Source of the DNA: Patescibacteria group bacterium
Lineage (GTDB): Bacteria; Patescibacteriota; Patescibacteriia; Patescibacteriales; Patescibacteriaceae
Assembly (NCBI GenBank): GCA_030583705.1
Contig: CP129471.1
Location: forward strand, 176,506-240,505
Reading direction: 5' to 3'
Length of the DNA stretch: 64,000 bases
Part shown: positions 1 to 64,000 of the stretch, one piece after another
How positions within the stretch are numbered: position 1 is the first letter of the stretch
Layout: each line of letters starts with the position of its first letter
Notes under the pieces: generated by a model
The model's input: only the letters and a program-made list of their open reading frames with translations
Databases searched by the model: none
What the model was told of the DNA's origin: nothing
Translations under genes and position numbers: made by a program

Positions 1-2
1 TA

Positions 3-1340
3 CGTAATCAACTATTTGGCTATGGTCCAGATAATCAGGAATTTTTTTATAGTCGCTTGTACCAAGCTGATTGGGCTTATTTTGAGGCTATTAACTCTTT
101 TCCAGATAGGGCACACTTGGTTTTTTTTGATATTCTTTTACATTTCGGAATTTTGGGCTTATTGGCCTTTACTTGGTTTAGTTTTCTAATTATCAAAAGG
201 CTATTTCTTTTTATTCTAAGATCACCCGAGCAAGGTAATTACTTTCTCGCTCTGACGGTTTTTGTTTCCTTAGTCGCTTATTTTGTTAATAACCTTTTTA
301 GTTTTTCTACCACTGCTATGAGTCTTTTGTGGTTTATTTTAATGGCCATAGCTTGGTTAATTCCCGATAATTACCGATTAACAATTAAGCCAATAAAGTC
401 TTTTAGTTCAATTTCTCTTTATTTTATTACTTTTTTTGTTTTCTTGACCACTTTTTTTGTTTGGTATATGCATGGGTTAAGTGCTTATGTAGCTGATCAT
501 TATTTATATGAAGCTAAAAAGTTGGGTCACAAAGCACCATGTGCACAAGTTTTACCGAAAATAAATAAAATGCTTGATTGGTATTTTGTTGAACCTCTTT
601 ATAGGGAAAATTATCTAAGTTATTATTCTAGATGTTTATCTTCTATTGATAAACAAGAGGATAGGCTATTGGTAGCTTCTTTAATGGATGAGGTTTTTGA
701 CAGTTTAAAGAAAAATTATCAGCTTTATAACCATAATTTAAGCATAGCTTTAAGCTATACTACCTTGGGTGAATATCTTGATAAAAAATACTATGAGGAG
801 GCTGAAGAAATTTATTTTGATTTAATCAATTTAAATCCTTGGCTTACTTCCACTTACCAAGATTTTGGTATAATGAGAATTAAACAGCAGAGATTCGAAG
901 AAGCTATTGATATTTTCCAGGAAGGTTTGAATAGATCTCCAGATTCTTATAAATATGATACTATAAGAAGGGAATTAATTAAGAGATCTTTAGCTAACTT
1001 TCATGAATTAATTGGCAGTGTTTATTTTATGAAGAATGAGCTTGGCCTTTCTTTGGAGTCTTATCAAAAGGCGGTGGAATTAAATCCTAAGTTAGCCACT
1101 GCCTATAAAAAAATTGCTGATATCGCTTATGCCAGAGGAGAGTTTGAGGAGGCGATAAGATTAACCTATTTAGGTTATAGTCAATTTCCCAATGACTATA
1201 CTTGGTCATATGCTTTAGCCATTCTTTATCATGAAAAAAAAGACACGGAAAAGGCTTTAGAGTATTCTTATAAAGCTTTGTCTTTAAGCCCAGAGAATGA
1301 ACAGGTTAAGGAGCTTTTGGAAATTATTGAAAACCAATAG
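3..1340 (+). CDS. O-antigen ligase-like membrane protein with TPR tail (5' truncated)
   Basis: The reading frame is open to the first bases of the window, so the start lies upstream. The visible N-terminal part has a hydrophilic loop followed by four hydrophobic stretches. It includes a DILLHFGILGLLAF-type segment typical of the Wzy_C (O-antigen ligase/polymerase) family, which joins or polymerises glycans on the outer membrane face. The C-terminal half is soluble and built of TPR repeats (for example YFMKNELGLSLESYQKAVEL, then ARGEFEEAIRL). This ligase-plus-TPR layout is common in Gram-positive-like and candidate-phylum bacteria. The following glycosyltransferase and methyltransferases fit a surface-polysaccharide role. 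The exact substrate cannot be told. Confidence 0.7.
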   Translation, partial: RNQLFGYGPDNQEFFYSRLYQADWAYFEAINSFPDRAHLVFFDILLHFGILGLLAFTWFSFLIIKRLFLFILRSPEQGNYFLALTVFVSLVAYFVNNLFSFSTTAMSLLWFILMAIAWLIPDNYRLTIKPIKSFSSISLYFITFFVFLTTFFVWYMHGLSAYVADHYLYEAKKLGHKAPCAQVLPKINKMLDWYFVEPLYRENYLSYYSRCLSSIDKQEDRLLVASLMDEVFDSLKKNYQLYNHNLSIALSYTTLGEYLDKKYYEEAEEIYFDLINLNPWLTSTYQDFGIMRIKQQRFEEAIDIFQEGLNRSPDSYKYDTIRRELIKRSLANFHELIGSVYFMKNELGLSLESYQKAVELNPKLATAYKKIADIAYARGEFEEAIRLTYLGYSQFPNDYTWSYALAILYHEKKDTEKALEYSYKALSLSPENEQVKELLEIIENQ

Positions 1341-1378
1341 CCTTGTCTTTGATTGGTTTTTCCTATATTATTATAATA

Positions 1379-2176
1379 ATGAGTTTTATGGAATTATTTG
1401 TTTTAATTATCTTATTTGGATTGATTATCGGCAGTTTTTTAAATTGTCTTATTTGGCGTCTTTATGCTGGAGAAACTTTGCTTGGCCGATCTTATTGTCC
1501 CCATTGCAGGGTTAATATCGGCTGGTATGACAATATTCCTTTTTTAAGTTATTTAATCCTTTTGGGTAAGTGTAGACATTGTAGAAAAAGTATTCATTGG
1601 CATTATCCGCTGGTTGAAGTTTTAACGGCCGGTATTTTTGCTTTGGTGTTTTATTATTTAAGTCGTTTTAACGGCTTGGCTTTTGATTGGGATTGGACGG
1701 TCTGGTTAACCTTAGCTCGTGATTTATTTATTGTCTGTATTTTTTTGGTGATTTTAATTATGGATATGCGTTGGTATGTGGTTTCCGATCTTGTAACCAT
1801 ACCAGCTATAGTGATAATTACAGTTATTAATTTACTCTTAGGGTACAGTTGGAGTATTATCGGCTTAGGTGCTTTGGTTGGTGGTGGTTTTTTCCTTTTG
1901 CAATATTTAATTTCCCGCGGTCGCTGGATAGGTGATGGAGACATTAGGATAGGTTTACTACTTGGTGTCTTTTTTGGTTGGCCGATGGTAATATCTTCTA
2001 TTGGCCTGGCCTATGGATTGGGAGCTATTGCTGGTATTATATTGTTAATTACTCGTAAGAAAAAAGCTCATTCCATGATGCCACTTGGTTCTTTTTTGGC
2101 GATTGGCGGAATAATCTCAATTTTTCTTGGAGAGTTTTTGGTTAATTGGTATCTTCGTTTAATTAATGTTTTATAG
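1379..2176 (+). CDS. Prepilin peptidase (type IV leader peptidase)
   Basis: Membrane aspartyl protease that cleaves type IV prepilins after the Gly/Ala preceding the Phe-Thr-Leu segment and normally N-methylates the new N terminus. The N-terminal helix (GLIIGSFLNCLIWRL) is followed by two cytoplasmic CxxC pairs (CPHC and CRHC), the DiS_P_DiS methylase/zinc module. Six or more further membrane segments follow. The two catalytic Asp contexts appear as ILIMDMRW and GDGDIRIG; the latter matches the GxGDxK/R family signature. A TTG at 1343 extends the frame, but ATG at 1379 gives the usual N terminus. No Shine-Dalgarno is seen. It probably serves all the pilins in this window. Symbol pilD is by function only. 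Confidence 0.9.
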   Translation: MSFMELFVLIILFGLIIGSFLNCLIWRLYAGETLLGRSYCPHCRVNIGWYDNIPFLSYLILLGKCRHCRKSIHWHYPLVEVLTAGIFALVFYYLSRFNGLAFDWDWTVWLTLARDLFIVCIFLVILIMDMRWYVVSDLVTIPAIVIITVINLLLGYSWSIIGLGALVGGGFFLLQYLISRGRWIGDGDIRIGLLLGVFFGWPMVISSIGLAYGLGAIAGIILLITRKKKAHSMMPLGSFLAIGGIISIFLGEFLVNWYLRLINVL

Positions 2177-2182
2177 TTTTCT

Positions 2183-3826
2183 ATGTCTAAAAAGAATAGT
2201 TTCAAAAAAACTAAATATATTTTCGTAGTCGGGGGAGTTATGTCCGGTGTGGGTAAAGGCGTAGCAGCGGCCAGTATGGGTAGAATTTTAGAGAGTAAGG
2301 GCTATAATGTTAGTGCTATTAAGATAGACCCTTATATTAATGTTGATGCTGGTACTATGAATCCAATAGAGCATGGAGAAGTTTTTGTTACTGAAGATGG
2401 GGATGAAACAGACCAGGACATAGGTAATTATGAAAGATTTTTAAATAAAAATATTTATAAAGATAATTACATGACTACTGGCCGAGTTTATCAGGCAGTG
2501 ATTGAGCGTGAACGAAATTTGGGTTATGGTGGCAAATGCGTAGAAGTGGTGCCTCACATTCCGATGGAGATTAAAGAAAGAATTGAGAGAGCCGTTAAAA
2601 AGACCGGTGCTGAGATTATGATTATAGAAATAGGTGGGACGGTGGGGGAATACCAGAACATGCTTTTTTTGGAAGCTGCTCGTATGATGAAACTAGCCCT
2701 AAAAGATGACGTGGCTTTTGTTATGGTTAGTTATTTACCAATTCAGTCTGGAGAAATGAAGACTAAACCAACACAGTATGCTATTAGAACCTTAAATGCT
2801 GCCGGTATTCAGCCGGACTTTATCATCGCTCGTTCCATTGTTGCGCTTGATAATGTTAGACGACAAAAAATAGCTCTAAATTGTAATATTAATCCAGAAG
2901 ATGTTATCTCCGCACCGGACAGTTCTTCTATTTATCAGGTACCGGTTAATTTTGAAAAAGATCATTTGGGTGAAAGAATCCTTAAAAGATTCAGTCTTAA
3001 ACCTAGACAAAAGGACCTTAAAGAATGGCGCTCTATGATTAAAAAAATGGAAGGCGCCAAAAAAACAACACAGATCGCCATTGTTGGTAAATATTTTCGT
3101 TCTGGTGATTTTCATCTAACTGATTCTTATATCTCAGTTTTAGAAGCTCTTAAGCACGGTGGCTTAGCCAATAATTGTCGAGTTAATATTCATTGGCTAT
3201 CATCTGAAGAAGTTGAAGAAAAGGGAGTTTCAGTTTTAAAGAAATATCAGGGAATTATTGTACCCCAAGGTTGGGGTAGTAGAGGTTCTGAGGGTAAGAT
3301 TAAAACCATTAAGTATTGTCGAGAGAACCGAGTACCTTATTTTGGGCTTTGTTATGGTATGCAGATGGCGGTGGTGGAGTTTGCTAGGAATGTAGCCGGT
3401 TTAAAAGGTGCCCATAGTATTGAAGCTGATCCAAAAACACCTCATCCAGTACTTGAAGTAATGCCCGAACAAAAAAATGCCTTAGCGGCCGGTCGTTACG
3501 GTGGCACTATTCGTCTTGGTGGTTGGCCCTGTAAAACCGTACCCGGAACTCGTTTGGCGGGAATTTATAAAAAAAGAGCAGATAAAAAAGGTATAGTATC
3601 AGAAAGACACAGACATCGCTATGAATTTAATCCAAAATATAGGGCAATCCTTGAAGAAAAAGGCTTGGTTATTTGCGGTACTTCACCGGACAATAAAATA
3701 GTTGAAGCCATTGAATTAACTGATCATCCCTTCTTTATCGGTACACAATTCCATCCTGAATATATTTCTCGACCACTGGATCCACATCCTTTATTTACGG
3801 AATTCATTAAAACTTGTTTGTCTTAG
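2183..3826 (+). CDS. pyrG: CTP synthase
   Basis: Makes CTP from UTP, ATP and glutamine. The synthetase domain (about residues 10-275) has the P-loop (GGVMSGVGKG), DPYINVDAGTMNP and HGEVFVTEDG motifs. The glutamine amidotransferase domain (about 295-547) has the nucleophile Cys390 in FGLCYGMQ and the His/Glu pair in TQFHPEY. Length (547 aa) is standard. The P-loop reads GGVMSGVGKG where the common form is GGVVSSLGKG, an unremarkable lineage variant. It starts 6 bp after the prepilin peptidase stop, so co-transcription is likely. Catalytic residues are complete. Confidence 0.97.
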   Translation: MSKKNSFKKTKYIFVVGGVMSGVGKGVAAASMGRILESKGYNVSAIKIDPYINVDAGTMNPIEHGEVFVTEDGDETDQDIGNYERFLNKNIYKDNYMTTGRVYQAVIERERNLGYGGKCVEVVPHIPMEIKERIERAVKKTGAEIMIIEIGGTVGEYQNMLFLEAARMMKLALKDDVAFVMVSYLPIQSGEMKTKPTQYAIRTLNAAGIQPDFIIARSIVALDNVRRQKIALNCNINPEDVISAPDSSSIYQVPVNFEKDHLGERILKRFSLKPRQKDLKEWRSMIKKMEGAKKTTQIAIVGKYFRSGDFHLTDSYISVLEALKHGGLANNCRVNIHWLSSEEVEEKGVSVLKKYQGIIVPQGWGSRGSEGKIKTIKYCRENRVPYFGLCYGMQMAVVEFARNVAGLKGAHSIEADPKTPHPVLEVMPEQKNALAAGRYGGTIRLGGWPCKTVPGTRLAGIYKKRADKKGIVSERHRHRYEFNPKYRAILEEKGLVICGTSPDNKIVEAIELTDHPFFIGTQFHPEYISRPLDPHPLFTEFIKTCLS

Positions 3827-3841
3827 TATCTTTTAACTTTT

Positions 3842-4747
3842 ATGAATTTTTCTCTTGTTATTGTTTCTTACAAAACTAAAGACTTATTAAAAGAATGCTT
3901 GCAGTCGTATACAACTCAGATAAAAGAATCAGCAGATGAAATTATCGTTGTTGATAACGACTCTCAAGATGGTAGCGTTGAAATGGTTAAAGAATATTTT
4001 CCTGGTGTTAGAGTGTTAGCCAATGATTTTAATGCCGGTTTTTCAAAGGGCTGTAATCTGGGTTGGAAAAACTCCAAGAATGATTTTATTATTTTCTCAA
4101 ATACTGATATAAACATTCCTGAAGGTTTTTTTGACAAACTCCGTCTGGAGTGTAAAAGTATCAAAGACTGGGACATTATGAGTCCGGAATTACGATCACC
4201 TGACAAGTCTTTAATCCAAGCCAGCTGGTCTTATGAGTTGTCTTTTTGGGGAGAGTTTTTTTCTATGTTTTTTTCTCCCGATAGAGTCGCTAAAATACCT
4301 TTCATGAATTACTTAACGGTTAAGAGACAAAGTAAGGTTCGCGAAGTTGATTTGGTGGCCGGTGCCTGCATGATTGCCAAAAAACAATTTTTACAAACCG
4401 TTAACGGTTTTGATGAAAATTTTGAACTTTATTTTGAAGACGCTGATCTTTGTTACCAGTGCAGAAAAATCGGTGGGCGGGTGATATTTAATCCTAATAT
4501 TTTTGTTTTTCATGGCTTGGGTAAATCAGGCGAAGGCATGAGTAGAAAGATTAGTTTTATTTATAGACAAAGCCAGATATATTATTATCGGAAGAATAAC
4601 GGTTTTTTACAGCTACAGCTGCTCAAAATTTACTTGCTTTTTAAATGGTTTCTTTTTAAGGGTCTTTTAAAGAATAAAAAAGACAGAAATATTTTTTTTG
4701 ACATTATTAGAGAAAATAAGAGATTCAGTTTAATTGATAATTTTTAA
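3842..4747 (+). CDS. Family 2 glycosyltransferase (rhamnosyltransferase-like)
   Basis: GT-A-fold glycosyltransferase of family 2. The N terminus SLVIVSYKTKDLLKECLQS is followed by IIVVDNDSQDGS, the nucleotide-sugar-binding strand. FSNTDINIP supplies the DxD-like metal motif, and ELYFEDADLCYQC supplies the ED motif holding the catalytic base. The C-terminal 60 residues are basic and aromatic, suggesting peripheral membrane contact. It likely adds a sugar to a surface glycan together with its neighbours. The sugar donor cannot be predicted. It lies 15 bp after pyrG. Confidence 0.88.
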   Translation: MNFSLVIVSYKTKDLLKECLQSYTTQIKESADEIIVVDNDSQDGSVEMVKEYFPGVRVLANDFNAGFSKGCNLGWKNSKNDFIIFSNTDINIPEGFFDKLRLECKSIKDWDIMSPELRSPDKSLIQASWSYELSFWGEFFSMFFSPDRVAKIPFMNYLTVKRQSKVREVDLVAGACMIAKKQFLQTVNGFDENFELYFEDADLCYQCRKIGGRVIFNPNIFVFHGLGKSGEGMSRKISFIYRQSQIYYYRKNNGFLQLQLLKIYLLFKWFLFKGLLKNKKDRNIFFDIIRENKRFSLIDNF

Positions 4748-4755
4748 ATAATAAT

Positions 4756-5520
4756 ATGAATAATAAATTTAATGCCATAAAGTTGGTGATAAAAAAAGAG
4801 GGTTGGTTGGCGCTTTTTCAAAAGAGACAGGTTTATCACCATCTATTGTTTCCCTTTTTCTATCTTTGGTCTTGGCTGAGGATAAAATTTTTTAAGAGTC
4901 AAGATATTAAAAAAATAGTTGATTTTATTTTTTCTTTGGGTTTTGGCTTTTTTGATCCGATTCAGTTAAAAAGTGAAATTATTTCTTTATTAGAAATTGT
5001 TAAAACAGCTAAGCCTCGTGTTATTTTAGAAATAGGTACCGCTAAGGGCGGAACGCTTTTTCTTTTTTCAAGAATAGCGGATAATAAAGCTGAGATTATT
5101 AGCCTTGATTTAGATGCGTCTTTAGGTAAGTACGGTGGCGGTTATCCGGTCATTAAAAAGCCTCTTTTTAAATCATTTGCTCAGGCTGAGCAAGCTATTC
5201 ATTTAATTAGAGCCGATTCACATAAAGAAAGCACCAAGGAAAAAGTTAAAGGTTTATTACAGGACAAGTTAGTGGATTTTTTATTTATTGATGCGGATCA
5301 TACTTACGAGGGAGTTAAAAAAGATTTTTTAATGTATTCCGAGTTAGTTAGACCGGGTGGTTTAGTGGCTTTTCATGATATTATTACCGCTAACGATACT
5401 GATGATTACGGAGTTGAGCGTTTTTGGAATGAAATAAAAAACAACTATGAACATTTTGAATTTATAGAAGATAGAAGTTTGAGAGCTTATGGTATAGGTC
5501 TTTTAATTAAAACCGAATAG
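4756..5520 (+). CDS. Class I SAM-dependent methyltransferase (Methyltransf_24 / CmcI-like)
   Basis: About 70 hydrophobic or basic N-terminal residues precede a Rossmann methyltransferase core. Motif I is VILEIGTAKGGTLFLFS, the acidic ribose-binding strand is IISLDLD, and the motif IV region is DFLFIDADHTYEGVKKD, followed by LVRPGGLVAFHDI. The DADHTYEG signature is typical of cephalosporin-hydroxylase/macrocin-O-methyltransferase-like enzymes that often sit in polysaccharide clusters. Substrate is unknown; a glycan O-methylation is the simplest guess from context. It starts 8 bp after the glycosyltransferase gene. Confidence 0.8.
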   Translation: MNNKFNAIKLVIKKEGWLALFQKRQVYHHLLFPFFYLWSWLRIKFFKSQDIKKIVDFIFSLGFGFFDPIQLKSEIISLLEIVKTAKPRVILEIGTAKGGTLFLFSRIADNKAEIISLDLDASLGKYGGGYPVIKKPLFKSFAQAEQAIHLIRADSHKESTKEKVKGLLQDKLVDFLFIDADHTYEGVKKDFLMYSELVRPGGLVAFHDIITANDTDDYGVERFWNEIKNNYEHFEFIEDRSLRAYGIGLLIKTE

Positions 5521-5531
5521 GGTTAAGCTTT

Positions 5532-6278
5532 ATGTTGTTTGATTATTTTTATCAAAAATTATTAAAAAGTAAAGGAAAAAGTACTTTATTGAATTATGGC
5601 AGAAGTATTATTAAAGATTGGGTTTTAATTTATAACCAAAGCAAAAATCAACCTTTGAAAATATTTGATATTGGTTGTTCTCGAGGTGATGATTTGCTTA
5701 ATATAAAAAATGAGTTTTTTAAAATTGGACTTGATACCGATTTACATGGGCTGGAAATAAACAGTGTTTATGCTGAAGAAGCGGTTAAAAGGGGGATATC
5801 AGTGGCTTCTTTGGATATTGAAAAAGATAAATTGCCTTATGAAAACAATTTCTTTGATATCATTGTCGCTAACCAGATTCTTGAGCATGTTAAAGAGTTT
5901 TTTTGGATTAATTCGGAAATTAACAGAGTTTTAAAGCCCGGTGGACTATATATCATCGGGGTGCCGAATTTAGCATCTTTCCATAATAGACTTTTATTAT
6001 TATTCGGTCAGCAACCAACGTCGATTAGAACATTAGGGCCTCACGTTAGGGGTTATACGAAAAAAGATCTTGTTGAGGCCATGACTAAACATGGAGGCTT
6101 TCGTTTACTATCTTCGGCTGGTGGTAATTTTTATCCTTTCCCTCCTACTTTAGCTAAATTTTTAAGTAAACTTTTCCCTAGTGCTGCGGTTTCTCTTTTT
6201 TTAGTTTTTGAAAAAACCAAGGAGTCTTCTTTTAAAGAATTTTTAGCTGTACCTCTTGAAACTAATTTTAAGATATAA
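5532..6278 (+). CDS. SAM-dependent methyltransferase (Methyltransf_11/23 type)
   Basis: Class I methyltransferase. Motif I is IFDIGCSRGDDLLNI, motif II GLEINSVYAEEA, and motif IV NFFDIIVANQILEHV, with the usual LKPGGLYIIGVPN strand after it. The C-terminal third contains the LGPHVRGYTKKDL and PFPPTLAKFLSKLFP segments seen in glycan-cluster methyltransferases. It is the last gene of the plus-strand run and is followed by a bidirectional terminator. The substrate is unknown. Confidence 0.82.
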   Translation: MLFDYFYQKLLKSKGKSTLLNYGRSIIKDWVLIYNQSKNQPLKIFDIGCSRGDDLLNIKNEFFKIGLDTDLHGLEINSVYAEEAVKRGISVASLDIEKDKLPYENNFFDIIVANQILEHVKEFFWINSEINRVLKPGGLYIIGVPNLASFHNRLLLLFGQQPTSIRTLGPHVRGYTKKDLVEAMTKHGGFRLLSSAGGNFYPFPPTLAKFLSKLFPSAAVSLFLVFEKTKESSFKEFLAVPLETNFKI

Positions 6279-6371
6279 GATTAAGATAGCATAAAGATTA
6301 AGATGTTGTTGAAACAATAGTGAGTAATAATGATATAATAACAATAAAGATATAACTTATTAATAAAAAAC

Positions 6372-6393
6372 ACCGCCCATAGGCGGTATTTTT
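6372..6393. terminator. Bidirectional rho-independent terminator
   Basis: Stem ACCGCC (6372-6377) and GGCGGT (6382-6387) with loop CATA. An A run precedes it and ATTTTTA follows, so it can end the plus-strand methyltransferase operon and the minus-strand rpmA transcript, which converge here. Confidence 0.85.
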
Positions 6394-6435
6394 ATAGCAT
6401 TTTACTGGTTTATTATTCTAAACTTTTTAAAATAA

Positions 6436-6714
6436 TTATTCAGTTACAACACTCACCACGGTTGATCTTTTCAAGGCGCCGTTAAATTTTTTCATTTTCT
6501 TTGAAGAAAATTTAACCATACCATTGGTCTCACTATATAGAGTGTCATCTTTGCCGCGTCGAACATTTTTGCCAGGATGATATTTAGTACCCCTTTGTCT
6601 AATTAGAATACAACCAGGTTTGGCAATTTGTCCGTCCTGGAGTTTAACACCCAGGCGTTTTCCGATACTGTCGCGGCCCAGCGCGGTAGAACCGCCGGCT
6701 TTCTTATGTGCCAT
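6436..6714 (-). CDS. rpmA: 50S ribosomal protein L27
   Basis: Bacterial L27 begins [16 protein letters not shown], with the N-terminal tail that reaches the peptidyl-transferase centre. It continues with the conserved [15 protein letters not shown] and GRGKDDTL-like core (here RRGKDDTLY). Length (92 aa) is normal. There is no cleavable N-terminal extension of the Firmicutes type. The usual partner rplU (L21) is not next to it; an insertion sequence and then divergent dnaE lie upstream. It has its own consensus promoter and a folded leader. Confidence 0.97.
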
Positions 6715-6728
6715 ATAATATATTTAAA

Positions 6729-6771
6729 TTACAAGTTTTTCGCTTCCCAGGCGAATAAAATTACTTTGTAA
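6729..6771 (-). promoter_or_regulatory. rpmA 5' leader stem-loop
   Basis: On the minus strand the leader can fold as an outer stem TTACAAAGT/ACTTGTAA (plus coordinates 6763-6771 and 6729-6736, one bulge) and an inner stem TTCGC/GCGAA (6751-6755 and 6739-6743) with a 7-nt loop. It lies wholly between the predicted transcription start (about 6777) and the ATG. It could be an autoregulatory or stabilising leader; function is not known. Confidence 0.5.
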
Positions 6772-6783
6772 AGGCTATTTATC

Positions 6784-6812
6784 ATTATAGCAAACAAAGA
6801 GCCCTGTGTCAA
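6784..6812 (-). promoter_or_regulatory. Consensus sigma-70 promoter of rpmA
   Basis: Minus-strand TTGACA (plus 6807-6812), a 17-nt spacer, then TATAAT (6784-6789). TG one base before the -10 makes it extended as well. It is a perfect match to both hexamers. The -35 lies inside the 15-bp target duplication of the adjacent insertion sequence. Confidence 0.88.
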
Positions 6813-6816
6813 GCAA
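6802..6816. repeat. Target site duplication, left copy
   Basis: CCCTGTGTCAAGCAA abuts the TGT end of the insertion sequence and is repeated exactly at 7871-7885 next to its ACA end. Fifteen bases is within the upper range reported for IS481-family target duplications. Confidence 0.9.
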
Positions 6817-7777
6817 TGTACGTTTGCAGGGTTAATGTTACCTTTTCTCGGGGTAAAAGGCAAATGGAATGGTAAAGGGAGGCGGCTAGTTTCTGCTTAG
6901 GGGTAAGTCCATTCATACCAAAGCCATAATGCTTGCGTTCGTTATTGTAATACGCCAACCAACGGTTCAGTTTGTAACTCAAAAGCTCCATTGAATCATA
7001 AAACCCACATTGAGGCCAAAAGAACTGCTCTTTTAGGGTTTTGTGAAAGCGTTCAATCTTGCCGTTCTCCTGGGGGCAGTGAGCATGGATGGTAACGACT
7101 TCAATGCCCAGTGTATGGCAAAAGGCTTTGAGTTGTTTGCCGTAGCGGTTATCTACCCGAAGACGCCGGATTGTAAAGGGCACGGTTGCCACCAGATATT
7201 TCACAAAGTCAATGGCATTAAGGCAGGTCTCGCGCTCATACAGTTTTGCCCCAACATGACGTGAGCAATCATCAATAGCGTCAAAACAGGCTAGATTTCG
7301 TCCTCGGCCAAAGGGGTAGCACGCATCCATTTGCAGCTCTAAACCGGGGGTTTCAAGGCAGTAGAGCTTAGGCTTGGCTCTTGGTAGTCCCAGGTAATCC
7401 TTGTTGTAACGGATACGGTTGCGTTTAAGGATACGGTAGACAGTAACGGGGTGAAGAACTATACCACGTTCTTTAAAGTAATCTGCAATGGCTCTGGTGG
7501 TGGCACGAGAGTTTAAGATGGCAATATCGCAGACACGTTGCTCAAGTGAAGCCGGTGTCCGGTTAGCGGCTACACCATGTTTTGGCCCGGTCTTTTTTGG
7601 CACCAAGATAGCTTCTCCATGAATCATATAGAGTGACTTTAGGCGGCATAATGATTTGGGATGCATGCCAAGGAGCTTGGCTGCCTCTACCCCCTTTATT
7701 TGTTTAGCGACACATTTGTCTAGAATAGCTTTTTTCATAGCAATGACTTCAGCTTGTAGATTTCGAGCTTTTCCCAT
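6809..7777 (-). CDS. IS481-like DDE transposase
   Basis: Integrase-core transposase of 322 aa. An N-terminal helix-turn-helix (about residues 15-55, with GVEAAKLLGMHPKSL) is followed by a second HTH-like segment (about 88-120). The rve core then has D151 (QMDACYPF), D209 (RVDNRYGKQ) and E242 (CPQENGKIERFHKTL). The usual TDNG motif reads VDNR, a deviation near the second Asp. The ORF runs out through the left IS end; its last sense codon and TGA stop lie in the duplicated target DNA. No frameshift is seen, so it may be active. Confidence 0.88.
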   Translation of the reverse strand: MGKARNLQAEVIAMKKAILDKCVAKQIKGVEAAKLLGMHPKSLCRLKSLYMIHGEAILVPKKTGPKHGVAANRTPASLEQRVCDIAILNSRATTRAIADYFKERGIVLHPVTVYRILKRNRIRYNKDYLGLPRAKPKLYCLETPGLELQMDACYPFGRGRNLACFDAIDDCSRHVGAKLYERETCLNAIDFVKYLVATVPFTIRRLRVDNRYGKQLKAFCHTLGIEVVTIHAHCPQENGKIERFHKTLKEQFFWPQCGFYDSMELLSYKLNRWLAYYNNERKHYGFGMNGLTPKQKLAASLYHSICLLPREKVTLTLQTYIA

Positions 7778-7870
7778 AATGATGGCAATAAATACTTAGA
7801 AGGTAATTATGCCACCATTTAGCCTTTGAGCGAAACCCCAAAGGTAACCCTAATTGCTGCAATTGGAACA
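6817..7870 (-). mobile_element. IS481-like insertion sequence, 1054 bp
   Basis: The element starts TGTACG at 6817 and ends GGAACA at 7870. The outer ends are imperfect inverted repeats that share the TGT/ACA termini, TTGCAG and GTTACCTTT blocks over about 27 bp. Exact 15-bp direct repeats flank it. It holds one transposase gene read on the minus strand. Its base composition is visibly richer in G+C than neighbouring genes, suggesting recent arrival. The intact target duplication and open transposase frame also argue for recent insertion. Confidence 0.88.
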
Positions 7871-7885
7871 CCCTGTGTCAAGCAA
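7871..7885. repeat. Target site duplication, right copy
   Basis: CCCTGTGTCAAGCAA, identical to 6802-6816. On the minus strand it contains a TTGACA, but no matching -10 lies at the right distance inside the IS end. Confidence 0.9.
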
Positions 7886-7912
7886 TTGCTTTTTAATATT
7901 TCTTAAATCCAT

Positions 7913-7941
7913 TTGCTCATCAGTCTTTTTAATGATACAAT
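7913..7941 (+). promoter_or_regulatory. Probable dnaE promoter
   Basis: TTGCTC (7913-7918), 17-nt spacer, TACAAT (7936-7941) with TG at the extended -10 position. The roughly 90-nt leader to the ATG is pyrimidine-rich with repeated TTAG(T) words about 10 nt apart and no Shine-Dalgarno. Confidence 0.6.
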
Positions 7942-8039
7942 ATTGTATTGATTGCCTTAGTTGTCTTAGTCTTCTTATTAGTCTTTCCAGTCTTTTTTAG
8001 TTCTAACTTACCCTTTAATATTAGCTTACTTCTTAACCT

Positions 8040-11000
8040 ATGTCTTTTGTTCACCTCCATGTCCATAGTCATTATTCTCTCCTTGACGGTCTAACCAAAA
8101 TAGATGACTTAGTGGCAGCCGCTAAAGCCGACGGCGCTCCCGCAGTGGCGCTAACTGATCATGGAGTTATGTACGGTGTTATAGAGTTTTACGAAAAATG
8201 TCTTAAGGCTGATATTAAACCGATTATTGGAGTGGAAACATATTTAGCGCCCGCTTCCAGACATGATCGAACCACTCGTGCGGGTGAAAAAAATTATTTT
8301 CATTTAGTGCTATTGGCTAAAAATAATACAGGTTATCATAACCTGGTAAAATTAACCTCCATTGCTCATGTTGAGGGGTATTATTACCGTCCCCGTATAG
8401 ACTGGGAGGTACTGGAAAAATATTCCGAAGGTCTTATTGCCACTAGTTCTTGTTTAGCAGGTGAGGTTCCTAGATTATTATTAGCAGATCAACAAGATAA
8501 GGCTTTGGAAAAAATAAGACATTATCAGAAAGTTTTTGGTAAGGAAAATTTTTTTCTGGAGCTCCAAGATCATCCTGAAATACCGGAACAAGTTAAAGTT
8601 AATGATTTATTGATTCAACTAGGTAAGGAACATAATATTCCTCTGATTGTTACCAATGACGTTCATTATCTAAGAGCTGATGATGATGAGGCCCAAGATA
8701 TTTTGCTTTGTATCCAAAATGGTAACAGAAAAGAAGACACCAATAGAATGTCCATGATGGGAGTTAATTTCTCCTTTAAAGCTAAAGAAGAAATTGCCAC
8801 TGCCTTTGCTCATGTGCCTGAGGCTCTTGAAAATACCGTTAAAATTGCCGAGATGTGTGATGTGCAACTTGAGTTGGGCTCTGTCCAGTTGCCGCACTTT
8901 GAGGTTCCCGAGGGTTTGGATGGCTTGTCTTATCTTAGACAACTATGTATTAAGGGTTTTCCATTGCGTTATGGTAAAACATACGAAGAAATTGATCAGG
9001 TATATAAAGAAAGACTTGATTATGAATTGGAAGTAATTGCTAAAATGGGCTGGCCTTCTTATTTTTTAATTGTGGCAGATTTTGTTAGCTGGGCTCGTTC
9101 ACAAGGTATTTTGGTTGGTCCGGGTAGAGGTTCGGCCGCCGGCTCTTTAGTTTGTTATCTAACAGGTATTACCAATCTTTGTCCAATTGAATATAATCTG
9201 ATTTTTGAACGTTTTCTTAATCCTTATCGTATCTCCATGCCTGATATTGATTTAGATTTTGCCGATAGCCGACGAGGTGAAGTTTTGACTTATGTACAAA
9301 ATAAATACGGGCATGATCATGTGGCGCAGATTATTACCTTTGGTACCATGGCGGCTCGAGCAGCCGTACGAGATGTGGGAAGGGTTTTGAATTACCCTTA
9401 TGATTATTGTGACAAACTCTCTAAAACCATACCGCCCATGATGAAACTCAAAGAAGCTCTTGAGCGTTCACCTGATCTACGAGCCATGTATCGTGAACCA
9501 GAAGCCGGAAGAATCATTGATTATGCGTTAAAACTGGAAGGGGTGGCTAGACACAGTTCAGTACACGCTTGCGGAGTTTTGATCACTAAAAATCCCCTAG
9601 TTGATCATGTACCGATTCAATATGTCTCTTCTTCGGATAAAAGTTTGGTTTCGCAGTATTCTCTTCATCCAATTGAAGATCTTGGGCTTTTAAAGATGGA
9701 CTTTTTAGGGCTTAGTAACCTAACGATTATTGAATCAGCCATTAATATTATTAAAAATACCCAAGGGATGGTTATAGATATTGATAAGATACCCCTTAAT
9801 GATCAGAAAACTTATGAGCTTTTCCAAAAAGGGGAGACTACCGGTGTTTTTCAGTTTGAATCAAGCGGCATGAAAAGATATCTTAAGGAACTTAAACCGA
9901 CTGAATTTGAAGATATTATTGCTATGGTGGCTCTTTATCGTCCCGGGCCAATGGAATGGATTCCCGATTATATTGCTGGTAAGCACGCTCGTAAAAAAAC
10001 TAAGTATCTTCATCCCAAACTTGAACCGATTCTTGAGGTTACTTATGGTGTAGCTGTTTATCAGGAACAGGTTTTGCAAATCGCCAGAGCACTGGCTGGC
10101 TTTAGCTTAGGAGAAGCTGATGTTTTACGTAAAGCGGTTGGTAAAAAAATACCAGAGCTTTTAGCCGAACAAAAAGAAAAATTTGTGGAAGGGTGTGTAA
10201 AGAATGGGCTTAATAGTAAGTTAGCTGAAGAAATTTTCTCCTTTATTGAACCTTTTGCTGGCTATGGTTTTAATCGTTCGCACGCCGCTTGTTATGCTAT
10301 GTTGGGTTACCAAACCGCTTACCTTAAAGCCAATTGGCCAACTGAATTTATGGCCGCTCTTTTAACCTCAGACCAACAAAATAGCGATCGAGTGGCTATT
10401 GAAATTGAGGAGTGTCGCTCTATGGGTATTACTATCCAACCACCTGATCTTAACGAGTCCTTTGATAACTTTACAGTGGTAATGGATCAGGCAGGTGAAG
10501 GGTCGGATAAAAAAGAATCAAAGACCATTCGTTTCGGACTTAAAGCCATTAAGAATGTTGGAGAGCATATTTCGGAAATAATTATTAGTGAAAGAAAAGC
10601 CAATGGTCGTTTTAATGATATTTCGGATTTTCTTGAAAGAATTAATGATAAAGACCTTAATCGTAAGTCACTGGAAAGCTTAATTAAAGCTGGAGCTTTG
10701 GAAAGTTTTGCCGATCGAGGTGTTCTTTTAGCCAATGTTGATTACATGATAGCTTTTCATAAAGAGGCTGAACAACGTCGTCTTAGTAAGCAAGGCACTT
10801 TGTTTGGGGCCACAGAGGCTTCTGTTATGGGTATTGATTTAAAGCAAGCTCCACCAGCTTCCCGACAAGAAAAGTTATCTTGGGAAAAAGAATTACTAGG
10901 TCTTTATATTACTGAACATCCCTTTTCGGAGTATCGCCCCTTACTTGAGGGTGTCATAACGCCTCTACAAGCTCTGTCGTCTGTACCCAACGGGCAAGAG

Positions 11001-11585
11001 ACGTCCATAGCTGGTGTAGTTGGTTTAATTAAGAAAATAGTAACCAGAAAAAACGAGTCAATGATTTTTGTTAAACTTGAAGATGGTTTGGCTGTTACTG
11101 AGCTGATAATTTTTCCTAAACTACTTAATGAAACTTCCCTAATCTGGGAGACCGGTAAGGTAATACTTGCCCAGGGCTCTTTATCTGATAAAGACGGAGA
11201 AAGAAAAATTTTAGTTAATAGAGCGGTTGAGTTAACTTCCGCTAACTCTACGATTGCCATTCGGGAGTTTAAACCAAAAGCACCTTTTAGAAATTCAGTT
11301 CCTAAACCTCTTGATTACCGAACGGCTGTTAACGGTTATAGTCCTAAAAAACCAGAAAAGTCTTTAACATTAATTATTAGTAACCCAACGAAGGTTGGTG
11401 AAGTTGGGAATGATTTAAAGGATATTTTTGCTTCTTTTCCTGGTACTTGTCCGGTTTTTCTTAATTTATCAAGTAACGGAGAGACTAAGGTTTTAAAGAC
11501 TAATTACTTAGTTGAGCCACACGAGGAATTACTTAACAAGCTTCGTCGTGATTTTTCTGATGTCTTAAAAATCAAGACCTCTTAA
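8040..11585 (+). CDS. dnaE: DNA polymerase III alpha subunit
   Basis: Replicative polymerase of 1181 aa, of the DnaE (not PolC) type. The N-terminal PHP domain (FVHLHVHSHYSLLDG, VALTDHG) may act as proofreading exonuclease or metal site. The palm catalytic acidic motif is MPDIDLDFADSRR. GPGRGSAAGSLV and the fingers/beta-binding region FAGYGFNRSHAACYA follow. A helix-hairpin-helix and a C-terminal OB fold (TSIAGVVGLIKKIVTRK) precede a less conserved tail. Length is typical. It is transcribed away from the IS, with its own promoter. Confidence 0.97.
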   Translation: MSFVHLHVHSHYSLLDGLTKIDDLVAAAKADGAPAVALTDHGVMYGVIEFYEKCLKADIKPIIGVETYLAPASRHDRTTRAGEKNYFHLVLLAKNNTGYHNLVKLTSIAHVEGYYYRPRIDWEVLEKYSEGLIATSSCLAGEVPRLLLADQQDKALEKIRHYQKVFGKENFFLELQDHPEIPEQVKVNDLLIQLGKEHNIPLIVTNDVHYLRADDDEAQDILLCIQNGNRKEDTNRMSMMGVNFSFKAKEEIATAFAHVPEALENTVKIAEMCDVQLELGSVQLPHFEVPEGLDGLSYLRQLCIKGFPLRYGKTYEEIDQVYKERLDYELEVIAKMGWPSYFLIVADFVSWARSQGILVGPGRGSAAGSLVCYLTGITNLCPIEYNLIFERFLNPYRISMPDIDLDFADSRRGEVLTYVQNKYGHDHVAQIITFGTMAARAAVRDVGRVLNYPYDYCDKLSKTIPPMMKLKEALERSPDLRAMYREPEAGRIIDYALKLEGVARHSSVHACGVLITKNPLVDHVPIQYVSSSDKSLVSQYSLHPIEDLGLLKMDFLGLSNLTIIESAINIIKNTQGMVIDIDKIPLNDQKTYELFQKGETTGVFQFESSGMKRYLKELKPTEFEDIIAMVALYRPGPMEWIPDYIAGKHARKKTKYLHPKLEPILEVTYGVAVYQEQVLQIARALAGFSLGEADVLRKAVGKKIPELLAEQKEKFVEGCVKNGLNSKLAEEIFSFIEPFAGYGFNRSHAACYAMLGYQTAYLKANWPTEFMAALLTSDQQNSDRVAIEIEECRSMGITIQPPDLNESFDNFTVVMDQAGEGSDKKESKTIRFGLKAIKNVGEHISEIIISERKANGRFNDISDFLERINDKDLNRKSLESLIKAGALESFADRGVLLANVDYMIAFHKEAEQRRLSKQGTLFGATEASVMGIDLKQAPPASRQEKLSWEKELLGLYITEHPFSEYRPLLEGVITPLQALSSVPNGQETSIAGVVGLIKKIVTRKNESMIFVKLEDGLAVTELIIFPKLLNETSLIWETGKVILAQGSLSDKDGERKILVNRAVELTSANSTIAIREFKPKAPFRNSVPKPLDYRTAVNGYSPKKPEKSLTLIISNPTKVGEVGNDLKDIFASFPGTCPVFLNLSSNGETKVLKTNYLVEPHEELLNKLRRDFSDVLKIKTS

Positions 11586-11634
11586 CTTATTTCTAAAAAT
11601 GTTTTATAATTAAGAGGTTATTAAATTAACTCTT
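11582..11634 (+). promoter_or_regulatory. Promoter and 5' hairpin before the anchored protein gene
   Basis: TTAACT (11582-11587), 17-nt spacer, TATAAT (11605-11610). Immediately after it a hairpin pairs AAGAG plus TTA (11612-11620, one bulged G) with TAACTCTT (11627-11634). The hairpin may be the first structure of the new transcript or a weak dnaE terminator; the two readings cannot be separated by eye. Confidence 0.5.
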
Positions 11635-11650
11635 TTAACCCCATTGTTTT

Positions 11651-13042
11651 ATGCCAAAAAAAACCTCCGAGAAAAAAAGTGTAACTAAGAAAGCTTCAGC
11701 TAATATTAAGATTAAGCAGCGTAAAAAGGCTAAGCCGGTACCCGAAACTCACGTGATTGATCTTAAAAAACATGCATTAGTGGAAGTTAAAGAGGAGCCG
11801 ATTATTAAGAAAAAACCTGAATTAGAGGAAAATTATGAGGATGAAGAAGAGATTGAAGAAGACTTGGAAGTAGAAGAGACAGAATTTGCCGTTCGTCCTC
11901 GCCGGGCTCGTTTAACCGAAGAAGGAGAAAATAAGACTTCTTATAAAAAAGTTATTGGTATTTTTTTGACACTTAGTGGGCTTTGTTTATTGGCCGCCGC
12001 TTATGTAGCTTTTATACGTTTAGATATTGTTATTAAGAGTGAGCCTAGATTACTTGAGACCGAATCTTTGTTTACCATTTACGACCGACCGGATAATTAC
12101 AACCTACCTTCTGATGGAATCTTGGGCTTAGTTAGAGAAATGGAAATAGATTTTAGTCGAGAATTTACTACTACTGGACAAACCGAAGGTAAGGCCGAGG
12201 TTAGTGGCCGGGTGACGATTATTAATAATTATTCACAAAGTCAACCCTTAGTGGCTACTACCAGACTTTTATCTAGCAACAATCAGCTGTTGCGTTTGCG
12301 TAATACCGTTTCCGTACCGGCTGGTGGCAGCATTGAAGTTGATGTTTATTCTGATGAAGTTGATCCTAGGTTCTTTTTACCGGCTGGTCGTTTAACTATT
12401 CCCGGTTTATGGGCGGGCTTACAAGAACAAATTTATGCTGAAGTCGGTAGTGATCAGGTAACTTATCGTTCAGAAACTATTTCTGTTGTTTCTGAGCAAG
12501 ACCTTAATAATGCGATTGCTGCTGTCCGAGATGAGATAATTAAAGAGGCTCGTCGTTCTATTGAGGAAAAATATGCTGATTATGATGAAAAATTATATGA
12601 AATAGATGAGTCAAGCATTACCTATGAAACGAAAGCTAAGGCTGGGGATCAAGTGGAAACTTTTACTATGCAGCTTAGCGGTTTGGTTAAAGTAGCAGCT
12701 TTTGATTCAGAGAATATTCGTGGTGAACTTGAATCTTTAGTTTATGCCTCAACCGAAGAAGGAGGTAAAGTTACCACTAAACCGAAAATTAATTTTACTA
12801 TTATCCAGGCAGATACAGTAGATAACATTGCTGACGTTAAAGCTTCTATAGTGGCTGATGCAACATTTTCTCCGGCCATGGAAATAATAGATCGTTCGTC
12901 CTTGGTTAATTTACGTAAAGATCAGGTAGAAGCTTATCTTAACCGACAACCATGGATAACTTCTTATGAACTTAATTTTCAGCCTACTTTTTGGAAAATT
13001 TCTCCAGCCTTGGCCGATAGGATTAAGATTTATCAGGAGTAA
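11651..13042 (+). CDS. Membrane-anchored protein with acidic/basic tail and large outer domain
   Basis: I do not recognise a precise family. Residues 1-95 are a disordered, Lys-rich then Glu-rich cytoplasmic tail. Residues about 99-120 form a single membrane span (VIGIFLTLSGLCLLAAAY). The remaining 340 residues lie outside and contain beta-rich segments. One, GRVTIINNYSQSQPLVATTR with a later VSVPAGGSIEVDVY, resembles the carrier-like repeats of baseplate-J/adhesin-type proteins. It is followed 6 bp later by a pilin gene, so an envelope or appendage role is plausible but not shown. Confidence 0.6.
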   Translation: MPKKTSEKKSVTKKASANIKIKQRKKAKPVPETHVIDLKKHALVEVKEEPIIKKKPELEENYEDEEEIEEDLEVEETEFAVRPRRARLTEEGENKTSYKKVIGIFLTLSGLCLLAAAYVAFIRLDIVIKSEPRLLETESLFTIYDRPDNYNLPSDGILGLVREMEIDFSREFTTTGQTEGKAEVSGRVTIINNYSQSQPLVATTRLLSSNNQLLRLRNTVSVPAGGSIEVDVYSDEVDPRFFLPAGRLTIPGLWAGLQEQIYAEVGSDQVTYRSETISVVSEQDLNNAIAAVRDEIIKEARRSIEEKYADYDEKLYEIDESSITYETKAKAGDQVETFTMQLSGLVKVAAFDSENIRGELESLVYASTEEGGKVTTKPKINFTIIQADTVDNIADVKASIVADATFSPAMEIIDRSSLVNLRKDQVEAYLNRQPWITSYELNFQPTFWKISPALADRIKIYQE

Positions 13043-13048
13043 CTCATC

Positions 13049-14287
13049 ATGAATATAAATAACAAAAGAGCTTTTACTCTTGTAGAACTCCTGGTAGTTA
13101 TAGCCATTATTGGAGTAATTTCCACTTTAGCGACTATCTCTTTTTCCAACTCAAGACTATCCGCGAGAGATGCTAAACGTTTAAGTGATATTAGATTAAT
13201 GTCTAATGCTTTGGAATTATATTATGCGGATCACGGAAGTTATCCTGATGAAGTTGATTTCCAACCCGGACAATCATTGATCAGTACAGATGGACAAATC
13301 ATTTATTTAGCCTCTGTTCCCGACAATCCTATTCCCTGGACAGACGGGGATTGTCCTGAGGAAAACTATGGTTATGAAACATCAGATGGCTCTTCTTATC
13401 TTATAACAACTTGTCTTGGTGGAGAGTCTGCGACTTTTGCTCCTGGTGTTATTACTTATAGTCCCGAAGAAGGTTTAATCGGGCAAACTCCGGAAGGTGG
13501 CGGGGGCGGTGGACCTGTTGCTAGTTTTAACTGCGGTGATCCAATTGAAGATGATGATGGTAATGAATATAATACCGTTCAAATAGGTACACAATGTTGG
13601 ATGAAAGAAAATCTTAAAGTCGGAACTATGGTAAATAGTCAATTTAATTCACCTTGCGTTTATATTTCGAGCGTGCCCGGGTATTCTTGTCAGAATAATA
13701 ATGCTGTTATTCAAAAATATTGTTACGGAAATAACGCTAGCAATTGCGAAACTTATGGGGCCTTATATGAATGGCACCAGGCCATGAATTTGCCGACAGC
13801 GTGTGCTAATACTAACTGCTCTGGTAGTATTCAGGATCCGCATCAGGGCATTTGTCCAACTGGATGGCATATTCCGACAGACGAAGAATTTAATACCCTT
13901 GAACTATACACTCTTGCTACTATAAATAGTCAGAATAATCAGTACCCCTGTAGCACAGGAGAGCTAACTTGGTCTCGTTGTGCTGATAATAATGGCACTG
14001 AAGCAGGAGGGCCAAGTGGAGTTGGAAAATCCCTTAAACTTGGCTCTAATTATAGTAATGATAATTTAGTTGGATTTAGCATGTTGATGAGTGGCGGTGG
14101 TTCTCCGAGTCGTTCTCCCTCTGGCGGATTTAATAATGTGGGTTTTTATGGGTTTTTATGGCTATCAGATGAGACGAGTACTATAAATGTTTTAACTCGT
14201 CAATTATATTCGGAGAATAGGACAATTCGTCGAGCTAATGCTTTTAATAAATTATGGGCGCTTAGTGTTCGTTGTGTTAAAGACTAA
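13049..14287 (+). CDS. Type IV pilin with FISUMP (TIGR02145-like) C-terminal domain
   Basis: The N terminus has a short basic leader and the prepilin site after Ala (KRA|FTLVELLVVIAIIG), then the pilin helix and a GSYPDEVDF-type body. A Cys pair (GDCPEENYGYE and TTCLGG) closes the pilin part. A Gly-rich hinge (residues about 150-157) leads to a Fibrobacter-succinogenes-major-paralog domain: IGTQCWMKENLKV, GALYEWHQAMN, GICPTGWHIPTDEEF, and an end reading LSVRCVKD. This domain has a C-type-lectin-like fold in related families. AGGAGT at 13035-13040 could serve as ribosome site. It is likely a surface pilus subunit or tip adhesin. Confidence 0.85.
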   Translation: MNINNKRAFTLVELLVVIAIIGVISTLATISFSNSRLSARDAKRLSDIRLMSNALELYYADHGSYPDEVDFQPGQSLISTDGQIIYLASVPDNPIPWTDGDCPEENYGYETSDGSSYLITTCLGGESATFAPGVITYSPEEGLIGQTPEGGGGGGPVASFNCGDPIEDDDGNEYNTVQIGTQCWMKENLKVGTMVNSQFNSPCVYISSVPGYSCQNNNAVIQKYCYGNNASNCETYGALYEWHQAMNLPTACANTNCSGSIQDPHQGICPTGWHIPTDEEFNTLELYTLATINSQNNQYPCSTGELTWSRCADNNGTEAGGPSGVGKSLKLGSNYSNDNLVGFSMLMSGGGSPSRSPSGGFNNVGFYGFLWLSDETSTINVLTRQLYSENRTIRRANAFNKLWALSVRCVKD

Positions 14288-14358
14288 CTCTTTTGTACTT
14301 ATTTTGTAGTTAGTTGTTCATTTATAGAGTGTAATTTTAACCTTATAAAAGCACTTAG

Positions 14359-14386
14359 TTGACAAATTCTTAAGGCTTGCTAATAT
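14359..14386 (+). promoter_or_regulatory. Promoter of the thrS T-box leader
   Basis: TTGACA (14359-14364), 16-nt spacer, TAATAT (14381-14386). Predicted start is near 14393, just before the T-box leader. Confidence 0.7.
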
Positions 14387-14392
14387 TAATGT

Positions 14393-14630
14393 TAGTTCTT
14401 GATAAATCTTAAATGTTTTAGTTTTTAGTTCTTCGGCGATTGTCGCGGCTACCACCCGCGGTTTGATTAATAACTTAGTTAAATAATCAGATCTCTTTAG
14501 AGACTAAGCTGATTTTAGAGAGCCGTTTGTCTTTTAAGACCAAGCGGAAATCAGGTGGAACCGCGAGACTTTTGTCCCGTCCTGATAATCACACAATTGT
14601 TTTTTTGTGTTATTGTCAGGGCGGGTTTTA
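14393..14630 (+). promoter_or_regulatory. T-box riboswitch leader of thrS
   Basis: The conserved T-box AGGTGGAACCGCG is at 14553-14565; its TGGA would pair with the tRNA acceptor end. It can pair with the following TCCTGAT region as an antiterminator. The competing terminator is a long hairpin from CCCGTCCTGA (14576-14585) to TCAGGGCGGG (14616-14625) followed by TTTTAT. Upstream are a stem III-like hairpin (14523-14547, CCGTTTG/CAAGCGG), a stem II-like hairpin (ATCAG/CTGAT around 14487-14513) and a short hairpin CGCGG/CCGCG with a 7-nt loop CTACCAC holding the Thr codon ACC. A wider pairing of 14392-14404 with 14462-14475 may enclose it. It is expected to let thrS be read when tRNA-Thr is uncharged. 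Confidence 0.88.
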
Positions 14631-14714
14631 TATTATTTTAACCTGTAAATAACATCTTTAATTTTCGTTTTATTTCATTTATTTTTTAATTTATTTTATA
14701 ACTCCATTAACCAT

Positions 14715-16466
14715 ATGTCACCCTTACCACTCTCCACTAAACGCCACTCTTTAGCTCATCTTATGGCTCACGCAGTGCAAGAGCTTTATCCGGACGCTCT
14801 TTTTGCCATTGGTCCGGATATTGCTGATGGCTGGTATTATGACATTGATTTTCCTAGCAGCAAACCTAGGGAAGAAGATTTTTCTGCCCTGGAAGAAAAA
14901 ATGTCTGAATTAATTAAAAAAGATTTGCCTTTTAAGCATTCTACGATGACGATTAAAGAGGCTTTGGTTTGGGCTGAAGAAAATAAGCAACCTTATAAAA
15001 TAGAACTGATTAATGATTTAGCTGCTGCCGGCGAGACAGAAGTAAGTTTTTACTCGGTTGGTGCTTTTACCGATCTTTGTCGAGGGCCTCATGTAGAGCA
15101 TACCGGACAAATTTCTTTGGATAGTTTTAAATTACGTAGCTTAGCCGGTGCCTATTGGCGAGGAGATGAAAAGAGACCAATGTTAACTCGTTTATATGGT
15201 TGGGCCTTTAATGATAAGAAAGCCCTTAAAGGCCACTTAGCTATGCTTAAAGAAGCGGAAAAAAGAGACCATCGCAAGTTAGGTAAAGAGCTGGATTTAT
15301 TTGTTTTTTCCGAGCTAGTGGGAGCTGGACTGCCTTTATGGACACCCAAGGGTATGGTGTTAAGACAGGTTCTAGATGACTTTGTTTGGGAATTAAGGCG
15401 AGCGGCTGGTTATGAAAAAGTGGAGATTCCACATATTACCAGAAAAGAACTTTACGAAACTAGTGGACACTGGGAAAAATTTAAAGAAGAACTTTTTATA
15501 GTTAACACCAGAGAAAACCATTTTTTTGCCATGAAGCCGATGAATTGTCCTCATCATACGCAGATTTTTAAACGTCGTAAATGGAGCTACCGAGAATTAC
15601 CTCAGCGTTATGCTAATACGACTATGGTTTATCGTGATGAACAGACCGGTGAGTTATCTGGTTTACAAAGAGTAAGAAGTATTACTCAAGATGATGCCCA
15701 TGTTTTTTGCGCCCCAGAACAAGTTAAAGAAGAGATTTTAAAAATTTGGGAGATTATTGAAAAATTTTATTCAGCCGCTGGTTTTGAATTGGAAGTTCGT
15801 TTATCTTTTCATGATCCCGAGTCTATGGATAAATACTTGGGTGACCCGGCTCTTTGGAATAAAGCTGAAGCGGATTTGTTAAGTTTACTTAAAGAGAAAA
15901 ATCTTGAACCAACAATTGGAGTTGGTGAAGCCGCTTTTTATGGCCCTAAGGTTGATTTTATGGCCAAAGATTCTTTAGGAAGAGAGTGGCAATTAGCCAC
16001 TGTTCAGCTGGATATGAACCTGCCCGAACGTTTTGATCTAACTTATATAACTTCTGAGGGGAAGGCTGAACAAGTGGTAATGATTCACGCCGCTATTATG
16101 GGTTCTTTGGAAAGATATATTTCCGTCTTAATAGAGCACTATGGCGGAAACTTTCCGGTTTGGTTGGCACCTGTACAAGTTAAATTCTTGTCTGTTTCGG
16201 AAAACCATACAGAAGCTTGTCGAACCTTAACCGAAGAATTAAATCAAAAAGGCTTAAGGGCTGAATATGATGCTTCCGGGGAAACGGTTGGTAACAAAAT
16301 AAGGAAGACTTCAGCGGAAAAAGTACCTTATGTTATTGTGGTGGGGGATAAAGAACTCGAGTCAGGTAGCTGGCCGGTCCGTAGTAGAGGAGAAAGAGAG
16401 TCGGTTGAATATAAAAAAGAGGACTTTATAGAGAAAATAATTAAAGAAAATAAAAATAGGTCTTAA
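14715..16466 (+). CDS. thrS: Threonyl-tRNA synthetase lacking the TGS domain
   Basis: Class II synthetase charging tRNA-Thr. Residues about 1-175 form the editing domain (HSLAH at 11-15; CRGPHVEHTG), about 195-480 the catalytic core (PMNCPHH zinc Cys, motif 2 VYRDEQTGELSGLQRVR, DDAHVF, motif 3 IMGSLERYI), and the rest the anticodon-binding domain (PVQVKFLSVSENH). At 583 aa it starts directly with the editing domain, so the N-terminal TGS domain of the usual 640-aa enzyme is absent. No in-frame upstream extension with that domain fits, because the T-box terminator lies there. Control is by the T-box. Confidence 0.96.
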   Translation: MSPLPLSTKRHSLAHLMAHAVQELYPDALFAIGPDIADGWYYDIDFPSSKPREEDFSALEEKMSELIKKDLPFKHSTMTIKEALVWAEENKQPYKIELINDLAAAGETEVSFYSVGAFTDLCRGPHVEHTGQISLDSFKLRSLAGAYWRGDEKRPMLTRLYGWAFNDKKALKGHLAMLKEAEKRDHRKLGKELDLFVFSELVGAGLPLWTPKGMVLRQVLDDFVWELRRAAGYEKVEIPHITRKELYETSGHWEKFKEELFIVNTRENHFFAMKPMNCPHHTQIFKRRKWSYRELPQRYANTTMVYRDEQTGELSGLQRVRSITQDDAHVFCAPEQVKEEILKIWEIIEKFYSAAGFELEVRLSFHDPESMDKYLGDPALWNKAEADLLSLLKEKNLEPTIGVGEAAFYGPKVDFMAKDSLGREWQLATVQLDMNLPERFDLTYITSEGKAEQVVMIHAAIMGSLERYISVLIEHYGGNFPVWLAPVQVKFLSVSENHTEACRTLTEELNQKGLRAEYDASGETVGNKIRKTSAEKVPYVIVVGDKELESGSWPVRSRGERESVEYKKEDFIEKIIKENKNRS

Positions 16467-16490
16467 TTTTAGACCCGTTTTTAAAGGTTT

Positions 16491-16518
16491 TAAACCCGCC
16501 AGCCGCCTGGCGGGTTTA
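16491..16518. terminator. Bidirectional terminator between thrS and the PEGA gene
   Basis: Perfect 12-bp stem TAAACCCGCCAG/CTGGCGGGTTTA with loop CCGC, followed by ATTTTAT. A near-identical hairpin sits at 62008-62035. Confidence 0.9.
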
Positions 16519-16536
16519 ATTTTATCATTTTATAAT

Positions 16537-17931
16537 TTACAATATTTCCAGTGAGAAAATACCGCTTTTTTCTTGATAGGTTCCGTAGAAGTATATCAGT
16601 CCATTGGATTGAACTAAGATATTTTGTAAATTATCCGCTTTAACTAGGTTTAGGTAGGGTAGTAAGGGATCGTTATAAATAGGTTGTAAAACTATTTCTT
16701 TACTAGTCGCAACAACTAAGTAATCACTAACCGACAAGCCGGACAAAGCTAAAACCGGCTCACCAAGACGAGAGATCAGGTTGTCATTACCATCCTCCCA
16801 TTTTCTTATTTCCAACGGCGTGGCATACCAAAGTTTATTACCTTGTCGACTGTGAATAACTACTTGGCTTGGACCTTCACTAACCCTGAATCTGAAAATT
16901 AACCTTATCGGCTCTTCCAGATAATAAAACTTTTTATTTCTTTCTTCAAAAATAACTATTTCTTCATTGTTTAAATTTACGAAACGAGGTTGTCCATCAA
17001 TTGGCAGAGGCATTTCAAATTCCCTTTCTCCATTATTAAGCTGTTTCATTATCACTCGTCTATCGGCGGCTGTTTCACCAATTAAAAGGTAGAGTCTCTC
17101 GTTTTTTGGTAAATAATCATTAATCTTTTGTCCATTAGCTAAGTGTATTAAAGAAATTTGTTTGTTTATAAGATCATAACGATAAACACCCTGATTAGTT
17201 AGATAGTAAAGCCAATGATCGTTTTTATCATCCCAGCGCAGTCGCGAAGCTTTAGCATCCAGTATTGAGGAAAGATCAATTACTTTTTGTTGCACTAAAT
17301 CAACCACCATTAAGTCTTTTAAGATAAATTTTTGTCCGATTGACCATTGGAGCTCAGAAGAACTTTCATTTTTTCCTTCTTCTCCATCTTTAATTTCTAC
17401 TTGTCTTTCTAATGAATAAGTTTTTGCTTTATCCGGTTGATTAGGATCCATAATAATTACTGAAGAATCTTTTTCTAGGACTAGTTGAGTATTGTTTGGT
17501 GAAGAAGATAATTTTCCTTCACTGGATGTCTCATAGAGTAACTTAGGGGAAGTGTCTTTAAAAAGTTGTACTGGACCTATAACCAAAGCTTGTCCCGGAT
17601 AAATCGTAAAGCGACCTTGCCAGTCTCGGTAGCCCTCTTTTTCTAAAAGAGCGTTATATTCACCGGGTTTTAGGTTAGTTATTTTGGCTTTAGTTAAGTA
17701 AGCAGTACCTCCTAGCATGCGATTACCCAGTTTACTAATTAGAGGTTCTTTATCCAGGGTAATTTTAGCTTGGCTCGGACGGCTTTCTATTATCAAGTTA
17801 GAATTTTTTTCCAACTCTTTTCTGTTCCAGTTAACTGTTTGACCGGTAGCATAAAGATAAACTATTGGTACGATAATGATAAACAAAAGAACAAAAAAGA
17901 GGAAAATCAAACGTCTATAAGTAAGAGACAT
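16537..17931 (-). CDS. Membrane-anchored PEGA-domain protein
   Basis: One N-terminal membrane span (residues about 7-29, LIFLFFVLLFIIIVPIVYLY) is followed by a PEGA-type beta-sandwich (about 43-110; LIIESRPSQAKITLDKE, LKPGEYNALLEKEGY). The remaining 340 residues are beta-rich with repeated strand patterns suggestive of a propeller. PEGA domains are associated with surface layers and cell-wall proteins. The gene lies 42 bp downstream of murA on the same strand and is probably co-transcribed with it. Function is unknown beyond a likely exported, anchored location. Confidence 0.7.
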   Translation of the reverse strand: MSLTYRRLIFLFFVLLFIIIVPIVYLYATGQTVNWNRKELEKNSNLIIESRPSQAKITLDKEPLISKLGNRMLGGTAYLTKAKITNLKPGEYNALLEKEGYRDWQGRFTIYPGQALVIGPVQLFKDTSPKLLYETSSEGKLSSSPNNTQLVLEKDSSVIIMDPNQPDKAKTYSLERQVEIKDGEEGKNESSSELQWSIGQKFILKDLMVVDLVQQKVIDLSSILDAKASRLRWDDKNDHWLYYLTNQGVYRYDLINKQISLIHLANGQKINDYLPKNERLYLLIGETAADRRVIMKQLNNGEREFEMPLPIDGQPRFVNLNNEEIVIFEERNKKFYYLEEPIRLIFRFRVSEGPSQVVIHSRQGNKLWYATPLEIRKWEDGNDNLISRLGEPVLALSGLSVSDYLVVATSKEIVLQPIYNDPLLPYLNLVKADNLQNILVQSNGLIYFYGTYQEKSGIFSLEIL

Positions 17932-17973
17932 AATCGTTTAGAGATGTTTATTAGTTATTTACAAGAGATAGCA

Positions 17974-19239
17974 TTATTCTATTTTGGTAATTTCCGCACC
18001 AATAGCTCTTAGTCTTTCGTCAATTTTTTCATAACCTCGCTCTATCTGATAAATATTATCTATCTCGGTTTTACCTTCGGCGATTAGACCGGCGATAATC
18101 ATAGAGATACCGGCTCGCAGGTCTGGAGAAGTTAGAGCTCGGCCGTGCAATTTGGTTGGACCTTGAATTAAAACTCGATGAGGATCGCACATGGTTACTT
18201 TTGCACCCATTTGTGAGAGCATGTCGGTAAACAAAAGACGACGATCATAAATGGTTTCATGGATCATAGCAGAACCATTAGCTTGGGTCATTAAGACGGT
18301 GTAAGGAGATTGGAGGTCACTAGGGAAACCTGGGTACTCGTGGGTTTTAATACTATATGATGGAAAGTCTTTAGGTATCTTTTTAATAGTTAAACTATCT
18401 TTATTAGCCTCCCAATCAATACCTATCTTTTCAAAAATGGCTAAAAGGGCGGCGATATGATTTGGTTCGCAATTAGTTATTTCTAAAGGTGAACGAGTGG
18501 CTGCTGATAGAATGGCAAAAGTACCGGTTTCAATTCGGTCCGGCATAATTTTAACTTCTCCGCCGTTTATTTTTTTTACACCTTCTATGACAATAGTCGG
18601 AGTACCAGCGCCTTTAATAATAGCACCTCTTTGGTTAAGACTTTTAGCTAAAGAAACTATTTCAGGTTCCATGGCACAATTTTCTAAAACAGTGGTACCT
18701 TCAGCTAAAGTAGCGGCCATGAGTAAGCTTTCTGTACCGGTAACGCTGATCTTGGTAAAGAAATAGCGACACCCTTTAAGTCGCTTAGCTTTTAGATGAT
18801 AAAGACCGTCTTTGATCGAAATTTCTGCTCCGAGTTTTTTATAGCCTTCTAAGAAAAGATCTATGGGTCTTTGGTCTGCTCCAAGAACGCAACCACCTGG
18901 GTGAGGAAAAATCGCCTCACCTTGTCTAGCTAAAAGTGGAGCGATAAACATTATGGAAGCTCTTATTTTATTAGCGAACTTAGCCTCTAGAATATTTTTA
19001 GAGATATTGCTAATACTGATAGTGATGGTTTTTTCATTATGATGATTTACCGAGCCACCTAAGTCTTCGATTATCTCTAAGGCTCTTTTAGTATCTTCAA
19101 TGTCTGGTAAGTTGGAGATTAATAAAGGTTCTTCGGACAAGAGAGCCGAAGGGATAATTTTCAGAGCTTCATTTTTAGCTCCAGCAACGGCTATTTGGCC
19201 GCTTAAAGGCTTATTGCCCTGTATAATGAATTTTGGCAT
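17974..19239 (-). CDS. murA: UDP-N-acetylglucosamine 1-carboxyvinyltransferase
   Basis: First committed step of peptidoglycan synthesis, adding enolpyruvate from PEP to UDP-GlcNAc. The N terminus KFIIQGNKPLSGQIAVAGAK and GAKNEALKI give the UDP-sugar loop. The catalytic Cys lies in HPGGCVLGADQRPIDL, where most MurA proteins read GGCxIGxRPxDL, so two extra residues sit in the mobile loop. The C-terminal DLRAGISMIIAGLIAEG segment is typical. Length (421 aa) is normal. The Cys form is usually fosfomycin-sensitive, though the loop change makes that uncertain. Confidence 0.95.
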   Translation of the reverse strand: MPKFIIQGNKPLSGQIAVAGAKNEALKIIPSALLSEEPLLISNLPDIEDTKRALEIIEDLGGSVNHHNEKTITISISNISKNILEAKFANKIRASIMFIAPLLARQGEAIFPHPGGCVLGADQRPIDLFLEGYKKLGAEISIKDGLYHLKAKRLKGCRYFFTKISVTGTESLLMAATLAEGTTVLENCAMEPEIVSLAKSLNQRGAIIKGAGTPTIVIEGVKKINGGEVKIMPDRIETGTFAILSAATRSPLEITNCEPNHIAALLAIFEKIGIDWEANKDSLTIKKIPKDFPSYSIKTHEYPGFPSDLQSPYTVLMTQANGSAMIHETIYDRRLLFTDMLSQMGAKVTMCDPHRVLIQGPTKLHGRALTSPDLRAGISMIIAGLIAEGKTEIDNIYQIERGYEKIDERLRAIGAEITKIE

Positions 19240-19248
19240 AGTATTACC

Positions 19249-19277
19249 ATTATAGCTTGGCTAAAAGAAAAAATCAA
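19249..19277 (-). promoter_or_regulatory. murA promoter
   Basis: On the minus strand TTGATT (plus 19272-19277), 17-nt spacer, TATAAT (19249-19254). The -10 ends only 9 nt before the ATG codon (19237-19239), so the transcript would have almost no leader. Confidence 0.7.
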
Positions 19278-19291
19278 TGAGGGGATTATTT

Positions 19292-19319
19292 TTGTTTTTT
19301 TGTTAAAATAAGGTATAAT
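19292..19319 (+). promoter_or_regulatory. Probable mgtE promoter
   Basis: TTGTTT (19292-19297), 16-nt spacer, TATAAT (19314-19319). The leader of about 90 nt to the ATG shows no convincing magnesium-sensing structure by eye. Confidence 0.55.
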
Positions 19320-19413
19320 AATAAACATGGTTTAATTCTACTTTGTGTAGGATAGCAGTTAGTGTTTTTAGATATTTTTTATACCATCACTTTTTATATT
19401 ATTTTTATACCGT

Positions 19414-20670
19414 ATGAGACATAGAATTGTTGACACCGCCCAAGCGCTTCATTTAATAAAGTCATTGCCTCATCAGCGAGTGCATATTTTTTTGACCTTG
19501 CCTCATGCGATTAGAGCTTTAATCTTATTGAAAGTCTCTCGAGTAATTAAACTTGAATTACTTAAAAGCATACCAGATGATCAACTGGTTGTTACTCTTG
19601 AACACCTTGATCTTGATGCGGCTACGGATATTATTGAATTAATGCCTCGTCGTCGAAAGAAACTTTTAGGTGAGTTGTCTTCTGATTTACGTCGCGGTGT
19701 TGATCTTTTGGCACAATTTGATCCTCAAACAGCTGTTGGTTTAATGAACATTGATTATATTCAAGTTGACATTAACGATTCCGTGGTTTCGGTAGCCCGA
19801 AGATTTAAGGTTCATGAACAGCGTACCGGACGCTTGCCGGCCATTATTGTACTTAATGAGGGGGTTTTAGCTGGTTATATTCCAGGTCATCAACTAGCTT
19901 TACTTGACTCTTTAAATATAATAAAGCCTTTTATACAACGTATACCATCAATTCATCGCTCAGCCGACCATAAGGTTATTTCCCAAGTATTTAAAAAACA
20001 TCCCCACAGTAAGATAGTTGTACTTGGAGATAATGATAACGTTATCGGTATTCTTTATTCAGACGATGTCTTAAAATTATTACATGAACGACAGGCCGCT
20101 TCTTTATATGATTTTGCTGGTGTTAATAATGAAGAAACCGTTAACGATTCAAGTTTAACAAAAGTACGGTTTAGGTATAAGTGGCTGATGATTAACTTGG
20201 GTACAGCCTTCTTGGCTGCCTTTACTGTTGGTTTGTTTGAGGGCACGATTGCCAAGTATGTTTTATTGGCAGTTTATATGCCGATTGTAGCGGGCATGGG
20301 AGGAAACGCCGCTACTCAAACTTTAGCGGTGATGGTACGCGGTATTGCTTTAAGACAAATTTCTTTACAAAATGCTTGGCCGGTGATTAAAAGGGAAGTC
20401 GGTTCAGGAGCTATTAATGGTACAATTAACGGTATTATGGTAGCGATTATCGTGTTTCTATTTAGCGGAGATATAAAAATTGCAATTATTCTAGCCATGG
20501 CAATGATTATTAACCTAGTGGTTGCCGGTTTATTTGGAGCTATTGTACCTTTAATTATGAAAAGACTTGGTAAGGACCCTGCCACCTCAGCTACTATTTT
20601 TATCACTACCGCTACCGACGTACTTGGCTTTATCGCTTTTCTTGGCTTGGCGACAATTATCTTAGATTAA
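19414..20670 (+). CDS. mgtE: MgtE-family magnesium transporter
   Basis: The N-terminal helical MgtE_N domain (residues about 20-115; LDLDAATDIIELMPRRRKK) is followed by a CBS pair (about 120-240) and a five-helix membrane domain (about 252-418). The membrane part carries the family signature PIVAGMGGNAATQTLAV and, near the end, DPATSATIFITTATDVLGF. Homologues are Mg2+-gated channels whose cytoplasmic domains sense magnesium. Length (418 aa) is slightly short, consistent with a trimmed N terminus. It is divergent from murA. Confidence 0.9.
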   Translation: MRHRIVDTAQALHLIKSLPHQRVHIFLTLPHAIRALILLKVSRVIKLELLKSIPDDQLVVTLEHLDLDAATDIIELMPRRRKKLLGELSSDLRRGVDLLAQFDPQTAVGLMNIDYIQVDINDSVVSVARRFKVHEQRTGRLPAIIVLNEGVLAGYIPGHQLALLDSLNIIKPFIQRIPSIHRSADHKVISQVFKKHPHSKIVVLGDNDNVIGILYSDDVLKLLHERQAASLYDFAGVNNEETVNDSSLTKVRFRYKWLMINLGTAFLAAFTVGLFEGTIAKYVLLAVYMPIVAGMGGNAATQTLAVMVRGIALRQISLQNAWPVIKREVGSGAINGTINGIMVAIIVFLFSGDIKIAIILAMAMIINLVVAGLFGAIVPLIMKRLGKDPATSATIFITTATDVLGFIAFLGLATIILD

Positions 20671-20672
20671 TC

Positions 20673-20689
20673 TAGCCTAATTTAGGCTA
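20673..20689 (+). terminator. Weak hairpin after mgtE
   Basis: TAGCCTA/TAGGCTA stem of 7 bp with loop ATT, followed by TTTGTATT. The U tract is poor, so termination may be partial. Confidence 0.4.
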
Positions 20690-20819
20690 TTTGTATTAAT
20701 TCATATTATTTGGATTAAGTTCCAATATGCTCTTGCCCACTTGTTTTATAGGCCATTCTAGGCTATTATTATAAGGCTACAATAAAGTTTTTATTGTATT
20801 TTATTATTTTATAGTAATG

Positions 20820-20828
20820 TGATATAAT
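20820..20828 (+). promoter_or_regulatory. Extended -10 promoter of the S41 protease gene
   Basis: TGATATAAT with no good -35 at 17 nt. The predicted start leaves a leader of about 13 nt before the ATG. Confidence 0.55.
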
Positions 20829-20847
20829 ATAATTATTAAATAAAAAT

Positions 20848-22146
20848 ATGGATAATCAAGAAAAAGAAACAAACAATCATAATCCTGATCCTGTCGGTAA
20901 CTTTAACCTTTCGGCTAATAAACAGCCTAATAACCTTAATAGGAATGTTAGTATTGTTATTTTGTCTTTAATTTGTGTTGGAACAGCTTTTTTTGCGGGT
21001 TTTAGTTTTGGAACCAATAATCAAGACTCAAGTTTAGGTTCTTTAGTTAATGAGCGTTTTACTGCACAAGAAAGAACTAAGGATATTGATTTTAACTTGT
21101 TTTGGAGTGCTTGGGATTATTTACAAAAAGAATATGTGGATGGAGGCAACTTAACCGAGAAAGATTTGTTTTACGGAGCTATGCGCGGACTGGTGGGAGC
21201 GACTGACGATCCTTATTCCTCTTTCTTAAGTCCCGAGGAAGCTAGAGAGTTTGAAGAAGATTTGTCCGGTTCTTTTGAGGGCATTGGTGCTGAGATAGGA
21301 ATTAGGGATAATGTTTTAACCATTATTTCTCCCCTAGAGGATATGCCAGCCATTAAAGCTGGACTACAGGCCGGTGATAAAATTTATGCCATTGATGGTG
21401 AGGATACGACCGGCATAAGTATAGAAGCGGCAGTGAAGAAGATTAGGGGACCAAAAGGTACAGATGTTACCTTAACTATTGGTAGGTCTGAAGAAGATAA
21501 GCCAATGGAAATTGTTATTACCAGAGACAGAGTGGTGGTTAAAAGTATTATTGTTACTTTTAGGGAAGAAGACGGGGTGGCGGTTATTAGAGTAGCTAAT
21601 TTTAATGGAGAAACCAGGACGGCTTTTGCCCAGGCAGTTGATCAAGTTTTAATCGAGAAGCCCAAGGGTTTGATTCTTGATATGAGAAATAATCCCGGTG
21701 GTTACTTGGAAACCGCTGTAGCGATGGCTAGTTACTGGGTTGACAGCGGTCCGATTGTTATTGAAGAATTTGGAGATGGCCGCAGAGATGAACACCAAGC
21801 TATTGGCAACTCTCCTTTGGCTGATTTTAAGACTGTGGTTTTAATTAACCAGGGTAGTGCCTCAGCTTCAGAAATTGTGGCCGGTGCTTTACGTGATTAT
21901 GAAAAAGCTTTATTGGTTGGTAAAAAGAGTTTTGGTAAAGGTTCAGTACAAGCCCTAAAGCCACTTAAAGACGGTTCAATTATGAAAATTACTACTGCTA
22001 AATGGCTTACCCCTAACGGCTCTTATATTCATGATGAAGGAATTATGCCAAATATAGAGGTTGATAGAACCATGGAAGATAGAGAAGCAAATCTTGATCC
22101 TCAATTTGACAAAGCTCTAGAAGAACTTAAGGCGATGTTTGATTAA
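20848..22146 (+). CDS. S41-family C-terminal processing peptidase
   Basis: Exported, membrane-anchored serine protease of the CtpA/Prc type. A polar N terminus is followed by one membrane span (residues about 33-52). A helical region comes next (LFYGAMRGLVGATDDPYS), then a PDZ domain (about 140-225; SGSFEGIGAEIG, AGDKIYAIDG). The catalytic core has GSASASEIVAGAL with the nucleophile Ser and GKKSFGKGSVQ with the general-base Lys. It trims C termini of exported proteins and may act on envelope or pilus proteins; the minor-pilin genes follow 6 bp later. Confidence 0.93.
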   Translation: MDNQEKETNNHNPDPVGNFNLSANKQPNNLNRNVSIVILSLICVGTAFFAGFSFGTNNQDSSLGSLVNERFTAQERTKDIDFNLFWSAWDYLQKEYVDGGNLTEKDLFYGAMRGLVGATDDPYSSFLSPEEAREFEEDLSGSFEGIGAEIGIRDNVLTIISPLEDMPAIKAGLQAGDKIYAIDGEDTTGISIEAAVKKIRGPKGTDVTLTIGRSEEDKPMEIVITRDRVVVKSIIVTFREEDGVAVIRVANFNGETRTAFAQAVDQVLIEKPKGLILDMRNNPGGYLETAVAMASYWVDSGPIVIEEFGDGRRDEHQAIGNSPLADFKTVVLINQGSASASEIVAGALRDYEKALLVGKKSFGKGSVQALKPLKDGSIMKITTAKWLTPNGSYIHDEGIMPNIEVDRTMEDREANLDPQFDKALEELKAMFD

Positions 22147-22152
22147 TTTTTT

Positions 22153-22704
22153 ATGAAAACTTTCATTCGTCAAGGATTTACCATTATAGAAATAGCCGTT
22201 ACCTTAGCGATTGTTGCCGTAATTTTTACTTTTATTTTAGCTAATTCCGGAACAACTAAAAATAGTACAGGTAGCCGTTTGGCGATTGAAGCTTTAACTA
22301 GCGACATTAGAATGGCCGCCAATAAAGCTCTAGCTTCCGAAACTTTTCAATTAGAAGAGCCAGGTGGTTGGGGAATATTTATTGATGCTGAAAATAAAAC
22401 CTACGCGGTTTTTGCTGACCTTAACTCAGACAATCAATACGAGTTAAAAGAGAAGTATAAAGATGTAGATTTACCGGAAACCATTTCAAGTTTGTCCTTT
22501 ACTGCTTATTCAGATCCTCCCAATGGATTACCATCTCCCTTAACTATTGTTTTTCCCCTGCAAAGAGGAGAAGCTTTGGTTAATGGAGTATTAATGAGTT
22601 TGGAGGCTGCCCTTGTTTTAATTACCATACAAGACAATAAAAACGGAATGTCTGCTGATCTTTGGGTTAATAGTTCTGGTGCTGTTGGTGTGGAATTTGA
22701 TTAA
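22153..22704 (+). CDS. Type IV pseudopilin (GspH/FimT-like)
   Basis: Prepilin site after Gly (RQG|FTIIEIAVTLAIVAV) with Glu at mature position 5. It is followed by a hydrophobic helix and a beta-rich globular domain (WGIFIDAENKTYAVFADLNS, an FimT/GspH-like strand pattern with possible Ca-binding acidic loop). It has 183 aa. It is the first gene of a four-gene minor-pilin set (22153-25060). The next gene's ATG is 4 nt after its stop. Confidence 0.82.
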   Translation: MKTFIRQGFTIIEIAVTLAIVAVIFTFILANSGTTKNSTGSRLAIEALTSDIRMAANKALASETFQLEEPGGWGIFIDAENKTYAVFADLNSDNQYELKEKYKDVDLPETISSLSFTAYSDPPNGLPSPLTIVFPLQRGEALVNGVLMSLEAALVLITIQDNKNGMSADLWVNSSGAVGVEFD

Positions 22705-22708
22705 AAAT

Positions 22709-23299
22709 ATGAATTATATTTTTAAACTAAAAAATATTTTTAAACCAAAACAAACTAAAGGCTTTACTTTAATAGAGGTGGCTGTAGCGGTTATTATTAT
22801 GTCTTTGGCCTTTAGCGGTTTTATGGCGGTTATTATTATGAGCCGCGAATCTGAGATGGTGGCTAAAAATAATTTAATTGCCGCTGGTTTAGCTAAAGAA
22901 GCTTTTGATTCAGTTAGGTATATGAGGGATTATAATTATTCGCAAAATAATGAGCCTTTTTTGGGTTTAATGAATGCACCAGAAGAATTTTGGAGTGATC
23001 CTTATTATTTTACCATTGGCTTTAGTTTTAATTCTGCTGCTGGTCTTTCACCCTTTTATTTAGCGGAAAGCGCTAATCAAACAGTACAGACGGCTGAGTT
23101 TTTAAGAAGTGACGGTGATCGCTACGGTTATGATAACAACAATGTATCACCAACGATTTTTCGCCGTTTGGTAACCTCCACTTATCATGAGGATGCTGGG
23201 CAAGCACCTTACCTGACCATTACGGTGCAAACTTATTGGAAACAAGATAATAAATCAAATATTTATGAACTTACAGGCATACTATCAGACTGGCACTAA
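22709..23299 (+). CDS. Type IV pseudopilin (PilV/GspI-like)
   Basis: Leader with several Lys, then KQTKG|FTLIEVAVAVIIMSLAF with Glu5. The globular part is rich in Asn and aromatic residues. An upstream GTG-type start at 22679 overlaps the previous gene; ATG at 22709 gives a normal leader and is preferred. Its 3' end overlaps the next pilin gene by 35 bp, indicating tight translational coupling. It is probably a minor pilin that primes pilus assembly. Confidence 0.8.
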   Translation: MNYIFKLKNIFKPKQTKGFTLIEVAVAVIIMSLAFSGFMAVIIMSRESEMVAKNNLIAAGLAKEAFDSVRYMRDYNYSQNNEPFLGLMNAPEEFWSDPYYFTIGFSFNSAAGLSPFYLAESANQTVQTAEFLRSDGDRYGYDNNNVSPTIFRRLVTSTYHEDAGQAPYLTITVQTYWKQDNKSNIYELTGILSDWH

Positions 23300-23879
23300 A
23301 GCACGTAGTGCTAAGCGTTTTAAAAAAGCCTTTACCTTGGTTGAGGTAATGGTGGCGGTGACTATTTTTTCCATGGCTATAGTGGTAGCTTTTGCTGTTT
23401 TTTCGCGCTCCATAGATAGTCAATCAAAATCCACAGCCTCCAAGAATCTTCAAGAGTCTTTGTCTTATGCCATGTCTTATATGATGAACGATTTAGCAAC
23501 CGCTCGTCCAGGTGGCGGTGCGAGTTGTTCAGCTTCGGCTTGCTCCGGAGATAATTTATTCTTTTGTTCACCTAATGAACAAACTCTTTATTTTATGGAT
23601 GGACAAAATGATTGTGTAGCTTATCAGTTGGTAGAAGACGGGGATTTTAATCGCTTGCGTGTTAACCGTGATGGTCATCAAACTTTTTTGATTTTAGGAG
23701 ATATAGACATTAATTCTTTTAAGGTTACTACGCATAACATAACCTCTTTAACTAAACCTTCAGGCTTTGTTTCAGTCGGCTTATCGGCAGCTCATACTAA
23801 GGGATTGCACCGTGAACCTTTATTATTACAATCTTCGGCGGTTTTGTCTGAGGAGACAATTGACCCCAATGACGGTTAA
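23265..23879 (+). CDS. Type IV pseudopilin (PilW/GspJ-like)
   Basis: Long basic leader, then KRFKKA|FTLVEVMVAVTIFSMA with Ala at -1 and Glu5. The mature domain has two close Cys pairs (GASCSASACSG and LFFCSP) plus a further Cys in NDCVAYQL. It starts inside the preceding gene (35-bp overlap). Length is 204 aa. Order and size match the H-I-J-K minor pseudopilin set. Confidence 0.8.
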   Translation: MNLQAYYQTGTKARSAKRFKKAFTLVEVMVAVTIFSMAIVVAFAVFSRSIDSQSKSTASKNLQESLSYAMSYMMNDLATARPGGGASCSASACSGDNLFFCSPNEQTLYFMDGQNDCVAYQLVEDGDFNRLRVNRDGHQTFLILGDIDINSFKVTTHNITSLTKPSGFVSVGLSAAHTKGLHREPLLLQSSAVLSEETIDPNDG

Positions 23880-23893
23880 AATAATTTATTAAT

Positions 23894-27207
<3,314 letters not shown>

Positions 27208-27249
27208 ACCCTGCCTTTTTGTCAATTTTATAAATAATTTAAGTATTTG

Positions 27250-27296
27250 CTAACTTTATAAAGTTTTCTAAATATTGATTAATTTTATAAAGTTAG
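27250..27296. repeat. Inverted repeat between ligA and the pilin gene
   Basis: CTAACTTTATAAA (27250-27262) and its exact reverse complement TTTATAAAGTTAG (27284-27296), 21 nt apart. The left arm also contains a 12-bp palindrome ACTTTATAAAGT. It may be a ligA terminator without U tract or a protein-binding site. Confidence 0.5.
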
Positions 27297-27367
27297 TCAT
27301 TTCAAGCTAAAGACTGTGTTATTCTTTTAAATATTTAATTTTTACTTATTTTGGGTATTTATTTAAA

Positions 27368-27396
27368 TTGCACCTTTTCTTGCTAGATGCTATAAT
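27368..27396 (+). promoter_or_regulatory. Promoter of the FGE-headed pilin gene
   Basis: TTGCAC (27368-27373), 17-nt spacer, TATAAT (27391-27396) with TGC directly before it (extended -10). Leader about 24 nt. Confidence 0.72.
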
Positions 27397-27426
27397 AACC
27401 TAATAATTAATAGCTTATATAAAGAT

Positions 27427-28743
27427 ATGTTTAATTTAATAAGGGCTTTTAAAGAGTCTTGTTATAAAAGAAGGAAAGACGCTTCTGCTTTTACCCTCAT
27501 AGAACTCCTAGTAGTTATCGCTATTATCGGGGTTTTAACTACGGTTAGTGTTATATATTTTAATAATTCTCGTATGAACTCCAGGGACGCTAAAAGAGTC
27601 TCCGATATTCAACAAGTACAGTTGGCTTTAAAAAATTATTACGCCGATCATGGTGAATATCCCCAAAATTTAAATTTTGGTGGTAGTTTGTCTTCGGGTG
27701 CAACAAACTATATTTTAAGAGTACCAACCAATCCAACTCCCAGAACAGATAACAATTGTCCTGATGAAGAGTATCAGTATAAAGTCTTAGAAGGCGGACA
27801 ACGTTATTCTTTAACTTTCTGTTTAAGTAATAAAACAGCCGATCTGGTTTATTCCGGTAAAAAAACCGCTACTGCCAACGGTATCTTGGATTGCGAACCC
27901 GGCTATATCCCGGTAGTGGGTAGTGCAGAGTTTAACACCAATGATTTTTGTGTGATGCAATATGAAGCTAAGTGCCTTGGTGTTGGATCAGGTGGAGGCG
28001 GAGGAGGTGGTTTTGGAGAAGATCCAATTGATCCGGGTGGAGACGGAACTGGTCATAATGATCAGGAGAATCCCTGTCTTGATAATGGAGGTGTGGTAGC
28101 TTCAGCTCCACAAGGAGAACCAATAGTTAAGTTAACCCAAACTAAAGCCAAAGAATATTGCGAATCAGCCGGAGGTCATCTTATTACTAATCCAGAGTGG
28201 ATGACGATCGCTCGAGATGCTGAGACTATTGCCGATAACTGGGTATTCGAGCAGATAGATGTTGGTGGTTTAAAACAGGGTAATGCTTGGGGAGAGGGCC
28301 TATTGAATGGATTTGATGCAGAAGGATCTGAATATGCTCAGCGTACCCTGTGGCTTTCTAGTGGCCATAAAATATGGGACCTATCGGGCAATGCTTCTGA
28401 ATTGGTGGATGAGAGTTGTTTTTCCGGAGAAGGTGAGGGATTGTATCGTCCCACTGGAAATGAACAACTTTGGACTAATTTTAATATAGAGACAGATTAT
28501 GAAAGAAGGATGACCGGACCCTATTATAATGGCACTGGTAATGATTATATCCATGGTGGTTTCTATTATGGTTGCTCAATTAATGGTAACACGTTCCTGC
28601 GAGGTGGAAGCATCCTCTCGCCAGCGGCTGGCTTTCGCCCATATCCAGGAGCTTTTTCTCTTTATTTAGATTTTAAACTAGATATTGAAGATATTGATTT
28701 AATATCCATTGCTGATGTTATATCGTTTCGTTGCGTAAAGTAA
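27427..28743 (+). CDS. Type IV pilin with FGE-sulfatase-like C-terminal domain
   Basis: Leader with Ala at -1 (DASA|FTLIELLVVIAIIG), then a pilin body like those at 13049 and 49660: HGEYPQNLNF, RVPTNPTPRTDNNCPDEEY and LTFCLSN with the shared Cys pair. From about residue 158 the protein carries an FGE-sulfatase/C-type-lectin-like domain: DFCVMQYEAKCL, GGHLITNPEWMTIARD, IWDLSGNASELVD, GSI/RGG strand and the end ISFRCVK. A run of seven Gly sits in a loop of this domain. It likely presents a binding head on a pilus; enzymatic formylglycine activity is not indicated. The next gene is its non-pilin paralogue. Confidence 0.83.
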   Translation: MFNLIRAFKESCYKRRKDASAFTLIELLVVIAIIGVLTTVSVIYFNNSRMNSRDAKRVSDIQQVQLALKNYYADHGEYPQNLNFGGSLSSGATNYILRVPTNPTPRTDNNCPDEEYQYKVLEGGQRYSLTFCLSNKTADLVYSGKKTATANGILDCEPGYIPVVGSAEFNTNDFCVMQYEAKCLGVGSGGGGGGGFGEDPIDPGGDGTGHNDQENPCLDNGGVVASAPQGEPIVKLTQTKAKEYCESAGGHLITNPEWMTIARDAETIADNWVFEQIDVGGLKQGNAWGEGLLNGFDAEGSEYAQRTLWLSSGHKIWDLSGNASELVDESCFSGEGEGLYRPTGNEQLWTNFNIETDYERRMTGPYYNGTGNDYIHGGFYYGCSINGNTFLRGGSILSPAAGFRPYPGAFSLYLDFKLDIEDIDLISIADVISFRCVK

Positions 28744-28813
28744 GTATAATTTTATATAAACTACATAAAGAAGTTGAGGTTGTATAACCAAAAGTTGTCC
28801 ACAATTATACCTA

Positions 28814-28842
28814 TTGACAGTTTTCTTATATTATGCTACAAT
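28814..28842 (+). promoter_or_regulatory. Promoter of the secreted FGE-like gene
   Basis: TTGACA (28814-28819), 17-nt spacer, TACAAT (28837-28842) preceded by TGC. Strong promoter. Confidence 0.8.
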
Positions 28843-28843
28843 T

Positions 28844-28863
28844 AATCTCTAAGATTAGAGATT
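28844..28863 (+). promoter_or_regulatory. Palindrome over the transcription start
   Basis: AATCTCTAA/TTAGAGATT, 9-bp arms around GA. It covers the predicted start (about 28849), so it could be an operator or a 5'-terminal stem-loop in the RNA. Confidence 0.6.
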
Positions 28864-28897
28864 ATAATCTGGATCTGGGTTTTTAAATTTAATTAAT

Positions 28898-30028
28898 ATG
28901 GAATATATTTATAAGGTAAAATTCGTTTTTTTAACTACTATATCCATGGTAATTCTTGGATTAGCTGTTTTTGGTGTCACAAACTCAATCGTCTCGGCAC
29001 AGACGAAAGATACGTCGGCGAGGGTTATAAAAGTGTTAACCACGGCAGGAGAGTCTTCTGTTAAGAAAGAAGCTGGTCGCGTAGAAAATAATTTATCTAA
29101 GCAGAAGCTTGTATATACTCAAAGTTATTTTGATATTAGAAGTAACTCCAATTTTGGTTTACAAAAAAAGGATACTACTGAGTTGAGGTTTGGTTGTGAT
29201 AGTGGATATGTTCCAGTTGCGGGCAATCCCTTTTTTAGAACTGAAGATTTTTGTGTTATGAAATATGAGGCTAAGTGTTTATCAAGCGCTTTTCGGCCAC
29301 ATCAGGATATCGCCATTCCGGGTGGTTATAATGATCAGGTGGCGCCTTGTTTGAAGTATGGTGGTAGCATTGTTTCGTCTCCTCAGGGTAAGCCGATAGT
29401 AAGGGTTACCCGAGCCACAGCTCAAGCCTATTGCGCTTCAGTTGGTGGTCATCTTATTACCAATAATGAATGGATGACCATTGCGCGCGATACTGAACGT
29501 CTGTCGGAAAACTGGATTCTTGGAGTAGTGAATGTTGGTGCGATGAAATATGGTAATGGGGAATATGGCTCTAATAATGGGATCTTAAAGGATGGATTTG
29601 ATGAAGGTTTCGGCGAATACCAAAGAACCTTACTTCTGTCTACTGGTGAGAAAATTTGGGATTTATCTGGCAACGCCTCGGAACTGGTGGATAATAGCTG
29701 CTTACCAGGTGTTGGCAAAGGAGCTTATCGTCCCACACTTTATCAAAATTTATGGTGGAGCCTTAATATGATGACTGATTATGAACGCAAAGCTTCTGGA
29801 CCTTATTTTGATGGCACGGGTCATGAATGGGATCATGGCGGCACTTACTATGGTTGTTCCAGGAAGGGGAATATTTTTGTGAGGGGCGGCGGTGTTACTT
29901 TTAGCCCAGTTAATCAACCCTTTTCCTTAGCTGGTGCTTTTTCTCTTTATTTAGGGCTTGAAGATAAGCTTACTCCTGAATTTAATGCCATTTCATTTCG
30001 TTGTGTGAAGCCACGGGGTAGTTTATAA
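28898..30028 (+). CDS. Secreted FGE-sulfatase-fold protein, paralogue of the preceding pilin head
   Basis: N-terminal signal peptide or anchor (residues about 8-34; cleavage plausible after VSA). A polar stretch follows, then a domain closely related to the C-terminal half of the gene at 27427: CVMKYEAKCL, GGHLITNNEWMTIARDTE, IWDLSGNASELVDNSC, GPYFDGTGHEWDHGG, ISFRCVK. The pilin stem is absent, so it would be released or anchored by the signal sequence. The pair looks like a tandem duplication followed by exchange of the N terminus. Role is probably ligand or surface binding. Confidence 0.8.
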   Translation: MEYIYKVKFVFLTTISMVILGLAVFGVTNSIVSAQTKDTSARVIKVLTTAGESSVKKEAGRVENNLSKQKLVYTQSYFDIRSNSNFGLQKKDTTELRFGCDSGYVPVAGNPFFRTEDFCVMKYEAKCLSSAFRPHQDIAIPGGYNDQVAPCLKYGGSIVSSPQGKPIVRVTRATAQAYCASVGGHLITNNEWMTIARDTERLSENWILGVVNVGAMKYGNGEYGSNNGILKDGFDEGFGEYQRTLLLSTGEKIWDLSGNASELVDNSCLPGVGKGAYRPTLYQNLWWSLNMMTDYERKASGPYFDGTGHEWDHGGTYYGCSRKGNIFVRGGGVTFSPVNQPFSLAGAFSLYLGLEDKLTPEFNAISFRCVKPRGSL

Positions 30029-30054
30029 AATGACAATTTTTAAAATACCCTTTA

Positions 30055-30087
30055 AAACTTCTTAACTTATGTAGTTAAGAAGTTTTT
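30055..30087 (+). terminator. Terminator
   Basis: AAACTTCTTAAC (30055-30066) pairs with GTTAAGAAGTTT (30074-30085), loop TTATGTA, followed by TTG TTAT. Confidence 0.85.
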
Positions 30088-30128
30088 GTTATATGAAAAA
30101 CCTGCATCTTTTCTTATGATTATTAATA

Positions 30129-30137
30129 TGCTATAAT
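30129..30137 (+). promoter_or_regulatory. Extended -10 promoter of gatCA
   Basis: TGCTATAAT with a weak -35. Leader to the gatC ATG is about 60 nt. Confidence 0.6.
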
Positions 30138-30204
30138 TATGGTGTAATTATAAAACTTTTAAATTATTTTTTATACTTTTAAAGTTATTTTAAGGTTATA
30201 GTGT

Positions 30205-30504
30205 ATGTCCCTCTCCACTAAAGACATCCAACATCTGGCTCGTTTAGCTCGTCTTAAGCTAACTCCTGTTGAAGCTTCTCAGTATAGCCGCGAAATAGGC
30301 GGTATTCTTCGTTATGTGGATCGTTTATCCTCTTTGCCTGAAGTTAAGGGTTCTAAGGATAGTGGTAAGCATAATAATAAAGTTGCTGATCTTTCTGCGC
30401 GAACTGATATTGCCTTACCTTCTTTGGATGATGAAAAAGCCTTGGCTTTAAAACAAGCTAATATTAAAAAAGGTCAAGTTATTGTCCCAAGAATATTTTC
30501 TTAG
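30205..30504 (+). CDS. gatC: Aspartyl/glutamyl-tRNA amidotransferase subunit C
   Basis: Small subunit (99 aa) that wraps around GatA and stabilises it. It begins LSTKDIQHLARLARLKLT and ends near GQVIVPRIF, both typical GatC features. Residues about 47-63 are a Lys/Ser/Asn-rich linker (GSKDSGKHNNK). gatA follows after 62 bp. gatB is not in the window. Confidence 0.92.
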   Translation: MSLSTKDIQHLARLARLKLTPVEASQYSREIGGILRYVDRLSSLPEVKGSKDSGKHNNKVADLSARTDIALPSLDDEKALALKQANIKKGQVIVPRIFS

Positions 30505-30566
30505 TAGTTTATTTTTATCATTTAATTTTCTTACCTTCTTTTTCTTAAAATTTTTTTCTTAGTTTT

Positions 30567-32075
30567 ATGAACCATCCCTTACCCTTGTCAATTACCGAAG
30601 CTTTAGCGCTTTTTAAAAGCGGGGAGTTAACCTCTGTAGATTTAACCAAGCTTTATCTTAAAAGACTTAAGCGTTATGATCGCAAGCTTAATTCTTGTCT
30701 TTTAATTTGTGAGAAACAGGCTTTGGCGGCTGCTAAAATGGCTGATTTAAAAATAGCTAACGGTGAAGAAGGAGCTTTATTGGGTATACCATTTTTGGTT
30801 AAAGACAATATCATGACCAAGGGACTAGTTACCACTGCCGGTTCTAAATTGCTTAAAAACTATATCTCTCCTTATGACGCCACTATTATTAAAAGACTTA
30901 AGGCGGCTGGTGCGGTGTTGCTTGGTAAAACCAATTTGGACGAATTTGCTCATGGCTCTTCTACTGAGAATAGCGCTTTTGGTCCGACTAAAAATCCTCA
31001 TGATTTAACTCGGGTACCCGGAGGCTCTTCTGGGGGTTCGGCTACGGCAGTGGCGGCCGGTTTTTGTTTGTTCGCTTTAGGTACGGATACGGGGGGTTCG
31101 GTTAGACAGCCGGCAGCCCTTTGCGGTACGGTGGGTTATAAACCAACCTATGGTCTTTGTTCTCGTTTTGGTTTAATCGCCATGACCAGCTCTACCGACG
31201 TACCCGGTATTCTAGCTAATACCGCAACTGACGCGGCTTTGGTTTTATCTATTATGGCCGGCCAAGACGAGAAGGATCCAACCACCTTTAAAAGCTCTCT
31301 TAAATTTAATTTTTTAAATAAGTCTTTTGATAAAAAAAATAAATCTAAGTTAAATAAAACAAGCAAAGTAAATCCAGGTAAAAACTTTTGGTCTGGCAAG
31401 ACCATTGGAGTCGTTAAGGAACTTTCTGTGGATAATAAGGCAGTACATAAGGCTTTTGAACAAAGTCTGGTTAAACTTAAGCAAGCTGGTGCTAAACTAA
31501 AGATTATTAAACTACCTTCTCTGGATTACGCGGTAGCTGCCTATTATGTTATTACTCCCAGCGAGGTAAGTTCCAACTTGGCTCGTTTTGATGGACTGCG
31601 TTATGCCGGGCAAACATTAACTAGTGGAAGAAAACTTGAAGATGCTTATGGTGAGCTTAGAGCTAAGGGTTTTGGGCCTGAGGTAAAAAGAAGAATTATG
31701 CTTGGTACTTTTGCTTTAAGTTCCGGTTATTATGACGCTTATTATAATCGTGCTTGTCGGGCGGTTGAGATGATTAAAAAAGATTTTAGGCAAGCTTTGT
31801 CCGATTGTGATATAATAATAACACCGTCTACACCAAGTCCAGCCTTTAAGTTGGGCTCTAAGACCAAGCCGCTTGATCTTTATCGGGAAGACGCTTTTGT
31901 TATTCCGGCTTCTTTAGCTGGCTTACCGGCGATTTCAGTACCCGTAGTTTATGAACCATTGCCGATCGGCTTACAGCTAATTAGCCAAAAGGGTCAAGAT
32001 GATAAACTTTTAGAGGCGGCTGATGAATTTATAAAACTTAACGGCTTAAAGATAAAATTAGCCAATTTGAATTAA
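30567..32075 (+). CDS. gatA: Glu-tRNA(Gln)/Asp-tRNA(Asn) amidotransferase subunit A
   Basis: Amidase that frees ammonia from glutamine for transamidation of mischarged tRNA. The Lys-Ser-Ser triad is visible: Lys in PFLVKDNIMTKG, cis-Ser in GTDTGGSVRQPAALCG and nucleophile Ser after it, following GGSSGGSATAVAAG. A Lys/Asn-rich insertion of about 30 residues (around 255-275, FDKKNKSKLNKTSK) lies between the two halves and is not part of the standard core. 502 aa. Implies tRNA-Gln and/or tRNA-Asn are charged indirectly. Confidence 0.95.
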   Translation: MNHPLPLSITEALALFKSGELTSVDLTKLYLKRLKRYDRKLNSCLLICEKQALAAAKMADLKIANGEEGALLGIPFLVKDNIMTKGLVTTAGSKLLKNYISPYDATIIKRLKAAGAVLLGKTNLDEFAHGSSTENSAFGPTKNPHDLTRVPGGSSGGSATAVAAGFCLFALGTDTGGSVRQPAALCGTVGYKPTYGLCSRFGLIAMTSSTDVPGILANTATDAALVLSIMAGQDEKDPTTFKSSLKFNFLNKSFDKKNKSKLNKTSKVNPGKNFWSGKTIGVVKELSVDNKAVHKAFEQSLVKLKQAGAKLKIIKLPSLDYAVAAYYVITPSEVSSNLARFDGLRYAGQTLTSGRKLEDAYGELRAKGFGPEVKRRIMLGTFALSSGYYDAYYNRACRAVEMIKKDFRQALSDCDIIITPSTPSPAFKLGSKTKPLDLYREDAFVIPASLAGLPAISVPVVYEPLPIGLQLISQKGQDDKLLEAADEFIKLNGLKIKLANLN

Positions 32076-32086
32076 TAATCAACTAT

Positions 32087-32878
32087 ATGAAAAAAAAGAA
32101 ATCTTTATTGGATATTGTAAGTGATAAAAAAAAGTCAGATAATTTTTTGCGCTATGTCCTTTGGGTCGGTATCGTATCATCTGGTCTTGTTTTGTTATTA
32201 ATGCTTCTTTCTTCCGGTTTTAGTGGAGATTGGTTTAAGGCGGGGATTACTAAAAAAGATTCTGCTCCTTTAGTTGAAGATGAACCTGGTTTAAGTGGCG
32301 CTGTCTTAGTAGATAAAACCTCACAAGTTAGAGAAATCGGTCCAGAAGATTATGTTTGGGGTCCTCGTAATGCTAAGTTGCAACTAATTATTTATAATGA
32401 TTTTGAGTGTCCTTTTTCTGCTAATTTCAGTGAAACTGTTGCTAAGGCTAAAAATGACTTTAGAGAAGATTTAGTCGTAGTGGTTCGTCATTTCCCCCTA
32501 GAGAGCCATTATATGGCCATACAGGCAGCTGAGGCGGCTGAGTGTGCGGGAGAACAGGATAAGTTTTGGGAAATGCATAATGCTTTGTTTGAGGAACAAC
32601 GCAATGGTGAGATAACCGAAGAAACTATTGCCCAAAAGGGCGAACAATTAGGTCTTGAACAAGAACAATATCTTTCTTGTTTGACTAACAATAAATATTT
32701 GGATAAGATAATGAGCCAAAAGCAGGAGGCTAAGAGATTAGGAGTTTCTGGTACGCCAGCCAGCTTTTTAAACGGTATTTATTATCCTGGGGCTCTCCCT
32801 TATAACGAATTTACCTATCCGGACGGCACAGAGGCTCAGGGGTTAAGGATTCTTTTACAGGAAGAGCTGGAAAGATAA
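32087..32878 (+). CDS. Membrane-anchored DsbA/DSBA-like thioredoxin-fold protein with CPFS motif
   Basis: Basic N terminus and one membrane span (residues about 22-42), then a thioredoxin-fold domain with helical insert: LIIYNDFECPFSANF, VVRHFPLESHYMAI, WEMHNALFE, and the cis-Pro loop VSGTPASFLNG. Homologues usually read ECPYC; here the second Cys is Ser (Cys108, Ser111). That would prevent a normal CxxC disulfide cycle but could allow isomerase or reductase-like trapping. Two other Cys (AECAG and LSCLT) remain. It may act on exported Cys-containing pilins. Transcribed 11 bp after gatA. Confidence 0.85.
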   Translation: MKKKKSLLDIVSDKKKSDNFLRYVLWVGIVSSGLVLLLMLLSSGFSGDWFKAGITKKDSAPLVEDEPGLSGAVLVDKTSQVREIGPEDYVWGPRNAKLQLIIYNDFECPFSANFSETVAKAKNDFREDLVVVVRHFPLESHYMAIQAAEAAECAGEQDKFWEMHNALFEEQRNGEITEETIAQKGEQLGLEQEQYLSCLTNNKYLDKIMSQKQEAKRLGVSGTPASFLNGIYYPGALPYNEFTYPDGTEAQGLRILLQEELER

Positions 32879-32889
32879 TAAGGTAAACC

Positions 32890-32979
32890 GGAAGGTTCGC
32901 ATAGTGGTCGAGTGCGCCGCCTTGGAAAGGCGGTATACCGTAACAGGTATCGAGGGTTCGAATCCCTCACCTTCCGCCA
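32890..32979 (+). tRNA. tRNA-Ser (GGA)
   Basis: Acceptor GGAAGGT/ACCTTCC, anticodon stem-loop with loop TTGGAAA (anticodon GGA), a long class II variable arm, T arm GAGGGTTCGAATCCCTC and encoded CCA at 32977-32979. Reads UCC/UCU Ser codons. Confidence 0.96.
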
Positions 32980-32986
32980 ACTTTAT

Positions 32987-33394
32987 ATGAAACTAAAAAT
33001 CCCCAACCAGCAACTAGAAGCTACTCCTTTTTCTATTTTGCGTTTAGCTGGGTATAGCTATATACAATCTCGCCGTACCGGACAGGGGAGTTTTGTTCGT
33101 TCTTTTGGAGTTTCCGCTTATCCTCGTTTTCATATTTATGTAGATGAAAATGAAAATGAAACAGTAGTTAATCTTCACCTAGACCAAAAGCAACCCAGCT
33201 ACCAAGGCTCTTCAGCGCATAGCGGTGAGTATGACGGACCGGTGGTGGAAAAAGAAATGATTAGGTTAAAGAAGTTTTTTGTTAAACAGGATAAATATAC
33301 CGAAAAAAAAGATCATTACCCCCAAATGCCCCCTGCTCCCTCGCTTAATGACGAGCGATCTGATCGTTGGTCTAAGATGTTGCGTAATCAGTAA
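32987..33394 (+). CDS. Small conserved-looking hypothetical protein
   Basis: I do not recognise the family. The open frame extends back into tRNA-Ser, but ATG at 32987 is the first start outside it. The 135-aa product has an N-terminal alpha/beta part (KIPNQQLEATPFSILRLAGY, RFHIYVDEN, NLHLDQK) and a charged, proline-rich C-terminal tail ending in DRWSKMLRN. There is no membrane span or signal. It sits 7 bp downstream of the tRNA and upstream of dnaG, a place where candidate-phylum genomes often have small orphans. Confidence 0.6.
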   Translation: MKLKIPNQQLEATPFSILRLAGYSYIQSRRTGQGSFVRSFGVSAYPRFHIYVDENENETVVNLHLDQKQPSYQGSSAHSGEYDGPVVEKEMIRLKKFFVKQDKYTEKKDHYPQMPPAPSLNDERSDRWSKMLRNQ

Positions 33395-33491
33395 TTTTGT
33401 TTTAAGGTAAACTAAAGATCTTAGCAGTAAAAAGCAAGCTATTGTTTTTTAAGAATATCCCTTATTTTAGCCTTTTTGTATAATTTTTCAT

Positions 33492-35372
33492 ATGCTTAAT
33501 CCATCCGATGAAATAAAAGCCAAGTTGGATATTGTTGAAGTAATTCGTCATTATACTCCGGTTAAGGCGGCTGGCGCTAATTTTATGGCTCGCTGTCCTT
33601 TTCATAATGAAAAGACTCCTTCTTTATCCATTAGTCCAACTAAACAAGTTTGGCACTGTTTTGGTTGCGCGCGTGGTGGTGATCTTTTTTCTTTTGTAAT
33701 GGAGATGGAGAATCTAAGCTTTGTGGAAGCTTTAAGGCTTTTAGCGCCCAGGGCCGGAGTAACCCTTCGTGCGGAGTCCGGCGCTAACGCTTCTTTACGT
33801 AACCGTCTTTTGGATATTATGGAGCAGGTGACTGGTTTTTATCATCGTCTTTTAATGACAGAGCAAGCTGGAGCTATAGCGAGGCAATATGCCAAAGAGC
33901 GAGGTTTAACCGAAGAAACGGTTAAGGAATGGCAAATAGGTTTTGCACCTCTAGATTGGAATGATGCCATAGACTTTTTACGTTCTCGCAAACACTCGGA
34001 AACAGATATTGTGGCTGCCGGACTCGGTATAAGAAAAGAGGGAACTAATCGGATCTATAATCGCTTTAGAGGTAGACTAATGTTTCCTGTTTGTGAAATT
34101 AACGGTAATACTGTGGGTTTTAGCGGACGTATTCTACCACAATTAGCGGATGAATCTTCTCAAGGTAAATACATTAATAGCCCGCAAACTCCTTTATATG
34201 ATAAGAGTAGAATTCTTTTTGGTCTAGATAAAGCCAAGCAGGCTATTAGAGAGACTAAGACCGTGGTAGCGGTAGAAGGGCAAATGGATTGTGTAAGTGC
34301 GCATCAGGCTGGTTTTAAGAATGTTATTGCCACCTCAGGTACAGCTTTAACAGATGAACAAATTTCTTTACTTAAGCGCTTTACCAATTCCGTTTCTTTT
34401 GCCTTGGATATGGACAGTGCTGGTAAGGCGGCTCTAGATAGAGCTAGTGAAGCGGCCTTACGCGGAGAGATGGAAACTAAGGTAATTATTTTGCCGGCCG
34501 GTAAGGATCCGGATGAGTGTATAAGAAAAGACCCTGAAGGTTGGCTTAAAGCCGTTAAAGAGGCTAAGCCGGTGATGGAATATTATTTTGAAGAAACCCT
34601 TTCTTCTCTGGATTTGTCTTCACCAACCGGACGTCGTCGCGGAGCTGAACTTCTTTTACCTCGTTTAGCTCGAGTAGCCAATTCGGTTGAACAATCATAT
34701 TGGCTTAAGATATTAGCCGAGAAATTAGATACTCCGGAAAATGTTTTATTACAAGATCTAAAAAAAGAGTCCTTAAAGGATAATAATTCCGGTGGTTATA
34801 TAAACAAGATCTTAGATAAGGCTGAGGTTTCTTTGGAGTCTAAGACCGAAAAGAGTCGTGAAGAGATTTTATCTGAAAATCTTTTATGCTATCTTCTGGC
34901 TTTTCCGTTTTTTATTCGTTCCATAGATAGCCGCTTGTCAATTGAGCAATTAGTAGGGGAGGTTAACCAGGCTCTTTACAGACTTTTAATTATTTATTAT
35001 AATAAGAATAGCGCTAAAGGTGTCCATGCGGACACGGCGGAAGCTTTGGTTTATCCGGAATTTAGGGTTTGGCTCAGTGAGCAGACCCAGGCAGACGAAA
35101 AAGTCGTTAAATCTTTAGATCGTCTGGCCCTGATAACCGAAAAAGATTACGCAGACAGCGAAACATCCAAGGTTGAACAGGCTTTGGCCGAGATTATTAC
35201 TCATTTGCGCCGTGCTTATTTAAGCCGCCGCCTTAAGCTCGTGACCCGCCTGATCACTGAAGTGCAGTCCAAGAAGACTGAGGACGATGAAGTTAGCTCT
35301 TCGGACCGTCTTCGTGAACTGCTTAATGAATTTAAAAACTTAACCGAAGAGTTAAGGCAGCTTCCTAATTAA
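33492..35372 (+). CDS. dnaG: DNA primase
   Basis: Lays RNA primers for replication. The N-terminal CHC2-type zinc finger ([17 protein letters not shown], then HCFGC) is followed by the DnaG core ([15 protein letters not shown]) and the Toprim domain ([28 protein letters not shown]). The C-terminal 200 residues, which bind the helicase, are divergent and helical. 626 aa, normal. rpoD follows 28 bp later, the classic dnaG-rpoD order. Confidence 0.96.
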
Positions 35373-35400
35373 CGACGATTTTGTTAGTGATCGTCTTGTT

Positions 35401-36729
35401 ATGTTTTTTATGCCAAAAAAGATTATTAAAGCCAAGGCTGTTAAGCCGGCCAAAAAAGGGAAAGAGAAAGAAAAGACAAAAGCTAGAGCCAAAGCTAAAG
35501 ATAGTGTTAAAGATAAAAATAAGAAAAATAAATCTACCCAAATTAAGAAAACAACTTCTACTAAAACTAAAAAGGCCGATTCTAAAAAAACCACGGTTAA
35601 AAAAACCGTTGAGTCTCGTGTGGTGCAAACTTTTTTTAATACAACCGCAGCTGATGAGATGGTTGGCAAGGCACGTTCTCGGGGTTTTGTTACCGAAACC
35701 GAATTGTTATATGCTTTTCCTTATGTAGAAGATTATATTTATGATTATGAAGTCTTTTTGGAAAGACTACAAAGAAACAGTATTGATATTATAGAAGACT
35801 CCGGGGGTTTCTTGGATTCAGGAGCCAACCAAAAAAAGCAGGATCAATTATCTGCTGTAATTGGTGAAGATAAGGATCGTCTTAAGTTTGATATTTCCGA
35901 ACTCTCTTCAGATTCTATCCAGATGTATTTAAGAGAAATTGGTAAGGTACCGCTTTTAAGTGGTGAGGAAGAGATAGAGTTGTCCCAAAGAAAAGAAAGA
36001 GGGGATAAGGCGGCAGAAAGAAGACTAATTGAAGCTAACCTTCGTTTAGTGGTTTCTATTGCCAAAAAGTTTGCCGGTACTAAGGGACTTAGTTTACTTG
36101 ACCTTATCCAAGAAGGTAATATCGGGTTATTTCGGGCAGTGGAGAAGTTTGAATATCGTAAAGGCTTTAAGTTCTCTACTTATGCCACTTGGTGGATTAG
36201 GCAGGCTATTACCCGCTCTTTAGCAGATCAGTCTCGTACTATTCGTATCCCGGTACACATGGTAGAAACGATTAATCGTTTTCAACATATCCAAAGACAA
36301 TTAATTCAGAATTTAGGTAGAGAACCTATGCCTGAAGAAGTAGCGGCGGAAATGAATGAATCTATAGACAAGGTGAGATATATTATTAAAATATCCCAAG
36401 ATACTATTTCTTTGGAAACCTCAGTGGGAGACGATGATGAAGATTCTACCCTAGAGGACTTTATTGAAGATGTTAAGAATGTTACACCAGATAGAGCAGC
36501 CGCCCTCCAACTTTTAAGGGATTATGTTAGAGATATAATTTCCGAGTTAACCCCAAGAGAACAAAAGATTCTAGAGATGCGTTTTGGGCTTTTAGATGGA
36601 GTTTCTCATACCTTGGAAGAGGTGGGTTCAGAGTTTGAGGTTACCAGAGAACGTATCCGCCAAATTGAGTTTAAAACTCTAGAAAAGATCCAAAAGCATC
36701 ATTTGATTAATAAATTAAAGGATTATTAA
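35401..36729 (+). CDS. rpoD: RNA polymerase primary sigma factor
   Basis: Sigma-70 group 1. Residues 1-80 are a Lys/Ala-rich, histone-like low-complexity tail. About 85-150 is a region 1.1/1.2-like part. Region 1.2 ([17 protein letters not shown]) is followed by 2.1-2.4 ([48 protein letters not shown]), region 3 ([14 protein letters not shown]) and 4.2 ([24 protein letters not shown]). It is the factor expected to read the TTGACA/TATAAT promoters here. Starts at 35401 or 35410 are equally good. No SD. Confidence 0.96.
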
Positions 36730-36743
36730 AGAGTTATAATTAA

Positions 36744-36772
36744 TTGACATTTTAATTGTCTTTGGTTATGAT
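36744..36772 (+). promoter_or_regulatory. tRNA-Asn promoter
   Basis: TTGACA (36744-36749), 17-nt spacer, TATGAT (36767-36772), about 37 nt before the tRNA. Confidence 0.75.
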
Positions 36773-36808
36773 GATAATCATGTTTAGCTTAATCGCTAGG
36801 CATGTTAT

Positions 36809-36883
36809 TCCCGGGTGGCGCAGCGGTAGCGCAGTTGGCTGTTAACCAATTGGTCGTCGGTTCGAATCCGACCCCGGGAGCCA
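36809..36883 (+). tRNA. tRNA-Asn (GTT)
   Basis: Acceptor TCCCGGG/CCCGGGA, anticodon loop CTGTTAA (anticodon GTT), T arm with GGTTCGAATCC and encoded CCA at 36881-36883. It borders the accessory island that follows. Confidence 0.96.
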
Positions 36884-37002
36884 AGTTGAGCTAGCACTAG
36901 GAGCTTAGTATTTAAGCTCTTTGTACTGTCTCTAGTCATATATACAAAAATTGCTTAAACAGCATTTTGGTTAGAATAGATGAGTAGATTATTTTTAAAT
37001 AA

Positions 37003-37728
37003 ATGACTGACTTAAATCAAGCGACTATTGAAAAACTTCAGTATTATGTTTACCTTTTAAGAGACCCGAGGAGCAAGAAAATATTTTATGTAGGCAAAGG
37101 CAAGGGTAAACGTATTAATAGTCATGAACTTCGAGCCTTAGTGGCCATACAAAGTACTTCTGAAAAAGAGAAGATAATTAAATCAATTATTGCCTCAAAA
37201 AAGACCCCTGAATTATTAGTGCTACGGCACGGGCTTACCGAACAAGAAGCTTTTGAGATTGAATCAGCCATAATTGATTTTTTGAGCTATGATCGGAAAA
37301 TAGATTTGACTAATTTGGTTAAAGGTCATGGTTCCTTCGATCGAGGTATTATGACGCTTCAAGACATTAATCTTAAATATCAAGCTGAGCCGGTAAAAGA
37401 ATTTAGGCACAACGCGATACTAATCACTATTAACAGAAAGTTTAGAGAGTGCAAAACCCCAAAAGATTTATATAATGCCACCCGAAGTTCTTGGAGAGTT
37501 AAGCTATCACGAGCAAGTAGAACCGATATTGCTTGTGCAGTGTATCGAGGGATTATTAGGGAAGTGTACCAACCAAGAGAGTGGGTAGCTGACCTTAAAA
37601 GAAGCCCAAGGATTATGTTTAAGGGAAGAATCGCTGACAACAAGATTAGAAATCTGTATGTTAATAAATCAGTGAAACATCTAATAAAACAGGGCTCGTC
37701 CAATCCAATTAAATTTATTTCAATTTAA
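37003..37728 (+). CDS. LEM3-like GIY-YIG domain protein
   Basis: The N-terminal GIY-YIG motif is YYVYLLRDP (residues 14-22), then FYVGKGKGKR (28-37) with the family Arg, and a later Glu region (GLTEQEAFEIESAIID). This variant matches GIY-YIG domains of the LEM-3 type. The C-terminal 110 residues (SSWRVKLSRASRTDIACAVY, REVYQPREW) form a second domain common to stand-alone versions. These are presumed nucleases of unknown target. It opens the accessory island next to tRNA-Asn. No partner is obvious. Confidence 0.75.
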   Translation: MTDLNQATIEKLQYYVYLLRDPRSKKIFYVGKGKGKRINSHELRALVAIQSTSEKEKIIKSIIASKKTPELLVLRHGLTEQEAFEIESAIIDFLSYDRKIDLTNLVKGHGSFDRGIMTLQDINLKYQAEPVKEFRHNAILITINRKFRECKTPKDLYNATRSSWRVKLSRASRTDIACAVYRGIIREVYQPREWVADLKRSPRIMFKGRIADNKIRNLYVNKSVKHLIKQGSSNPIKFISI

Positions 37729-37915
37729 ATGTCGGGAAAAGATTTAAAATAGAAATCGAATCCTTTAAAGTTGAAATCTTACGTCTAAAAAAGTAAAAAA
37801 AGTTGATACCTGTAATAAAATAAATGAAACTTTTTCATACGGTATAATTTATATTTATTCTATTCCATATAAAAATGGGCTATTTTACGAGCTTAAATAA
37901 ATAATAAAATAATTT

Positions 37916-38680
37916 ATGAGTAATTCCAGTGAAAGTTTAAAGCTTTTTATATTAGATGCTCAAAGAAGATTAATATCAGCCTTGCAAGGATGTGAAAGCG
38001 AGGAATATATAGAGGCTTTATCAGCATGGGCTCAGGGTAAATGTCGCTGCGGAGAGAAATTGGTAATAGAGAATATAGTTAAATCAGAAGATACTACTTC
38101 GTATGAATTTGTCTGTGGACATAAGTTTATCACCAAGAGTCTCAGTGATACATTTGTTTTATCAGACTCATTACGGGTAGGGTCCCTTGGAGAAGATGAG
38201 GAAGGTAATCAAAAAATTAGTGCAAGACAATCGGGAAAGATAACAAGGAAACAAGTAAGTGAAATAAATGTGGCGAAGAAGTTCGCAAGCTCGGAAAGAA
38301 AGTATTTAGTCACATTTGTTAATGATATAGAAAACTCATTGGTAGATGTTATAGCAACAGCAGAAGATGGATCCCGAGGGGAGTATTACCAAATTACGAA
38401 GCTCTATGATAAGGATTTCTGGCAGAAACTTAATACATTGGGTGCCGTAGATTTAATTACTAATGCTCTTGTGCCATTAATAGAGACGGCCATTAGAAGA
38501 AAGAATGATTATGATCCCAAAGAAAAAAATAATTTAATTCTTCTTATTGACGCTTGGCCAGGTATCTTAAATAAATATGCCTCTGCTGCAAAGACTAATC
38601 TTTCGTTTTTATTACGTGAAGCTAATTTTAAAGAGGTATGGCTTATCGGACAGACTACTTTTAGACTTTGGCCTACATAA
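37916..38680 (+). CDS. Uncharacterised island protein with CxC...CxH motif
   Basis: No family is recognised. The 254-aa protein has a possible zinc site near the N terminus: Cys43 and Cys45 (GKCRCGEKL) with Cys67 and His69 (FVCGHKF). The middle is polar and Lys-rich (about 85-125). The C-terminal half contains hydrophobic strands (NNLILLIDAWPGIL, FKEVWLIGQTTF) that may form an alpha/beta nuclease-like or sensor domain, but no catalytic motif is clear. TATAAT at 37843-37848 is a possible -10. Lying between a GIY-YIG protein and a restriction system suggests a defence-linked role; this is inference. Confidence 0.6.
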   Translation: MSNSSESLKLFILDAQRRLISALQGCESEEYIEALSAWAQGKCRCGEKLVIENIVKSEDTTSYEFVCGHKFITKSLSDTFVLSDSLRVGSLGEDEEGNQKISARQSGKITRKQVSEINVAKKFASSERKYLVTFVNDIENSLVDVIATAEDGSRGEYYQITKLYDKDFWQKLNTLGAVDLITNALVPLIETAIRRKNDYDPKEKNNLILLIDAWPGILNKYASAAKTNLSFLLREANFKEVWLIGQTTFRLWPT

Positions 38681-38692
38681 TATTGTTACTAT

Positions 38693-38908
38693 ATGATGGC
38701 ACTTCGTTCAGCAAATGGCTTAACCTCAGAAACTAATAGACTTATAGGGAAAACAGTACATTTCTTGGTTTTTATTACGATAATTACAATCTCGTATAAA
38801 ACATGGGGGATAAAAATGATTGAAGAGTTTGTTTTTTATATAGTTTCGATACTTTCATTTGCCCTTACAAAATTCATTTTACTTATTACAGGAGTCTGGA
38901 AATACTAA
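38693..38908 (+). CDS. Small protein with two predicted membrane segments
   Basis: The 71-aa ORF starts 12 bp after the previous stop. It has two hydrophobic stretches (VHFLVFITIITISY and FVFYIVSILSFALTKFILLI) and a Lys/Trp-containing loop. It may be coupled to the upstream gene. No family is known to me and no Shine-Dalgarno is seen, so it may also be a chance ORF. Confidence 0.35.
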   Translation: MMALRSANGLTSETNRLIGKTVHFLVFITIITISYKTWGIKMIEEFVFYIVSILSFALTKFILLITGVWKY

Positions 38909-38930
38909 ATAACGATAGCAGTGTTACTTT

Positions 38931-38959
38931 TTGACATGCTCAGAGAGCCTTGATATGAT
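38931..38959 (+). promoter_or_regulatory. Restriction endonuclease promoter
   Basis: TTGACA (38931-38936), 17-nt spacer, TATGAT (38954-38959). The spacer contains an inverted repeat GCTC-AGA-GAGC (38938-38948). A related word, CTCAGAAAAGCCTTG, recurs downstream near 38972. Confidence 0.72.
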
Positions 38960-39015
38960 GTAATAGACAGGCTCAGAAAAGCCTTGCTGTGTTTGACTAA
39001 TTACGGTTGTTTGTC

Positions 39016-39035
39016 TAGCTCAGGGCGGTGAGCTA
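39016..39035 (+). promoter_or_regulatory. Stem-loop in the endonuclease leader
   Basis: TAGCTCA/TGAGCTA, 7 bp, loop GGGCGG, about 30 nt before the ATG. Not followed by a compact U tract, so more likely a leader structure than a full terminator. Confidence 0.5.
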
Positions 39036-39066
39036 AAGTATTTTAATATTTTTAGGTTTTTGTTAT

Positions 39067-39783
39067 ATGAACTATTCGGTGCCAAAAAAACAATTATTAC
39101 CCTTTATTGGTAATGAAGATTTGTATAAAAATGTTGAAGTTGTTTTAAATGTAGCTAATAGAACAATAAAAGAAGCAGAAGATTTATATAAAAACTCTAT
39201 AGATCCATTTTCTGCTCTTTTTGATGTTGTTACATTAAATCTTAATTTTTCTGATTGGTTAATTAAGGAAAGAGGTAGACAGTCTCAAAAGACGATACAA
39301 AATGCCCTAGGAAGTTTCCATCAGGAAATATTAGGCAGTATTTCTGGTTGTGAGAGCTTAGGAAAGGGGAAGGTTATAGATTTAGTAAATCATGATAAGA
39401 AAATTATTGCTGAGGTAAAGAATAAATACAACACAACTAAAGGTAATCATAAAACAGCTGTTTACGATGATTTAAAAAAAATATTACAGAATGAATATAA
39501 TGGTTATACGGGTTATTATGTTGAGATAATACCAAGGGCAAAAAAAGAATATGATAAAGAATTTACACCACCAGATAATAAAACTAAAAAAAGAAGACCA
39601 ACGAATGTTAATATTAGAGTTATTGATGGGAAAAGTTTTTATGCTTTATTAAGTGGTGATAAAGATGCTTTAAAAAAACTATATTATATAATTCCTGATG
39701 TTATAGGGGATATTCTAGGAGTGGATATTAAGGAGATTAAAAATGAGAAAGTATTTAGAAATCTTTTTGATGTTATTTATTAA
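39067..39783 (+). CDS. Type II restriction endonuclease, Eco47II/Sau96I-like
   Basis: The 238-aa protein resembles the Eco47II family. The likely PD-(D/E)xK core is Asp105 (VIDLVNHD) with Glu116-x-Lys118 (IIAEVKNKYNTTKGNH). Family members cut GGNCC or GGWCC; the exact site here is a prediction from family only. It is followed by its presumed partner methyltransferase. Codon use is very A-rich compared with neighbours such as rpoD, consistent with transfer. Confidence 0.8.
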   Translation: MNYSVPKKQLLPFIGNEDLYKNVEVVLNVANRTIKEAEDLYKNSIDPFSALFDVVTLNLNFSDWLIKERGRQSQKTIQNALGSFHQEILGSISGCESLGKGKVIDLVNHDKKIIAEVKNKYNTTKGNHKTAVYDDLKKILQNEYNGYTGYYVEIIPRAKKEYDKEFTPPDNKTKKRRPTNVNIRVIDGKSFYALLSGDKDALKKLYYIIPDVIGDILGVDIKEIKNEKVFRNLFDVIY

Positions 39784-39820
39784 TAAATTTTAGCGAGTCA
39801 ACTATTATTTAAATAATCAT

Positions 39821-39855
39821 AACCCTTGCCTAATGCAAGGGTTATTTGATATAAT
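39821..39855 (+). promoter_or_regulatory. Dyad overlapping the methyltransferase promoter
   Basis: Perfect inverted repeat AACCCTTGC (39821-39829) / GCAAGGGTT (39835-39843) around CTAAT. An extended -10 TGATATAAT lies at 39847-39855; the best -35 (TTGCCT, 39826-39831, 18-nt spacer) lies inside the dyad. It may be a terminator for the endonuclease gene, an operator for the HTH of the methyltransferase, or both. Confidence 0.65.
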
Positions 39856-39885
39856 AATAATTATAAATTAATAACTTATATTAAT

Positions 39886-41151
39886 ATGGCTAAGTTATAT
39901 ACAGTCTTAGAAGCTTCTAATATTATTAATGTCTCCCCAGATACCATAAGGCGTTGGGAGAAGAAAGGGCTTATTAGGGCTGATAGATCAAAATTAAATT
40001 ATAGACTTTTTAATATTGAAGAATTACAGAGGATTATTAATAAAAATAATGGTAATCAAAAAAAGAACTATTATAAAATATTAAAAAGTAAAGAAAAGTC
40101 AGATTATTCGGTAATTGAGTTATTTGCTGGTGCTGGAGGTACGGCTATTGGTTTTGAACATGCTGGACTTAGACATGTTTTATTATCTGATATTGATAAA
40201 AATAGTGTACAGACCTTAAAAATGAATAAACCAAAATGGAATGTTGTTCAGGCTGATATTACAAAAATGGATTTTAAAGGTTTAAAAGCTGATATTGTTG
40301 AGGGTGGATTTCCTTGTCAGGCATTTAGTTATGCTGGTAAAAAACTAGGATTTGAAGACGCAAGAGGAACTCTATTTTTTGATTTTGCAAGATGCGTTAA
40401 AGAAGTTAGGCCAAAAGTTTTAATGGGTGAAAATGTAAGAGGTCTATTAAAGCATGAAAATGGAAAAACCTTGAAATCTATTTTAAATGTTTTAATTGAA
40501 TTAGGTTACAACGTAGCTTTTAGGGTTTTAAAAGCTCAATATTTTGATGTACCACAAAAAAGAGAAAGACTAATAATATTGGGTGTTCGGAAAGATTTAG
40601 ATTTACCAATATTTTTTCCAAAAGAAAAGGATTATACGATCTCTTTAAGAGAGGCTCTTGAAAATTGCCCTTATTCAGAAGGACAAAAATATCCAGAGAG
40701 AAAAAAAGAAATAATGGATCTTATTCCTCCTGGAGGGTATTGGCGAGATCTTCCACTTGATCTACAGAAAGAATATATGAGGTCAAGTTACTATATGGGA
40801 GGCGGTAAGACAGGCATGGCTCGTAGACTTTCATGGGATGAGCCTAGTCTTACATTAACATGTGCTCCAGCTCAAAAACAGACAGAAAGGTGCCACCCTG
40901 AAGAAACCAGACCTCTTAACGTTAGGGAGTATGCAAGAATACAAACATTTCCTGATACTTGGAAATTTTCTGGTCCAATATCTTCTCAATATAAGCAAAT
41001 CGGAAATGCTGTTCCAGCTAATTTAGGATATCATATAGGACGCTGTATTATTGCTATGCTGGATAAAAAGATAGACTCTAAGACAATGTATAAAGTTGAG
41101 CCAATAGATAAAATAGATGACCTTATACAGTTAAATCTTTTTGGATATTGA
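39886..41151 (+). CDS. MerR-type HTH fused to C5-cytosine DNA methyltransferase
   Basis: Residues 1-55 are a MerR-like winged helix (LYTVLEASNIINVSPDTIRR, WEKKGLI, FNIEEL). Residues about 75-400 are a C5-cytosine methyltransferase. Motif I is VIELFAGAGGTAIGF and motif IV GGFPCQAFS, with catalytic Cys144. Motif VI is MGENVRGL, motif VIII QKRERLIILG, and motifs IX/X are REYARIQTFP and QIGNAVP. It resembles enzymes of the Sau96I/Eco47II group and should protect the host from the adjacent endonuclease. The HTH suggests it controls its own or the endonuclease promoter. Confidence 0.9.
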   Translation: MAKLYTVLEASNIINVSPDTIRRWEKKGLIRADRSKLNYRLFNIEELQRIINKNNGNQKKNYYKILKSKEKSDYSVIELFAGAGGTAIGFEHAGLRHVLLSDIDKNSVQTLKMNKPKWNVVQADITKMDFKGLKADIVEGGFPCQAFSYAGKKLGFEDARGTLFFDFARCVKEVRPKVLMGENVRGLLKHENGKTLKSILNVLIELGYNVAFRVLKAQYFDVPQKRERLIILGVRKDLDLPIFFPKEKDYTISLREALENCPYSEGQKYPERKKEIMDLIPPGGYWRDLPLDLQKEYMRSSYYMGGGKTGMARRLSWDEPSLTLTCAPAQKQTERCHPEETRPLNVREYARIQTFPDTWKFSGPISSQYKQIGNAVPANLGYHIGRCIIAMLDKKIDSKTMYKVEPIDKIDDLIQLNLFGY

Positions 41152-41156
41152 TTTTT

Positions 41157-41414
41157 ATGACCAAGACCAAAAAAACTATCTCTACTGGAGTAGTCCACAC
41201 CATGCCTTCTGATCTAAAACAAGCTCTTAGCTCTTCTCCTAAGATCTTAACTACTTGGGAGAGTATTACCCCACTGGCTCGTAATGAGTGGATTTGTTGG
41301 GTAATTTCTTCTAAAAAAGAGAAAACCAGAGCTCGTCGGATAAAGATAGCTAAAGATAAGCTACTTGCTGGTTTACGTCGCCCTTGTTGCTGGGCTGGTT
41401 GTTCACATCGTTAA
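41157..41414 (+). CDS. YdeI/OmpD-associated (OmdA) family small protein
   Basis: The 85-aa protein ends with the OmdA-type signature: PLARNEWICWVISSKKEKTR, ARRI, then LRRPCCWAGCSHR. The family is named for bacteriocin protection; its biochemical role is unclear. A TTG at 41148 overlaps the methyltransferase stop, but ATG at 41157 is more likely. It ends the accessory island. Confidence 0.7.
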   Translation: MTKTKKTISTGVVHTMPSDLKQALSSSPKILTTWESITPLARNEWICWVISSKKEKTRARRIKIAKDKLLAGLRRPCCWAGCSHR

Positions 41415-41541
41415 TTTTCTACTTTTCTACTATGTGCTATTTAACATAGCTATTATTTATGTGCAGCTCTTGCCAATAATGCTTTTTTATGGTAGGCTGG
41501 TAATCTAACTAAATAGATTCGAATTTTCAAGCCTTCTAAAG

Positions 41542-41573
41542 ATAAGTGATATTTGAGAAATCGGGTCACTTAT
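41542..41573 (+). promoter_or_regulatory. Terminator-like hairpin directly before the helicase start codon
   Basis: ATAAGTGA (41542-41549) pairs with TCACTTAT (41566-41573), followed by TTTTATT and the ATG at 41581. The U tract occupies the ribosome-binding region, which suggests attenuation or translational control. Confidence 0.55.
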
Positions 41574-41580
41574 TTTTATT

Positions 41581-43029
41581 ATGTCAGAAACAAAAATCAC
41601 TTTTGCGTCTTTAGGTATTAAAGACTCAATACTTAAGGTTCTTTCCGGGCTTGGTTTAAGTACACCCACCCCGATTCAAGCCCAAGCTATCCCACCGGCC
41701 CTGGAAGGGCAGGATATAATTGGTATTGCCCAAACCGGCACAGGCAAAACTTTAGCCTTTGGTCTTCCAATGTTACAAAGATTATCTGCGCTAAAGGGGC
41801 GTGGTCTAGTGGTTGTCCCAACTAGAGAGCTGGCCAGCCAGGTAGCGCAAAGTATTAAGAAAGTAGGTTTACCCTTTGGACTTAAAACAGCTGTTTTAAT
41901 CGGGGGTGAAGCTATCCAAAAACAACTTTTTCTTTTAAGAAAAAATCCTCATATAGTTATTGCTACTCCAGGTCGTTTAATAGATCACTTAAAGCGTCGT
42001 ACCTTCAGTCTTGATGATGTAAAAACCATAGTATTAGATGAAGCTGATATGATGCTTGATCTTGGTTTTGCGCCTCAGATGGAAGAGATCCTTAAACTTG
42101 CCCCAACAGATAGACAAACCATGCTTTTTTCGGCTACTATGCCGGCGGCTATTGCCAAATTAGCAGCCAAGTATCTTAAGTTACCAATTAGTATTGAAGT
42201 AGCTCCACAGGGTACTACCGCTGAAACCGTTGATCAGGAAGTAATTATTGTAAAAGGTACAGATCGTTTTGCTTGTTTGGAAGATATTATTAAGAAGAAT
42301 AAAGGTTCAATTTTGGTTTTTGTCAGAACCAAGCATGGTGTAAAGGAAGTAGTAAAAAAACTAGCTGTTTCATCTCATTCAGTAGCTGAAATTCATTCCA
42401 ATCTCTCCCAAAGTCGTCGTAGTAAGACTTTAGAGTCTTTTAGAAGTGGTAGGACCAGAATTCTGGTAGCGACCGACGTGGCTTCTCGTGGACTTGATGT
42501 AAAGGGAATTGAGTTGGTCATTAACTATAATCTACCGGACGCTCATGCCGATTATGTTCATCGTATCGGTAGAACAGGTAGAGCTGGTCGTAACGGTAGG
42601 GCAATCTCTTTTGCCACTCCTGATCAATTAAGAGATATTAGTGCTATTGAAAAACTTATTAACAAGAAATTGTCTATTAGTAATAATACTTACTCTGTTG
42701 AGCCCAAGGTAAATCCTATCAACAATAATGCCCCTAGAGGTAGAAGTAATAATTCCGAGTACCCAAGAACCAGGAAGCCACATACTCCTAATAACGCACA
42801 AAGGGGTCCGAGAACTGGAGAAAGAAGCAATAGAAACGAAGACAGAAGAACCAGAGAAAGGAGCAATAGAAACGAAGATAGGAGAGTTGGAAGCGGACAG
42901 CCCAAACAAAGACGTTTTAGTAATAACAATCAAGGAAGTTCTTCAGCTAATGGAAGCAGACCACAGTATGGTCGTAATAACGGTGGACGTAAATTTAATA
43001 CCAACCGATCATCTAATAGGGAAAGATAG
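41581..43029 (+). CDS. DEAD-box RNA helicase
   Basis: ATP-dependent RNA helicase with all motifs: Q motif (TPTPIQAQAIP), AQTGTGKT, PTRELA, DEADMML, SATM, and the second domain with SRGLDVKG and HRIGRTGRAGRNG. The C-terminal 110 residues are a basic Arg/Asn-rich tail with two copies of ERSNRNEDRR, as in RNA-binding tails of CsdA/RhlE-type helicases. Likely roles are ribosome assembly or mRNA unwinding, often cold-linked. A hairpin leader precedes it. Confidence 0.93.
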   Translation: MSETKITFASLGIKDSILKVLSGLGLSTPTPIQAQAIPPALEGQDIIGIAQTGTGKTLAFGLPMLQRLSALKGRGLVVVPTRELASQVAQSIKKVGLPFGLKTAVLIGGEAIQKQLFLLRKNPHIVIATPGRLIDHLKRRTFSLDDVKTIVLDEADMMLDLGFAPQMEEILKLAPTDRQTMLFSATMPAAIAKLAAKYLKLPISIEVAPQGTTAETVDQEVIIVKGTDRFACLEDIIKKNKGSILVFVRTKHGVKEVVKKLAVSSHSVAEIHSNLSQSRRSKTLESFRSGRTRILVATDVASRGLDVKGIELVINYNLPDAHADYVHRIGRTGRAGRNGRAISFATPDQLRDISAIEKLINKKLSISNNTYSVEPKVNPINNNAPRGRSNNSEYPRTRKPHTPNNAQRGPRTGERSNRNEDRRTRERSNRNEDRRVGSGQPKQRRFSNNNQGSSSANGSRPQYGRNNGGRKFNTNRSSNRER

Positions 43030-43041
43030 GGAGATTAAAAG

Positions 43042-43062
43042 ATTATAGCATTATGCTATAAT
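43042..43062 (+). promoter_or_regulatory. Symmetric dyad containing the -10 of a near-leaderless gene
   Basis: ATTATAGCAT/ATGCTATAAT with one central T. The right arm holds TGCTATAAT, an extended -10, and the left arm the same on the other strand. The ATG at 43071 is 8 nt downstream of the -10, so the transcript should start on or next to it. Confidence 0.6.
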
Positions 43063-43070
43063 ATAACCAT

Positions 43071-44111
43071 ATGATCAAAAATCATCATTCTAATTATTTT
43101 CTGTTTCTTGCCTTGGCAGGCTCCATGGTCGTTGTCTATTTTATAGCTAAGCCATTTTTGAGTCCGCTTATTTTAGCCGCTATCTTCGCTTTTCTTTTTC
43201 AGCCGATCTATAAAAAGCTTTTAAATCATCTAAAAAAACGAGAAAGCCTGGCAGCTTTTTTTACAACCATTATTGCGGTTGTTTTGGTCTTATTACCGGT
43301 AACTTTTCTCGGAATCCAAATTTTTAAAGAGTCTAGTCAGCTGTATCAATCTTTGGTTAATGAAGGTGGTGGCGATTTTGTTGGGGCAATTGAAAATGCT
43401 CTTAATCAAGCTCGTGGCATTCTTCCGATTCCTGAAGATTTTCAAATTGATATTGGTCAGTATGTTAAACAAGGACTTGCGTTTTTAATTGAAAACCTTG
43501 GTGCTGTGTTTTCAAGTTTTGCTAAAATGCTTCTTAATTTACTTGTTTTCCTTATCGCTTTTTATTTCCTACTTAAAGATGGCAGTAAGTTAAAGAATTA
43601 TCTGGTGGTTTTGAGTCCTTTAGATGATACTGATGATGAGTTTATTGTATCTCGCTTAAAGACCGCAGTGTCGGCAGCTGTCAAAGGTAATCTCACTATT
43701 GGTCTTATTCAAGGTGTTTTAACGGGTATTGGTTTTGCGATCTTTGGAGTGCCAAACGCCGTATTATGGGGAAGTGTGTCCGTTATATCCGCTTTTTTAC
43801 CAGGTATCGGTACTGCCCTGGTTATTACTCCGGCAATTATATTTCTCTTTATTACTGGCAATACCTTTGGTGCGATAGGGCTTTTGGTTTGGGGAGTAAC
43901 CGCTGTTGGCCTTGTTGATAACTTCCTTGGCCCCAGACTGGTTGGTCGCGGGATGCAATTACACCCACTAATGGTCTTTATCGCTATTTTGGGTGGGCTA
44001 GCCTTTTTTGGACCATTAGGTTTTCTCCTGGGTCCGCTCGCCATGAGTGTTTGTCTTGCCTTAATTGAAATCTACGCCTCGCTTAAGGGTCGGGGGAATA
44101 AGACGGCATAA
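43071..44111 (+). CDS. AI-2E family transporter (PerM/YdiK-like)
   Basis: Polytopic membrane protein of 346 aa. The usual hydrophobic pair at the N terminus (FLALAGSMVVVYFIAKPFLS, PLILAAIFAFLFQPI) is followed by a central soluble loop and C-terminal helices with SVISAFLPGIGTALVI and GPLGFLLGPL. Members export autoinducer-2 or act as ion antiporters; the substrate here is open. Predicted to be leaderless. Confidence 0.88.
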   Translation: MIKNHHSNYFLFLALAGSMVVVYFIAKPFLSPLILAAIFAFLFQPIYKKLLNHLKKRESLAAFFTTIIAVVLVLLPVTFLGIQIFKESSQLYQSLVNEGGGDFVGAIENALNQARGILPIPEDFQIDIGQYVKQGLAFLIENLGAVFSSFAKMLLNLLVFLIAFYFLLKDGSKLKNYLVVLSPLDDTDDEFIVSRLKTAVSAAVKGNLTIGLIQGVLTGIGFAIFGVPNAVLWGSVSVISAFLPGIGTALVITPAIIFLFITGNTFGAIGLLVWGVTAVGLVDNFLGPRLVGRGMQLHPLMVFIAILGGLAFFGPLGFLLGPLAMSVCLALIEIYASLKGRGNKTA

Positions 44112-44137
44112 AATAGCTGGAATATTTTTCAATCAAT

Positions 44138-44162
44138 AACCCGCTTTCCTAGCGGGTTTTGC
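44138..44162 (+). terminator. Terminator after the AI-2E transporter gene
   Basis: AACCCGCT/AGCGGGTT, loop TTCCT, followed by TTGCTTT. Confidence 0.85.
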
Positions 44163-44238
44163 TTTATCTTGAAAATGTTATATAATAAATATATAAGCCT
44201 TTTGGCTGTTTATTATTTAATAAATTATAATTACTTAT

Positions 44239-45132
44239 ATGAAAGCTTTAATTGTTATTATTATCGTGGCTGTCTTAGGAGGTGCGGCCATTATGTTCTG
44301 GTCTAACCGGGACGATAATCTAAATCTTAATGATACTCCGCCTGTTTCAGTAACTCATCGTTGGCACGCGGTTAATGGTATTAACTTAAGTTTTCAATAC
44401 CCGATTGGTTATGATGTTTATGAGCCTTTTGTGGAGAATATTGAACCAGCGGTTTGGAGTGGAGTAGTTTTTGAAAACACCGAAACTAACCGTGAGATTA
44501 TCTTTGGCGAAGCTGAGGGTACAGACGGTCCTATGACTGTTACTATAGCCGCTTTTATGAATAGTAATAACCAAACCGCTCAGCAGTTTATTGAATTATC
44601 TCCAGCTTCAAATTTTAATCTCTCAGACGGAGAATTATCCGAAATAATGGTTGGTGAAGAAACTGCTTTAAGTTATCTTTCTGATGGTCTTTGGCAATAT
44701 GAACATGTAGTGGTGGCTAAAGAAGATTTTGTCTATATGTTTAGTGTTGGCTATAACGACGAGAATGATGAGATTAGACAGGTTTTTAGGGATCTTTTAA
44801 ACTCTGTTCGTTTTATTACCCCAGATGATCTTTTATCCGATGAAGCGGAGAGTGATTTTGTTATGGCTGTTTTGGTTAGAGAGCACGCTATGCAAGAATA
44901 TTCAGTTAGCGAAGCAGTGGTTAAAGTTTTAAGAATTGAACCTAGAGAATGGTCTGATGCTTGCTTGGGCCTACCTTCTGAAGAAGAAATGTGCGCCCAG
45001 GTTATTACCCCAGGTTATGAAGCTGAGGTGGAAGTGGCCGGTCGTTCAGTTTACTACCGTCTAAACGAGGAGGGTGATATGATTCGTTCGTCTTCAGAGT
45101 GGAGTGAGTCATTAGATGAGAATAATGAATAG
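44239..45132 (+). CDS. Membrane-anchored protein with PsbP-like and C-terminal conserved domains
   Basis: Short N-terminal hydrophobic anchor (residues about 2-21) and a roughly 180-residue PsbP/DUF-like beta domain (GINLSFQYPIGYDVYEP). A C-terminal domain follows with REWSDACLGLPSEEEMCAQ, then PGYEAEVEVAGRSVYYRLN. The last is a pattern I know from uncharacterised secreted proteins of several phyla (two Cys, then PGY). No enzymatic motif is seen. Probably exported. Confidence 0.55.
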   Translation: MKALIVIIIVAVLGGAAIMFWSNRDDNLNLNDTPPVSVTHRWHAVNGINLSFQYPIGYDVYEPFVENIEPAVWSGVVFENTETNREIIFGEAEGTDGPMTVTIAAFMNSNNQTAQQFIELSPASNFNLSDGELSEIMVGEETALSYLSDGLWQYEHVVVAKEDFVYMFSVGYNDENDEIRQVFRDLLNSVRFITPDDLLSDEAESDFVMAVLVREHAMQEYSVSEAVVKVLRIEPREWSDACLGLPSEEEMCAQVITPGYEAEVEVAGRSVYYRLNEEGDMIRSSSEWSESLDENNE

Positions 45133-45212
45133 CATTAGAGGTTTAAAGATAACTATTAAATTACTGGTTAATAATCAAAAGATAAAAATCAAGAGAATCA
45201 ATTAAGTTATAT

Positions 45213-45252
45213 AAATAAATAAGATACGCCTTAGGGCGTATCTTATTTATTT
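45213..45252. terminator. Bidirectional terminator with an 18-bp stem
   Basis: AAATAAATAAGATACGCC (45213-45230) pairs perfectly with 45235-45252, loop TTAG. It separates two convergent genes. Confidence 0.92.
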
Positions 45253-45297
45253 TAGCTTGGGTTGATATTATTATTAGTTTATTATTCCCTAGCTGTT

Positions 45298-46149
45298 TTA
45301 TTTTAATTTGTTTTCTGTAAATCTTTTGTAAAGCATATAGCTAGCTCCCAAAAAAGCTGCTCCACCTATTAGTTCAAAAGACTCTTCCAGTAAGCTGTCT
45401 ACCATAAAGAAGCCGATTGGGAAGTCCCAGTTAATTTCTTCATAACTTTGCCAAAGAGCGGCTAGGTTTTGATCGCCTAGATAAAGAGAAGAATTGTAAA
45501 AGGCTTCACCTAAAAGAGTATAAAAATTAGTATCAAAAACTCCGGACAAGGCTGTTCCGATAAAAGACATGCTACCAGCTAGGGCGTAGGCGATAAAACC
45601 AGTTAAGAGATATTTTCTAACAGCTAAAAATTCTTTAAGATTTTTCCAGTATTTAATGAGACCATATAAAGGTACGCCGGCTAAGACTCCAAAATAAAGC
45701 AGTTCAGTTAAGGTGCCCATCCAACCTTGTTCGGTTTCTTTAAATATTGCTTGCACATAACCCATTAAGGTGTGTCGGATGTCTCCCGCATCTTCTAAAA
45801 GCATTAATAAAAAGGCGATGGCCATGATAATCAGAAACCTTGAGATTTCTTTATTTTCTCTACCAATTCTTCCGGCGGTGTAAACAGATAATAGAGCTGA
45901 ACTGGCTAAAAAGAACCACTGGACTAGCTCACCCAGACCACTGTTTCTACCCCAGTGTTGGAAAAGAAAAGGTCGGTAGGTGAAATAGAAATAATCTGGC
46001 TTTAGGTTAAATAAAACGTCTCTTAAACCGAAAATATTTCTTAGATCAATTAAGTAAACAGCTAACCAGGAAAGTAAGATAAAAAGGCCAGTTAGGCCAA
46101 GAATTCTTTTAGCCATTAGTTGGTTGTTTTTAGTTTTAGGATTATCCAT
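45298..46149 (-). CDS. Polytopic membrane protein of unknown function
   Basis: 283 aa with about seven hydrophobic segments (for example RILGLTGLFILLSWLAVYLI, WFFLASSALLSVYTAG, FLIIMAIAFLLMLLEDAGD, LLYFGVLAGVPLYGLIKY). Acidic residues lie inside one helix (LLEDAGDIRH), and another acidic stretch is DSLLEESFELIGGA near the C terminus. Not recognised. It is transcribed towards the shared terminator at 45213. Confidence 0.6.
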   Translation of the reverse strand: MDNPKTKNNQLMAKRILGLTGLFILLSWLAVYLIDLRNIFGLRDVLFNLKPDYFYFTYRPFLFQHWGRNSGLGELVQWFFLASSALLSVYTAGRIGRENKEISRFLIIMAIAFLLMLLEDAGDIRHTLMGYVQAIFKETEQGWMGTLTELLYFGVLAGVPLYGLIKYWKNLKEFLAVRKYLLTGFIAYALAGSMSFIGTALSGVFDTNFYTLLGEAFYNSSLYLGDQNLAALWQSYEEINWDFPIGFFMVDSLLEESFELIGGAAFLGASYMLYKRFTENKLK

Positions 46150-46238
46150 AGTTGTTTAAAGATTTTTAATCTTAATAAACTATATCATTTTAAAGATAAT
46201 TAAAGCAAGGGGTATTGTATGTTATTTCAACATACAAA

Positions 46239-46263
46239 AAACTCGCCTTTTTAAAGCGAGTTT
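46239..46263 (-). terminator. Terminator of the repeat protein gene
   Basis: AAACTCGC/GCGAGTTT (46239-46246 and 46256-46263), A/T tracts on both sides. On the minus strand it is followed by TTTTGT. Confidence 0.85.
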
Positions 46264-46286
46264 TTTTGTGTTAAGATTTGTCTTTA

Positions 46287-47288
46287 TTAAAGACTAGCAA
46301 TAACGGCCGGGGTAACATTATTAATGGTTTTACCAGCGTAACGAGCTAGTTCAGTCAAAGTTTTAATATGTCTGGCTTTACCTTCTTCCATTACGTAGAT
46401 TCTGCCAGTTTGTACATCTCTTAAAAGAGATTGGTTGGCATAGGCTCCGATCTGTGAAAGTTGTTCAATATAGCCGTATTTAATAATTGACTCAGGGGCA
46501 AGATTAATAATAGCCTTACCTTTATACTTAGCTAATTCTTCAAGAGTTCTAATCGGGCTTAAAGCTCCGCGGTTAACTGAATAGATTCTCATGGTTGAAG
46601 AGTCTCTAACTAAAGTGCCACTTGGCATACAAGGATCTTGCTTAACCTGAAAGTCGGCTGGGACAGCCATACGGTAGTTCTCGGCCAAAAGAGGGCTGAT
46701 GTTAATTATTTCTTTACCTTTGTATTGTGCTAATTCTTTTAAGTCACGAATAGGGGAAAGGGAATTATTAACCACCTTAAAGATTTGTCCTCCTGCAGAA
46801 TTACGCAAAAGAGTTCCGTTAACATGGCAAGCTCTAAGGTGAGCAGTACCATCGTTAAGATGGAAAATCGCTCCGCTAGATAAGATACTGATAGGGGCAG
46901 AGCCGGTTACAGCACCAGCATTTCCACCACCTACATTACCACTGCTTCCACCTTGTCCAACCTTACCAGATCCGTTACCAGGATTAACGGGGTCAACAAT
47001 TGGATGAATTACCGGATCAATAGAAGGCAAAGGATCTTCTTTAACCGGGTCATTGTTATCTGGTTCTTCAACACCAATTGGGTCTACTTTAGCTTCCTGA
47101 GAAGGTACAAGACCTGGTACTACAGTATCATTAGGAGGTAGAATAGAGGGTGAGGGGATTACAACTGGTCCACTTGAACCATTGGAATTATCTTTTGCAC
47201 CATTATTATTACTGTCCGAAGAAGCGGCAATACCGCTACCAGCAGTCATTACGGCCAAAGCCATAGTTAAAACAAGAATTTTTTTCAT
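46287..47288 (-). CDS. Secreted protein with Pro/Gly-rich stalk and three 48-residue repeats
   Basis: Signal peptide (residues 1-22, ending GIAAS). Residues 23-130 are a Pro-, Asp- and Gly-rich disordered stalk. The C-terminal half has three related repeats of about 48 residues. Each has a GTLLRNSAGGQIFKVVNN-type strand pair, then SPIRDLKELAQYKGKEIIN-type helix (repeat 3: SLLRDVQTGRIYVMEEG, HIKTLTELARYAGK). Similar repeats occur in surface proteins of candidate-phylum bacteria. It is likely to bind the wall or a surface polymer. It reads away from the gene at 47581. Confidence 0.7.
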   Translation of the reverse strand: MKKILVLTMALAVMTAGSGIAASSDSNNNGAKDNSNGSSGPVVIPSPSILPPNDTVVPGLVPSQEAKVDPIGVEEPDNNDPVKEDPLPSIDPVIHPIVDPVNPGNGSGKVGQGGSSGNVGGGNAGAVTGSAPISILSSGAIFHLNDGTAHLRACHVNGTLLRNSAGGQIFKVVNNSLSPIRDLKELAQYKGKEIINISPLLAENYRMAVPADFQVKQDPCMPSGTLVRDSSTMRIYSVNRGALSPIRTLEELAKYKGKAIINLAPESIIKYGYIEQLSQIGAYANQSLLRDVQTGRIYVMEEGKARHIKTLTELARYAGKTINNVTPAVIASL

Positions 47289-47497
47289 ATATTGTATATA
47301 TTAATAAATTAATTAAGTTAATAATTTTAACAATTTAATCGTGAATTTTAAAAGCCTTGAAAACCTTAAAAAACACTGATTAAGTTAATATATGAATATA
47401 TCATATAACTAAAATATTGTCAAGGGGGTTATGAACAGTATTAAATAGCTAATATTGGCTATTTTTTAAAATACCTATTCAATAATCTCTGTTTTTA

Positions 47498-47575
47498 TTG
47501 ACTTATTGTGCCTAAATATGAGAGAATGGGGTATATAAAACAAAGAAAAAAGCAAAAACAAAAATAAAAAGGAGA
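47498..47575 (+). promoter_or_regulatory. Promoter and Shine-Dalgarno of an orphan gene
   Basis: TTGACT (47498-47503), 18-nt spacer, GAGAAT as possible -10. AAGGAGA at 47569-47575 lies 5 nt before the ATG. The rest of the 292-bp divergent gap 47289-47580 is AT-rich with no other clear signal. The promoter word TTGACTTATTG recurs before the gene at 54060. Confidence 0.55.
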
Positions 47576-47580
47576 TTATT

Positions 47581-48084
47581 ATGTCAAGGGTTAATAGAAG
47601 AATACCTCTAATTGGTAAAATATTCCTTGATTCCGGACCAAGAAGTTGGCAAGAATTTGTTTTTCAAGAGGGTAAGAAAAAAGAGCTCTATAAAACCAGC
47701 GGAGAGATTAATTCTTTCAGCAATAAAAGAACAAACAAAATAATAAAACTTAACTTAGAAATAGATCTTTTTCTCCCACCCAGTAGTATAGAAGTAAATT
47801 TAATAGTCGATGAGATTGGTTTTAATGGTAAAGTTTTAGCCATTAAAGAAAGCCAATACAAGGCTTTGGATAATTTATTTAGTTATTTGATCTCCAGGCA
47901 GCTTGAAAAAAGTTGGTTATTATCTGGACATATTATTTCTCCGTCCAATAAGCCTCCTGTGCCCATAGTTATTATTCACAGGGAACAGAAGAGGTATTAT
48001 CGAAGGCCTTGTTCTTATTACGGTCAAGGAGAAGTTAGCACTAAAAAATTAGTGAAAGAGTTTCGTAAATTTGAATTAAACTAA
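47581..48084 (+). CDS. Uncharacterised basic protein with strong Shine-Dalgarno
   Basis: 167 aa, predicted pI high. It contains a beta-rich core (KIIKLNLEIDLFLPPSS, IEVNLIVDEIGFNGKVLA) and a basic Arg/Tyr C-terminal part (REQKRYYRRPCSYYGQG). No family is recognised. Unlike most genes here it has an AAGGAGA ribosome site. It is bracketed by its own promoter and terminator. Confidence 0.65.
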   Translation: MSRVNRRIPLIGKIFLDSGPRSWQEFVFQEGKKKELYKTSGEINSFSNKRTNKIIKLNLEIDLFLPPSSIEVNLIVDEIGFNGKVLAIKESQYKALDNLFSYLISRQLEKSWLLSGHIISPSNKPPVPIVIIHREQKRYYRRPCSYYGQGEVSTKKLVKEFRKFELN

Positions 48085-48100
48085 AGTTTTAAATTAAACT

Positions 48101-48127
48101 AAAAGCCGCAGATTATCCGCGGCTTTT
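48101..48127. terminator. Bidirectional terminator
   Basis: AAAAGCCGC/GCGGCTTTT, 9 bp, loop of 9 nt, between convergent genes. Confidence 0.88.
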
Positions 48128-48157
48128 TAATTTTAATTATTTTAATTAAAGATTTGG

Positions 48158-48664
48158 TTATTTAAGATTACTTTTTAGAGCGGAAATGTCTCCCGAGATC
48201 CAAGTATTAACCAATTCTTGGTTTTCATCAAGTTGGACAAAAGTGTGTTGGGTTATTACGCCGTAACGAGAGCGTAAGTCAATAGCTGAATCATAATCAA
48301 CCTCTAATAAAGAAACATTGGCCGGTATTTCTTCGGTGCGAGTTGTAAAATTAGCTGAGGCATCCAGACAGGTTGGACACCAGTTTGCTTTAAAGAAAAG
48401 CACTACTGTTTGTCCTTTATTTATCTCAGAGATAGTTGTTGCTTCACTGTATTCAAGGTATGATCCACCACTTTGTTCTTCCATTGTTTCATCTTCCATA
48501 TTTGCTTCTTCTAAACCATTTTCTTCATAAAAAGAATCTGCAGGCATTAGAGTCTCTTGCTCCATCATTAGTTGTTCTTCTTCCATTCTTTTTGACAAAA
48601 TAGCGACGGCGATAATGGCAACTACTAAAAAGGCAAGTATGATTAATAAAATATTTCTGTTCAT
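48158..48664 (-). CDS. Membrane-anchored thioredoxin-like protein
   Basis: N-terminal membrane span (residues 4-24), an acidic Met/Glu-rich spacer (25-70), and a thioredoxin fold. The active site is FFKANWCPTCLDAS, a full CxxC, with a further VDYDSAIDLRSRYGV and the cis-position region ITQHTFV (Thr-His in place of the usual Pro context). Probably exported and facing outward. Role in disulfide reduction or exchange of envelope proteins is likely, contrasting with the CPFS protein at 32087. Confidence 0.82.
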   Translation of the reverse strand: MNRNILLIILAFLVVAIIAVAILSKRMEEEQLMMEQETLMPADSFYEENGLEEANMEDETMEEQSGGSYLEYSEATTISEINKGQTVVLFFKANWCPTCLDASANFTTRTEEIPANVSLLEVDYDSAIDLRSRYGVITQHTFVQLDENQELVNTWISGDISALKSNLK

Positions 48665-48751
48665 ATAGATAGGGTTAATAATAAATAATAAGAAGCTGTA
48701 AGCTTGATTACTATCTTATTATAGCTTTTTTAAAAGAGGGGGTCAATTAGC

Positions 48752-48780
48752 TTGAGGTTTTTCATTTTTCTTGGTATGAT
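48752..48780 (+). promoter_or_regulatory. Promoter of a predicted leaderless EamA gene
   Basis: TTGAGG (48752-48757), 17-nt spacer, TATGAT (48775-48780). The ATG at 48789 is 8 nt after the -10, about where RNA starts. Confidence 0.6.
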
Positions 48781-48788
48781 AAAGATAT

Positions 48789-49211
48789 ATGAGTTGGATA
48801 TTTTATGCTATTTTATCCGCTTTTTTTGCCTCATTGGTGGCTATTTTCGGCAAGATTGGCATTAAGGGTGTAGACAGTAATTTAGCCGTAGCTATTCGTA
48901 CGGTAGTGATAGTAGTTTTTGCCTGGGGTATAGTTTGGATACAAGGTAATGCTTCGGATATTTTTAAGATTTCCAAATTTTCTTACACTTTTATTATCCT
49001 CTCTGCTATTGCTACTGGTCTGTCTTGGATGTTTTATTATAAAGCATTGCAATTGGGAGAAGCTTCTCGAGTGGCCCCGATTGATAAGCTAAGTATTGCC
49101 CTAACCATTATTCTGGCTTTTATTATTTTAGAAGAAAAACCGACAGTGGGTAATGTTTTAGGTGGAGTTTTGGTAACAGCCGGAGTCTTAACTACGGTTT
49201 TTGTTAAATAG
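48789..49211 (+). CDS. EamA-like half-size transporter
   Basis: 140 aa with five hydrophobic segments, a single EamA unit: SWIFYAILSAFFASLVAIFG at the start, and GLSWMFYYKALQLGEASRVA with the characteristic APIDKLSIALTIILAFIILE end. Single-domain members act as dimers. Substrate unknown. The cupin gene follows by 32 bp. Confidence 0.82.
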   Translation: MSWIFYAILSAFFASLVAIFGKIGIKGVDSNLAVAIRTVVIVVFAWGIVWIQGNASDIFKISKFSYTFIILSAIATGLSWMFYYKALQLGEASRVAPIDKLSIALTIILAFIILEEKPTVGNVLGGVLVTAGVLTTVFVK

Positions 49212-49243
49212 GTATTAAATTTATTAATTCTTAATTTAAAAAT

Positions 49244-49639
49244 ATGCAAGGTTATCATGGTAATATAGAAAAACTAACCAAGGAAAATAATAATTTTAGA
49301 CAAGTTCTTTATACTGGCAAACATTCTCAATTGGTTTTAATGTCTCTTTTGCCGGGCGAGGAGATAGGTGAAGAGATACATGATGTTGATCAGTTTTTTC
49401 GTTTAGATCAAGGCCAAGGTAAGGCTATTATAGATGGGCATGAATACCAAATTGAAGACGGGCATGCTTTGGTGGTACCAGCTGGGGCTACTCATAATAT
49501 TATTAATATCTCAGAAAGTGAGACCCTAAAGCTTTATACTCTGTATTGCCCTCCTCACCATCAGGACGGGATTGTTCACGAGGATAAATTAACGGCCGAA
49601 AGAGACGAGGAACATTTTGATGGCCAAACCACTGAGTAG
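49244..49639 (+). CDS. Cupin-domain protein
   Basis: 131-aa single-domain cupin. Motif 1 is GEEIGEEIHDVDQFFRL, with metal-ligand-like Glu and His; motif 2 is VVPAGATHNIINIS with the final His. The C-terminal tail (PPHHQDGIVHEDKL) is His-rich. Enzymatic role, if any, is not evident. Similar stand-alone cupins are annotated as mannose-6-phosphate isomerase-like or sensor proteins. Confidence 0.82.
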   Translation: MQGYHGNIEKLTKENNNFRQVLYTGKHSQLVLMSLLPGEEIGEEIHDVDQFFRLDQGQGKAIIDGHEYQIEDGHALVVPAGATHNIINISESETLKLYTLYCPPHHQDGIVHEDKLTAERDEEHFDGQTTE

Positions 49640-49659
49640 TTTTATTATAAATAGTCTTT

Positions 49660-50733
49660 ATGCCAAAATTAGTTTTAAATAAATCAGTTAAAAAAGAAAA
49701 TATTATCCGTCCGGGTTTTACTTTAGTTCAGATGATTATTGCGGTGGCGATTGTGGGAGTTATCGGAGTTTTAGTGTTAATTAGTATGCAAGATACTAGA
49801 GCTAAGAGTAGAGACACTAAACGAGTTAAGGATGCCCAGAATATAACTTTGGCTTTGCAGCTTTATAAGAACAATACGGGAGAATATCCCCAAACGCTTA
49901 CCCCAGGTGAACCTCTGGAGTTTAACAATACGATTTACATGGAGAAGGTGCCAACTAATCCAACCCCTAGAGCAGACGGAGATTGTTTAGATAAGGATTA
50001 TTCTTACGCTTCAGACGGCAATAATTATGTTTTAAGTTTTTGTTTATCTGCTGATCAAGAGAATTTCTCAGCGGGTGTTAATCTTTGTGATAACGGAGAA
50101 TGCGGAGCCGGGGAAGCTATGCCGTTATTTGATTATGAAGGCAACTCTTACTCGACGGTAGCTATTGGTGGACAGCTTTGGATGGCTGATAATTTAAAGA
50201 CAAGGTATAAACCAAATGGAACATTATTAACTAATATGCAAACCAATTCAGAACGTGATTGCATTCAATCTAATAATACCAGAGGTACGGAGAGTCATTG
50301 TAATCAAGGCTACACTCTTTATACTTGGGATGGTGCCATGAACGGATCTAGCGAAGCCGGCGCGCGCGGTATTTGTCCTTTGGGTTGGCATATCCCAACA
50401 GATAATGAATTTCATATTTTGGAAAAATACCTTTCTAATAATAACCCGGATTGTAACCCTGCTCGTTTAAATGACTGGAAGTGTAGTCCGGCTGGTTCAA
50501 GAATTAAGTCAGGAGGTGATTCTGGTTTTAATGCTCTTTTACCGGGCTTCAGAGGAGGTGGTTCCTGGTTTTCTCATTTTGGTAACTATGCTTATTTTTG
50601 GCTTTCTGATCCAACAGAAACAACAACTAAATTTGTTAGAGGACTATATGCTACCGCTAACACTGTTTATCGTGATCTAATTGGTGCGTTGCCCAGTAAT
50701 TACAGTATGTCAGTCCGTTGTCTTAAGGACTAG
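49660..50733 (+). CDS. Type IV pilin with FISUMP domain and Gln at position 5
   Basis: Prepilin site after Gly (IIRPG|FTLVQMIIAVAIVGV). The conserved mature Glu5 is Gln. The body matches the pilins at 13049 and 27427: TGEYPQTLTPG, KVPTNPTPRADGDC and LSFCLSADQ with the Cys pair. From about residue 155 it is a FISUMP domain: AIGGQLWMADNLKT, YTLYTWDGAMN, GICPLGWHIPTDNEF, GGGSWFSH, ending MSVRCLKD. Likely a pilus-displayed binding protein. It is the third headed pilin of this type in the window. Confidence 0.83.
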   Translation: MPKLVLNKSVKKENIIRPGFTLVQMIIAVAIVGVIGVLVLISMQDTRAKSRDTKRVKDAQNITLALQLYKNNTGEYPQTLTPGEPLEFNNTIYMEKVPTNPTPRADGDCLDKDYSYASDGNNYVLSFCLSADQENFSAGVNLCDNGECGAGEAMPLFDYEGNSYSTVAIGGQLWMADNLKTRYKPNGTLLTNMQTNSERDCIQSNNTRGTESHCNQGYTLYTWDGAMNGSSEAGARGICPLGWHIPTDNEFHILEKYLSNNNPDCNPARLNDWKCSPAGSRIKSGGDSGFNALLPGFRGGGSWFSHFGNYAYFWLSDPTETTTKFVRGLYATANTVYRDLIGALPSNYSMSVRCLKD

Positions 50734-50755
50734 TTATTTCTTTTCTTTTTTTCTG

Positions 50756-50818
50756 TTGACTTTTTCTTTAATTGTGTTAATTTAAAAGTATTAAAACAAC
50801 GTCTTTTGGGACGTTGTT
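50756..50818 (+). promoter_or_regulatory. Promoter and 5'-terminal hairpin of the ABC-F gene
   Basis: TTGACT (50756-50761) and TAATTT (50778-50783) give a start near 50790. AACAACGTC (50795-50803) and GACGTTGTT (50810-50818) form a 9-bp stem with loop TTTTGG right at the RNA 5' end. Confidence 0.6.
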
Positions 50819-50848
50819 AGTAGTTAACTTATTATTTTACAGTTTATT

Positions 50849-52300
50849 ATGTCTGATGAAGTAATTATTAGGTTTGATGAGGTTTATTTTGAATATTTGG
50901 AAAAACGCCCGGTACTTGACGAGGCGAGTTTTAGCGTACGTCGGGGATCTAAGATTACCTTAATGGGACAAAACGGAGCTGGCAAAAGCACTATTCTAAA
51001 ACTTATTACTGGTGAGCTAAAACCCAAAAAAGGTCGTGTTTCAGTACCAGCTAACGCTACTATCGGAACCGCTAGACAGGTTATGAGTCGCGATGATCTT
51101 AAACTAACGGTTGAAGAATATTTAGCCGCGGCTTTTGAGGTTGTGCCTAAAAATATTGCTTCAACTGTATCTAAGTCTTTAGAGGCGGTAAACTTAGCTG
51201 TTCCGACAGATAAGTTAGTTGGTGATTTGTCCGGTGGACAACAAGCTAGGTTACTTTTGGCTTTTGCTTTAGTAACCAATCCAGATATTTTATTATTGGA
51301 CGAGCCGACCAATAATCTGGATCGCTCGGGTATTGATCATCTAATTGAATTTTTGGTTATGTACGATAAAACCGTAGTGGTAATTTCTCATGACGCTGAC
51401 TTTCTTAATTGTTTTACAGAGGGGGTGGTTTATTTGGATGTTTTTAGTCGTAAAACAGAACTTTATGTTGGAGATTATTTTTCTGTAGTGGAAGAGATTG
51501 AAAAAAGAATTGAAAGAGAAAGACGACAAAATGCTCAGTTAAGGAAGCAGATTATAGATCGCAAGGAAAAGGCTAACTTTTTTGCCCACAAGGGAGGTAA
51601 GATGAGAAAGCTAGCTAAAAAAATGCGAGATGAAACAGAAGAGCTTGAAGATAGTATGGTGGATGTGCGCCGGGAAGATAAAACTATTCGTCCCTTTAAT
51701 ATTCCGGTACAAGAAGTTTTCGGAGAGGTGGTTACTATTGATTATATTAATATTATTCGCAACCACGAAGTTGTTAAAAAAGAAGTTAATAAGGTTTTAA
51801 GAAAAAGATCAAGATTATTGGTTACCGGACCCAACGGTGCGGGTAAAACCACCTTCCTTCGTTCTTTGGCTAATAACGATTGTCCTGGAGCTAAGATTCA
51901 AGAGGGAATAACAGTTGGGTATTATAGCCAAGATTTTGCTACTTTGGATATTAATGAGACGGTTTTTGAAAGTCTGGAGAAAGTTATGGCTGAAGGACTT
52001 GACGTGCAAGAAATGCGTTCTATTGCTGCTGGTTTTCTTTTAACCGGCCAATTAATGGGTCATAGGGTGGCAGAGTTGTCTGAGGGTCAAAAAGGACTTT
52101 TGTCTTTTGCTCGTTTGGTTTTAATGAAACCTGGACTTTTAATCCTTGATGAACCTACTAACCATATTAATTTCCGTCATATCCCGATTATTGCCGAAGC
52201 GGTTAATGAGTATGAGGGCACTATTTTGTTAGTTAGCCACATGGATGATTTTGTTAGAGAGATTAAAGTGGATGAAGAGCTTGATTTTGGGAAGGTTTAA
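50849..52300 (+). CDS. ABC-F family ATPase
   Basis: Two ABC domains with no membrane part, so a ribosome-linked ABC-F protein. Domain 1: Walker A MGQNGAGKSTILKL, LSGGQQARL, LLLDEPTNNLD. The basic linker has coiled-coil character (about 210-270, IERERRQNAQLRKQ). Domain 2: TGPNGAGKTTFLRS, LSEGQKGLL, LLILDEPTNHI. 483 aa, short, without arm domains. The likely role is translation-factor or antibiotic protection, not transport. Confidence 0.9.
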   Translation: MSDEVIIRFDEVYFEYLEKRPVLDEASFSVRRGSKITLMGQNGAGKSTILKLITGELKPKKGRVSVPANATIGTARQVMSRDDLKLTVEEYLAAAFEVVPKNIASTVSKSLEAVNLAVPTDKLVGDLSGGQQARLLLAFALVTNPDILLLDEPTNNLDRSGIDHLIEFLVMYDKTVVVISHDADFLNCFTEGVVYLDVFSRKTELYVGDYFSVVEEIEKRIERERRQNAQLRKQIIDRKEKANFFAHKGGKMRKLAKKMRDETEELEDSMVDVRREDKTIRPFNIPVQEVFGEVVTIDYINIIRNHEVVKKEVNKVLRKRSRLLVTGPNGAGKTTFLRSLANNDCPGAKIQEGITVGYYSQDFATLDINETVFESLEKVMAEGLDVQEMRSIAAGFLLTGQLMGHRVAELSEGQKGLLSFARLVLMKPGLLILDEPTNHINFRHIPIIAEAVNEYEGTILLVSHMDDFVREIKVDEELDFGKV

Positions 52301-52331
52301 AATAGCTTCAACTTAATTTTTAGGTTATGAA

Positions 52332-52360
52332 AAACCCGCAATTTCTTCAATTGCGGGTTT
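52332..52360. terminator. Bidirectional terminator
   Basis: AAACCCGCAAT/ATTGCGGGTTT, 11 bp, loop of 7 nt, between the ABC-F and GDPD-like genes. Confidence 0.9.
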
Positions 52361-52365
52361 AAAAT

Positions 52366-53148
52366 TTAAAAAATTTCCGGTTTATCGGTGAAGCAATGGC
52401 TAATTCCCATTTCTTCACACCATCTTTTATCTTCTTGACTATTTATCCATCCAGCCATTACCTCTACGCCAGATTCTTTTAGTCGGATAATTTTTTCTTG
52501 CAGCACCTTCTTACGCCACACATTCCATTGGTTTATCGTGTAGTTGTCTTTATCGAAACCAAGGGTGATGCCGGTAAAGTCAAAGAATTCAACTTTTCCT
52601 AATAAACAAAAAGGATTAACTGCAATGAAATTTGTCTTTATTTCCTTCTCCCACCGAAGCTTTGAATATCTTAGGGCCCTTTTGAGTAGGTATTTGTCAA
52701 ATGACAGGAGCCAACATTGACTATCTATGTTATTTTGCATAAGATAATCAATTATTATCGAAACTCCGCCATTTTTGGGCTCAATAAAATAAACAACGTC
52801 TTCTTTGTCTCTTGCAAAATTAACAAAATCTCTAAGGGTACTTATTTCAAGTGGCTTGTCGGAAATATTGTTTATTTCAAAGCTTTGAAAATCTTTTGAG
52901 GATAGATTATTATTTATTTCTTTACCTCCAAAGTTTATATTTTCGTGCCAGTTATTTATATCATCCGGAGGATGAAAGGCAAAGATTATATTATCGCTTG
53001 ACTTAAAAGTGTCAAACTCAAAATATCTTTCTCCTTTTTCATATAGCTCCCCAAGAGACTTTGCGTGATTTTCATACCATTTAGGATCTTTTGTCCTATG
53101 GTTGATTTTTTTTATTGCACCTTTTTTTAAAGAATTCTCAGTAATCAT
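52366..53148 (-). CDS. Divergent GDPD-like (PI-PLC-like TIM barrel) protein
   Basis: The 260-aa protein retains traces of glycerophosphodiester phosphodiesterase architecture. INHRT near the start could hold the first His and Arg. FEFDTFKSSDNIIFAFHPP matches the ExD...H metal/catalytic strand, and the end VEVMAGWINSQEDKRWC followed by HCFTDKPE matches the usual closing strand. No lipoprotein or signal is seen. The ORF extends 14 codons further, but ATG at 53148 has an AAGGGAG site and is preferred. Activity is not certain. Confidence 0.5.
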   Translation of the reverse strand: MITENSLKKGAIKKINHRTKDPKWYENHAKSLGELYEKGERYFEFDTFKSSDNIIFAFHPPDDINNWHENINFGGKEINNNLSSKDFQSFEINNISDKPLEISTLRDFVNFARDKEDVVYFIEPKNGGVSIIIDYLMQNNIDSQCWLLSFDKYLLKRALRYSKLRWEKEIKTNFIAVNPFCLLGKVEFFDFTGITLGFDKDNYTINQWNVWRKKVLQEKIIRLKESGVEVMAGWINSQEDKRWCEEMGISHCFTDKPEIF

Positions 53149-53153
53149 TTTTT

Positions 53154-53160
53154 CTCCCTT
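53154..53160 (-). promoter_or_regulatory. Shine-Dalgarno of the GDPD-like gene
   Basis: On the minus strand AAGGGAG, 5 nt before the ATG, preceded by AATTTA. It almost matches the site at 54047-54053 (AAGGGAG), which follows ATA. Confidence 0.7.
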
Positions 53161-53228
53161 TAAATTTTTTACTTTCCTCCACCTTGCCATAAATATATTA
53201 GGTTGTCAAGACCATGATTTTTCTGTCA

Positions 53229-53295
53229 TTGTGATTTTCTTTAATCTTTGTTATAATTAAACTATCTATTGACCATCTTTAGCTTTAGGGTGGTC
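53229..53295 (+). promoter_or_regulatory. Promoter and 5' hairpin of the phosphatase gene
   Basis: TTGTGA (53229-53234), 17-nt spacer, TATAAT (53252-53257). GACCATCT (53271-53278) and GGGTGGTC (53288-53295) pair (two wobbles) a few bases after the predicted start. Confidence 0.6.
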
Positions 53296-53330
53296 ATTAT
53301 CTATGTAAAAATTAATATTATATAATCTTT

Positions 53331-53903
53331 ATGAAAATGAAAATAACTTTTATCAGGCACGGGGAGTCTGTTTACAATCTTAAAAATTTTTGTAATTCTC
53401 GTCCGAATAATAAGGTGGTGATTACTCCTTTAGGTAAAAAACAAGCCGCTAAAGCAGCCAAGGAGTTAAGTCGCGAGCCTTTTCAAGCTATTTTTATTTC
53501 GCAACTAATTAGAACCAGACAAACGGCTGATATTATAAATCGTTTTCATAAATTACCTTTAATTGAAGATAAAAGATTAAATGATAGGGCTACTGGTTTT
53601 GAAGGTAAGCATGTTAATTATTTCTATCAGTGGCGTAGTTTGCAAAAAAGCCCCTTTAAGTCTGTTCCGCCAGGGGGAGAGTCATATGAGCAAATGAAAA
53701 CCAGATTAAGGCTTTTTTTAAAAGACTTACGCACCAGTGGTCTAAGAAACGTTTTGGTTGTTACTCATCTGCCGATCATTAAGGCCGCCAGAGGCTATTT
53801 TTTGGAGCTTTCCAATACGGCCATGGATTCTTGGACAGAAAAACAGGTACCAAATTGCAGGATTATACAATTTAAATTCCCCAAGAGACTTAATAAAAAG
53901 TAA
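53331..53903 (+). CDS. Histidine phosphatase (phosphoglycerate-mutase-like)
   Basis: 190 aa with the catalytic TFIRHGESVYN, the second Arg in SQLIRTRQTA, the acid-loop region VPPGGESYEQM and the second catalytic His in VVTHLPIIKAA. All four core residues are present. Broad phosphatase activity is expected; the substrate is unknown. It has no signal peptide and acts in the cytoplasm. Confidence 0.88.
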   Translation: MKMKITFIRHGESVYNLKNFCNSRPNNKVVITPLGKKQAAKAAKELSREPFQAIFISQLIRTRQTADIINRFHKLPLIEDKRLNDRATGFEGKHVNYFYQWRSLQKSPFKSVPPGGESYEQMKTRLRLFLKDLRTSGLRNVLVVTHLPIIKAARGYFLELSNTAMDSWTEKQVPNCRIIQFKFPKRLNKK

Positions 53904-53975
53904 GATTACAAGTATATTAACTTAAAAATTTTTTAATTTAGGTTTTAATTATATTACCACTGTTGATAATTTCTC

Positions 53976-54003
53976 TTGACTTATTGCCCTAAAAGAGTAT
54001 AAT
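53976..54003 (+). promoter_or_regulatory. Promoter of the zinc-ribbon orphan gene
   Basis: TTGACT (53976-53981), 16-nt spacer, TATAAT (53998-54003). The first 11 bases TTGACTTATTG equal those before 47581. Confidence 0.7.
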
Positions 54004-54059
54004 TAAAGGATTGTTTTTTGAATTGTTTTTTAAAAAGCCAAAAATAAAGGGAGAAAAAA

Positions 54060-54599
54060 ATGGCAAACCTAAACGAAGACACAAAATGTGTCTATTGTTC
54101 AAATCGTATTCCTCAATACTCTGATATTCATGAGTATATGATGGTCATCTGTATTGATACTGATGTCTATTTATGCAGAAAATGTATTAATGACATCGGG
54201 ATTAATGAAATATTTTCAAGAAAAGAAATATTTTTTGACAGAGATTTGAGATATCGTCTTAGTCAATATGGTATCAAAATTAAAAAGATGTCAAAAACAT
54301 TGAGTAAAAGCAAGGCACATGTTATAAAACCCGTCTTCGAAAAAGCGCTTGAAGACGCAAGTTTTTTAACAAAATTAAAGGTAGTGGAAGAAAAAAAAGC
54401 CAAGACTAAGAAAAAAAGAGAAAAATTCTTTTTCATTCCTGCTGGGCTATTTTTCTCTACAACGGAAGTGGTAGAGTTTGCGTTGGAGGAAATAGAATTA
54501 AACGGACAATATGGAACTTGTGTTTCCAAACTTCATTCCTTTGAGAAAAGGAGGCAGATAGTAAGGGAACAAGTTTTCAAAGCCCCTCTCCAAAACTAA
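54060..54599 (+). CDS. Uncharacterised protein with N-terminal zinc-ribbon-like Cys pairs
   Basis: 179 aa. Cys pairs CVYC (residues 10-13) and CRKC (39-42) could bind zinc. The middle is a Lys-rich helical region (KVVEEKKAKTKKKREK) and the end is charged. No family is recognised. A strong AAGGGAG site 6 nt before the ATG and a good promoter indicate a separately transcribed, well translated gene. A possible nucleic-acid-binding role is inference only. Confidence 0.65.
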   Translation: MANLNEDTKCVYCSNRIPQYSDIHEYMMVICIDTDVYLCRKCINDIGINEIFSRKEIFFDRDLRYRLSQYGIKIKKMSKTLSKSKAHVIKPVFEKALEDASFLTKLKVVEEKKAKTKKKREKFFFIPAGLFFSTTEVVEFALEEIELNGQYGTCVSKLHSFEKRRQIVREQVFKAPLQN

Positions 54600-54622
54600 A
54601 TTTAATTTAAGTGTTTAATTTT

Positions 54623-54660
54623 AGGCACCGTCTATTTCTATTGACAGTGCCTCTTTTATT
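54623..54660 (+). terminator. Terminator after the zinc-ribbon orphan gene
   Basis: AGGCAC plus GTC pairs with GAC plus GTGCCT (54623-54652, one mismatch), followed by CTTTTATT. Confidence 0.75.
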
Positions 54661-54685
54661 ATTCTTTTATAAATTACTCATTTCC

Positions 54686-54715
54686 TTGACAACCCATCCC
54701 TTATTTTGCTACTCT
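54686..54715 (+). promoter_or_regulatory. Probable promoter of the small-gene pair
   Basis: TTGACA (54686-54691), 18-nt spacer, TACTCT (54710-54715). Confidence 0.5.
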
Positions 54716-54741
54716 TAAGGTAAATAATTTAAAATATCCCT

Positions 54742-55005
54742 ATGACAGATTATTCACCGGCTGTTGATCAGTTAATTACCCGCTTAATGAAAGAACAGGG
54801 TATTGATGACACTGATTCATCGGCTAAAGAAAAGTTTCGCGAGGAAACTATGGATAGGATTAATAATTATATCCTAAACAGAATTCCAGACGATCGTTTA
54901 ATTGAATTTGAAACTCTACTCCAAGAAAATGTTCCAGACCGTATTTCCGCTTTTTTGGAAGAAGTTTTATCTGGTTCAGAGTCCGAGTTGGGCTGGACCG
55001 CTTAG
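54742..55005 (+). CDS. Small acidic protein, DUF5663-like
   Basis: 87 aa, acidic and largely helical: SPAVDQLITRLMKEQGI, RINNYILNRIPDDRLIEFE, then ALxEVLSG-like tail FLEEVLSGSESE. The pattern resembles a small family common in Patescibacteria (DUF5663, named from memory). Function is unknown. A 54-aa gene follows 26 bp later. Confidence 0.7.
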   Translation: MTDYSPAVDQLITRLMKEQGIDDTDSSAKEKFREETMDRINNYILNRIPDDRLIEFETLLQENVPDRISAFLEEVLSGSESELGWTA

Positions 55006-55031
55006 TTTAATTATTATTTAACCCCTCCTAT

Positions 55032-55196
55032 ATGTTTGAAAAAATCAATAACCTGTTCGGCAATAATAAGCAAGAGCAGGGATCTTTTGAAAGAGAAGCT
55101 GTAACTGAAAGAATTCTTAATAAACACGGAAAAGAGCTTTTTTCCAATTTTGCTGAAATGGATAAAAAACGTCGGGAAGCAATGGACAGTATTTAG
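55032..55196 (+). CDS. 54-aa protein downstream of the DUF5663-like gene
   Basis: ATG at 55032 to TAG at 55194-55196. The product is charged and helical, starting MFEKINNLFGNNKQEQG and ending RREAMDSI. It sits between the DUF5663-like gene and a strong terminator, so the two form a short operon. It has no Shine-Dalgarno, like most genes here. Not recognised. Confidence 0.6.
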   Translation: MFEKINNLFGNNKQEQGSFEREAVTERILNKHGKELFSNFAEMDKKRREAMDSI

Positions 55197-55244
55197 TTGC
55201 CGTAATCTTAAAGCCTTTTTGATTTTTAAACATTAGAAATATTA

Positions 55245-55278
55245 AAATAAATGCGCCAAACGGTTGGCGCATTTATTT
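55245..55278. terminator. Bidirectional terminator with a 15-bp stem
   Basis: AAATAAATGCGCCAA pairs with TTGGCGCATTTATTT, loop ACGG, between convergent genes. Confidence 0.92.
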
Positions 55279-55312
55279 TTATTAATTTGTTTATTTTATC
55301 TGATTCTTGCCT

Positions 55313-57040
55313 TTACTTATACTTCTCATTAAAACCCTCTGTTTTAAGTTCAATCTTTTTAAAGAGAGGCTCAGCTTCTTTGATCTTTATCATTTTAACG
55401 ATATTTTGTAATTCTCCTTCTTTAGGCCATTGTCTTTTTTCTTCGGTTTCTAGGCTAAGCATTGTACTTAAAAGATCTGCGGTTTTAGGTATAAGAGGAG
55501 CTATTAGGATATTAAGGGTTACTACAGCGGTTAAGGCACCAACCAGGACTTTATCTGCAGCTTTTGGATCGGTTTTCCTAAGTTGCCAGGGGGCGGTATC
55601 GCTTAAATATTTATTGGCATAAGCAGAGAGTTCAAGTACTTTTTCCCCATAAGCTTTAAATTTGCAATTAATCATGAGTTGTTTAGCTTCAATAAGGGTT
55701 TGTTCACAAAGCTTAACTACTTTTTCATCGGCTTGGGTTTCTTTTAGATCAAGATCTTGGGCTAATTTAAGAGAACGGAAGATAAAATTACCGAGGTTGG
55801 CAATTAAAAGATTATTGGTTTTGGCGATAAAGTCATCCCAGTTAAAGTCACTGTCTTTGTTTTCAGGCATAATAAGACAAAGATAAAAGCGGATAAGATC
55901 AAGATCAAAGTCAAGTAGCATTTTCTTGGGGTCCAAAGTAACTCCAAAACTTTTGGAAAAAGCTTGGTCATTAAGAGTTAAAAATTGGTTAATGGCTGGC
56001 ATATCTGGTAAGTGTAATTTTTCGTCATAACTATGGAGTTGTCCTGGCCAAAAAAGAGCATGGAAAACTAAATTATCTTTACCGGCAAAGTAGTAGTGCT
56101 TAGCTTCCTGGTCATACCAAAAATCTTTCCACTTTTCACTGTTTCCGGTTTCTTCTTCACTCCATTTAATGGAAGCAGATAAATAACCAATTACCGCTTC
56201 AAACCAAACATAGATTCTTTTATGATCTGTGCCCGCTATTCTCAGCTCTTTGGGTAGTCTGTCTTTTGGAATAGGTACGCCCCAGTCTAAATCTCTGGTA
56301 ATAGCCCTTGGTTTAAGACCTTCATTAAGCCATTGAGCTGCTTCGTTATATACCCAATCTCTCCAGGGAGCTTTTTTATCTTTTAGATAATCTTTTAAAA
56401 AGTCATTAAGTTTAGGCCAGTTAAAGAAATAATGTTCGGTGGTTTTCATCCCAACAGGTTGTTTAGTCATTTTACTTACCGGATTAATTAATTCGCCTTG
56501 TGATAAAACAGAACCGCATTCATCGCATTGATCGCTTCTGGCTTCTTTGTCTCCGCATTTGGGGCATTCTCCTTCTACGTAACGGTCTGGTAAGAATCTG
56601 TTTTCGCTTTCCGAATAATATTGCTCTGAAGATTCGGTATAGATAAAACCCTTTTTAGCCAAAGTAATAAAAACATCTTGAACAACCCTAAGATGAACCG
56701 GGTTGTCTGTTTTAGTGTAAAGATCAAAACTAAGGTTAAGTTCTTTAAAAAGCGCTTCATGTTTGGGGTGATATTCATTAACCACTTCTTCGGGCGTCAT
56801 GTTTCTTTTATCTGCTTCAATGGTAATGGGTGTGCCAAAACAGTCTGAACCAGAGACCATTAAGACCTCCGCACCTGTTAGGCGATAGAAACGAGCCAAA
56901 AAGTCGGCTGGCAGAAGATAACCCGCCAAGTGTCCAAAGTGGATATTACCGTTAACATAAGGCCAAGCCACCCCGATAAAAACCTTTTTAGGTAAAGAAG
57001 GTACAGAAGGTAAAGAATCTTCAGTTTGATTATTATTCAT
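55313..57040 (-). CDS. metG: Methionyl-tRNA synthetase
   Basis: Class I synthetase. HFGH (residues 34-37) is the HIGH motif, zinc Cys are C159, C162, C172 and C175, and the ESxxRFLPDR-type knuckle is present. The second signature reads AFSKS (360-364) where KMSKS is usual, keeping only the last three residues. The C-terminal anticodon domain (NLGNFIFRSLKLAQ) is present; no beta-barrel tail domain follows. 575 aa. A tandem ACTCTAT-rich tract precedes the gene in the divergent gap. Confidence 0.95.
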   Translation of the reverse strand: MNNNQTEDSLPSVPSLPKKVFIGVAWPYVNGNIHFGHLAGYLLPADFLARFYRLTGAEVLMVSGSDCFGTPITIEADKRNMTPEEVVNEYHPKHEALFKELNLSFDLYTKTDNPVHLRVVQDVFITLAKKGFIYTESSEQYYSESENRFLPDRYVEGECPKCGDKEARSDQCDECGSVLSQGELINPVSKMTKQPVGMKTTEHYFFNWPKLNDFLKDYLKDKKAPWRDWVYNEAAQWLNEGLKPRAITRDLDWGVPIPKDRLPKELRIAGTDHKRIYVWFEAVIGYLSASIKWSEEETGNSEKWKDFWYDQEAKHYYFAGKDNLVFHALFWPGQLHSYDEKLHLPDMPAINQFLTLNDQAFSKSFGVTLDPKKMLLDFDLDLIRFYLCLIMPENKDSDFNWDDFIAKTNNLLIANLGNFIFRSLKLAQDLDLKETQADEKVVKLCEQTLIEAKQLMINCKFKAYGEKVLELSAYANKYLSDTAPWQLRKTDPKAADKVLVGALTAVVTLNILIAPLIPKTADLLSTMLSLETEEKRQWPKEGELQNIVKMIKIKEAEPLFKKIELKTEGFNEKYK

Positions 57041-57235
57041 AATTATTATTTATTGCTTAAAAGTCATTAACCACACACTCTCTTATACTCTATATAACAC
57101 TCTATTAACACCTTATCATATACTGTTTGATTTTAGCTTGTTTTTGGAAAAAATTCAAGATTAAGGGTTTTGGTTTTTTAGTTTAGTTTTTTTAAGTTTT
57201 TTAATTTTTAAAAAAGTATGATACAGTAAATTTAT

Positions 57236-58621
57236 ATGAATCATTCACCTTGGCTTAAACAGCTTAATTCGAAAAGAAAATATGTTCGTTTAACCGGTAA
57301 GGCTAGGGCCGAGGCGGTAATTGTTGGAGCCGGTATTGCCGGTATTACCACTGCTTATTATCTTTTAACCAAGACAGATAAGCAAGTTATTATTTTAGAA
57401 GCGGATCGTTTAGCTCATGGCGCTACCGGACATAACGCCGGACAAGTAACCAGTTATCTTGAAAGACCTTTTGTGCAGCTGGTGGAAGACTTTGGTCTTA
57501 AGTTGGCTTGTGAAGGAGTTGCTTCTATTGAACATGCCTGGAATTTACTTGAAGAAATACTTGAAGAAACTTCTTTGCCAGTACCTTTTTATCATTGTCA
57601 TGGTTATGCCGGTTACAGTACCCTAGAACAACTTCTTTTACGACTTGATGAAGAGTCTTTAAGACGAAAAGGAGGTCTGGCGGCTCGTGAATGGTTAATT
57701 ATTGATGACCCCGCTATATTATTACGTATCCCGGATGACCTTTTAGCTTTTTGCCGAATAGTATCACGCCAAGACATTAAAGATGTTTTGGAAACCGATT
57801 CAGACCTTTATATAGCTGCCAAAGCTTCTCGTAAGGGTTGTCTTAATAGCGCTTTGTTCTGTGAGCAACTGGTGTCTTGGTTTGATCATCATTACCCTAA
57901 TCGTTTTGCGCTATTTGAAAAGACTCCAGTTAACTCGGTTGATTTATCTCATAATGAAGCTATTTGCCAAACAGACCAAGGAGAAGTTATCGCCGAACGT
58001 GTTATTTTATGCACCAACGGTTTTGAAAATATTAAACTTAAGAATCATGACGGGCTGGATATAGACGGACGTTTTCATGAAAAGCTTTATGGTACTATTG
58101 GGTATATGGCCGGTTATCATACAAAGGAGAATAGACCACCGGCGGCTTTAAGTTATTTTGAAGAAAAATCACAAGAGGCTCTTGATCCTTATATATATTT
58201 AACCAGGCGCCCAACTGATTACAAGGAGCCAGGAGCTCGGGGAGAGAATTTAGTTTGTCTCGGGGGACCGGAGGTAAGCTTGGGAGAAAAGACTTCTTAT
58301 AACAGGCATGAACATGGTTATCCAGAATGGGCAGCTAAAGAAATTGATGAGTTTATGAAAAGAACCTATCGTAATTATCCTAAAGACATGGATTTTGATT
58401 ACATCTGGCACGGTTTAATGGGTTATACGGTTAACGGAGTAAGACTAGTTGGCTTTGAGCCTTGTAATCATCGTTTGCTTTATAATTTAGGTTGTAACGG
58501 AGTGGGTATTTTACCCTCTATTTTTGGGGCAGAAAGAATCTCTAAATTAATCAAAGGAGAAGTTCTCCCAATCTCAATTTTTGATCCCCAGGATCAAAGA
58601 TGTTTATTGCCGGAGACTTAG
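57236..58621 (+). CDS. FAD-dependent DAO-family oxidoreductase
   Basis: 461 aa. The Rossmann motif is AVIVGAGIAGITTAYYL with an acidic end VIILEADRL, then HGATGHNAGQVT, the flavin contact typical of D-amino-acid-oxidase-like proteins. The C terminus has WHGLMGYTVNGVRLVG and LGCNGVGILPSIFGAE, the second FAD site. The substrate is unknown. TATGAT at 57217-57222 leaves a leader of only a few bases. Confidence 0.85.
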   Translation: MNHSPWLKQLNSKRKYVRLTGKARAEAVIVGAGIAGITTAYYLLTKTDKQVIILEADRLAHGATGHNAGQVTSYLERPFVQLVEDFGLKLACEGVASIEHAWNLLEEILEETSLPVPFYHCHGYAGYSTLEQLLLRLDEESLRRKGGLAAREWLIIDDPAILLRIPDDLLAFCRIVSRQDIKDVLETDSDLYIAAKASRKGCLNSALFCEQLVSWFDHHYPNRFALFEKTPVNSVDLSHNEAICQTDQGEVIAERVILCTNGFENIKLKNHDGLDIDGRFHEKLYGTIGYMAGYHTKENRPPAALSYFEEKSQEALDPYIYLTRRPTDYKEPGARGENLVCLGGPEVSLGEKTSYNRHEHGYPEWAAKEIDEFMKRTYRNYPKDMDFDYIWHGLMGYTVNGVRLVGFEPCNHRLLYNLGCNGVGILPSIFGAERISKLIKGEVLPISIFDPQDQRCLLPET

Positions 58622-58653
58622 TAAATTAATTTTTAGATTGATCGTGTTATAAT

Positions 58654-58687
58654 AAATAAACACCTCAGAACGTTGAGGTGTTTATTT
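58654..58687. terminator. Bidirectional terminator with a 14-bp stem
   Basis: AAATAAACACCTCA pairs with TGAGGTGTTTATTT around GAACGT. Confidence 0.92.
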
Positions 58688-58693
58688 TTTATT

Positions 58694-60436
58694 TTACCCT
58701 TCTCCGTTTTGTTGTCTCCATAGAGCCGCGTAAAGATTTTTTTCTTGTAGTAGAGATTCATGATTACCGGCTTCGGCTAAATGACCTTTTTCAAGAACAT
58801 AGATTCTATCTGAGTGTAGGATAGTGGAAAGCCTATGGGCTATTTGGATAATAATTAAATCAGGTCTGGCTTTGGCAATATCTTTAATGGTATCTATAAT
58901 CGCTTGCTCTGTTATACTATCTAAGCTGGAAGTAGCTTCATCAAAGATTATTAGGCTAGGTTGTCTTAAAAGAGCTCTGGCAATGGCTAGGCGTTGTTTT
59001 TCTCCACCAGAGATCTTTAGCCCACCCTCACCGATACGGGTTTCAAGACCTTTGTCTCCACGTTCTGTTAGACTCATGGCGGAGGCTTGCTTTAAGGCAG
59101 CTAGACACTCTTGGTCTGAGGCTTCTGGGTTAACAAAGAGAAGGTTTTCTTTAATGGTGCCGGCAAAAAGTTGGGTGTCTTGTGAAACATAGCTAATCTT
59201 TTGTTTAAAAGATTCAAGCTTAATCGTTTGCATATCCAGGCCATTAATCATAATTTGCCCGCTACTGGGGTTATACAGACCCAAAAGGAGCTTAATTAAG
59301 CTTGTCTTCCCAGCACCTGATGGACCCACAAAAGAGATATTTTGGCCGGAGTTAATGGATAGGGAAATATCTGATAAAGCTTCTTCTTTGGCGGAGCTAT
59401 ATGAAAAACCGACATTTTTAAACTCCAAAGAGGAAATTTTATCTATCTCTTTATCTCTACCCTCGGTCTTTTCTGGCTCCATTTTTAAGATCTCATCTAA
59501 GACTTCGTTACTGGCTTTAGCTTCTTGATATTGCGAGGCTACGTTACTTAATTCATATAGGGGGTTAAAGATAAAGAAAGAGTAGAAGAGTAAGCTAAAG
59601 AATTGTCCTAAGCTGATAGACTCGGTAAACATCAGCCAAAGCATTAAAAAGAGTAGGCCGCTACGGCAAAGATTAATCAAACTACCCTGGATAAAGCTTA
59701 AGGTACGAACCAGTTTTATCTTTTTTAACTCCAACTCAAGAATCTCTAAATTAACTTTATTAAGTCTCTCGGTTTCTTGGTTCTCTAAGCCTAAACTTTT
59801 AACTAACTCCACGTTACGCAGAGTCTCAGTGGTGGAACCCGCTAAAGCGCCCATGTGTGAAACAATGGCTTGTTGGGCGGCTTTGATCTTTTTACTGATC
59901 AAAAAAGTTAAGCTACCCAAAGAGGGAAGTAGTAAAAAGAAAGCCAGAAAAATCGCCCAATGGACAATGGCGGAGTAAATAAGTACAAAGATTAATCCCA
60001 CCATGGCTACAAAGACAATATTTATTGCCCCAGTAATAATCGCCTGATTATCTAATCTGGCTTTTTGTATTTTTTGCAGAATCTCTCCGGATTTTTGATC
60101 CTCAAAGACAAAGTATGGCAGTCCAAGAGAATGTTTAATGGCTCTAGCATACAAAGAGGTACCAATATGTTGGGTAACAAAACTTACGTAATAGTCCTGG
60201 AAGTTTTTGGCAATACGAGAAATTAAGGCTATAATGACAGAAGCTAAGAGTAAGAGCATTACGCCTTGTAAGAATTCAGCTCGGGATAGCTCGCCCACTC
60301 GGGTAGCGTAATTATCTATTAAGAGACGAAAGATTTGCGGATCCAATAAAGAAAATACCTGGTTGATGGTAGCTAAACCAAGAATCAGGACTAATTTCTT
60401 TTTATGCATCTTAAGGTAATTAAAGGTTAGTTTCAT
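58694..60436 (-). CDS. ABC exporter (MsbA/lipid-A-type half transporter)
   Basis: 580 aa: six membrane helices (about 1-310), then the ATPase with Walker A GPSGAGKTSLIKLL, Q-loop FKQKISYVSQDTQLF, signature ISGGEKQRLAIARAL, Walker B IIFDEATSSLD and the His switch IAHRLST. Forms a homodimer or pairs with a second half transporter; substrate could be a lipid, peptide or glycan. Divergent from eno. Confidence 0.92.
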   Translation of the reverse strand: MKLTFNYLKMHKKKLVLILGLATINQVFSLLDPQIFRLLIDNYATRVGELSRAEFLQGVMLLLLASVIIALISRIAKNFQDYYVSFVTQHIGTSLYARAIKHSLGLPYFVFEDQKSGEILQKIQKARLDNQAIITGAINIVFVAMVGLIFVLIYSAIVHWAIFLAFFLLLPSLGSLTFLISKKIKAAQQAIVSHMGALAGSTTETLRNVELVKSLGLENQETERLNKVNLEILELELKKIKLVRTLSFIQGSLINLCRSGLLFLMLWLMFTESISLGQFFSLLFYSFFIFNPLYELSNVASQYQEAKASNEVLDEILKMEPEKTEGRDKEIDKISSLEFKNVGFSYSSAKEEALSDISLSINSGQNISFVGPSGAGKTSLIKLLLGLYNPSSGQIMINGLDMQTIKLESFKQKISYVSQDTQLFAGTIKENLLFVNPEASDQECLAALKQASAMSLTERGDKGLETRIGEGGLKISGGEKQRLAIARALLRQPSLIIFDEATSSLDSITEQAIIDTIKDIAKARPDLIIIQIAHRLSTILHSDRIYVLEKGHLAEAGNHESLLQEKNLYAALWRQQNGEG

Positions 60437-60605
60437 ATAATAGTTGATGTAAAAATATTAAGAAAATAATAAAATTAAATGTTTAACAGGGTTTTTTATT
60501 AAACTTTTTTTATTAAATTTCGGATGAGGTAAATATAGGCTAAACCAGGATGTTTGTCCAGTATTTTTGTTCATCTGTTCATATATGGAAAATTGATATA
60601 CTTTA

Positions 60606-60614
60606 TGATATAAT
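60606..60614 (+). promoter_or_regulatory. eno promoter (extended -10)
   Basis: TGATATAAT (60606-60614). TTGATA (60593-60598) with GATAAT (60615-60620) is an alternative pair. Leader about 40 nt. Confidence 0.55.
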
Positions 60615-60661
60615 GATAATATGTAAAAGTTATTATTATATAAGGCTTAATCAGTTATCTT

Positions 60662-61912
60662 ATGAAAATATTATCAATTAAAGCCCGAGAGATTTTGGAT
60701 AGCCGAGGTTATCCCACAGTGGAAGCTGAGGTTATTTTGGAGAATGGTTTAAAGGCTAAGGCCTCGGTACCTTCCGGTGCCTCTACCGGTACCTATGAAG
60801 CCCTGGAGCTACGAGATGGTCGCCTTGAACGTTTTGCCGGCAGAGGCATCTTGAAGGCTATTAAGAACCTAGAAGGCCCAATAGCCCAAGCTCTTGCGGG
60901 CATGTCGGTCTTTGAACAGGAGAATCTGGATCAGGCTATGCTTGAATTAGACGGTACGGATAATAAAGAGAAATTGGGAGCTAACGCAATTTTAGCTGTC
61001 TCTTTAGCCTGTGCCAGAGCTGCTTCTTTAGCTAGACAACAACCTCTTTATCTTTATCTTTCTGAGCTTGCCGGACAAAGAGTAAAAAGAGAAGTTGAAA
61101 TTATTCCCTTAATGAATGTTTTAAACGGTGGAGCTCATGCCGGTTGGACGACAGATATCCAAGAATATATGTTGGTGCCAAAGGGAGCAAAAACTTTTGC
61201 GGAAAAACTTCGTTCAGGAGTTGAAATCTATTATGCCTTAAAAGAAATTATTAAAGAAAACGGTTATGGCACTAACCTCGGGGATGAAGGTGGTTTTGCG
61301 CCAGAAGTTAAAGACAATGAAGAGCCTTTTAAGATGATATTATCTGCCATTGAAAAAGCTGGTTATAAGGCTGGGGAGGAAGTTAGTTTAGCTATTGATG
61401 CCGCTGCTTCAGAGTGGCATCGTAATGGACAGTATCATCTTAACAAGCAGGGGATAATGGACGCTGGTCGTTTAATGGATTGGTATGGTGATTTAATTAA
61501 AAAGTACCCGCTTATTTCTTTGGAAGATCCTTTTGGCGAAGACGATTGGAGCGCCTGGACTGAGTTTATGGAAAAAGTTAAAGATAAGGTTATGGTTGTT
61601 GGGGACGATCTTTATGTTACCAATGTTTCAAGAATTGAAAGAGGTTTGCAAGCCAAGGCCACTTCGGCGGTTTTAATTAAACCTAACCAAATAGGCACAG
61701 TAACTGAAACTCTTAAGGCTATAGCCCTTGCCAGACAAAGCGGACAAAAGATAGTTATTTCTCATCGTAGTGGAGAAACCAATGATGACTATATTGCCGA
61801 CTTGGCGGTAGCTGTTCAGGCGGACTACCTTAAAGCCGGTGCTCCAGCCAGGGGAGAAAGAGTAGCTAAATATAACCGGTTGATGGAGATAGAAGAAGAG
61901 TTGGCTGAATAG
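60662..61912 (+). CDS. eno: Enolase
   Basis: Interconverts 2-phosphoglycerate and PEP. The N-terminal SIKAREILDSRGYPTVE, the mobile loop SGASTGTYEALELRD, the Mg ligands in LAIDAAASEW and SLEDPFGEDDW, the Lys in ALIKPNQIGT-like SAVLIKPNQIGT, and ISHRSGETNDDYIAD are all present. 416 aa, normal. It is one of the few central-metabolism genes in the window. Confidence 0.97.
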   Translation: MKILSIKAREILDSRGYPTVEAEVILENGLKAKASVPSGASTGTYEALELRDGRLERFAGRGILKAIKNLEGPIAQALAGMSVFEQENLDQAMLELDGTDNKEKLGANAILAVSLACARAASLARQQPLYLYLSELAGQRVKREVEIIPLMNVLNGGAHAGWTTDIQEYMLVPKGAKTFAEKLRSGVEIYYALKEIIKENGYGTNLGDEGGFAPEVKDNEEPFKMILSAIEKAGYKAGEEVSLAIDAAASEWHRNGQYHLNKQGIMDAGRLMDWYGDLIKKYPLISLEDPFGEDDWSAWTEFMEKVKDKVMVVGDDLYVTNVSRIERGLQAKATSAVLIKPNQIGTVTETLKAIALARQSGQKIVISHRSGETNDDYIADLAVAVQADYLKAGAPARGERVAKYNRLMEIEEELAE

Positions 61913-62007
61913 GAATATATTATATAAGCACCTTAGTAAGAATATTAGTTATAATTATATTTTTAGCTAAGTTCTAGTCTAGATTTAACTTAGTAAAATC
62001 AATGTCA

Positions 62008-62035
62008 TAAACCCGCCAAGCGCTTGGCGGGTTTA
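62008..62035. terminator. Bidirectional terminator between eno and gyrB
   Basis: A perfect 28-base palindrome made of TAAACCCGCCAA/TTGGCGGGTTTA around GCGC, followed by TTGTTTT. Close relative of the hairpin at 16491. Confidence 0.92.
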
Positions 62036-62076
62036 TTGTTTTAAGACTTTAAGATACTTAAATTTTATTGATTTTT

Positions 62077-63999
<1,923 letters not shown>

Positions 64000-64000
64000 A

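Follow-up and report, generated by a model that had tools for sequence, protein, structure and literature searches.

According to a review of the field, T-boxes that act on transcription generally depend on a long Stem I carrying an elbow-binding module for fast capture (PMC7583486). The ultrashort Stem I T-boxes of Actinobacteria are translational and combine a K-turn in Stem I with an S-turn in Stem II and a IIA/B pseudoknot (PMC7583486, PMC10651847). TBDB was built from the Rfam T-box model RF00230 together with an actinobacterial class II model (PMC7778990). Our literature search, whose coverage is incomplete, found no paper joining the T-box with the candidate-phylum names searched.

We investigated the leader of the threonyl-tRNA synthetase gene thrS in a stretch of 64,000 nucleotides (the window) from the genome of a Patescibacteria group bacterium. 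On computational evidence, this leader is very probably a T-box for tRNA-Thr that regulates thrS by transcription antitermination through a minimal reading head of the junction type. It appears to be a new structural variant, a transcriptional T-box that dispenses with the tRNA-elbow module, contrary to the textbook rule.

Architecture of the thrS leader

The leader spans 14433-14640, and all features described here lie on the plus strand. It precedes thrS (14715-16466), whose product matches TIGR00418 with 658.5 bits (cut-off 383.65) and has its nearest named relatives in Magasanikbacteria and Paceibacterota. Pfam recognizes the SAD, core and anticodon-binding domains in this ThrS, and no TGS domain was found there with Pfam. 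The upstream gene (13049-14287) encodes a protein with a pilin-like N-terminal methylation motif and a Fibrobacter succinogenes major domain. A consensus scan predicts a promoter at 14359-14386 (TTGACA-16-TAATAT with an extended TG, 10/12).

The sequence-only reading had proposed the hairpin CGCGG-CTACCAC-CCGCG as the specifier. This hairpin is real, but its stem has six base pairs rather than five: UCGCGG (14443-14448) pairs with CCGCGG (14456-14461) around the loop CUACCAC (14449-14455), so that the whole element covers 14443-14461. The loop holds the threonine codon ACC at 14451-14453, which matches the GGU anticodon of tRNA-Thr. The hairpin sits in a multi-branch junction closed by another covarying helix, P1, which the first reading had missed. 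The 5' strand of P1, UCGGC (14433-14437), pairs with the P1' strand GCUGA (14508-14512), and the junction runs in the order P1, GAUUG, specifier hairpin, one or two further hairpins, CUAA and P1'. In the window, the conserved GAUUG lies at 14438-14442. Hairpin 2 (14464-14489), recognized from the sequence and from the relatives, is variable and absent from some of them, and hairpin 3 (UCUC-UUUA-GAGA, 14492-14503), which has an equivalent by eye in most relatives, adjoins the conserved CUAA (14504-14507).

Downstream of the junction, Stem III occupies 14523-14547, with a conserved AA after it. The antiterminator (14550-14586; fold -12.1 kcal/mol) is formed by AUCAGG (14550-14555) and CCUGAU (14581-14586) around the T-box bulge, in agreement with the RF00230 alignment. 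The T-box sequence AGGTGGAACCGCG is present with its core at 14554-14565, and its UGGA (14556-14559) would pair with U73-C-C-A of tRNA-Thr. An intrinsic terminator follows, made of a hairpin at 14576-14625 (-31.3 kcal/mol, z -9.25) and a U-rich tail reaching 14640. The U-tract of the window is interrupted (UUUUAUAUUAUUUU), and a simple terminator scan of the window gave no flag there. Since the 5' arm of the terminator contains the 3' strand of the antiterminator, the two structures are mutually exclusive, and all the parts of the switch that had been read before thrS are in the sequence. The same layout is found in most relatives: the terminator overlaps the antiterminator arm in nearly all leaders, and its hairpin ends in at least four U in most relatives.

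These U runs also bear on whether the leader could be a translational T-box of the actinobacterial kind, in which the downstream hairpin would hide the ribosome-binding site. Translational T-boxes are the main group in which an ultrashort Stem I is known (PMC7583486), which speaks for this reading; the hairpin, however, ends about 89 nt before the ATG, with no Shine-Dalgarno sequence visible there, and together with the U runs this makes a translational switch highly improbable.

The genome provides the matching ligand. Genes for tRNA-Thr(UGU) and tRNA-Thr(CGU) were found, both with U73. The family search overlooked the gene for tRNA-Thr(GGU), whose anticodon is the natural match for ACC. This gene carries a 200-nt insert after the anticodon; it lies at G000:C1:372033-372306 (L176:1658-1931), and its joined exons form a standard tRNA with U73. 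All three genomic tRNA-Thr thus share U73, and UGGA is complementary to their NCCA end. No Rfam intron family matched the insert, which carries motifs that may be group I-like (AAGATACAGTC). A second copy of the tRNA-Thr(GGU) 5' exon with a different ending is located 177 nt upstream (L176:1481-1518). In the same contig, the tRNAs found around 2.8-8.6 kb appear again around 861-867 kb at an offset of 858,159; the contig ends therefore overlap, and the chromosome is probably circular, with a length of about 858 kb.

Covariation and transcript start in related leaders

Most leaders of the same-class genomes that match RF00230 were fetched for comparison. The relatives share a common plan of P1, GAUUG, specifier hairpin, one or two hairpins, CUAA, P1', Stem III with AA, UGGA and terminator. 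As in T-boxes generally, the specifier codon fits the regulated gene: relatives with GAUUG and an ACC hairpin precede thrS wherever the fetched stretch is long enough to show the gene. Across 61 related leaders, including 27 held-out ones, the specifier hairpin has a 6-bp stem in which every pair covaries and a 7-nt loop N-Y-ACC-R-N. In GAUUG, the AU and the final G are invariant over 34 leaders, and the first G and the fourth U exceed 90%.

We cut 34 leaders at anchors, which yielded 44 gap-free columns with 92.2% of cells paired (56.8% when shuffled). The search pattern demanded ACC and pairing at five or more of the six hairpin positions, so that two of the resulting figures are partly built in: the 96% of paired cells in the hairpin and the invariance of ACC. 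Neither the link to thrS nor the diversity of pair types stems from this selection. Both sides changed in 12/12 pairs, with 160 double-changed cells, and compensatory changes occurred in 6/6 pairs of the specifier hairpin. The covariation score reached 1.007, versus 0.297 when shuffled and at most 0.237 when slid, and held up at 1.080 versus 0.290 in the 27 held-out leaders that could be cut, which bears out the proposed CGCGG/CCGCG stem. When strands were swapped between leaders, P1 dropped to 2.07 bp (native 5.26) and hairpin pairing to 55% (native 96%); among 28 held-out leaders, the corresponding values were 5.44 versus 1.95 bp and 96% versus 47%. The best-pairing CYAA anchor was chosen where several exist, which favors P1 somewhat, and the swap control used the same choice. 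CUAA forms an aligned column in an 18-leader alignment, in which the AA after Stem III is also invariant; in the joined held-out fragments (alignment A4), CTAA was typed in, and the four invariant CUAA columns of that alignment are no evidence. Altogether, sequence and covariation demonstrate P1, the specifier hairpin, the T-box and the competing hairpins.

The minimum-energy fold of the window contains neither P1 nor the specifier hairpin: this region pairs with the T-box instead (CGGCUACC with GGUGGAACCG), as a duplex of -19.2 kcal/mol. Such pairing could be an intended OFF state besides tRNA reading. Over 34 leaders, though, the native duplex is no better than the swapped one (-11.04 vs -11.03 kcal/mol), many leaders have other closing pairs in the specifier hairpin, and the GGU in the T-box is simply the Thr anticodon. 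We rejected this pairing as an OFF state, which is very unlikely; because it shows no covariation over the 34 leaders, the complementarity is probably due to chance.

The position of the transcript start bears on a further alternative, a canonical long Stem I beginning upstream, with 14392-14404 pairing with 14462-14475 and the ACC hairpin merely a part of it. The window leaves space for such an extra leader, as its predicted -10 ends 51 nt before GAUUG. It is an exception: of the 32 leaders with a promoter prediction, most have a -10 that ends 9-25 nt upstream of GAUUG, which puts the transcript start at P1 and therefore leaves no room for a long Stem I. The upstream stretch, which the sequence-only reading had offered as an unusual Stem I, thus lies before the predicted transcription start in most relatives. 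As P1 and the specifier hairpin both covary, this alternative is largely refuted, and we regard its probability as close to negligible. The other claims of that reading each withstood testing: the 7-nt loop with its Thr codon, the lack of a long Stem I, and the transcriptional terminator.

Other T-box modules are likewise missing from most of the family. With a hairpin of 6 bp and a 7-nt loop, and a predicted transcript start at P1 in most relatives, there is no long Stem I with an AG bulge and an elbow-binding distal module. A motif test, which a diverged IIA/B pseudoknot might escape, found the S-turn motif of Stem II (AGUARAA) in only 1/63 Thr leaders and the F-box motif CCGUWA in only 4/63. 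The K-turn signature NNNGA/GA is absent by sequence, the flanks of the hairpin being GAUUG and CUAA. Among the individual relatives, the Thr T-box continues as UGGAACCGCC, UGGAACCACC or UGGAACCCUCC rather than UGGAACCGCG in L064, L070, L097, L102, L108 and L123, with a separate upper hairpin, and the thrS leader of L093 may carry ACA, not ACC, in its loop.

Detection and spread of the leader family

RF00230 matches the window leader at 14409-14587 with the antiterminator aligned; for the stretch searched, the match has 37.6 bits and E 5e-7. The suggested Rfam check thus gave a match, but one far below the gathering score of 93 bits. Six Thr-type relatives score 29-58 bits, and two others gave no listed match at E<=0.01, so every Thr-type member tested falls far below the standard cut-off. 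The host genome, a single contig of 869,590 bases, yields no further credible RF00230 match; a second match at G000:C1:797280-797469 (15.9 bits), without a T-box core in locus L002, was taken as chance.

Matches to RF00230 at E<=0.01 occur in 81/192 genomes of the same class, only 6 of them above the cut-off. T-boxes are common in this candidate-phylum class, and the leader of the window is therefore one member of a large family missed by database cut-offs. These low scores explain why surveys at the Rfam cut-off would miss the Thr leaders, and the TBDB models (PMC7778990) may have failed to catch them as well.

We built a covariance model, R1, from 18 leaders, excluding the window and its closest relative; Stem III is paired and aligned in it. 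R1 finds the window leader at 58.4 bits (E=1.5e-11), and all of the approximately 50 checked R1 loci with at least 42 bits have thrS downstream. The search did not require ACC in the matches, yet R1 was trained on ACC leaders. At E<=0.01, R1 matches about half of the sampled genomes of the class (189/381) and 30/287 drawn from the phylum, with one strong match outside the class (G595, 74.2 bits). Inspected matches below about 42 bits (L217, L218, L220, L222, L225 and L228) include K-turn-type leaders of glycyl- and probably seryl-tRNA synthetase; the count of 189/381 therefore contains some generic T-box matches. This family extends tRNA-sensing riboswitches to a large, mostly uncultured bacterial branch.

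Proposed mechanism and comparison with known T-boxes

The proposed mechanism starts with the nascent RNA, which would fold P1 and thereby close the multi-branch junction, a structure supported by covariation. The loop of the specifier hairpin would then present ACC to the GGU anticodon of tRNA-Thr. By analogy with the known T-box mechanism, U73-C-C-A of an uncharged tRNA would pair with the UGGA bulge and stabilize the antiterminator, giving readthrough into thrS; with charged tRNA, the terminator of -31 kcal/mol would win and transcription would stop. As the elbow module, the S-turn motif and usually the F-box are missing, anticodon reading would have to rely on the hairpin and on the junction of P1, GAUUG and CUAA, which may provide the support that Stem II and the elbow module lend in other T-boxes. 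Tentatively, and leaning slightly against it ourselves, we raise the idea of a separate T-box class, in which this junction would be a new tRNA-binding fold that replaces the Stem I K-turn, the Stem II S-turn and the IIA/B pseudoknot and permits fast capture without elbow contact. The reading head is smaller than those in the literature compared. These terminator-linked leaders, some of which need only 77 nt to get from GAUUG to the T-box, make the elbow-module rule directly testable.

The phylum also has short T-boxes of the hairpin-loop kind for Asp/Asn, Val, Gly and probably Ser, with the downstream proteins identified by eye. An AAC (Asn) loop precedes an apparent aspS in L027, L030, L031, L035, L036 and L047, and a GAC (Asp) loop is found in L029 and L054; the AAC loops suggest a non-discriminating AspRS that may be controlled by tRNA-Asn. 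L053, L058, L090, L218, L222 and L225 are short leaders of the K-turn type; most of them carry GGC in the loop of the hairpin, and glycyl-tRNA synthetase-like proteins follow L053, L090, L218, L222 and L225. In L228, AGC precedes an apparent serS.

Compared with canonical class I T-boxes (RF00230; Firmicutes, e.g., B. subtilis thrS), the Thr leader shares the UGGN bulge, the antiterminator/terminator switch and Stem III with AA, as well as the thrS target and the codon-anticodon logic. It differs in having no long Stem I, and thus no place for an AG bulge or an elbow-binding module, and in having a hairpin-loop specifier and a P1 that encloses several hairpins, with the S-turn motif absent and the F-box rare. 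The likeness to the ultrashort Stem I T-boxes of actinobacterial ileS (N. farcinica and M. tuberculosis structures), noticed in the sequence-only reading, holds for the specifier in the apical loop of a short hairpin and for the lack of an elbow module. It does not extend further: the Thr leader has a terminator, carries GAUUG and CUAA instead of the K-turn signature, lacks the S-turn motif and usually the F-box, and has a different topology with several hairpins inside P1. Closer by, the K-turn-type T-boxes before aspS, valS, glyS and serS in related Patescibacteria (genes assigned by eye) share with it the codon in a short hairpin loop and an aminoacyl-tRNA synthetase as target, whereas they have a local base stem with a K-turn-like GUUUGA/GA, to which those of aspS and valS mostly add AGUA/GAA (AGUARAA) and CGUUA-like motifs.
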